Assembly (NCBI GenBank): GCA_945903305.1
Contig: CAMDOA010000028.1
Span: forward strand, 1 to 33,064
DNA: 33,064 bases
Source: Chitinophaga pinensis
GTDB taxonomy: Bacteria > Bacteroidota > Bacteroidia > Chitinophagales > UBA10324
Direction of reading: 5' to 3'
The notes beneath the pieces were generated by a model. It ran no database searches. It worked only from the letters and a program-made list of their open reading frames with translations, and was not told the origin of the DNA. The translations under genes and the position numbers were made by a program. Of the stretch, positions 1-33,064 are shown one piece after another. Each line of letters opens with the position of its first letter. The stretch's first letter is position 1.

Positions 1-1224
1 TTTAATCTCCGTCACATTTGGGGCGATGCAACTTGTGGCAGCGATTTGGTGAACGATACACCTACACAACAAACTTCAAATGGCGGATGCCCTTCCTTCC
101 CTCATACTACCTGCAGCAACGGAGCAAATGGAGACATGTTTATGAATTACATGGATTACACTTATGATAATTGTATGAATATTTTCACAACCGGACAATC
201 AACCAGAATGAATGCAACACTTGCTTCAGGCGGTGGTCATTATTCATTATCAACTTCATTGGGATGCACTCCACCAAGCGGTGGCGGAACTTGTGGTACT
301 CCTGTCAGCTTAAGTTCAAGTGGTGTTACCACATCAGCTGCTACTTTAAGCTGGGCTACAGTAAGCGGAGCAACTTCTTATAATGTGCAATACAAAATTT
401 CTTCTGCATCAACCTGGACAACTACTACATCAACAGTTGCATCAAAATCATTAACTGGATTAACAGCAAATACAACTTATAACTTTCAGGTGCAGGCGGT
501 TTGCGCCACCACCGGTTCTTATTCGTCGGTTGCTTCATTCACAACTTTATCATCAGGAGGTGGATGTACTGATATTTATGAATCGAATAATTCTGCTTCA
601 GCTTCTAAACTTATTCCGGTTAATACTGCTGTTACTGGTTTAATCTCCACATCAACCGATATTGATTGGTTTCACTTTTCAAACACCAGCTCGTCAACTA
701 AAATCAAAATCACTTTAACCAATTTGCCTTTTGACTATGATGTACGGCTTTACAATTCAAGTGGAACCACACTACTTGCAACCAGTCAAAATGGTGGCAC
801 AACCAGCGAAACAATTATTTATAACACCACAACTGTTGGAACATACAAAATCAGAGTTTATGGTTATGGCGGAGTTTATAGTGCAACAAGTTGCTATACA
901 TTAAATGCATTAATCAGCGGCACAAACTTCCGGACTATAGATAATGGTACGGTAGAAATAATTCCTGCTGAAAATATTTTGAACTTGTATCCAAATCCTG
1001 CTGCGAATAAATTAACTGTTGATTACAACTCAACTGTTTCTGAGAACATCACCATTAATGTATATGATGTTTTAGGAAGAAAAGTTTACAGTGAAATGAA
1101 TACTGCCAATGCCGGGTCAAATACTTACTACCAGGATTTTAATAATCTGGAAAATGGATTTTATATTCTTGAAATTAATAATGGTACAACTGCAACCATT
1201 AAGCGTTTCATGATGGAAAAATAA
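1..1224 (+). CDS. Secreted M43 (pappalysin-like) zinc metalloprotease with T9SS tail, 5' truncated
   Basis: The reading frame is open from base 1, so the gene starts before the window; 407 residues remain. The first residues, FNLRHIWGD, match the end of the M43 HExxHxxGxxH zinc-binding helix, with the third His as residue 5; the HExxH part lies outside the window. The Met-turn follows in FMNYMDY. Next come a fibronectin III-like domain (about residues 95-175), a pre-peptidase C-terminal-like domain (about 190-285, DIDWFHF and [10 protein letters not shown]) and a T9SS type A sorting domain ([12 protein letters not shown] through the GFYILEI strand). The product should be an extracellular endopeptidase anchored or released by T9SS. 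A GTG at 46 would give an internal start, but homology continues upstream of it, so I reject it. Family assignment is strong; substrate unknown. Confidence 0.9.
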
Positions 1225-1248
1225 ACAGGTAAAGCACCAACCTGAATC

Positions 1249-1286
1249 AGAAGCCTTTCGGAGAAATCCTAAAGGCTTCTTTTTTT
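1249..1286 (+). terminator. Intrinsic terminator after the M43 protease
   Basis: A 10-base perfect stem, AGAAGCCTTT pairing with AAAGGCTTCT, encloses a 12-base loop and runs straight into a T tract. It lies 25 bases after the protease stop codon and is the clearest rho-independent terminator in the window. It separates the protease from the lipoprotein gene downstream. Confidence 0.9.
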
Positions 1287-1390
1287 GTGTCAACTTAATC
1301 GCACAGCAATATTTTTCTGTTGGAAATATGAAATTAAAATTGCCTAATGGGCAATGATTGAAATCTTTTCTTTGAGAAAATTTTAAAGTG

Positions 1391-2398
1391 ATGAAGAAGA
1401 AAATATTTCTGTTTGGAATTGTGAGCATGAGTTTACTCGCAGCATGTGTACCCGCCCGTAAGTTTGAAGATGCTCAGGCAATGATTGAAAAACTGAATGC
1501 GGAGAATAAAAACCATAAAGAAAAAACCGACGAGCTTACGGCAAAAGTGGAAGACCTGAACAAACAGGTGAATGATTTAACCAATGCACGAAAAGATTTA
1601 GTGGATGACACCACTAATTATGGAGTACAGTATCGCAAAATAATGGCGATGAATAAGGAGTTGAATTTTTTGTATGAGAAAGTAATAGATCAGAATAAAC
1701 AATTGCTTAATAACAGTACGAATGAGTCGCAGAAATTTCAAAATCAGTTGGCTGAAAAATCTAAACAACTGGATGAAAAAGAAAAAACACTGAATGAATT
1801 ACAAAACACTTTGCAAAAACAACAAACAGATTTAGACCAACTGAAAAGTGATTTGGAAGCGAAGAATAAAAAAGTGATGGAATTGGAAAGTGCGCTCACA
1901 AGAAATGATTCGCTGATGAATGCGCTGAAGAATAAAGTATCGGATGCTTTAATGGGTTTCGAAAATGCAGGGGATTTAAAAGTTTATACCAAGAATGGGA
2001 AAGTGTATGTGTCACTTTCTGAAAACCTGTTGTTCAAATCTGGAAGCATCATTGTTGATCCGAAAGGAAAAGATGCCTTGAAAAAATTAGCAGAGGTGTT
2101 AAATAAAAATACCGACATTAAAATTTTAGTGGAAGGTCATACTGATAATGTGAAACTCGCCGGAACAGGAGCCATGAAAGACAACTGGGATTTAAGTGTG
2201 TTGCGAGCTACTTCAGTTGCACGGATATTAATGGTGGATGGAAAAGTTAATGATGCACGAATTACCGCATCGGGCAGAGCAGATTCAGAACCGGTGGCTA
2301 CAAATGAAAATGCGGATGGCCGGGGAAAAAATCGACGCACTGAAATTATTCTTCAGCCAAACCTTTCAGAAATAAACAGCATACTCGGCACCAAATAA
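1391..2398 (+). CDS. OmpA/MotB-family outer-membrane lipoprotein with coiled coil
   Basis: This 335-residue protein has a lipoprotein signal ending in SLLAAC (lipidated Cys 19). A long Lys/Glu/Gln-rich coiled coil follows (about 30-185), then a C-terminal OmpA-like peptidoglycan-binding domain (about 195-322). That domain shows VEGHTDN (Asp 252) and WDLSVLRATSVARIL (Arg 272), the positions that in the family hold meso-diaminopimelate. It probably tethers the outer membrane to the cell wall. A GTG at 1388 sits directly before ATG 1391; I chose the ATG because MKKKIF is a normal signal-peptide start. The gene stands alone between a terminator and a 174-base spacer before gldA. Specific partners are unknown. 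Confidence 0.9.
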   Translation: MKKKIFLFGIVSMSLLAACVPARKFEDAQAMIEKLNAENKNHKEKTDELTAKVEDLNKQVNDLTNARKDLVDDTTNYGVQYRKIMAMNKELNFLYEKVIDQNKQLLNNSTNESQKFQNQLAEKSKQLDEKEKTLNELQNTLQKQQTDLDQLKSDLEAKNKKVMELESALTRNDSLMNALKNKVSDALMGFENAGDLKVYTKNGKVYVSLSENLLFKSGSIIVDPKGKDALKKLAEVLNKNTDIKILVEGHTDNVKLAGTGAMKDNWDLSVLRATSVARILMVDGKVNDARITASGRADSEPVATNENADGRGKNRRTEIILQPNLSEINSILGTK

Positions 2399-2572
2399 TT
2401 TTTTTTCGATGATGTTTAAATACAATGGTTGAGAAGTATGCTGCTTACCAAAAAACAGACTGAATTCCTTGTATCATTACTTAGTCACGAAAGTGTAAGT
2501 TGTTTGTGAAATATTAATTCTCTGCTACAGTAATCAATTGCAACACACTTTATTCGCTGCGCACATTATTTC

Positions 2573-3478
2573 ATGTCAGTAAAAGTTCAGGGGCTTACAA
2601 AAATTTACGGCGAACAAAAAGCCATCGACAACATTTCGTTTGAAGTGAAGCCCGGCGAAGTGCTCGGTTTTCTTGGCCCTAATGGTGCCGGCAAAAGCAC
2701 CACCATGAAAATTCTTTCCGGCTTCATTCCACAAACCGAAGGCAAAGCTTTTGTTTGTGATTTTGATGTGGAGAAAGATTCGCTCAACGCAAGAAGAAAG
2801 GTTGGTTACTTACCCGAAAACAATCCGCTTTATACTGAGATGTATGTGAAAGAATTTTTGTTGTTTGTTACCGGATTGAATGGAATTAAAGGAAAGCTTC
2901 GTAAATCAAGAATGGAAGAAATGCTGGAGGTAACTGGGCTGAAACTGGAGATGAATAAAAAAATCGGCGCCCTTTCAAAAGGATATCGACAACGAGTTGG
3001 ATTAGCTCAAGCACTTATACATAATCCTGAAGTTTTAATTTTAGATGAACCCACTTCCGGTTTAGACCCCAATCAGTTAGTGGAAATCAGAAACCTGATT
3101 CGTGAGCTGGGAAAAGAAAAAACGGTAATACTTTCCACCCACATCATGCAGGAAGTGCAGGCATTGTGTCATCGTGTAATCATCATTAACAAAGGAAAAG
3201 TGGTAGCCAACGACACTGCTGAAAATTTACAGCGAACAACATCAAATGAGGTTGTGGTGAAAGTGAGTTTTAAAGAAAGTGTGAATGAAAAATTGCTGAT
3301 GCAAATTGAAGGAGTGAAGCGCGCAAAAAATGTTGGAGCAAATAATTTTGAATTGAATTCAGATGCCGACATTCAGGAAAAAGTTTTTCGTTTCGCAGTA
3401 GAAAACAAACTCACCATACTTTCATTGCAACAGGAAAAACAAAACCTCGAAGAAGTTTTCCGGCAATTGACCAAGTGA
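2573..3478 (+). CDS. gldA: Gliding-motility-associated ABC transporter ATPase GldA
   Basis: 301-residue ABC ATPase. The Walker A motif GPNGAGKST is at residues 35-43, the signature LSKGY at 134-138, Walker B VLILDEP at 154-160 and the switch His at 190 (LSTHIMQEV). The C-terminal 80 residues form the extra domain usual in ABC-2-type export ATPases. Overall it matches GldA, and the gldF and gldG genes that follow settle the name. In Flavobacterium johnsoniae the GldA-GldF-GldG transporter is linked to gliding and surface function; the cargo is not known. Homologues also occur in non-gliding Bacteroidota, so the gene alone does not prove motility. It is separated from gldF by 101 bases of simple repeats. 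Confidence 0.9.
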   Translation: MSVKVQGLTKIYGEQKAIDNISFEVKPGEVLGFLGPNGAGKSTTMKILSGFIPQTEGKAFVCDFDVEKDSLNARRKVGYLPENNPLYTEMYVKEFLLFVTGLNGIKGKLRKSRMEEMLEVTGLKLEMNKKIGALSKGYRQRVGLAQALIHNPEVLILDEPTSGLDPNQLVEIRNLIRELGKEKTVILSTHIMQEVQALCHRVIIINKGKVVANDTAENLQRTTSNEVVVKVSFKESVNEKLLMQIEGVKRAKNVGANNFELNSDADIQEKVFRFAVENKLTILSLQQEKQNLEEVFRQLTK

Positions 3479-3480
3479 CA

Positions 3481-3568
3481 ATATGAAGATTTGGATATTT
3501 TAAATTTGAAAATGAAATACAGATTGCAACAAACCCGAAACTAAAAACTCGAAACCCGAAACCCGAAA
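3481..3568. repeat. Composite short tandem-repeat spacer between gldA and gldF
   Basis: Two arrays fill this spacer. Bases 3481-3511 are degenerate units of an 8-base ATTTGAAR motif (ATATGAAG, ATTTGGAT, a 7-base ATTTTAA, ATTTGAAA). Bases 3534-3568 are five 7-base units: CCCGAAA, CTAAAAA, CTCGAAA, CCCGAAA, CCCGAAA. The 8-base family recurs at 24288 and 27184. No coding potential is visible. Confidence 0.8.
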
Positions 3569-3579
3569 CAACATTTTTA

Positions 3580-4311
3580 ATGCTTATCATTTTTAAAAAA
3601 GAACTCAGCAGTTTTTTCAGTAGCATAACCGGTTATGTGGTCATGATTGTATTTCTGCTTGCATTGGGATTATTTGTTTGGGTTTTCCCTGATAGCAATG
3701 TGCTTGATTATGGATACGCTTCTCTCGATCCGCTTTTTTATTATGCGCCATGGATTTTTATTTTCCTGATTCCTGCCATTACCATGAAATCTTTTTCTGA
3801 AGAAATAAAAACAGGAACAATAGAATTACTAAGTACACGACCTGTTACAGATTTGCAAATAGTATTGGGCAAATATTTCGCTTCACTTTTTTTAGTGGTG
3901 TTTTCCATAGCGCCAACACTTTTATATTTCTACACCGTTTATCAACTCGGTAGCACAAAAGGAAATATGGATATTGGGGCCACATGGGGTTCTTACATTG
4001 GATTAATTTTTCTGAGTGCCACTTTTGTAAGCATTGGCATTTTTACTTCTTCAATTACAAGTAATCAAATCGTGGCATTTATTCTTTCTGTATTTCTATG
4101 CTTCTTTTCATTTCAGGCTTTCGATTTATTGAGCAGGCTGATTTTTTTTGCAGGAACAATGGATACAATTGTTCAAAATATCGGAATAAATTATCACTAT
4201 CAATCAATCAGCCGTGGAGTAGTTGATACTCGCGATGCATTATATTTTATTTCATTCATCGCCATTTTTATTTTAATGACACGCACATCCTTACAAAGCC
4301 GGAAATGGTAA
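3580..4311 (+). CDS. gldF: Gliding-motility-associated ABC permease GldF
   Basis: 243-residue integral membrane protein with about six hydrophobic segments: residues near 20-40, 55-70, 105-125, 140-160, 165-190 and 220-238. It has the ABC-2 permease feature MKSFSEEIKTGTIELLSTRPVTD, broken here by family-typical spacing, between the second and third segments. That loop (SEExxxGTIExLLxxPV type) is diagnostic of ABC-2 permeases such as GldF. It should form the membrane channel with GldA and GldG. The start ATG is followed by an amphipathic KKELSSFF stretch as in relatives. gldG begins 9 bases after the stop, so the two are probably co-translated. Confidence 0.9.
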   Translation: MLIIFKKELSSFFSSITGYVVMIVFLLALGLFVWVFPDSNVLDYGYASLDPLFYYAPWIFIFLIPAITMKSFSEEIKTGTIELLSTRPVTDLQIVLGKYFASLFLVVFSIAPTLLYFYTVYQLGSTKGNMDIGATWGSYIGLIFLSATFVSIGIFTSSITSNQIVAFILSVFLCFFSFQAFDLLSRLIFFAGTMDTIVQNIGINYHYQSISRGVVDTRDALYFISFIAIFILMTRTSLQSRKW

Positions 4312-4320
4312 AGTGAAATC

Positions 4321-6045
4321 ATGAAAAACGAAAAAAGAAAATCTGGTAAGCAATCTATTCTCTTCCGCCTTTTGGTGGTCATTGGCATAATTGTATTGTT
4401 GAATTTGCTTGCATCAAGATTATTTCTCCGATTAGATTTAACAAGTGATAAGCGATTTACCATCTCTGAAAAAACAAAGGAGATGCTTCGTAATTTGAAA
4501 GACGGAGTGTTTGTTAAAATTTATCTTACAGGGGATATGCCTGCGGGCTTTAAGCGCTTGTCGAATTCAACGCGAGATTTACTGGATGAAATGAAAATTT
4601 ATGCTGGTACAAATCTGCAATATGAATTTGAAGACCCGCTGGAAGGAAAAACAGAAAAGGAAAAAAATGAAATATTAAAAGAGTTGGCGCAAAACGGATT
4701 AGAGCCAACCAATGTAACCGTGAAAGGCGAGGATGAATACTCACAAAAACTGATAATACCCGGTGCGGTGGTTTATTTTCAGTCGGGAGTCGGAGTTCCG
4801 GTAAACCTGCTCAATAACGAGAGCGGAATGAATTCGCAACTTGCCTTAAATAATTCTGAGGCACAATTGGAATACAAGTTTTCATCAGCCATAAAAACAC
4901 AACTGTCACCAACCAAAACAAAAATTTCATTTCTGCGTGGTCATGGCGAAAAAGAATTATACTACTTATATGATTTTGTAAAAACACTGACCTCTTTTTA
5001 TGAAGCCGATACATTGGATATTACTAAAGTCATAAACATAAAAAAACAAGCTGATGTTTTGATTATTGTTCAGCCAACAAAAGCATTTGACGAACAAGAC
5101 AAATTCAAGATTGACCAGTTTGTAATGAATGGCGGAAAAGTTTTGTGGATGTTAGATGCATCAAATGCTTCGCTCGATAGTCTCACACAAAAACCGGCCA
5201 TGCTGGCAATTAATTATTCGTTAAACCTCGACGATCAATTATTTAATTATGGCGTGAGAGTTAACGCAGGTTTGTTAATGGATTTAGCCTCCAATCAGAT
5301 TCCGCTATTGGTACAGAGAAACAATTCGGCAACCAATCAACCGGAATTTAATTTATTTCCATGTCCGTATTTTCCGGTAGTAATGAGCGAAACATTGCAT
5401 TCCATAACCTACGGAATTGATGCAGTAAGCACACTGTTCCCCTCAACTATTGATACCGTTTCAAACAAGGAAATAAAGAAAACAGTACTGCTGCATTCAT
5501 CAAAATATGCTAAACAAGTATTTACTCCTTATATGATTGATATGCGCGAATTGCGCAAAAAACCGGATGTGGGTTCGTTCAATAAAAGAAATTTATCGGT
5601 AGCCGTTTTGCTCGAAGGAAAATTCAAATCATTATATCAAAACAGAATGACCGATGCGCTACAAAATATTTTACGCGATTCATTAAAAACACCTTTCAAA
5701 AACAATAGTGATGAAAACGCAATGATTGTTATTGCTGATGGCGATATGGCCAGTAATGAATTCAATAAAAACGGACAACCCTTTTCATTAGGTTATTATA
5801 AATACACGAATGATTATTTTAATAACAAAAATTTTTTACTCAACTGTATTGATTACCTCACGAATAATCTGAATCAAATTGAAACAAGAGGCAAGCAGGT
5901 AAAACTCAGATTGCTGGATACCCAAAAAGTAAAAAAAGAAAAAACAACCTGGCAATTAATAAATATTGTGGTTCCCATTCTGTCAATTTTACTTTTCTCT
6001 ATGGTGATTTTTATTTTTCGCTTAAAAAAATATTCACGATTATAA
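4321..6045 (+). CDS. gldG: Gliding-motility-associated ABC transporter component GldG
   Basis: 574 residues. One N-terminal membrane segment (about 15-37) is followed by the conserved SRLFLRLDLTSDKRFTIS region seen at the start of GldG proteins. A large extracytoplasmic ABC_transp_aux/GIFT-like domain follows (FLRGHGEKELY, ADVLIIVQPTK, FVMNGGKVLWMLDAS). A C-terminal membrane segment near 547-567 ends in a basic tail. The protein therefore spans the membrane twice with its bulk in the periplasm, as expected for the substrate-handling partner of GldA and GldF. The length is typical for the family. Confidence 0.92.
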   Translation: MKNEKRKSGKQSILFRLLVVIGIIVLLNLLASRLFLRLDLTSDKRFTISEKTKEMLRNLKDGVFVKIYLTGDMPAGFKRLSNSTRDLLDEMKIYAGTNLQYEFEDPLEGKTEKEKNEILKELAQNGLEPTNVTVKGEDEYSQKLIIPGAVVYFQSGVGVPVNLLNNESGMNSQLALNNSEAQLEYKFSSAIKTQLSPTKTKISFLRGHGEKELYYLYDFVKTLTSFYEADTLDITKVINIKKQADVLIIVQPTKAFDEQDKFKIDQFVMNGGKVLWMLDASNASLDSLTQKPAMLAINYSLNLDDQLFNYGVRVNAGLLMDLASNQIPLLVQRNNSATNQPEFNLFPCPYFPVVMSETLHSITYGIDAVSTLFPSTIDTVSNKEIKKTVLLHSSKYAKQVFTPYMIDMRELRKKPDVGSFNKRNLSVAVLLEGKFKSLYQNRMTDALQNILRDSLKTPFKNNSDENAMIVIADGDMASNEFNKNGQPFSLGYYKYTNDYFNNKNFLLNCIDYLTNNLNQIETRGKQVKLRLLDTQKVKKEKTTWQLINIVVPILSILLFSMVIFIFRLKKYSRL

Positions 6046-6074
6046 ATTTATTTTGCTGTAAATAATTTTTATTG

Positions 6075-7094
6075 ATGAAAAAAAATCTGCTGTATCTCCT
6101 AGCTTTAATCGTCGTAGTATTTGCAGTTTATTATTTTGTTTTCAGAAAAGGAAACAGCACACTTCCGGTAAATGAAAAGAATTTTGCAGTGGATGATACA
6201 GCACGCATTGGAAAAATATTTATTGCCGATATGAATAAACAATCGGTTACGCTAGAGCGAAATAAAAATGGTGGTTGGATAGTAAATGGAAAATTGGCTG
6301 CGCGTGCCGATGCTGTTAGCGTATTATTGAAAACAATAAAACAGCTCAGCATAAAATATCCGGTATCAGAAGCTGCGCGGAATAATGTTTTAAAATCACT
6401 GGCAACTAAAAATTGCAAGGTTGAAATTTATGATTTAGAAAACAACCTGATTTCTGCTTACTATGTAGGCGAAGGAGCCAATAATTTCAATGGCACCTAT
6501 ATGAAAACGCTTGATGGTGAAAATCCATATGTGGTTAGTGTTCCTGGTTTTCGTGGGGTATTAACTGTTCGATTTATAACAGATATTGAACAATGGAAAA
6601 GCCGAAGCATATTCAGTTTACCCGTACATCAATTAAAAACCGTAACAGTACATTATCCAAAGCAAGTGGATAGTTCATTTATCATCAATGTTTTTGGAAT
6701 TGATTCATTTCAATTATTGAATTTTAAAACAAAACAATTAGTCAAAAGCAATCAACTAAACAAGCAAAAAATTGAAATGTATCTCTCCCTGTTTCGGTTT
6801 ATAAATGCTGAAGCATTTGAAAACAATAATCCGGCAAAAGATTCCATCTTATTACAGACTCCATTTTGCGAAATAATAGTTTCTGATATTTATAAAAACA
6901 GTTATAAAGCTTCTTGTTACTATAAATCGGTCACAATAGAAACGATGCAGCAATTTTCAAGCACCGGAGAACCGATGCCCTATGATGTAGATCATTATTA
7001 TGCACTGATCAATAATGGAAAAGATTTCGTGCTGATACAACAGTTTCATTTTGGGCGGCTTTTTCAGAAAATTGAATTTTTTAAAAACAACTAA
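6075..7094 (+). CDS. DUF4340-type membrane-anchored protein of the Gld ABC locus
   Basis: 339 residues. An N-terminal membrane anchor (about 4-23) precedes a soluble domain with the DUF4340 hallmark SVTLERNKNGGWIVNGK, followed by a DAVSVLLKTIKQL helix. DUF4340 proteins commonly follow GldG-like genes in bacterial ABC export loci, which fits the position 29 bases after gldG. Its biochemical role is not established; it is probably an accessory extracytoplasmic subunit. A TTG at 6072 precedes the ATG at 6075; I use the ATG because MKKNLLYLL is a normal anchor start. Confidence 0.8.
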   Translation: MKKNLLYLLALIVVVFAVYYFVFRKGNSTLPVNEKNFAVDDTARIGKIFIADMNKQSVTLERNKNGGWIVNGKLAARADAVSVLLKTIKQLSIKYPVSEAARNNVLKSLATKNCKVEIYDLENNLISAYYVGEGANNFNGTYMKTLDGENPYVVSVPGFRGVLTVRFITDIEQWKSRSIFSLPVHQLKTVTVHYPKQVDSSFIINVFGIDSFQLLNFKTKQLVKSNQLNKQKIEMYLSLFRFINAEAFENNNPAKDSILLQTPFCEIIVSDIYKNSYKASCYYKSVTIETMQQFSSTGEPMPYDVDHYYALINNGKDFVLIQQFHFGRLFQKIEFFKNN

Positions 7095-7115
7095 CAAATA
7101 CTCAAATAATTTTTT

Positions 7116-8057
7116 ATGGATTTGTTTAAAGATTTAAGTACCGATACCTGGCTATATATTATTTTTTTATCCATACTGATTATATCATTAATTATTGATT
7201 TTGGAATTTACCGTAAACCCATTGCTATGAGTTATAAAAGTGCGGCCCTACAGAGTTTTTGCTGGGTTTGCATTGCGTTATCATTCGGTATATTAATTTA
7301 TTTGAAAGAAGGAAAAGAAATTGCGCTTCAATATGTATCGGCTTACCTGATGGAATACACCCTGTCAATTGACAATATTTTCGTCTTTGTTTTAATACTT
7401 ACCTATTTTAAAGTTTCAGATAAGTATTACCACAAAGTTTTATTTTATGGAATAATGGGTGCTGTAATTTTCAGAACCATTTTCATTTTATTAGGCATGA
7501 TGATAGTAGAAGAATTTTCATGGATATTATATATTTTCGGATTACTGCTTATTTACACTGGTTATAAAATATTAATGAGCGGTCAGGAACCGGAAGTGCA
7601 TCCTGATAAAAATCCTGTTTACAAATTGATGAAAAAATATTTCAATATTTTGCCCGAAGAAGGTGAAGGAAAATTTATTATTCATCGCGATGGCAAAAAA
7701 TATTACAGCATTCTTTTTTTAGTTGTTGGCGTACTTGCCAGTACCGATTTGGTTTTTGCTATAGATTCCATACCCGCTGCTTTTGCAGTATCACAACACA
7801 AACTGGTTGTACTTACTTCAAACATTTTTGCAGTAATGGGTTTGCGTGCTATGTTTTATTTATTAATGGGGGCTGTAAATAAATTCGATTATCTGCAACA
7901 GGGAATATCGTTTGTACTGATGTTCATTGGAATAAAAATGCTGATCGGAATTATGGATTGGCACATTCCAACCGAGATGTCATTATTAATCATAATAGTA
8001 ATGCTGGGGTCATCAATTTTATTATCTGTTTTAAAAAACAGCGATAAAAAAAATTAG
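7116..8057 (+). CDS. TerC/Alx-family integral membrane protein
   Basis: 313 residues with about nine hydrophobic helices. The two family signatures are present: EYTLSIDNIFVFVLIL in the third helix region and STDLVFAIDSIPAAF near residues 210-225, each carrying acidic residues inside the membrane. These match TerC/Alx proteins, which are associated with tellurite resistance, alkaline pH response and manganese export. The length agrees with full-length Alx-type members. It begins 21 bases after the DUF4340 gene and may share its transcript, but there is no obvious functional link to the Gld transporter. The transported ion cannot be told from sequence. Confidence 0.9.
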   Translation: MDLFKDLSTDTWLYIIFLSILIISLIIDFGIYRKPIAMSYKSAALQSFCWVCIALSFGILIYLKEGKEIALQYVSAYLMEYTLSIDNIFVFVLILTYFKVSDKYYHKVLFYGIMGAVIFRTIFILLGMMIVEEFSWILYIFGLLLIYTGYKILMSGQEPEVHPDKNPVYKLMKKYFNILPEEGEGKFIIHRDGKKYYSILFLVVGVLASTDLVFAIDSIPAAFAVSQHKLVVLTSNIFAVMGLRAMFYLLMGAVNKFDYLQQGISFVLMFIGIKMLIGIMDWHIPTEMSLLIIIVMLGSSILLSVLKNSDKKN

Positions 8058-8093
8058 CGTGCATTTTACTTTTTCCGGTCAGTAGATTATTAG

Positions 8094-10856
8094 TTATTTT
8101 AATAAAGTTACATCTCCCGAATTTTCAACCACCACCCCATCAATAAATTCTATTTTATAATAATAAACATATACACCAACATTCAGATTAACTGATTGGT
8201 AACTTCCATCCCATGATTCACCAGGGTCTGCGGTTTCAAATACCATTTCTCCCCATCTGTCAAATATTTGTAGGGTATAATTTAATATTATTCCACTAAC
8301 CTTTAAATTAAAAACATCGTTCCTTAAATCATTATTGGGAGTAAAGGCAGAAGGCACCCAAACAGTTTCGGGTGGAATAACATTAATGATAATGGATTTT
8401 GAAGAGGAACATCCGTTTGCATCCGTCATTTCTACCTGATAAATTGTGGTATCAGAAGGAGTTGCTGTTGGTGACGAAATGACTCCGCTGTTTAATGTAT
8501 TATCAGGTGTCCATAAATAATTAACTCCACCAGAGGCAATCAGTTGAATAGACTCGCCTCCATAAATTGCAGCACTGTCAATATTAGTGGTTATCCAGGT
8601 TCCTTCATTAACTGTAATGTAGTTGGTATAAGTTACAGTATCAGCAAATCCAATTATATCAAAAATTATTAAGGTAACCGGATATACACCTGCATTAGGG
8701 TAGCAAACATAAGGCGGGTTTTGAATGGTGTTTGAATCGGGTATAGCACCCGGAAATTTCCACAACCATCCGATTGGTGAACCTGCGCTTATAATTGAAT
8801 TAAAACTCACACAATCTCCTTCACAAATAAAATCATCTGACACTGTAAACTGTGCATTCAATAAATTGCAATAGGTTATGATTATATAATTTGTCAGCAA
8901 TAAAGTATCCGCTCCAAAAGGGTTAGTGACAATTACCGATACATCAAAAGTATCGGGCAGCGCATAGCAAATTGGTGGCGGGTTTTGACCACTAAATGTG
9001 CTGGGTGTTCCGCCGGGAAACGACCAATCCCAGGAAGAAGCACCCACACTTTGATTTGAAAATGTAAAACAATCGCCATTACACCCGGTAGTAACTGCTG
9101 AAGAAAATGCGGCAAGTGGCACACAGGTAGAAACAGTAATATAATTACTCAATAGCAGAGTATCTATTCCATAAATATTAGAAACTATTAACTCAACATC
9201 ATATGTACCGGCACTTGCATAACAAATTTGTGGTGGATTTTGACCTATAAATGTTGAAGGAGTTCCACCCGGAAATGACCATGACCAGGTACTTGCTAAA
9301 ACACTTAAATTGGAAAATGTTACACATTGCGTTGTGCATATTGCTGTCAAGGCAGAATTAAATAAAGCCGTTGGTGGTGTACAGTTACTAACAGTTATAT
9401 ACCCGATTTTTGTAAGTGTGTTAAAATTCACTCCATCATCAACTGTTAACTCAACATCATAAACACCCGGAACATTATAACAAATAAGCGGTGGAAACTG
9501 CCCTATAAAAAATGCCGGAACACCGCCCGGAAACACCCAATTCCAACCCGTAATATTTACGCTTGGAATACTCGCATCAGTAAAGGTGATACAGTCAGGA
9601 CTGCATAATGTGGTATCCGAGGCCGAAAAAATTGCTGTCGGTAATTGACAATTTAGCACCGTAACATAATTTGGAATATATAAAGTATCGGAGCCAAATC
9701 CATTGGTTACAATTAAAGTTACATCATATGTTCCGGCGGTACTGTAATTAATATAAGGCGGAGCTTGTCCTGAAAAAGTAGACGGAGATCCTCCTTGAAA
9801 AGTCCACTCAAAACTGGTAGGTGTTCCTAATGATAAATCTGTAAATAAAATGGAATCGCCTTCGCATATCGGAATATTAGGTGTGCTGAAATCGGCTACG
9901 GCGCTAACACATAAACTAACGATAACTAAATACGAATTACTTACAGCGGGTGTTCCACAATTATCGCTTCCGGTAAGCGTAACTACAAAGCTGCCGTCAT
10001 TGGGAAATAAAACTGTTGGATTTGCAAGAGTTGAAGTGTTTGGCGAACCACCACCACCAAAGTCCCATGACCATACGGTTATTGGACCAAATGAGGTAGA
10101 ACTGTTAAAGGTTACGGAATCACCATTACAAGGCGTTGAAGGGCTCCAGGTAAAATTTGGAAAAAATGATATTGCCTGACTGTAAACTACTATGCTATCA
10201 ATAGCTACCGAAGGGTCAACTCCAAGTCCATTGTTATCATTAATCCAATTAAATCCGATTTTCACATTCGGATTGTTAACTGCAGATGCGGGCAAGGCCA
10301 CATCAAGCATATCCCATTCTCCCTGAGGAATACAGTTTAATGGGGTTTGTAAATTATTAATAATGGTGGTCCATGTTAATCCATCGTAATAAACCAATTC
10401 AAAATAATCTTCATTCACTATACCGCCTGATAAATATTTAAATTTAAGGTAAACAGGATCCCCGGAACAGGAACAATCAATAGTCGGCGACTCAGCTCGT
10501 TTATGAGTCATTGTATTAAATGGTGCACCTCCGGCAAAATAGGCAGCCCCCGGATCAACAATTATTACGGTGGAACCAATATGAAGCGTAGCATTTCCCC
10601 CTGCACCACCCGGACAACTTGTGCCACATTCACCTATTAGATGACCTTCTTCCATGCAACTTACAAACCAAGTGTTTGCATCGGCTCCATTCCCTCCTGT
10701 TGAAGCAACAGTCCATCCATTGTATCCATTTGCTAAAGTTCCCTGAACTGAAGGAGCAGTAAATTCTTCAACCCAGTGCGTAGTTATTTGCGAATTTGCT
10801 TTTTGACCAAAAAGTATTGTACTAAAAACAAAAAAAGTAAAAAGTTTTTTCTTCAT
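8094..10856 (-). CDS. Giant PKD-repeat surface protein with T9SS type B (CHU_C) C-terminus
   Basis: 920 residues. A signal peptide (about 1-23, ends ANSQ) precedes an N-terminal beta-sandwich-like region (about 24-232) rich in Gly and Cys. Six PKD-like repeats follow (about 233-730), then a further Ig-like repeat (about 735-825). The last 90 residues are a gliding-associated C-terminal domain: VWVPSAFTPNNDLRNDVF, IFDRWGEMVFET, WDGSY, GVYVYYYKIEF. Repeats 2-6 share the variant GGxPxxFxGQxPPxICY where classic PKD domains have a shorter loop. This architecture is typical of T9SS-exported adhesins of Bacteroidota; no catalytic domain is visible. Ligand unknown. Confidence 0.9.
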   Translation of the reverse strand: MKKKLFTFFVFSTILFGQKANSQITTHWVEEFTAPSVQGTLANGYNGWTVASTGGNGADANTWFVSCMEEGHLIGECGTSCPGGAGGNATLHIGSTVIIVDPGAAYFAGGAPFNTMTHKRAESPTIDCSCSGDPVYLKFKYLSGGIVNEDYFELVYYDGLTWTTIINNLQTPLNCIPQGEWDMLDVALPASAVNNPNVKIGFNWINDNNGLGVDPSVAIDSIVVYSQAISFFPNFTWSPSTPCNGDSVTFNSSTSFGPITVWSWDFGGGGSPNTSTLANPTVLFPNDGSFVVTLTGSDNCGTPAVSNSYLVIVSLCVSAVADFSTPNIPICEGDSILFTDLSLGTPTSFEWTFQGGSPSTFSGQAPPYINYSTAGTYDVTLIVTNGFGSDTLYIPNYVTVLNCQLPTAIFSASDTTLCSPDCITFTDASIPSVNITGWNWVFPGGVPAFFIGQFPPLICYNVPGVYDVELTVDDGVNFNTLTKIGYITVSNCTPPTALFNSALTAICTTQCVTFSNLSVLASTWSWSFPGGTPSTFIGQNPPQICYASAGTYDVELIVSNIYGIDTLLLSNYITVSTCVPLAAFSSAVTTGCNGDCFTFSNQSVGASSWDWSFPGGTPSTFSGQNPPPICYALPDTFDVSVIVTNPFGADTLLLTNYIIITYCNLLNAQFTVSDDFICEGDCVSFNSIISAGSPIGWLWKFPGAIPDSNTIQNPPYVCYPNAGVYPVTLIIFDIIGFADTVTYTNYITVNEGTWITTNIDSAAIYGGESIQLIASGGVNYLWTPDNTLNSGVISSPTATPSDTTIYQVEMTDANGCSSSKSIIINVIPPETVWVPSAFTPNNDLRNDVFNLKVSGIILNYTLQIFDRWGEMVFETADPGESWDGSYQSVNLNVGVYVYYYKIEFIDGVVVENSGDVTLLK

Positions 10857-10888
10857 TCTAATTACATAAAATTATTCCGCGATAAATA

Positions 10889-10939
10889 TACTCCTGTCAG
10901 TTTAATTCTTAGCAATTCAATTCATTATGAACAGGAGTA
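10889..10939. promoter_or_regulatory. Inverted repeat in a divergent intergenic region
   Basis: TACTCCTGT at 10889-10897 and ACAGGAGTA at 10931-10939 are perfect 9-base inverted copies 33 bases apart. They lie in the 134-base spacer between the divergently transcribed PKD protein and amidohydrolase genes. A two-site operator is possible; a structural or chance origin cannot be excluded. Confidence 0.35.
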
Positions 10940-10990
10940 CAGGCTCATATCTTTATAATTAATATTACATCTTCAACAAAAATAAACCAT

Positions 10991-12178
10991 TTGAAAACTG
11001 AAGTAAAACACCTTGCAGCACAAATTCAACACGAAGTAGTTGCATTTCGCAGACACATTCATTCCAATCCCGAACTATCAAATGAAGAAATAAAAACAGC
11101 AGAATTTATTTCAAAGAAATTAACCGAATGGGAAATTCCTTATACAGCAAAAATTGCCGGCAACGGAATTTGTGTGTTGTTAAAAGGAGAATTAGAAGGT
11201 GAAAAAGTTATTGCTATAAGGGGGGAATTAGATGCATTACCAATTTTTGAAAAAAATGAAGTGCTCTATAAATCATGCAACGATGGTGTGATGCATGCAT
11301 GCGGTCACGATGTGCATTCAGCTGCCTTGCTTGGCACACTTCGCATTCTTCAGCAATTAAAATCACAATGGGGTGGAATCATTAAAGCAATTTTTCAACC
11401 TGCGGAAGAAAAATTACCCGGCGGCGCAAGTGTAATGATTGCCAATGGAATTTTAGAAAATCCAAAACCCGATTGCATTTTGGCGCTTCATGTTTTTCCA
11501 ACATTGGAATTTGGAAAAGTGGGTTTTCGCGAAGGACAGTACATGGCAAGTGCCGATGAAATATATATAACTGTTAAAGGTAAAGGGGGGCACGCAGCCA
11601 TGCCGGGCGAATACAACAATCCGATATTTATTGCTGCGAGATTATTATACGCGTATGAAAATTTAATTGAAGAATTAAAAACTCAGTCAATTCCGACTGT
11701 CATTGCTTTTGGAAAAATTACCGGAGCCGGTGCCACCAATGTGATTCCTGATGAAGTAAAAATCGAAGGCACATTCAGAACCATGGATGAAAACTGGCGA
11801 AAAACAATTCATGAAAAATTAAAATCCATTGCACAAAAAATTGCCGTTGAAACTTCATCAACCATTGAAGTGAAAATTGAAATCGGTTATCCATGTCTTT
11901 ATAATAACCCAACACTGACTACCCGATCAAAAATGGCTGCGGAAGATTTTTTAGGAAAAGAAAATGTGGTTGATATTCCGTTACGAATGACTTCTGATGA
12001 TTTCGCTTTTTATTCTCATGAAATTCCGGGTTGCTATTTCAGGTTAGGTACCAGAAATGAAGAACGCGGAATTATTTCTCCTGTTCACACTGCCACTTTT
12101 GATATTGAAGAAAAAGCATTGGAAACCGCAACCGGAACAATGGCGTGGATTGCATTGCAGCTTTTAAATTCAAAATGA
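10991..12178 (+). CDS. M20-family amidohydrolase (N-acyl amino acid / hippurate hydrolase type)
   Basis: 395 residues, a usual length for M20D enzymes. The dinuclear metal-site motifs are present: MHACGHDVHSAALLG (Cys 104, His 106), QPAEEKLPGGA (Glu 140 region), ALHVF (His 167) and a late PVHTATFD. These enzymes hydrolyse N-acyl groups from amino acids or aminoacyl conjugates in the cytoplasm. No ATG occurs between the upstream in-frame stop at 10928 and the conserved VVAFRRHIHSNPELS region, so translation most likely starts at TTG 10991. There is no signal peptide. The gene stands alone, so the natural substrate cannot be inferred. Confidence 0.88.
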   Translation: MKTEVKHLAAQIQHEVVAFRRHIHSNPELSNEEIKTAEFISKKLTEWEIPYTAKIAGNGICVLLKGELEGEKVIAIRGELDALPIFEKNEVLYKSCNDGVMHACGHDVHSAALLGTLRILQQLKSQWGGIIKAIFQPAEEKLPGGASVMIANGILENPKPDCILALHVFPTLEFGKVGFREGQYMASADEIYITVKGKGGHAAMPGEYNNPIFIAARLLYAYENLIEELKTQSIPTVIAFGKITGAGATNVIPDEVKIEGTFRTMDENWRKTIHEKLKSIAQKIAVETSSTIEVKIEIGYPCLYNNPTLTTRSKMAAEDFLGKENVVDIPLRMTSDDFAFYSHEIPGCYFRLGTRNEERGIISPVHTATFDIEEKALETATGTMAWIALQLLNSK

Positions 12179-12187
12179 TTATTCTCA

Positions 12188-12219
12188 TTAGGTTGCGCAC
12201 ATTCTGACAATTAAATTTG
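12188..12219 (+). promoter_or_regulatory. Bacteroidota-type promoter candidate upstream of cysC
   Basis: TAAATTTG at 12212-12219 is an exact match to the TAnnTTTG -7 element of the primary sigma factor of this phylum. A weak -33 candidate, TTAG at 12188-12191, lies 20 bases upstream (consensus TTTG with 19-21 spacing). Transcription would begin around 12225, giving a leader of only about eight bases before the cysC ATG. Confidence 0.5.
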
Positions 12220-12232
12220 CGGCTCCTAAAAA

Positions 12233-12838
12233 ATGAGTTCAGCCACTAATATTCACCCCATATTTCATCGCATTCTTCAACGCAGCGATAAAGAGCAATT
12301 GCTCCGGCAAACTGCGTGTGTTATCTGGTTAACAGGCTTGAGTGGTTCCGGTAAAAGCACCATTGCCGAAGGGTTGGAAAAAAAATTACATGAAAATAAT
12401 TTTCTGACTCAAATTCTTGATGGCGATAACATTCGTGCAGGAATCAATAGCAATCTTGGTTTCAGTGAAACAGACCGTTTGGAAAATATCCGCCGCATTG
12501 CTGAGGTATCAAAACTATTTTTGAATTGCGGTATAATCACCATCAATTCTTTTGTAAGCCCTACCAGCGAAGTTCGGAAATTGGCAAAGGAAATAATCGG
12601 CGAAAATGATTTCATTGAAATCTATGTCAACTGTCCTTTAGAAATTTGTGAGCAACGGGATGTGAAAGGTCTTTATGCAAAAGCACGCAGAGGAGAAATT
12701 AAAGATTTTACCGGAATCACCGCTCCATTCGAAGCACCTGTTTCACCTTCGCTTGAAGTAAAAAGTAACGAATTAACCATTGAAGAATCGGCTGAGAAAA
12801 TTTTCTCATTCATTCTTCCACTCATCATAAAAAAGTAA
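12233..12838 (+). CDS. cysC: Adenylylsulfate (APS) kinase
   Basis: 201 residues. The P-loop GLSGSGKST is at 35-43, preceded by the conserved VIWLT strand. DGDNIRAGINSNLGFSETDR (about 63-82) and NSFVSP (about 105-110) are APS-kinase signatures covering APS binding and the phospho-serine position. The enzyme phosphorylates adenylyl sulfate to PAPS in the cytoplasm. cysD starts 3 bases after the stop, so the genes are co-transcribed. No APS or PAPS reductase is seen in the window, leaving open whether PAPS feeds assimilation or sulfotransferases. Confidence 0.95.
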   Translation: MSSATNIHPIFHRILQRSDKEQLLRQTACVIWLTGLSGSGKSTIAEGLEKKLHENNFLTQILDGDNIRAGINSNLGFSETDRLENIRRIAEVSKLFLNCGIITINSFVSPTSEVRKLAKEIIGENDFIEIYVNCPLEICEQRDVKGLYAKARRGEIKDFTGITAPFEAPVSPSLEVKSNELTIEESAEKIFSFILPLIIKK

Positions 12839-12841
12839 TTC

Positions 12842-13747
12842 ATGAGAGCATATAATTTAACACACCTGAGAGAATTGGAGTCGGAAAGCATGTTTGTGTT
12901 GCGCGAAGTGGCTGCACAATTTGAACGACCTGTTCTGCTTTTCAGCGGAGGAAAAGATTCCATTGTGGTATCGCACCTTGCACGCAAAGCATTCTGGCCG
13001 GCACCCATACCATTCAAGTTAATGCATGTTGATACCGGACACAATTTTTCTGAAGCAATTGAATACCGTGATTGGTGGGCGAAAGAAATTAACGCCACAT
13101 TGGTGGTTGCATCTGTTCAGGATTCGATAGATAAAGGAAGAGTGGCTGAAGAGAAAGGATATAACGCAAGCCGTAATGTTTTGCAAACAACCACGCTGCT
13201 TGATGCTATTGAAGAAAATAAATTTGATTGCGCAATTGGTGGTGCAAGAAGAGACGAAGAAAAAGCAAGAGCCAAAGAGCGGTTCTTTTCACATCGTGAT
13301 GAATTCGGACAATGGGACCCGAAAAATCAACGGCCTGAGTTATGGAACATATTTAATGGTCGAAAACACATTGGCGAACACTTCCGTGTTTTTCCAATCA
13401 GCAACTGGACTGAGATGGATGTGTGGCAATACATATTGATTGAAAAAATTCCTTTGCCAGGTTTATACTTTACACACAAGCGAAAAGTATTCAACCGAGA
13501 TGGAGTTATCTATTCAATGAGTAATTTTATGAAACTGAAACCCGAAGAAAAAGAAGAAGAAATGATTGTGCGATTCAGAACGGTTGGCGACATGACTTGT
13601 ACAGGTGCTGTACTTTCAGAAGCATCAACTGTTGAAGATATAATTGCTGAAGTAGCTGCTGCACGAACAACCGAAAGAGGATCAAGACAAGATGATAAAC
13701 GCAGCGAAGCCGCAATGGAAGACAGAAAAAAACAAGGATATTTCTGA
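12842..13747 (+). CDS. cysD: Sulfate adenylyltransferase small subunit
   Basis: 301 residues, the usual size. The PP-loop SGGKDS is at 35-40 within the VLLFSGGKDSIVVSHLARKA region. GGARRDEEKARAKERFFS and the C-terminal GSRQDDKRSEAAMEDRKKQG block are strongly conserved in CysD. With CysN it transfers AMP from ATP to sulfate, giving APS. It is tightly linked to cysC upstream; cysN follows 148 bases downstream, an unusually wide gap caused by an inserted repeat. Confidence 0.96.
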   Translation: MRAYNLTHLRELESESMFVLREVAAQFERPVLLFSGGKDSIVVSHLARKAFWPAPIPFKLMHVDTGHNFSEAIEYRDWWAKEINATLVVASVQDSIDKGRVAEEKGYNASRNVLQTTTLLDAIEENKFDCAIGGARRDEEKARAKERFFSHRDEFGQWDPKNQRPELWNIFNGRKHIGEHFRVFPISNWTEMDVWQYILIEKIPLPGLYFTHKRKVFNRDGVIYSMSNFMKLKPEEKEEEMIVRFRTVGDMTCTGAVLSEASTVEDIIAEVAAARTTERGSRQDDKRSEAAMEDRKKQGYF

Positions 13748-13754
13748 TTTGACA

Positions 13755-13831
13755 CTTCGACAAACTCAGTGTGACAGCCTTGTCATCCTGAGTTCAGTGA
13801 GAAAGCATTTGTCATCCTGAGCTTGTCGAAG
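13755..13831. repeat. Interspersed repeat forming an imperfect hairpin between cysD and cysN
   Basis: Left arm 13755-13776 (starts CTTCGACAAACTCAG) and right arm 13810-13831 (TGTCATCCTGAGCTTGTCGA plus AG) are inverted copies matching at 19 of 22 positions. A third partial copy, TGTCATCCTGAGTTCAG, lies between them from 13781. TGTCATCCTGAGCTTGTCGAAG-like repeats are widespread in bacterial intergenic regions. There is no T tract after it, so it is not a standard terminator; an RNA hairpin could still alter cysN expression relative to cysD. Confidence 0.85.
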
Positions 13832-13895
13832 GATGATGATGAGTTTCAAAAAACAGATTTTTAATTATTAAAATTTAATTTCTAATTTTTTTTTA

Positions 13896-15161
13896 ATGAC
13901 CACAAAAAGTTATTTAGATATGGAACTGCTTCGCTTCACAACGGCTGGCAGTGTTGACGATGGAAAAAGCACATTGATTGGAAGACTGCTTTACGATTCG
14001 AAATCAATTTTTCAGGATCAGCTGGAAGCCATTGAGCACACAAGCAAGCAACGCGGCGAGGAAGGAGTAAACCTTGCATTGCTCACTGATGGATTGCGTG
14101 CCGAACGCGAACAGGGAATTACCATTGATGTTGCGTACAGATATTTTGCCACACCAAAACGCAAATTCATTATTGCCGATACTCCCGGCCACATTCAATA
14201 CACACGGAACATGGTTACCGGTGCGAGCACTGCAAACCTTGCAATCATCTTGGTGGATGCACGAAACGGAGTGGTTGAACAAACCCGTCGTCATTCATTC
14301 ATTGCATCGCTGCTCGAGATTCCGCACATTATTGTTTGCATTAACAAAATGGATTTAGTGAACTGGAGCGAAGATGTTTTTGAAACCATAAAATCAGATT
14401 ACACATCATTCGCATCAAAGCTCGATGTTCGTGATATTCATTTCATACCAATCAGTGCATTGAAAGGAGATAATGTGGTGGATCCATCACAAAATATGTT
14501 GTGGTATAATGGCAGCACATTGTTATATCTATTAGAAAATATTCACATTGCTTCTGATGTCAATCACATTGATGCACGGTTTCCGGTTCAATATGTTGTT
14601 CGACCTTACAGCGATAAATATCACGACTACCGCGGCTACGCAGGCAGAGTAGCCGGCGGAATTTTTCGCCCAGGTGACGAAGTGGAAATTTTGCCAAGTG
14701 GTTTCAGTTCAAAAGTAAAAAGCATCGATACTTTCGAAGGGCCACTTGCTGAAGCATTTGCTCCAATGAGTGTATGTATAACTCTTGAAGATGACATTGA
14801 TATCAGCCGTGGTGATATGATTGTTCGGAAAAATAATAAACCTGAAATTAGTCAGGATGTGGATTTAATGATTTGCTGGATGAATGAAAAACCCATGCAA
14901 TTAAATGGCAAGTATGCTTTTAAACACACTACTCGTGAAGCCCGATGTGTAATAAAAGATGTAAAATATAAAATGGACATCAGCACCATGTCTCGTTTGT
15001 CGGATGATAAAAATTTAGGGAAAAATGACATTGGTCGAATAACCATTCGCACTACTATTCCTGTAATGTTCGATAGCTATCGTAAAAACAGAATTACAGG
15101 TTCTATTATTTTAATTGATGAAGCAACCAACGAAACTGTTGGTGCCGGAATGATTGTTTAA
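13896..15161 (+). CDS. cysN: Sulfate adenylyltransferase large (GTPase) subunit
   Basis: 421 residues. The GTPase motifs are complete: G1 GSVDDGKST (18-26), REQGITIDVAYR (switch I), G3 DTPGH (95-99) and G4 NKMD (150-153). EF-Tu-like beta-barrel domains follow (VQYVVRPYSDKYHDYRGYAG onward). GTP hydrolysis by CysN drives APS formation by CysD. The protein ends soon after the second barrel (NETVGAGMIV) with no fused APS kinase, which agrees with the separate cysC. It is the last gene of the cysC-cysD-cysN group. Confidence 0.95.
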   Translation: MTTKSYLDMELLRFTTAGSVDDGKSTLIGRLLYDSKSIFQDQLEAIEHTSKQRGEEGVNLALLTDGLRAEREQGITIDVAYRYFATPKRKFIIADTPGHIQYTRNMVTGASTANLAIILVDARNGVVEQTRRHSFIASLLEIPHIIVCINKMDLVNWSEDVFETIKSDYTSFASKLDVRDIHFIPISALKGDNVVDPSQNMLWYNGSTLLYLLENIHIASDVNHIDARFPVQYVVRPYSDKYHDYRGYAGRVAGGIFRPGDEVEILPSGFSSKVKSIDTFEGPLAEAFAPMSVCITLEDDIDISRGDMIVRKNNKPEISQDVDLMICWMNEKPMQLNGKYAFKHTTREARCVIKDVKYKMDISTMSRLSDDKNLGKNDIGRITIRTTIPVMFDSYRKNRITGSIILIDEATNETVGAGMIV

Positions 15162-15170
15162 CTGGATTGG

Positions 15171-15201
15171 TTAGTGAATGTTAAAAATTAACCTACATTC
15201 G
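15171..15201 (+). promoter_or_regulatory. Weak promoter candidate upstream of the Cys-rich small protein
   Basis: TACATTCG at 15194-15201 matches TAnnTTTG at all but one position, and TTAG at 15171-15174 lies 19 bases upstream. The pair resembles the cysC promoter candidate. Transcription would start a few bases before TTG 15212. Weak evidence in AT-rich DNA. Confidence 0.3.
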
Positions 15202-15211
15202 TAAAACCATT

Positions 15212-15616
15212 TTGAAATCAGCCCATTACATATCAAGAGGAATTGCAGCAGTTTTATTGCTGGTAATGATTCATTCGCATTTATGTGCGGGGCTTTGTGC
15301 ATCGGGTTATTATTCGTGTTGCAGTGATGGAAATGAAATTGCTGATTGTTGCAAAAAGAGTTGCGATGAAAACAAAAATAAAAAACAAGATAGCGGTTGC
15401 CAGAAGGAACACCTTGCATTGTTTGGAACATTCGGGCAGTTTCATTTTATAAAATCAATTAAAGCAAAAATTTTTCAACCATTAGTTTCTCTTTTAAATA
15501 CGGAGAAAAATATTCTGTCTGTTATTTCAACAGAAATTCATTTTGCGTTTAACGGATTTCATCCGCCACCACCGAAAGAGAATATTATTATTCTCAATCA
15601 GAGTTTTCTTATTTGA
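15212..15616 (+). CDS. Small cysteine-rich exported protein of unknown function, possibly metal-related
   Basis: 134 residues from a TTG start. There is no in-frame ATG between the upstream stop (15182) and this TTG. The first internal ATG (15266) would cut the hydrophobic segment at residues 10-28, which reads as a signal peptide or anchor. Eight Cys fall in residues 25-63 (single Cys, then CC pairs at 36-37 and 46-47, then 51 and 63), accompanied by HSH at 21-23. The C-terminus has FHPPPPKE. I do not recognise a named family. The Cys and His density and its position next to copper-type genes suggest metal binding or sensing; this is inference. Confidence 0.65.
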   Translation: MKSAHYISRGIAAVLLLVMIHSHLCAGLCASGYYSCCSDGNEIADCCKKSCDENKNKKQDSGCQKEHLALFGTFGQFHFIKSIKAKIFQPLVSLLNTEKNILSVISTEIHFAFNGFHPPPPKENIIILNQSFLI

Positions 15617-15637
15617 TTTTTATTTCCATTTTTTTCT

Positions 15638-15657
15638 GACAGATATAATTATCTGTC
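15638..15657. promoter_or_regulatory. 20-base palindrome, candidate operator of the metal-handling operon
   Basis: GACAGATATAATTATCTGTC consists of perfect 8-base arms around a TAAT centre. It lies 80 bases before the ATG of the first thioredoxin-like gene. A T-rich run precedes it and none follows, so it does not look like a terminator of the gene upstream. The size and spacing suit a dimeric repressor; no regulator gene is visible nearby. Confidence 0.45.
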
Positions 15658-15737
15658 CGGAATTATTTATGCTAAAGTCAAAATAACAATTTTTCAACCA
15701 TAATAAATTTCAATCATTCAAATTAATTATTTCCAAA

Positions 15738-16511
15738 ATGAAAAAATCAATTTTCTTATCAATTGCCTTGATGTTCGTACTTACGATTTCCAAAGCGCAA
15801 ACCGCCTTTAATTTTACTGCCACTGATTGTGCAAGTGTCAGTCACACTTTATTTACCGAGCTCGATGCAGGAAAAACAATTGTAATGGTTTGGGTAATGC
15901 CTTGCGGCGCTTGCATTGGTTCAGCAGTAGCTGCTTCAAACACCGTTGCTACAATGGGAAATCCAAATGTTGTTTTTTATCTGTTTGATGATGCAGGCGG
16001 AAGTTGCAGCGGTTTGACGAGCTGGTCGTCATCAAACAGCATTAATGCAACTGCCACATTTGATAATGCAGGCAACACCAATGCACAATCAAATTATGGT
16101 TCGGGTGGAATGCCTAAAACTGTTGTTGTTGGTGGTGGAACTTCTCACACTGTTTATTTTGCCGAGAACGGAACGGTTACTACTGCACAACTTCAAGATG
16201 CAATCAATAATTCTCTTTCAGCCATTGCAGCTGTTCCTGATTTCAAAGTGGTTACTACCGAAGTCAATCTGTTTCCAAATCCTGCAACTGCTTCAACCGA
16301 GTTTACATACACTTTGACTAAAGCATCTCAAGTTTCAATTGAGTTGTTCAATACTCTTGGACAAAAAATAATTTCTTCTCCTTCAAAACTTCAGATTGCC
16401 GGACAACAAACTTTCGAAATCAACTCCTCAATTTTAGAGGAAGGAATTTATTTCGTTCAATTGACTGCCAATGGAGAAACAACCACTACCAAGTTCAGTG
16501 TTGTAAAATAA
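15738..16511 (+). CDS. Secreted thioredoxin-like protein with T9SS type A tail (paralogue 1)
   Basis: 257 residues. The signal peptide (1-20, ending SKAQ) precedes a thioredoxin-like domain with a redox motif CGAC at 56-59 (WVMPCGACIG), an extra Cys 31 and a cis-Pro-type strand GGMPKTVVVGG. A type A sorting domain follows from NLFPNPATAS to GIYFVQL. It is predicted to work outside the cell as a thiol-disulfide or metal-binding protein. It heads the tight gene group running to 22277. The next gene is a paralogue whose signal-peptide DNA is almost identical. The thioredoxin fold is judged from motif spacing, so the exact subfamily is uncertain. Confidence 0.8.
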   Translation: MKKSIFLSIALMFVLTISKAQTAFNFTATDCASVSHTLFTELDAGKTIVMVWVMPCGACIGSAVAASNTVATMGNPNVVFYLFDDAGGSCSGLTSWSSSNSINATATFDNAGNTNAQSNYGSGGMPKTVVVGGGTSHTVYFAENGTVTTAQLQDAINNSLSAIAAVPDFKVVTTEVNLFPNPATASTEFTYTLTKASQVSIELFNTLGQKIISSPSKLQIAGQQTFEINSSILEEGIYFVQLTANGETTTTKFSVVK

Positions 16512-16558
16512 TTTTCAGGAAGATTAATCAAACTAAATTTTTTTAATAAAAAAACCAA

Positions 16559-17344
16559 ATGAAAAAATCAATTTTCTTATCAATTGCTTTGCTGTTCGTA
16601 CTTACGATTTCCAAAGCGCAAACAGCCATGCAATTCAGTGGAATGGATTGCAATAATAATGCTGTTGATCTTTTTGCCGACTTAGATGCAGGTAAGGCCG
16701 TAGCACTTCATTTTTATATGCCAAGCTGCGGTAGCTGTCCGCCTTCGGCACAAAAAATACAGGCAATGGCAAATAATATTAATAGTCAATTTCCGGGAAT
16801 GGTAAAGGGTTATGCCTTTCCGTTTCAGAATACAACTTTATGTTCCTATTCATCAACCTGGGTATCCTCAAATAATTTATCAGATTTATATGCTCCAATG
16901 GATAGTGGTGAAGTTCAGGTTGCACATTATGGAGGTTTTGGAATGCCAACAATAGTTTTATTAGGCGGTTCAAACCATCGCACCATGTTTTCTACTCAAA
17001 ATTTTGCAACAAGCGATACTACTATAATGCGAGATTCGATTCTGGCATTGTTCGGAATTGTAGCAGGCATGAATGATTTACAAACCAATGTTTCTTCATT
17101 TGAAATTTATCCTAATCCGGCAACTGATATTGTTTCAATTAATATTTCATTAACAGAATCATCAGTTTTAAACATTGATGTAACAGATATTACCGGAAAA
17201 CAAATTGCTATTATTGCCAATGAAAATCAAATTGGATTAATATCGAAACAATTCAATACCTCAGCATTGGCAAATGGAATTTATCTTGTTCGATTAAATG
17301 TGAATGGAAAAATTTCTACTCAAAAGTTAACCGTTGCACATTAA
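16559..17344 (+). CDS. Secreted thioredoxin-like protein with T9SS type A tail (paralogue 2)
   Basis: 261 residues with the same plan as its upstream neighbour: signal peptide 1-20, Cys 31, active-site-like CGSC at 57-60 (FYMPSCGSCPPSA), a cis-Pro-type GFGMPTIVLLGG strand and a type A sorting domain (FEIYPNPATDIV, GIYLVRL). CPPS after the motif resembles peroxiredoxin/TlpA-type thiol proteins. The mature domains differ clearly from paralogue 1 while the first 69 bases differ at only three positions. The multicopper oxidase starts 2 bases after the stop. A role in keeping surface thiols or copper reduced is an inference from context. Confidence 0.8.
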   Translation: MKKSIFLSIALLFVLTISKAQTAMQFSGMDCNNNAVDLFADLDAGKAVALHFYMPSCGSCPPSAQKIQAMANNINSQFPGMVKGYAFPFQNTTLCSYSSTWVSSNNLSDLYAPMDSGEVQVAHYGGFGMPTIVLLGGSNHRTMFSTQNFATSDTTIMRDSILALFGIVAGMNDLQTNVSSFEIYPNPATDIVSINISLTESSVLNIDVTDITGKQIAIIANENQIGLISKQFNTSALANGIYLVRLNVNGKISTQKLTVAH

Positions 17345-17346
17345 CC

Positions 17347-19083
17347 ATGATTTTATTTTTCAAAAAATTATTTTTAACAGTAGCTGTAATTTTTACAGCT
17401 ACTGTTTTTGTATCAGCTCAAAATCAACTTTTCATTCCGCCTGTATTAACCGGAACTACTTTTAATTTGAATGTTCAAACCGGCACACAAACATTTTATA
17501 TCGGAACAACAACACCTACTTATGGAATTAACGGAGCATGGATGTCGCCAACTTTAATAGTAAACAAAGGAGATAGTATCACTTTAAATGTTATAAATAA
17601 TTTACCTGTAGCAACCACTATGCACTGGCATGGGCTGCATGTTGCAGCTATGAATGATGGTGGTCCGCATCAAATAATAAATGCATCAACTACCTGGAGC
17701 CCGACATTTAAAGTAAGGAACAATGCCGCAACTTTTTGGTACCATCCGCATGGCGAAGGAAAAACCGAACAACAGGTTTCAAAAGGATTAGCAGGTTTAT
17801 TTATTGTAAAAGATGCTGCTGAAGCACTAATAAATCTTCCACGAACTTATGGCGCTGACGATTTTCCAATCATTGTGCAGAGTAAATCGTTTGATGTTTT
17901 GCAGCAAATTGCCATTGCCACTGATATGGATACTGCCTTGTTTGTAAATGGAACTTTGAACCCATTTTTAAATGTGCCGGAACAAGTAGTTCGGTTTCGT
18001 TTATTAAATGGAAGCAGTTTACGATCTTATAATTTTGGATTAAGCAACGGACAAAATTTTTATCAGATAGCCACTGATGGTGGATTATTAGATTCAAGTA
18101 TTTCGCTTTCACGATTAAAATTAAGTCCAGGTGAGCGGGTTGAAATACTTATTGATTTTTCAGGCATGCTGTCACAATCAATATTTCTGCAAAGTTTCGG
18201 GTCAGAATTACCAACCGGAATTTATGGTGCCGATACTGTAGGAATGGGAATGGATTCCATTCATGAATATGAAGAAAATTATTTGAACGGAATTGATTTT
18301 AATTTATTGCAACTAAATATTGTTGCTGCAATTGCAAATCCGGTTACCACAATTGCTTCATCATTAATTCCATATAATCCTATAAATAGCAGCAGCGCAA
18401 CTAATTTCAGAACCATTGTAATGGATACTTTAAGATTATTGCCAATGGATCAACCCAATTTGGCTGAAGGGCCTTTTGGTATGAACAATCAAACTTTTCA
18501 CATGGATAGCATTAACGAAATTGTTTACCTCAACACCACAGAAGTATGGACATTGAAAAACAAAACATTAATAGCACACCCATTTCATATTCACGACATT
18601 CAATTTAATATTCTTGAAAAAAGCGGGCTTCCTCCATCACCATCAGAAAATGGATGGAAAGATGTAGTGCTTGTTATGCCGGGCGATAGCGTAAAATTTA
18701 TTACAAAGTTTGAAACATTCGCTGATAACATAACACCTTACATGTATCACTGCCACTTGCTGCATCACGAAGATGATGGAATGATGGGTAGCTTTTTAGT
18801 AATCGATACTTTCAACATTTCTACAACTGAAATAACTCAAAGTACTTCTGTAAAAATTTATCCCAATCCTTCCGGAATTAATGTAACAGTTGAAGCAATG
18901 CAGCTTTACGGCAGCACTATTACTATTAATAATATTCTTGGAAAAGAAATTTTCAGAGTCATGGCAGCAAGCAGCTCTCAAAAAATTAATGTCAGAAATT
19001 TTGCCGATGGAATTTATTTTTTAAAAGTGATGAATAATAATAATCAGGCAACGATTAAAAAATTTATTGTTTCTAAAAATTAA
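17347..19083 (+). CDS. CueO-like multicopper oxidase with T9SS type A tail
   Basis: 578 residues. All four copper-ligand blocks are visible: TMHWHGLH (His 93, 95), FWYHPHGEG (His 133, 135), HPFHIH (411, 414, 416) and YHCHLLHHEDDGMMG (His 468, Cys 469, His 470, His 474, Met 479). These give one type 1 site and the trinuclear cluster. The sequence is closest in style to CueO/bilirubin-oxidase-type enzymes, which oxidise Cu(I) or phenolics with oxygen. There is no CueO-like Met-rich insertion. The signal peptide ends near VSAQ, and a sorting domain (VKIYPNPSGINV to GIYFLKV) follows the enzyme domain, so this oxidase is predicted to be exported across the outer membrane rather than kept in the periplasm. 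Confidence 0.93.
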   Translation: MILFFKKLFLTVAVIFTATVFVSAQNQLFIPPVLTGTTFNLNVQTGTQTFYIGTTTPTYGINGAWMSPTLIVNKGDSITLNVINNLPVATTMHWHGLHVAAMNDGGPHQIINASTTWSPTFKVRNNAATFWYHPHGEGKTEQQVSKGLAGLFIVKDAAEALINLPRTYGADDFPIIVQSKSFDVLQQIAIATDMDTALFVNGTLNPFLNVPEQVVRFRLLNGSSLRSYNFGLSNGQNFYQIATDGGLLDSSISLSRLKLSPGERVEILIDFSGMLSQSIFLQSFGSELPTGIYGADTVGMGMDSIHEYEENYLNGIDFNLLQLNIVAAIANPVTTIASSLIPYNPINSSSATNFRTIVMDTLRLLPMDQPNLAEGPFGMNNQTFHMDSINEIVYLNTTEVWTLKNKTLIAHPFHIHDIQFNILEKSGLPPSPSENGWKDVVLVMPGDSVKFITKFETFADNITPYMYHCHLLHHEDDGMMGSFLVIDTFNISTTEITQSTSVKIYPNPSGINVTVEAMQLYGSTITINNILGKEIFRVMAASSSQKINVRNFADGIYFLKVMNNNNQATIKKFIVSKN

Positions 19084-19101
19084 TAATGAAAAACATTGAG
19101 C

Positions 19102-20565
19102 ATGAATAAATTTATTTTCTCTGCACTGATATTGATTTTTTTTGTAACAGATGCTCAGTCACAAATCAGTTGGAATAATACCATTGATGTTTCTCCAAAC
19201 ACATTCGGCAATCTGCATCCGCGCATTGCAATCGATGGAAATAATAATCCAATGATTTTATGGGGACAATCATCCACTAAAGTTTGGTTTTCAAAATTGA
19301 GCGGAGCTGCTTTTATAACGCCCGTTCAACTGAACCCATCAACCATTCCGGCATTTTCTATTTCATGGGCAGGATCTGATATTGCATCGCACGGCGATAC
19401 AGTTTATGCCGTGTTTAAAGAAAACCCCGAAGCAACCGGTCATGTTTATATTGTGCATTCTTACGATGGTGGAATAAATTTTTCTGCTCCTGTGCAGGTC
19501 GATAATATTGCCGATAGCATTTCAAGTTTTCCAACCATTGCCACTAATGACGATGGAAATCCGATTGTTGGTTTTATGAAATGCAATTCCGGCTATACAG
19601 ATTTCAGATGGGTGGTTTCAAAATCTGCCGATTTCGGAAATACTTTTTCAGCTGATGTAAAAGCAAGTGGCTTTTCCGGTGGCGAAAATTGTGAGTGCTG
19701 TCCCGGCACCATTGTTTGCGATGGCAGTACAGTAGCCATGTTGTATCGCGATAATCTGAATAACATAAGAGATACATGGGCCGGAATTTCAACTGATGGC
19801 GCCAATACTTTTGCAGGAGGAATTAACATTGACCAAAATAACTGGATGCTGATGTCGTGCCCGTCAACTGGTCCCGATGGAATTATTATTGACGACACAC
19901 TCTATTCAGTTTTTATGAGTACTCCGGCGGCAAACGATTTAATTTATTGGAGCAAAGCATCAATCAGTAATTTACAATCAGCCGGCGCAATGGAACTGAC
20001 CGGCATGTTTACAGGATTAACACAACAAAACTATCCGCGCATGGCATCGCATTACAATGCGGCTGCAATTGTTTGGAAACAAGTTGTGAGTTCAAAAAGC
20101 CAGCTTGCAATTTATTTTACTTCAGATATTCACTCAGGATTTAATAATCCATTCGACACAATAGCAGCAGGACCATTAAATGAAATTGTGAATGCTGATG
20201 TAGTAATGCTCAACGGAAAAATTCATGTTGCCTGGCAGGATAATGCAAGCGGAACAGTGAAATATAAAAGCGGAACTTATTCATATGCTGAAAACATTAA
20301 ACCTGTTTCCGAAAAATTATTACTGAATGTATATCCGAACCCTTCTTCAACAGTTTTAACTATTGAAATTCCATCTTCGCTTCAATCATTGTATGCTTAT
20401 GAGATTTATGATATTAATGGAAAATGGATAAAAACTGTTTGGAGAAATTCATTCAAACAACAAATTGACATCAGCGATTTAGCTGATGGAATTTATTTGC
20501 TGCAGCCGTGGGCATGCTACTGGAAACCTGAGCCACAAAAATTTATCATTCATCATTACAAATAA
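19102..20565 (+). CDS. Secreted beta-propeller (BNR/sialidase-like) protein with five-Cys pattern (paralogue 1)
   Basis: 487 residues. Signal peptide about 1-21 (DAQSQ), then repeated propeller-like strands (HSYDGGINFSAPV, SKSADFGNTFSADV, GISTDGANTF) in the style of BNR/Asp-box sialidase folds. CECCPG at 197-202 is followed by Cys 206 and Cys 253 (MLMSCPSTGPDG); all five Cys are kept in the downstream paralogue. No sialidase catalytic Arg triad was identified, so enzyme activity is not claimed. A type A sorting-domain-like end (LNVYPNPSSTVL) terminates in an unusual YLLQPWACYWKPEPQKFII. TTG 19096 is rejected in favour of ATG 19102, the natural signal-peptide start. Confidence 0.75.
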   Translation: MNKFIFSALILIFFVTDAQSQISWNNTIDVSPNTFGNLHPRIAIDGNNNPMILWGQSSTKVWFSKLSGAAFITPVQLNPSTIPAFSISWAGSDIASHGDTVYAVFKENPEATGHVYIVHSYDGGINFSAPVQVDNIADSISSFPTIATNDDGNPIVGFMKCNSGYTDFRWVVSKSADFGNTFSADVKASGFSGGENCECCPGTIVCDGSTVAMLYRDNLNNIRDTWAGISTDGANTFAGGINIDQNNWMLMSCPSTGPDGIIIDDTLYSVFMSTPAANDLIYWSKASISNLQSAGAMELTGMFTGLTQQNYPRMASHYNAAAIVWKQVVSSKSQLAIYFTSDIHSGFNNPFDTIAAGPLNEIVNADVVMLNGKIHVAWQDNASGTVKYKSGTYSYAENIKPVSEKLLLNVYPNPSSTVLTIEIPSSLQSLYAYEIYDINGKWIKTVWRNSFKQQIDISDLADGIYLLQPWACYWKPEPQKFIIHHYK

Positions 20566-20581
20566 ATTTAAACCAATAATA

Positions 20582-22060
20582 ATGAATAAAACAATTTACT
20601 CTTTTCTTGTTTTCATTTCACTGTCCACGCTCGTTTCTGCTCAAAGTGGAATCACATGGGGCATGGGAATGAATGTCAATACTTCTGCAACGGGGAATCT
20701 TCGTCCACGCATCACTACAGATGGCGCTGGAAATCCTGTAATCATTTGGGGAAAGAGCAGCGATGAATCCTGTTACATCTCACTATGGAACGGAACTGCT
20801 TTCACAACACCAATGAAAGTGAATCCAACTTCAATGACCATCGCTGCCATGAATTGGGAAGGTCCCGAAATCGCATCCAAAGGCGATACTGTTTATGTGG
20901 TGATGAAAGAAACTCCTGAAGGCGATTTAACAAGCAAAAGTTACATCACTCGCTCGGTGGATGGTGGCATGTCTTTTTCTGCGCCTGTCATGCTTGATAA
21001 TTTTCCGGATAGTCTTTCCCGCTTTCCAACTGTTACAGTGGATGCAAACGGAAATCCGATTGTGGGTTATATGAAATTCAATTCAACATTTGGCGATGCC
21101 CGCTGGGTAGTTGCTAAATCCACTAACCTCGGAAATACTTTTTCTACAGATGTTAAAGCAAGCGGTTATTCGGCAATGGGTGCATCGGTCTGCGACTGTT
21201 GCCCGGGCGGTCTCACTTGTACAGGCAACAATATTGCAATGATGTATCGAGATAACAATAGCAATATCCGCGATACATGGGCGGGCATTTCTACCGATGG
21301 CGGAAGCACTTTCCCTTCCGGTATGGCGCTCGACATGGAAAACTGGATGCTCATGATGTGTCCTTCATCAGGTCCCGATGGAGTATTCATCGGCGATACA
21401 CTTTACAGCACATACATGAATGGCGCAGGCGGAACCAACAAAGTTTATTTCAGCAAAGCATCTGTTTCAGCAATGACAAACACCGCAGGCACACCAATTA
21501 CAGGAACCATTGCAGGATTAACCCAACAGAATTATCCGCGAATTGCAAATTCAGATAATGCTGTAGCAGTGGTTTGGAAACAAATTGTAAATGGCGAAAG
21601 TCAGTTGCTTTTGCGATTCAGCGAAAACATAACAAATGGACTTTCTGCTGTGCTTGATACGGTTGATGTAAGTAATATTACCAATACAGATGTGGCACTT
21701 GCAAACGGAAAAATTTACATCGTATGGGAAGATGATGGAAGCGGAACAGTTAAATTCAGGAGTGGAACTTATGCCGTTCCAAATTCAATTTCTGTTGTTA
21801 ATGAAAATGAAGCATTGACAGTTTATCCAAATCCGGCTGGTGATTACATCAATCTGGATATTAAAAAAATTCCGGGATGCTATGGATATTCCATACTTGA
21901 TATTTCAGGAAAAATTATTTTAAAATCAGACTTTAAGTTAAATAGTACAATCAATAAAATAAATGTAAGCGGATTGACTGGGGGCACTTACATGCTTCAA
22001 CCTGTTGCTTATTATTACCAACCTGCGCCAATCAAATTCATTGTTCACCAAAATAAATAA
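20582..22060 (+). CDS. Secreted beta-propeller (BNR/sialidase-like) protein with five-Cys pattern (paralogue 2)
   Basis: 492 residues from ATG 20582. The open frame extends upstream into the previous gene, but a signal peptide (MNKTIYSFLVFISLSTLVSAQ) begins exactly here. It aligns along its length with the preceding protein: RSVDGGMSFSAPV, VCDCCPGGLTC (Cys 204, 206, 207, 213), DTWAGISTDG and Cys 260 in MLMMCPSSGPDG. The spacing between the five Cys is the same in both. The C-terminus (LTVYPNPAGDYI) ends in YMLQPVAYYYQPAPIKFIV, matching the odd tail of its partner. Tandem duplication is the simplest origin. Function unknown; a Cys-bound metal centre or disulfide cluster is possible. Confidence 0.78.
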   Translation: MNKTIYSFLVFISLSTLVSAQSGITWGMGMNVNTSATGNLRPRITTDGAGNPVIIWGKSSDESCYISLWNGTAFTTPMKVNPTSMTIAAMNWEGPEIASKGDTVYVVMKETPEGDLTSKSYITRSVDGGMSFSAPVMLDNFPDSLSRFPTVTVDANGNPIVGYMKFNSTFGDARWVVAKSTNLGNTFSTDVKASGYSAMGASVCDCCPGGLTCTGNNIAMMYRDNNSNIRDTWAGISTDGGSTFPSGMALDMENWMLMMCPSSGPDGVFIGDTLYSTYMNGAGGTNKVYFSKASVSAMTNTAGTPITGTIAGLTQQNYPRIANSDNAVAVVWKQIVNGESQLLLRFSENITNGLSAVLDTVDVSNITNTDVALANGKIYIVWEDDGSGTVKFRSGTYAVPNSISVVNENEALTVYPNPAGDYINLDIKKIPGCYGYSILDISGKIILKSDFKLNSTINKINVSGLTGGTYMLQPVAYYYQPAPIKFIVHQNK

Positions 22061-22067
22061 TTGTGTT

Positions 22068-22277
22068 ATGAAAAAATCCTTCCTCACCTTTTCAGCAATA
22101 TTGATTGTTGTGTTTTTTATTGCATCGTGCAATGGAACAACAAGCACCACTGAAACCAAAACCAATTCTACCGATTCGGTTAAAGTTGCTTACACCTGCC
22201 CCATGCACCCCGAAGTAACTAGCGATAAACCAGGCAGTTGCCCTGAATGCGGGATGGATTTAACCGAAAAAAAATAA
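22068..22277 (+). CDS. Small lipoprotein with heavy-metal-binding domain (HMBD)
   Basis: 69 residues. The lipoprotein signal ends FFIASC (Cys 21). After a Thr/Ser-rich linker comes a heavy-metal-binding motif: YTCPMHPEV (Cys 44, Met 46, His 47), then PGSCPECGMDL (Cys 58, Cys 61, Met 63). This short domain is found in copper efflux components such as CusB-like adaptors and some P-type ATPases, and as stand-alone small proteins in Bacteroidota. It starts 7 bases after the propeller gene. The open frame reaches back to 22005, but ATG 22068 gives the lipoprotein signal. It probably captures copper or a similar ion in the periplasm or at the outer membrane. Confidence 0.9.
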   Translation: MKKSFLTFSAILIVVFFIASCNGTTSTTETKTNSTDSVKVAYTCPMHPEVTSDKPGSCPECGMDLTEKK

Positions 22278-22347
22278 TTGCCGATAAATTTATGTATCAC
22301 TAATATCATTTTAATTGTTCCAATTCGTTCTGATATAAATAAAAAAA

Positions 22348-24015
22348 ATGAAAATCCTGTTAATCCTTTTTAGTTGCATAGTGTCTTATTTTTTTTCTTT
22401 TGCGCAGATTGACGCAGAAAATTTTGTTCGCGGAAATCTCATTATTCAATTGAAACCTCAAGCTTCAATTAATTCTCTCCAACCTTCTTTCATTATCAAC
22501 CAAAATCAACAGGTCAAAGTTGAAGTAATAAAATGTTTAAGCAGTAGAATGAAAATTTATCTGCTTTCTTTTGATACATCAAAAGCAAATGAAGCGGTGA
22601 TGATTGGGGTGCTTCAAACCAATTCACTTATTTCCATTATTCAGTTAAACCATAAAGTTGAACAAAGGGCATTGCCAAATGATACTGAATTTAATCAAAT
22701 GTGGAGTTTGAATAACACGGGTCAATCAGGTGTTATTGATGCCGACATTGATGCACCCGAAGCTTGGAATATTACAACCGGCGGATTAACCTTTTACAAC
22801 GATTCAATTGTAGTGGCCGATATTGATGGTGGATTTGATTTAAATCATCAGGATATAAATTATTGGAGAAATTATAACGAAGTTCCAGGCAATGGAGTTG
22901 ACGATGATGGAAATGGCTACATTGATGACCATCGTGGTTGGAATGCATACAACAGTACAGGTACCATATCTTCAAACATGCATGGCACACACACAGCCGG
23001 AACAATTGCTGCAAAAGGAAACAATGGTATTGGAATAACCGGAATTGGATGGAATACACAACTGATGCCCATTGCAGGTTCGGGTGGAGATGAAGCTACT
23101 GTAATTGAAGCATACGGATATGCACTTGATATGCGTGCGGCTTATAATACCTCCATAGGTACCGGTGCATTTGTGGTTGCTACAAATTCTTCCTTCGGAG
23201 TAAACTTCGGACAGCCGGCTGCTTATCCTCTTTGGTGCGCCATGTATGATTCTCTTGGCGCGTATGGAATTTTAAGCGCAGGAGCAACTGCTAATTTGAA
23301 TATCAATATTGATTCGCAAAGTGATATTCCTACAGCATGTGCAAGTAATTACTTGGTCACTGTCACCAATACAACATCAAACGATACCCGAAATTCTTCT
23401 GCAGCTTTCGGATTAAATACCATTGACCTTGGAGCGCCCGGAACAGATATTTTATCAACCATTCCCGGCAATTCATATAATACACTTACCGGAACATCTA
23501 TGGCCACACCGCATGTTGCCGGTGCCATTGGTTTGATGTATAGTTTGCAATGCAAAAATTTTATGGATGCTGCAAGGAGTAATCCTTCGCAAACTGCTTT
23601 GAATATTAAAAATTTTTTTTTGCAGGGTGTTGATACTATTCCGGATTTGTTAAATAAAACTGTGTCGGGCGGACGATTGAATTTGTATAAATCTTTGAAG
23701 TTGCAAAGAAATTTTTATGGTTGCTTTTTTTCGTCAGTTGAAAATATGACAAAGGAATTTGAAAGCATTCATGTTTATCCTAATCCGGCAATGAGCCTAT
23801 TGACAGCACAATTTATTTCAATAAAAGAAAAAAATATCCGTGTTATTATTTTAAACTCTTTAGGGCAAGAAATTATTTCCAAGACCATTCATATCAATCC
23901 GGGAATGACTGAAGAGAAAATTGATATTAATTTTCTTTCTCCGGGCATTTATCTCTTTTGCCTGCATGATTTGGTTACCGGTTATTCTTCAACTGCTTCA
24001 TTCAGCAAACAATAA
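22348..24015 (+). CDS. Secreted subtilisin-family (S8) serine protease with T9SS type A tail
   Basis: 555 residues. Signal peptide 1-20 (FSFAQ), then a propeptide-like region with LIIQLKPQAS (about 30-105). The S8 catalytic triad is Asp 160 (VVADIDGGFD), His 212 (MHGTHTAGT) and Ser 384 (GTSMATPHVAG). GNGVDDDGNGYIDD is a calcium-binding-style insertion common in S8 enzymes of this phylum. The end is a type A sorting domain (IHVYPNPAMSLL to GIYLFCL). The gene lies 70 bases after the metal-binding lipoprotein and may be separately transcribed; a functional link to the copper cluster is not evident. Confidence 0.92.
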   Translation: MKILLILFSCIVSYFFSFAQIDAENFVRGNLIIQLKPQASINSLQPSFIINQNQQVKVEVIKCLSSRMKIYLLSFDTSKANEAVMIGVLQTNSLISIIQLNHKVEQRALPNDTEFNQMWSLNNTGQSGVIDADIDAPEAWNITTGGLTFYNDSIVVADIDGGFDLNHQDINYWRNYNEVPGNGVDDDGNGYIDDHRGWNAYNSTGTISSNMHGTHTAGTIAAKGNNGIGITGIGWNTQLMPIAGSGGDEATVIEAYGYALDMRAAYNTSIGTGAFVVATNSSFGVNFGQPAAYPLWCAMYDSLGAYGILSAGATANLNINIDSQSDIPTACASNYLVTVTNTTSNDTRNSSAAFGLNTIDLGAPGTDILSTIPGNSYNTLTGTSMATPHVAGAIGLMYSLQCKNFMDAARSNPSQTALNIKNFFLQGVDTIPDLLNKTVSGGRLNLYKSLKLQRNFYGCFFSSVENMTKEFESIHVYPNPAMSLLTAQFISIKEKNIRVIILNSLGQEIISKTIHINPGMTEEKIDINFLSPGIYLFCLHDLVTGYSSTASFSKQ

Positions 24016-24354
24016 TCCGGTAAAAATTCCATTCACAAGAAAAATATTGCTGCAATAATTTTCTGTATACGCTCGACTCAAGCTACGATACCAGCAACAA
24101 TTCAATTCAGATTGCAGTGCGCAAGTGCTCCTTCAGTGTTGACCTCGTGCACCAGACCGACCACAATTTCCTGAATACGGTTTCTAAGAAAAAACATTAG
24201 GGAAGTGATAGCAGAAATTAAAAAATCAATTTCGAGATTTAGTTCGCAACCACTTTTTGTTTTTAATTGAACTAATGAATGCTTCGCATTTGGGGATTTG
24301 AAAATTTGAAGATGAGTTTCAATTTTTTACTTCCAATATCTGACATCCAATTTA
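24016..24354. other. 339-base spacer with an orphan coding-like island
   Basis: Between the subtilase and carB (convergent) no full gene is seen. Bases 24072-24190 are about half G+C, richer than the flanks. They are open on both strands: a plus frame runs from 24024 to a TAG at 24198-24200, and a minus frame from ATG 24197 to TGA 24102 reads MFFLRNRIQEIVVGLVHEVN and continues for 11 codons. I do not recognise either product. It may be a gene remnant or an RNA. Downstream, three ATTTGAAR units occupy 24288-24311. No clear terminator was found for either flanking gene. Confidence 0.5.
24288..24311. repeat. ATTTGAAR 8-base tandem repeat, 3 units
   Basis: Units are ATTTGGGG, ATTTGAAA and ATTTGAAG. 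The array lies 43 bases past the carB stop and has the same orientation as the array on the other side of carB. Confidence 0.7.
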
Positions 24355-27174
24355 CTACCGGCTCAAGTACATACTCTTCTCCTTATAAAGCTGTCGGAAG
24401 ATTGGGTCGTATAAATCTTTTATAAAGCGGATGGATTCGCCGGTTGATTTCATTTCGGGGCCGAGTTCTTTATTTACATTCGGAAATTTATCGAATGAGA
24501 AAACAGGCTCCTTAATGGCGTAGCCGGTGAGTTTGCGGTCGTACTTAAAGTCTTTAATTTTTTTCGCACCAATCATTACCTTGGTTGCAATGTTTAAATA
24601 TGGAATCTGGTATGCCTTTGCAATGAAAGGAGTTGTTCGCGATGAACGAGGGTTCGCTTCTATCACATAAACTTTTCCTTTTTTAATGGCGAACTGAATA
24701 TTGATGAGTCCGATAATTTTTATGGCTCGAGCAATTTTTCCGGCATACTCTACCATGCTGTTCACTACTTCAAACGGTAAATCAAATGAAGGTAGCACCG
24801 CACTGCTATCACCACTGTGAATGCCTGCAGGTTCAATGTGTTCCATCACACCCATTATGTGAACTTCATCGCCATCACTGATTGCATCTATCTCTGCTTC
24901 TTCAGCACGGTCGAGGAAGTGGTCAATCAGAATTTTATTTCCCGGCATGTGCTTCATCAATTTCAGCACTGCGGTTTCCAATTCTTCATCATTTATTACA
25001 ATGCGCATACGCTGACCGCCGAGCACATAACTCGGCCGAACAAGCACCGGATAACCCACCCGATGCGCCACTTCAACAGCATCGTCAACCGACATTGCCA
25101 CTCCGTATTCGGGATATGGAATTCCCAACTCTTTCAGCAAATCAGAAAACGCGCCGCGGTCTTCAGCGATGTCCATGTTCTCGAAACTGGTTCCGATAAT
25201 TTTTATTCCGTTTGCGTGAAGGCGCTTCGCGAGTTTCAATGCAGTTTGTCCGCCGAGTTGCACAATCACACCTTCGGGTTTTTCCAACTCAATAATTTCA
25301 ATCAGGTGTTCCCAGTACACCGGTTCGAAATACAATTTATCAGCAATGTCGAAATCAGTTGAAACAGTTTCGGGATTACAATTGACCATGATGGCTTCGT
25401 AACCACACTCGCGAATGGCAATCAATCCGTGCACACAACAATAATCAAATTCAATTCCCTGCCCGATTCGATTTGGCCCTGAACCCAATACAATAATTTT
25501 TTTCTTTTTGCTGACCACACTTTCATTCTCACTCTCAAAACATGAATAATAATATGGAGTGCGCGCTTCAAATTCTGCAGCGCAGGTATCAACCAATTTG
25601 TAAGTGCGGCGAATGTCGAACTCTTTTCTTTTTGCATACACATCTTCGTCGGTGCAATTCGTAAACAGAAATGCAAGTTGCGAATCGGAGTATCCCATCT
25701 GCTTTGCTTCGAGTAAAACTTCTTTCGGAACATTCTGCAAATTGTACTTGCGCAATTCAGTTTCTGTTTTCACCAACTGATTTATCTGGTCGAGAAACCA
25801 CGGGTCAATGAGCGTGAGTTTCTGAATTGTTTTTACTGATACACCGAGTGTGAGCGCATCTTTTATTCTGAACAATCTGTCCCAACTCGGATGTTGAATG
25901 CGGTCTAAAACTTCTTCTGATTTTTTGCTGTATAATTTTCCATCTGCGCCCAAACCAATCGAATCATTCTCCAGACTCTGACAAGCTTTCTGCAATGCTT
26001 CAATAAAAGTTCTGCCGATGCTCATCACTTCTCCAACCGATTTCATTTGCAGTCCGAGTGTTTCATCGCAACCGGGAAACTTATCGAAATTCCATCGCGG
26101 AATTTTTACCACCACATAATCCAACGCGGGTTCAAAATATGCTGAAGTAGTTTTTGTAATTTGATTTTGCAATTCATCCAGACGATAACCAATCGCGAGT
26201 TTCGCTGCAATCTTGGCAATCGGATAACCTGTTGCTTTCGATGCAAGCGCTGATGAGCGCGACACACGCGGATTAATTTCCACTGCCAATAAATCTTCTG
26301 TTTCAGGGTCGAGTGCGAATTGCACATTGCAACCACCCGCGAAATTTCCCATGCTGCGCATCATCTTGATGGACATGTCGCGCATACGCTGATATGCAGT
26401 ATCACTCAGTGTCATTGCAGGCGCGCAAGTAATGGAATCACCGGTGTGCACACCCATCGGGTCGAAATTTTCTACTGTGCAAATGATGCACACATTGTCG
26501 GCGCTGTCGCGCAATAATTCCAGTTCAAATTCTTTCCAACCAAGAACAGCTTTCTCTACCAACACTTCGTGAGTGGGAGATGCCTTCAATCCACGCTCGA
26601 GAGCAGCATCAAATTCTTCGCGCTTGTGCACGAAGCCTCCGCCGCTTCCACCGAGTGTATAAGACGGACGAATCACTAATGGAAACCCAATCTCTTGTGC
26701 AATCTCTTTTCCTTCCAACATCGAGTTCGCCACTCTTGAAGGAGCAACGGGCACACCGATTTCTCCCATGAGACGACGAAACACTTCGCGGTTTTCTGCG
26801 CGCTCAATTCCTTCAATGTCCACACCAATCAACCGAACATTATATTTTTTCCAGATGCCCATTTCATCTGCTTCCTTGCAAAGATTGAGAGCAGTTTGTC
26901 CGCCCATAGTCGGAAGCACCGCATCAATTTGTCGTTCTTCGAGAATCTGAATTATGCTTTCCGGTGTGAGCGGCAACAGGTAAATATGATCTGCCGTCAC
27001 AGGGTCAGTCATGATGGTTGCCGGATTCGAATTGATGAGCGACACTTCAATTCCTTCTTCGCGCAACGAGCGTGATGCCTGCGTTCCGGAGTAATCGAAC
27101 TCACATGCCTGCCCGATGATGATGGGACCGCTGCCAATGATGAGGACTGATTTTATGCTGTTGTCTTTAGGCAC
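24355..27174 (-). CDS. carB: Carbamoyl-phosphate synthase large subunit, short form
   Basis: 939 residues from a GTG start (CAC at 27172-27174 on the plus strand). The first half has GSGPIIIGQACEFDYSGTQA and an ATP-grasp domain (about 130-330, RPSYTLGGSGGG and NVQFALDP, EINPRVSRSSALASKATG). The second half repeats this with GSGPNRIGQGIEFDYCCVH and RPSYVLGGQRM. It makes carbamoyl phosphate for pyrimidines and arginine with the CarA glutaminase, which is not in the window. The protein stops at about the end of the second ATP-grasp half and lacks the roughly 130-residue MGS-like domain that binds UMP and ornithine in E. coli. This shorter form is usual in parts of the Bacteroidota, not a local truncation. 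Confidence 0.96.
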   Translation of the reverse strand: MPKDNSIKSVLIIGSGPIIIGQACEFDYSGTQASRSLREEGIEVSLINSNPATIMTDPVTADHIYLLPLTPESIIQILEERQIDAVLPTMGGQTALNLCKEADEMGIWKKYNVRLIGVDIEGIERAENREVFRRLMGEIGVPVAPSRVANSMLEGKEIAQEIGFPLVIRPSYTLGGSGGGFVHKREEFDAALERGLKASPTHEVLVEKAVLGWKEFELELLRDSADNVCIICTVENFDPMGVHTGDSITCAPAMTLSDTAYQRMRDMSIKMMRSMGNFAGGCNVQFALDPETEDLLAVEINPRVSRSSALASKATGYPIAKIAAKLAIGYRLDELQNQITKTTSAYFEPALDYVVVKIPRWNFDKFPGCDETLGLQMKSVGEVMSIGRTFIEALQKACQSLENDSIGLGADGKLYSKKSEEVLDRIQHPSWDRLFRIKDALTLGVSVKTIQKLTLIDPWFLDQINQLVKTETELRKYNLQNVPKEVLLEAKQMGYSDSQLAFLFTNCTDEDVYAKRKEFDIRRTYKLVDTCAAEFEARTPYYYSCFESENESVVSKKKKIIVLGSGPNRIGQGIEFDYCCVHGLIAIRECGYEAIMVNCNPETVSTDFDIADKLYFEPVYWEHLIEIIELEKPEGVIVQLGGQTALKLAKRLHANGIKIIGTSFENMDIAEDRGAFSDLLKELGIPYPEYGVAMSVDDAVEVAHRVGYPVLVRPSYVLGGQRMRIVINDEELETAVLKLMKHMPGNKILIDHFLDRAEEAEIDAISDGDEVHIMGVMEHIEPAGIHSGDSSAVLPSFDLPFEVVNSMVEYAGKIARAIKIIGLINIQFAIKKGKVYVIEANPRSSRTTPFIAKAYQIPYLNIATKVMIGAKKIKDFKYDRKLTGYAIKEPVFSFDKFPNVNKELGPEMKSTGESIRFIKDLYDPIFRQLYKEKSMYLSR

Positions 27175-27183
27175 AGTTTCTTG

Positions 27184-27215
27184 ATTTGGAAATTTGAAGA
27201 TTTGAAGATTTGAAA
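27184..27215. repeat. ATTTGAAR 8-base tandem repeat, 4 units, in the carB leader
   Basis: Units are ATTTGGAA, ATTTGAAG, ATTTGAAG and ATTTGAAA, followed by a degenerate ATGAAAAG. It sits 9 bases upstream of the carB start codon, so it would be transcribed in the leader as CTTCAAAT repeats. Confidence 0.8.
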
Positions 27216-27283
27216 ATGAAAAGCAGTCGTGATAAAATATTTTCGACTGAGTGATAATTAATTTTTCCTTTCATCTCAGGCGA

Positions 27284-27313
27284 CAAATGTAATAGAGAAT
27301 GCCGCGAATGAAA
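27284..27313 (-). promoter_or_regulatory. Bacteroidota-type promoter candidate for carB
   Basis: Read on the minus strand, TACATTTG (27291 to 27284) matches the TAnnTTTG -7 element exactly. A TTTC (27313 to 27310) lies 18 bases upstream, close to the -33 TTTG consensus. It is about 110 bases before the GTG start of carB, leaving a leader that contains the 8-base repeat array. Confidence 0.45.
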
Positions 27314-27374
27314 GAGGTGTTGAAAGGTTGTGGGAAAGAAAAGACAGTTGATAGTTTGAAGAAGGCATTTTACT

Positions 27375-27405
27375 GATTTGACAACTTTTAAAAAGCTGTC
27401 AAATC
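27375..27405. promoter_or_regulatory. 31-base near-perfect palindrome upstream of the cytochrome c gene
   Basis: GATTTGACA (27375-27383) and TGTCAAATC (27397-27405) are perfect inverted arms. Between them CTTTT and AAAAG also pair around a single central A, leaving one mismatched pair. It lies 68 bases before the cytochrome c ATG in the spacer shared with divergent carB. A TTGACA/TGTCAA dyad could be an operator; an mRNA leader hairpin is an alternative. Confidence 0.45.
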
Positions 27406-27472
27406 TTATACGCCGAAGAATTGAATTCGGAAAAAATTTTCTTTATTTTTCTTGCCCAAAACAAAAATCTAT

Positions 27473-28447
27473 ATGAAACGATTACTGAAAATTCTTAAAT
27501 GGACAGGAATTGTACTTGTTCTTCTCGTGCTTGGAATTTGCGCAGCAGTTTATTTTATGTACCCTGCTAAATACAAAGTTCCGTATCCTGAAATCGCAGC
27601 CAACAACGACAGCGCAGTAATCGCTCACGGAAAATACCTGGTGTATGCCACAGCACATTGTGCTGAGTGCCATGCGTTCACAAGAGAAAGTTTTAACGAC
27701 TACAAACCCGGCGATATGCCTCCACTTACCGGTGGCATGCCATTCAATTTTCCCGGAGCTGTTGCTTATGCGCGAAACCTCACACCTGATAACGAAACAG
27801 GAATTGGTAAATACACCGATAAAGAACTTGCACGGATCATCCGGTACGGTGTAAAACCAAATGATGAAGCCATTATGCCCTTTATGATGTATGGTGATTT
27901 GAATGATCAGGATTTAACTGCTATTGTTTCTTACCTGCGTTCGGTTGCACCGGTTAAAAAACAAATACCCGAAAACGAAATCGGTTTCCTGATGAAGGGA
28001 GTCATTTTATTTTTTATGAAACCATTTATGCCAACCGGAGAATTTACCAAGCCAATTGAAGCTGATACCTCAGTAGCTTATGGAAAATATTTAGCTCACG
28101 CGGTTTCCGGTTGTGTGTCATGCCATACAAAAATGGATGAGATTACAGGGGAGTTAATCGGTCCGTTATTCGGTGGCGGTGGAAAAACTCCAAGTGTTAC
28201 AGAAGAGCCCGGAGTGTGGGTTTTATCACCAAACCTGACTCCGGATCCTGAAACCGGAAAAATGTATGACTGGAGTTTTGAACTTTTCAAAAATCGGTTT
28301 AAGCAAGGTAGAACTGTGAAGGAAAGTATTATGCCATGGGAAATGTTTCAGAATTATTCTGATGATGATTTGAAAGCAGTTTACAAATACCTGCAATCAA
28401 TTCCTGCTGTAAAAAATGAAGTGAAGGAAGTGGTGATAAGAGAATAA
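27473..28447 (+). CDS. Membrane-anchored dihaem c-type cytochrome
   Basis: 324 residues. One N-terminal membrane anchor (about 11-29) precedes two cytochrome c domains with haem motifs CAECH (63-67) and CVSCH (214-218). Each domain has the matching NLTPDxETG stretch and a late MP motif (IMPF at 134-137, IMPW in the second) that would supply the Met axial ligand. The two halves look like an internal duplication. It should carry electrons at the periplasmic face of the inner membrane; the partner dehydrogenase or oxidase is not in the window. The frame is open to a TTG at 27452, but ATG 27473 gives a normal anchor. It converges on the next gene with 4 bases between stops. Confidence 0.9.
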   Translation: MKRLLKILKWTGIVLVLLVLGICAAVYFMYPAKYKVPYPEIAANNDSAVIAHGKYLVYATAHCAECHAFTRESFNDYKPGDMPPLTGGMPFNFPGAVAYARNLTPDNETGIGKYTDKELARIIRYGVKPNDEAIMPFMMYGDLNDQDLTAIVSYLRSVAPVKKQIPENEIGFLMKGVILFFMKPFMPTGEFTKPIEADTSVAYGKYLAHAVSGCVSCHTKMDEITGELIGPLFGGGGKTPSVTEEPGVWVLSPNLTPDPETGKMYDWSFELFKNRFKQGRTVKESIMPWEMFQNYSDDDLKAVYKYLQSIPAVKNEVKEVVIRE

Positions 28448-28451
28448 AAAA

Positions 28452-29579
28452 TTACCGCCTGATAACAATCTTCTTCCATTCTGTTATTTTACCAAAATTA
28501 ATTTTCAGAAAATAAATTCCGGCTGCAAGCAATTCTACATTTATAATTTTTGATGGTTGAATTACTTCGGCTTGATAAACTTCTTTTCCGAAAACATCGA
28601 AGATTGATATTGCATAGCCAAACATATTCTCACCGGAAATTGCAAAATGAGAAGAGCATGGATTTGGATAAATTAAGAAATTATTTTCTCTCGTTTCCGG
28701 GTTTTCTGTTCCAGAAATTATATCTGCAAGATAAAGATTGCCGCCTGTTCCGAAAAATCGTTCGTCGCTGAGGTAAAACTGATTTTTATTTTTAAGCAAA
28801 ACCGATTCCTTCTGCGTAAGCGATGTAAATGCATAATGTTCGGGTGTAACTGAAAAAAAATGATTCTGCGAATAGTTTCTGAAAATATAAACCGACTGAT
28901 AGGCCAACAAAATAAAAGTGGAGTCTGTTTCAGAAATATCTGCCGAGGTTACTTGCTGATTGGTGTAAAAACTATCAATCAACTCAGCCACATAATTTCC
29001 GGGAACGGCAGGCAAGCGATAACACTTTGTGTAGCCCGTGCTGCTCGACGAAATATTTTTTGAAAACAAGTACAACGAATCACCTGAATGAATCATGGCC
29101 TCGCAATCGAAATTCAGATTGGCGCCCGATGGAGGAAAAGCATTTTGGTCGGGATAAGAAAATGAAATCGTATCTGCAAAGACGGTATCGGTTCCCGATG
29201 CAAGCGCATAAGTTGATACACGATAAATCCGGAGATTGGTTCTGGTACAAAAATTATTTCCGAAATCACCAATGAACAAAGTGCCATTGTGGTCGTTGGC
29301 CAAATCTTCCCAATCAACATTTGATGCTCCTGCAATAACAGTTGAATCAATCAACTGTCCGTTTAACAAATAATGATAGAGCCTTGGTTTTCCTCCACTG
29401 TCGTTGTGAGTCCAAATGGAAGTCGAATCTGTTTGTTCGAGTCCGGAAGTTTCATTGCAAAATGGTTGAAGAGAGCCAAGTGTTTGCAACGAAATGGTTT
29501 GTGCAACGCACTTCGATAAACTCATTGTGACAATGAATATTGAAAAAAAAAGAACGAGGTGTAACAGTCCTTTTTTCAT
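28452..29579 (-). CDS. Secreted propeller-like protein with T9SS type A tail
   Basis: 375 residues. Signal peptide about 1-27 (ends KCVAQ). The body begins ETSGLEQTDSTSIWTHNDSG and has SNVDWEDLANDHNGTLFIGD, a pattern seen in beta-propeller proteins of the SdiA-regulated/phytase-like type found in Bacteroidota. No catalytic residues are assigned. The end is a sorting domain (FLIYPNPCSSHF, FGKEVYQ, GIYFLKI). Its ATG overlaps the TGA of the SDR gene by 4 bases, so the two are translationally coupled although a functional tie is not obvious. Part of the signal peptide (bases 29511-29532) is encoded by sequence matching the interspersed repeat found next to cysN. Confidence 0.8.
   Translation of the reverse strand: MKKGLLHLVLFFSIFIVTMSLSKCVAQTISLQTLGSLQPFCNETSGLEQTDSTSIWTHNDSGGKPRLYHYLLNGQLIDSTVIAGASNVDWEDLANDHNGTLFIGDFGNNFCTRTNLRIYRVSTYALASGTDTVFADTISFSYPDQNAFPPSGANLNFDCEAMIHSGDSLYLFSKNISSSSTGYTKCYRLPAVPGNYVAELIDSFYTNQQVTSADISETDSTFILLAYQSVYIFRNYSQNHFFSVTPEHYAFTSLTQKESVLLKNKNQFYLSDERFFGTGGNLYLADIISGTENPETRENNFLIYPNPCSSHFAISGENMFGYAISIFDVFGKEVYQAEVIQPSKIINVELLAAGIYFLKINFGKITEWKKIVIRR
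29511..29532 (-). repeat. Repeat-derived segment inside a signal-peptide coding region
   Basis: This 22-base stretch differs at only two positions from the left arm of the repeat at 13755-13776. Read on the minus strand it encodes VTMSLSK inside the signal peptide of the T9SS propeller-like protein. Confidence 0.65.
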
Positions 29580-30331
29580 TCCTTGTTAAAATAAAACGGA
29601 CTTGCCTGTGCGGCGGGTACAATCAACAGTTCGTTAATGTTTACATGCATCGGTGTATTAAAGCAATAGCTGATTACATCAGCAATATCATTTGCATTCA
29701 GTGGTATGTATCCCTTGTAAACACTTTTCGCTTTCTCCTTATCACCTTTAAAACGAACTTCGGAAAATTCTGTTTCCGCTGCACCGGGATGAATGGCGGT
29801 GACACGGATTTTCTTTTTCAGTAAATCAATCCGCATGGCTTGTGTGAGAGCATCCACCGCGAACTTGGTGGCGCAATACACATTGCCTTTTTCATACACA
29901 TATTTTCCGGCAGTGGAGCCGATGTTAAAAATATATGGATTCGTGCTTTGCTTCATCAATGGCAAAACCGCTTTTGTTACATAAAGCAATCCTTTCACAT
30001 TGGTATCAATCATAGCATCCCAGTCTTCGAGTTCGCCGTCTTCAATTGTTCCGAAACCATGCGCTCCGCCGGCATTATTCACGAGCACATCAATGTTTTT
30101 CCATTCATTGCTTAAAGAATCAATGGCACTTTTTACTTCATTTTTCTTTCGCACATCGAAACATAAAGTCAGTACTTCAGATTTGAATTCGTCTTGAATA
30201 TTCTTGCTGACTGCCGCCAATTTTTCTTTTCTTCTTCCTGTAATAATTACACGATGCCCTTCTGATGCAAATCGTTTGGCAATTGCTTCTCCAAAACCTG
30301 ATGTTGCGCCTGTGATAAATACCGTACTCAT
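29576..30331 (-). CDS. Short-chain dehydrogenase/reductase (YdfG-like)
   Basis: 251 residues, classical SDR size. The nucleotide-binding TGATSGFG is at 7-14, NNAG at 85-88, and the catalytic residues are Ser 139, Tyr 152 and Lys 156 (IGSTAGKYVYEKGNVYCATK). TGRR after the second strand points to NADP preference. The overall style, including HPGAAETEFSEVRFKGD, matches the NADP-dependent 3-hydroxy acid / serine dehydrogenase group typified by YdfG. It is cytoplasmic. Its stop overlaps the start of the T9SS gene downstream. The true substrate cannot be read from sequence. Confidence 0.9.
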   Translation of the reverse strand: MSTVFITGATSGFGEAIAKRFASEGHRVIITGRRKEKLAAVSKNIQDEFKSEVLTLCFDVRKKNEVKSAIDSLSNEWKNIDVLVNNAGGAHGFGTIEDGELEDWDAMIDTNVKGLLYVTKAVLPLMKQSTNPYIFNIGSTAGKYVYEKGNVYCATKFAVDALTQAMRIDLLKKKIRVTAIHPGAAETEFSEVRFKGDKEKAKSVYKGYIPLNANDIADVISYCFNTPMHVNINELLIVPAAQASPFYFNKE

Positions 30332-30384
30332 AAAATTAATTTATGGCGAAAAATAATCTGTGAAAGTGGTGTTGACTCAAATAA

Positions 30385-31071
30385 TTATTCAGATAAAATT
30401 TTCTTTGCGAGTGGAAATATTTTCTCTATCCATAATCCATACTGCTTTGCTGATGGATGCAAACCATCTGAAGCCGCGAGTGATAAATCTGTTGTTGCAT
30501 TTCTGCTTATGGAAGTGATGTTACAGTAAGGGCATCCGGAAATTTTTGCTTCTTCTTCATTCACTTTGTTGAAGGCATCAATCTCATCAGCAATTTTTTT
30601 CCGGTCTCTTCCTTCGGCGAAAGGCATTACTCCCCAATCCGGAATGGAAATCACAATTACATGAGCGGGTTTGTTGTTTGCATATTTTATTGCGAGATTG
30701 AGCAATTCACGAAATTCTTTTCGGTATTCGTCAATAGATTTTTCGCGGTATTGATTGTTTACGCCAATCAGCAATGTCACTAAATCGTAAGGTGGTGATG
30801 GAGGATTTTCATTTATTCCTTTCATCAGTTCATCAGTAGTCCAGCCGGTTGTTGCAATAATTTCGGGATTAGAAATTTCTATTCCGGATTTTTTTAACAA
30901 CGCTTGTAACTGGTACGGAAAATTTTCTGCTGACGGAACTGCTTCACCTATTGTGTAAGAGTCGCCGAGGTTGAGCATTCGGTAAGTTTTCATGGAATTA
31001 GTTTCAGTGTATGACGAAAGTAAAATTGCAGCTAAACAAAACAAGTTGAAAATTATTTTGACTGATTGCAT
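30385..31071 (-). CDS. SGNH/GDSL-family hydrolase with N-terminal signal segment
   Basis: 228 residues from ATG at 31071. SGNH blocks are visible: LNLGDSYT (Ser 38), a late Gly-containing block, IGVNNQY (Asn 105) and SDGLHPS (Asp 202, His 205). The family acts as esterases, lipases or carbohydrate deacetylases. A hydrophobic segment (about 5-20) looks like a signal peptide, perhaps with export to the periplasm. The frame stays open to 31173, but that would add 34 basic residues before the signal segment, so I use the internal ATG. Its last codons lie 53 bases from the SDR start. Confidence 0.85.
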   Translation of the reverse strand: MQSVKIIFNLFCLAAILLSSYTETNSMKTYRMLNLGDSYTIGEAVPSAENFPYQLQALLKKSGIEISNPEIIATTGWTTDELMKGINENPPSPPYDLVTLLIGVNNQYREKSIDEYRKEFRELLNLAIKYANNKPAHVIVISIPDWGVMPFAEGRDRKKIADEIDAFNKVNEEEAKISGCPYCNITSISRNATTDLSLAASDGLHPSAKQYGLWIEKIFPLAKKILSE

Positions 31072-31226
31072 GTATATGCTATTTAATTTTCTTGTTTTTA
31101 AAAATATGGCACTACACCGTCGCAGATTTTCCTTGGTCTGTGTCAATCCAAATAAATTTTTACTGATTGCCACGAAAGTTTAAGCTGGAAATCTGTGGCT
31201 TAAATTCGTCTAACTTCAACCTCCAA

Positions 31227-33041
31227 CTAATTCAAATTATCTCCTCTCAAATCCCTGAACCGCTTCCGCGCCTCAATCACATAAATGCTTCCGGGATACT
31301 TGGTCATAATTTCTTTATACAATTCCATCGCCACGGTTTTATTATTCAAATATTTTTCCTGCAATTCGGCTAACTGAAAAATGGCATCATCGCCCAGCAA
31401 ATCGGTCGAATAATTATCGCCAAGCAACTGAAACATCTCAGCCGATTTTTCAAAATTCCGCTGCTGTAAATAAATGCGCGCCTTCGCAAACAAAATATCA
31501 TCAAGCAACGATGTCTCCGGAAACCTTGCTGCCAGTGAATCAAGAGCAGTAATGGCTTCCGGATTTCTATTCTGATAAATCAGCAAGTCGGCACGCGCAT
31601 AAAAACCCATCGCATCATACGAAGTATCAAGGCCGGTATTATCTTGAATGAAAACCGAAAGCGCAATGGCATCATTCGAAATTAATTCCGAAGTTGAACC
31701 CTTCAACACATCCAATTGCGCTTTTGCCCAATCAAAATCACCGGTGTAGTAACTCACCTTCGAATTCAGAAACCGCGCCTCCTCTCCCAACTCATCATCC
31801 TTGTAATCCTTATCCACCTGACCATACATCAGCATGGCATCCCAAACTTCATTATCCATTAAAAAATAATCGCCCAAATCCAGTTTGCACCGCGCAATAG
31901 GTTTACTGTCGTTTGTGCGAAGCTTAATGGTGCTGTTCAAAATTGCGATGGCCGAATCAAGATTATGAAAATAGCGCGCATACAAATTTGCCAGTTCCCG
32001 TTGCGTACCAATTGTTCCAAGCCCTCTGCCGAATTCATTTAAATAAACTTCGTAACCGCTGCGAAGCGTATTCAAATCCTGTTCAGTATAATTATTCGCT
32101 ACAGTAATTTTTGTTTTCAGCGTTTGCAGCAAATTGGTTTTCGCGGCCATGTAGTAACCACCCTGCGTTCCATACTCAGCAATAATATATTCATAACATT
32201 TTGCTGATGCATCATAAAAACCTTCGGCAAAAGCCGACTGCCCCAATTGAAAAACCCGCGCGCCCTGCTCGCGGTTTCTTTTGTCCAATGCCCTTGCCTG
32301 CACCAATGCGCCATCAAAATCTTTGCGCTGCACAAACATCCACAACAACATTTCCGGATACACATTACTGTCCGCATTTTTCTGAATGCGCCGGTATAGT
32401 TGTGTCTGCAATTCGGTTACATAAACTTGTTCTTCCAATAAGCCTTGCAAAAATCCCTGCACATTACTCATGTTATTTTCATTGTTATCCAGAATATCTA
32501 AGTATGCATTCACCGTGCCGGCCACATCGCCCTTCTTCATATAAACCGCTGCCAGTTCATAACTGAAAAACGCATTACTGTTCAATAATTTTCTGCCCTT
32601 CTCGTAAGTGGCAATGGCCATATCATACATACCCGAATTCAAAAACAAAGTAGCCAGCACAAGCACCTCACCGGCATCAGGCGCCAGATTATCAATGGCG
32701 CTGTTAAATTGTGCCAGTGCATTTTTCTCATCACCGTTCAACTGATAAACCTGTCCGAGGTCAATGTAGAATCCCGCATTTTTCGGATACCGCTTCAATT
32801 GTTTCTTCACCACTTTCACCGCATCATCATAATTTTTTTGCGCCACCAGCGTGTTATAATACCCCTGATAATAATTCCGGTTATCAGCATACTTGCTGTA
32901 TAGTTTTTCGTAAAGCACCAGCGCCTTATCAAAATCTCCCTGCCCGTAATAATACTGTGCAAGGTTAGCATCCTGCACTTCCGTTTGCGCCATTGAAATT
33001 ATAGGGAAGAGGAGTAGTAGAAATAAAAGTAGTTGCTTCAT
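31227..33041 (-). CDS. Exported tetratricopeptide-repeat protein
   Basis: 604 residues. Signal peptide about 1-18 (PIISMAQ), then TPR-type helical repeats across nearly the whole length: YYYGQGDFDKALVLYEKLY, GQVYQLNGDEKNALAQFNSA, AAVYMKKGDVAGTVNAYLDI, and later AKARIYLQQRNFEKSAEMFQ. There is no sorting domain and no enzyme domain. It is likely a periplasmic scaffold or assembly factor, similar in plan to many Bacteroidota TPR proteins of the YfgC/BamD-like or T9SS-accessory kinds, but I cannot name it. Its start lies 23 bases from the window end, so the upstream context is missing. Confidence 0.88.
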   Translation of the reverse strand: MKQLLLFLLLLFPIISMAQTEVQDANLAQYYYGQGDFDKALVLYEKLYSKYADNRNYYQGYYNTLVAQKNYDDAVKVVKKQLKRYPKNAGFYIDLGQVYQLNGDEKNALAQFNSAIDNLAPDAGEVLVLATLFLNSGMYDMAIATYEKGRKLLNSNAFFSYELAAVYMKKGDVAGTVNAYLDILDNNENNMSNVQGFLQGLLEEQVYVTELQTQLYRRIQKNADSNVYPEMLLWMFVQRKDFDGALVQARALDKRNREQGARVFQLGQSAFAEGFYDASAKCYEYIIAEYGTQGGYYMAAKTNLLQTLKTKITVANNYTEQDLNTLRSGYEVYLNEFGRGLGTIGTQRELANLYARYFHNLDSAIAILNSTIKLRTNDSKPIARCKLDLGDYFLMDNEVWDAMLMYGQVDKDYKDDELGEEARFLNSKVSYYTGDFDWAKAQLDVLKGSTSELISNDAIALSVFIQDNTGLDTSYDAMGFYARADLLIYQNRNPEAITALDSLAARFPETSLLDDILFAKARIYLQQRNFEKSAEMFQLLGDNYSTDLLGDDAIFQLAELQEKYLNNKTVAMELYKEIMTKYPGSIYVIEARKRFRDLRGDNLN

Positions 33042-33064
33042 GATTTCAGATAACGAAAAAATTG

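Follow-up and report, generated by a model that had tools for sequence, protein, structure and literature searches.

Descriptions of bacterial copper defence usually place it in the cytoplasm and periplasm. According to two papers on CutF (PMC8456105, PMC9973294), the cutFOG operon (CutF-CutO) of Rhodobacter capsulatus combines a multicopper oxidase operon with a preceding gene for a small exported-type protein that has CXXXC and a C-terminal polyproline, and a hairpin follows this first gene. The same papers present CutF-like proteins as having no Pfam domain (2021 paper), being shorter than 150 aa (PMC9973294, section 10), varying in their mode of control within the class (2023 paper) and being common in Bacteroidota.

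We analyzed a window of 33,064 nucleotides, the whole stretch at positions 1 to 33,064 of Chitinophaga pinensis contig CAMDOA010000028.1. Seven genes at 15212–22277, all on the forward strand and checked by translation, encode a leader ORF, two thioredoxin-like proteins, a multicopper oxidase (MCO), two propellers and an HMBD lipoprotein (Table 1). The parts are mostly of known kinds, and their arrangement is new. A literature search found no paper joining copper, type IX secretion (T9SS), multicopper oxidase and Bacteroidetes. The passages of one paper covering multicopper oxidase and T9SS treat them as separate topics, and, among the papers listed, only the CutF papers, a Bizionia copper paper and papers on PP-motif arrest peptides bear on this gene set. 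We regard the genes, on balance, as a probable copper-response operon most of whose products would be exported.

Table 1. Positions of the genes and putative regulatory elements of the operon
Feature	Position	Strand	Remarks
-7 box-like element TACATTCG	15194..15201	+	10 nt upstream of the leader start; candidate promoter element
Leader ORF, apparently CutF-like	15212..15616	+	134 aa, TTG start
Post-leader hairpin	15638..15657	+	perfect 8-bp stem GACAGATA/TATCTGTC, after the leader stop
TRX1, thioredoxin-like, T9SS tail	15738..16511	+	CGAC, GGMP loop
TRX2, thioredoxin-like, T9SS tail	16559..17344	+	ResA/TlpA-type predicted fold, four invariant Cys
MCO, CueO-like, T9SS tail	17347..19083	+	four copper-ligand motifs
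Terminator-like hairpin	17376..17409	+	MCO codons 10–21; 14-bp stem 17376–17406, loop 3, then TTT
PROP1, BNR-type beta-propeller, T9SS tail	19102..20565	+	CECC aa 197–200, NWMLMSCP 247–254
PROP2, T9SS tail, PROP1 paralogue (49% identical)	20582..22060	+	CDCC 204–207, NWMLMMCP 254–261
HMBD lipoprotein	22068..22277	+	69 aa; PF19335; lipobox IASC by eye

Operon layout and export signals

From TRX1 onward the genes are separated by 47, 2, 18, 16, and 7 bases, in agreement with the spacing of at most 47 bases that the initial annotation gave for 15738–22277. Its count of five genes with T9SS tails was also correct: Por_Secre_tail scored over the cut-off for TRX1, TRX2, MCO, PROP1, and PROP2, which carry the type A C-terminal tail, and for neither of the other two genes. 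The host genome encodes SprA (2565 bits) and a PorU-type sortase (1341 bits), and together with the tails these sequence features support export via T9SS. Genome-wide, at least 150 T9SS tails were found, with 150 of 353 candidates scored. Since such tails are common in this genome, a run of five is less striking than it seems.

The statement that no copper pump is present holds within the window but is not supported for the system as a whole. Outside the window, the same genome encodes a CPC-motif P1B ATPase as well as an RND protein of the CusA/CzcA type, and in some relatives pumps adjoin the genes of the operon. An S8 protease at 22348 was not counted as a further member; no S8-labelled match occurred among the neighbourhood matches listed.

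Leader gene and RNA hairpins

The TTG start of the leader ORF is conserved. The encoded protein has a hydrophobic stretch at the N-terminus, where CutF-like leaders carry a signal peptide, eight cysteines, two CXXXC motifs (C25–C29 and C47–C51), PPPP at 118–121, which places prolines 120 and 121 within the last 15 residues, and the C-terminus SFLI. Its length is below the 150 aa limit of the CutF-like class, a Pfam search returned no family, and a same-strand gene follows within 1000 nt, TRX1 starting 121 bases after the leader end. With most of the published rules followed, the leader ORF looks like a copper-sensing leader peptide of the CutF-like type. A role as a copper store is therefore improbable, and the earlier suggestion that this small Cys-rich protein is a partner of the exported proteins is not supported, as its features fit a regulatory leader instead.

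The leader, the MCO operon behind it and the hairpin after the leader gene repeat the cutFOG arrangement. Compared with cutFOG, T9SS tails are present on the proteins encoded downstream, two T9SS thiol proteins come before the MCO, a second hairpin lies within the MCO gene, and the main hairpin leaves the next start region uncovered, whereas the cutF-cutO stem-loop covers the next ribosome-binding site. The leader relatives, unlike CutF, often end in F-[LRQ]-[IL]. The HYC_CC_PP family protein (NCBIfam NF047658) was matched by 16 of 24 leader relatives at E 0.01; the window's own leader matched no NCBIfam family, NF047658 included. Recognisable metal genes were found downstream in 16 of 20 leader relatives examined across the phylum, these loci being hand-picked, for the most part among the upper entries of the match list, and including the same genome's own second, weaker match. 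The total of 36 leader ORFs includes some doubtful ones (L137, the second of L155) and omits short or duplicate loci; L047 is the L148 stretch, and both were counted in kilobases.

The Bacteroidota -7 box has the consensus TAnnTTTG, and an element resembling it precedes the leader gene. The block TAC[AT]TTCGTAAA is common to the window, L082, L085, and L160. Matches to sigma-70 promoters were no better than in shuffled sequence. Folding of the post-leader hairpin gave z -3.5 over 75 nt and z -2.2 over 127 nt. It ends 80 nt upstream of the TRX1 start, and a weaker A+U stem was predicted at 15700–15730, 7 nt before this start. No consensus RNA structure was found directly 3' of the leader stop among four orthologues.

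The terminator-like hairpin lies within the signal-peptide codons of MCO, the gene after TRX2. In relatives it occupies the same position and contains compensatory changes; at the TRX2 junctions of L159, L184, L187, and L190 it is weak or missing. The RNA model R1 gave ten matches at TRX2 junctions, nine of which are training sequences and only one of which (L082) is independent. An Rfam search of 15100–22500 returned nothing.

Thiol proteins, oxidase and propellers

The thioredoxin-like proteins resemble ResA/TlpA thiol-disulfide oxidoreductases (and Sco) in the CxxC/cis-Pro site, the GMP loop and, for TRX2, the predicted fold, and differ from ResA/TlpA in the T9SS tail and in two extra invariant cysteines (11 and 75 of mature TRX2). 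Pfam Thioredoxin_2 was below the cut-off for TRX2, and TRX1 had no such match. The best Foldseek match of the predicted TRX2 fold was 1su9 (ResA), and a Sco protein ranked 50th.

MCO contains four copper-ligand motifs. The Pfam domains PF07732 and PF07731 scored over the cut-off, and PF00394 fell just under it (20.2 vs 21). The protein gained 360 bits against the CueO model NF008205, under the equivalog cut-off of 525, and 100.3 bits against the CopA/PcoA model TIGR01480 (copper_res_A), under the cut-off of 478.95. Its domains and copper-ligand motifs are those of CueO and CopA/PcoA oxidases, and unlike these periplasmic enzymes it ends in a T9SS tail.

TRX2 is a steady partner of MCO: in 9 of 24 MCO loci, taken from the upper part of a longer match list, the two genes are adjacent or separated by one 225-aa-type gene. 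This partnership, the match of TRX2 to ResA and Sco, and the hairpin, which would favour Trx-like proteins over MCO, fit the reading that the operon serves a secreted cuproenzyme instead of copper detoxification, with ResA/Sco-like thiol proteins and propellers loading copper into the exported MCO and the latter oxidising phenols, iron or manganese outside. We hold this to be doubtful, because MCO scored only 148.5 bits with the o-aminophenol oxidase model and 42 with the laccase model, against the much higher CueO score, and the metal neighbours, where present, are mostly efflux and resistance genes.

Two propellers are present, as initially annotated, but their supposed fifth conserved cysteine was rejected, since family comparison shows only four shared cysteines (CxCC...CP). 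These were kept in 64 of 67 propeller homologues, a set counted without preselection within the listed loci, with a broken copy in L088 and L022 lying outside it; the three misses are gene fragments. L022, an intact weaker match, has no CxCC. The invariant positions of the family are CxCC, R, R, W, and CP; the pattern used to preselect set A2 covered the cysteines only.

No Pfam or NCBIfam model names this family. PROP1 and PROP2 scored 13.6 and 21.3 bits with PF13088 (BNR_2 / sialidase), under the gathering threshold of 31.4. Since 35 of 45 A2 members matched PF13088 at E 0.01, the distant BNR relationship stands. Among the Foldseek candidates, CylK (7ron) aligned with Z 35.2 and rmsd 2.7 over 331 residues and PLL lectins with about Z 28; Foldseek's own ranking placed sialidases and PLL lectins on top. 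The family has the fold of these BNR-type beta-propellers at only ~11% identity, and to our knowledge its invariant residues have not been described in CylK, PLL lectins or sialidases. A sequence search for solved structures found none for the family; a lipase was matched through the T9SS tail, and other matches were weak or to sialidase-type and other generic propellers. Foldseek matches among viral models were mostly generic or unnamed, including sialidase-like and fibre proteins. CxCC propellers are widespread in the phylum and look like a metal-binding family that has no name yet. The HMBD lipoprotein of the initial annotation was recovered by PF19335 (60.1 bits vs a cut-off of 23.6).

Gene neighbourhoods and proposed function

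The initial annotation would have been refuted if the genes did not co-occur in other genomes, but there they are found together again, and next to copper genes. Neighbours of the copies in relatives include CopA/CopB-type ATPases, Cus-type efflux genes, CopA-type oxidases, HMBD proteins, and AraC-type regulators; these relatives span several families of the order, and one genome lies outside it. MCO, propeller or TRX2 genes were located beside copper genes at L039, L049, L059, L083, L086, L127-L129, L138, L144, L145, L155, L158, L159, L184, L187, and L198, with gene starts taken from our own ORF caller. ATPases longer than 300 aa read in copper-gene loci had CPH or CPC in 11 of 12 cases and SPC in one (L159). 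Fifteen genomes of a 396-genome sample of the order had both MCO and propeller at high score. The two genes were within 10 kb in seven of them and on other contigs or separated by 25 kb in another seven; in the eighth case of proximity, G307, a partial MCO adjoins a propeller at the contig end.

A copper gene was found in 10 of 35 propeller loci (p 0.041) and 7 of the 24 MCO loci (p 0.050) against 1 of 19 controls, which were hand-placed stretches, 19 obtained of 20 and two of them short. Excluding RND parts left 8 of 35 propeller loci (p 0.097), and propeller loci below 45% identity (L134-L157) had a copper gene in only 5 of 24. This regional enrichment (p 0.04 to 0.1) is modest, and the argument rests on the neighbourhoods named above. 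A general assignment of CxCC propellers to copper resistance was discarded, because no copper gene adjoins many of the distant ones in the stretches read.

The modest enrichment and the abundance of T9SS tails would also be expected if cargo genes with other substrates and no common function had become adjacent by chance. However, the gene order is the same in several genomes (L040/L082, L041/L085, L160, L124), the hairpin is held in common and the leader is of a metal type, which makes such an accident very unlikely. Copper uptake, with propellers and the HMBD lipoprotein collecting scarce surface copper for a TonB-dependent receptor, would agree with two other kinds of neighbourhood. Distant CxCC propellers, some of them lipoprotein-like, adjoin large TonB-receptor-like genes and small C-[DN]GxC proteins (L053, L057, L060, read by eye), and leader relatives precede TonB receptors and HMA proteins, also in the same genome (L232). 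Yet the operon has no TonB receptor, and close relatives having metal neighbours lie in efflux islands; we consider uptake very unlikely.

The copper-gene company of the secreted proteins in relatives and the leader-like first gene suggest that copper handling probably takes place outside the cell. By analogy with CutF, the leader would be exported during its synthesis, copper on its Cys motifs would alter ribosome pausing at PPPP, and pausing together with RNA structure after the leader stop would set operon expression. Owing to the hairpin in the MCO gene, only part of the transcription might continue beyond TRX2, or its continuation might depend on close translation; either way, Trx-like proteins would exceed the oxidase and propellers. 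According to the export signals, T9SS would bring the Trx-like proteins, MCO and the propellers to the cell surface or beyond it, and the HMBD lipoprotein would remain in the envelope. Cu(I), either expelled by CopA or Cus-type pumps whose genes lie elsewhere or encountered outside, would bind to the propeller CxCC...CP site and to HMBD; the thiol proteins would keep it exchangeable, and MCO would oxidise it to Cu(II). Against this scheme stand the modest enrichment, the genomes in which MCO and propeller lie apart, the distance of the post-leader hairpin from TRX1 and its lack of a consensus structure in four orthologues, the loci with a weak or missing TRX2-junction hairpin, and the intact match L022. 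Once exported, the proteins might also separate.

We tentatively propose, as a possible reading, a copper defence beyond the outer membrane that consists of a T9SS-exported cuprous oxidase, thiol-exchange proteins, and an as yet unnamed family of four-Cys (CxCC...CP) propeller metalloproteins. Control would lie with two switches, one nested in the other's operon: a copper sensor in the form of a nascent chain, encoded at the operon's head, and a terminator in signal-peptide codons setting the ratio of thiol protein to oxidase. The coding-region terminator would be a compact, testable overlap of regulatory RNA and signal peptide. Should oxidase and thiol partners truly work beyond the outer membrane, copper could be disarmed before entry, and Bacteroidota would have an outer defence line tied to their own secretion system.

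Gene set, export signals and neighbourhoods in relatives

The seven consecutive genes of the initial annotation are present in the order proposed: a Cys-rich leader protein, two thioredoxin-like proteins (TRX1, TRX2), a CueO-like multicopper oxidase (MCO), two CxCC...CP beta-propellers (PROP1, PROP2) and an HMBD lipoprotein. TRX1 and TRX2 are paralogues (36%) with almost identical signal peptides, and PROP1 and PROP2 are also paralogues (49%). The type IX secretion (T9SS) tails noted on five of the proteins were all recovered as type A tails with scores above the cut-off. The host genome, assembled at 99% completeness as 3.1 Mb in 138 contigs, carries genes for SprA (2565 bits) and for a PorU-type sortase (1341 bits). 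Since it contains at least 150 T9SS tails (353 candidates, 150 of them scored), such tails are a common feature of the organism. An S8 protease gene starts 70 bases past the HMBD lipoprotein; no such protease was seen beside the module among the relatives' neighbourhoods listed. Nested inverted repeats between cysN and the leader gene are possibly an operator and are not evidently common to relatives.

The propeller profile found matches in 83 of the 296 genomes of the phylum sample, many of them weak, in 7 of 16 genomes of the family and in 71 of 396 genomes of the order (the last at E 1e-8). In the order sample, 15 genomes contained both a strong propeller (>140 bits) and a strong MCO (>=360 bits), with the pair no more than 10 kb apart in seven (G000, G306, G308, G300, G403, G382, G370). 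G307 is an eighth, via a partial MCO; in the remaining seven, the genes are on separate contigs or 25 kb apart (G541). Gene-neighbourhood co-occurrence across Bacteroidota, the check originally suggested, was found, with close copies retaining their neighbours in G306, G308, G307, G300 and G192, the last related to the window organism at phylum level only. Several names among the relatives' genes (Cus, DUF3347, MerT, ArsR) were assigned by reading sequence; in the four examples tested, the domains confirmed by Pfam were E1-E2 ATPase, ACR_tran, AraC-type HTH and Cu-oxidase. In several relatives, TRX2 and MCO are separated by a 225-233-aa protein, missing from the window, whose only domain match was the T9SS tail, confirmed by NCBIfam in L086, L160 and L049. 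TRX2 adjoins MCO, or is separated from it by one gene of this type, in 9 of 24 MCO loci.

Features of the window and of relatives' loci (G, genomes; L, fetched loci)
Source	Locus	Position	Feature or gene order
Window		15162-15211	nested inverted repeats GAATGT...ACATTC, GTTAA...TTAAC (by eye)
Window		17376-17409	hairpin, 14-bp stem then TTT, within MCO codons 10-21
Window		22348-24015	S8 protease with T9SS tail
This genome	L232	C11:17425-17742 and downstream	second leader-type protein upstream of TonB receptor and HMA protein
G306	L040/L082		leader-TRX1-TRX2-MCO-PROP
G308	L041/L085		leader-TRX2-MCO-PROP
G307, one contig	L160		leader-TRX1-TRX2-T9SS protein-MCO
G307, another contig	L039		partial MCO-PROP-HMBD lipoprotein-Met/Cys-rich protein-P-type ATPase-DUF3347-like protein-CopA-type MCO
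G307, third contig	L083		PROP2 orthologue (89%), then ArsR-like gene and Cus-type genes
G300	L086		TRX2-225-aa protein-MCO-PROP-AraC regulator-HMA/MerT-like-leader-DUF3347-like-CopA-type MCO
G192	L049		leader-TRX2-233-aa protein-MCO-broken PROP, two more genes, Cus-type genes with HMBD
G033	L059		distant propeller flanked by HMA protein and AraC-type regulator; HMBD and CPH ATPase also there
	L086	12073-12747	225-233-aa T9SS protein
	L160	1696-2388	225-233-aa T9SS protein
	L049	6809-7507	225-233-aa T9SS protein
	L049	9235-10694	interrupted propeller gene
	L132	8697-10148	interrupted propeller gene
	L088	1982-3454	interrupted propeller gene
	L123	8337-8417	intact TRX2-junction hairpin

Copper genes were detected by BLAST with seeds taken from five loci (L039, L049, L059, L083, L086) and from the HMBD lipoprotein of the window. 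At least one occurred in 10 of 35 further propeller loci (p 0.041) and in 7 of 24 MCO loci (p 0.050), each against 1 of 19 same-genome control stretches; without RND parts, the propeller figure was 8/35 (p 0.097). Such genes accompany five of the ten top-scoring further propellers (L123-L132) and 5 of 24 propellers below 45% identity (L134-L157), and the copper link is therefore clear in the close subfamily and loose in distant ones. L124 has the TRX2-MCO cassette without a copper gene.

Leader proteins and the hairpin at the MCO start

The 134-aa leader agrees with most of the rules for proteins like CutF, the copper-sensing leader protein of Rhodobacter capsulatus, set out in PMC8456105 and PMC9973294. 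Together with matches of 16 of 24 leader profile members to the NCBIfam family HYC_CC_PP, which the window's own leader did not match, this indicates that the leader class is already known; no description of it upstream of a T9SS oxidase module was found in the literature searched. A simple filter requiring a length of 85-185 aa, three or more Cys, PP within the last 32 residues and a hydrophobic N-terminus retained 36 ORFs in the window and 1507 kb of test loci versus none in 334 kb of control. The C-terminal ending F-[LRQ]-[IL], no part of the filter, occurs in 22 of these 36 versus 14/2077 other ORFs (12/472 of similar size). The 75 nt past the stop codon fold more stably after leaders (mean z -1.85, n=36) than after other ORFs (-0.72, n=250; p 8e-6). 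In four leader orthologues, substitutions favour third codon positions, yet nonsynonymous cases outnumber synonymous ones among the altered codons; the TTG start is conserved, as are about 20 nt upstream of it.

The 24-member profile matched in 99 of 296 genomes. Leaders were seen in 19 of 20 fetched loci (20 leaders in total), and homologues of copper seeds (HMBD, Cus, DUF3347, CopA, AraC) are among the genes downstream of ten. Six of the other ten precede a Pfam HMA protein; for four, none was found at E 1e-3, and two of these have a Pfam-confirmed TonB receptor.

Of 1519 ORFs scanned, 5 carry within their first 120 nt a perfect stem of 11 bp or more that is followed by a T-rich tail; in four cases the ORF is the gene after TRX2 (window, L082, L085, L158). 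Terminator-like hairpins of -12 kcal or better occur in 14 of 19 TRX2 junction rows, including one split ORF (L124) and one hairpin further downstream (L186), versus 13/220 operon junctions. The structure is conserved: across nine aligned junctions 12 pairs are formed, with both-side changes at 8, and the covariation score of 0.481 exceeds the shuffled mean of 0.250 (0/500 as high) and slid versions (at most 0.176). Over 1.57 Mb, the covariance model matched ten TRX2 junctions, nine of which were the training set, with no other match below E 0.1. The hairpin may terminate transcription. Its intact presence in L123, where no T9SS gene of the usual kind was recognised downstream of TRX2, hints that the RNA itself is under selection.

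Thiol proteins, propellers and proposed role

TRX2 has the predicted fold of a ResA/TlpA-type thioredoxin (pLDDT 86; best match 1su9, E 8e-8, with a Sco protein at rank 50). C11, C37-x-x-C40, C75 and a Y-G-x-x-G-M-P loop (mature numbering) are invariant in 20 aligned proteins.

The propeller AlphaFold model, a confident one (pLDDT 90.7), is of BNR type. Foldseek ranked sialidases and PLL lectins on top, and upon realignment CylK was closest (Z 35.2, rmsd 2.7, 331 residues), followed by lectins (about Z 28). Pfam and NCBIfam gave nothing beyond generic BNR, tail or weak matches. An alignment of 45 members 11-64% identical to PROP1, with the cysteines preselected, shows no variation at C179, C181, C182, R198, R205, W230, C235 or P236 (mature numbering). 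Counted without this preselection, CxCC...CP is present in 64 of 67 propeller matches of the listed loci, the three misses being gene fragments; L022, an intact weaker match outside the 67, lacks it. The four cysteines would form a metal site, with two disulfides as a possible alternative. Three genomes carry an interrupted propeller gene, and the propeller may therefore be dispensable or decaying there. Reading by eye placed the distant CxCC propellers of L053, L057 and L060 beside large genes resembling TonB receptors and beside small proteins that carry C-[DN]GxC and a near-C-terminal PP, an arrangement possibly serving copper uptake.

The main rival explanation of the module's role is cuproenzyme maturation. 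The module is best read as a copper-induced, partly exported system for defence and exchange, whose proteins would bind copper, act together outside the cell and oxidize Cu(I), with their expression presumably under copper control.
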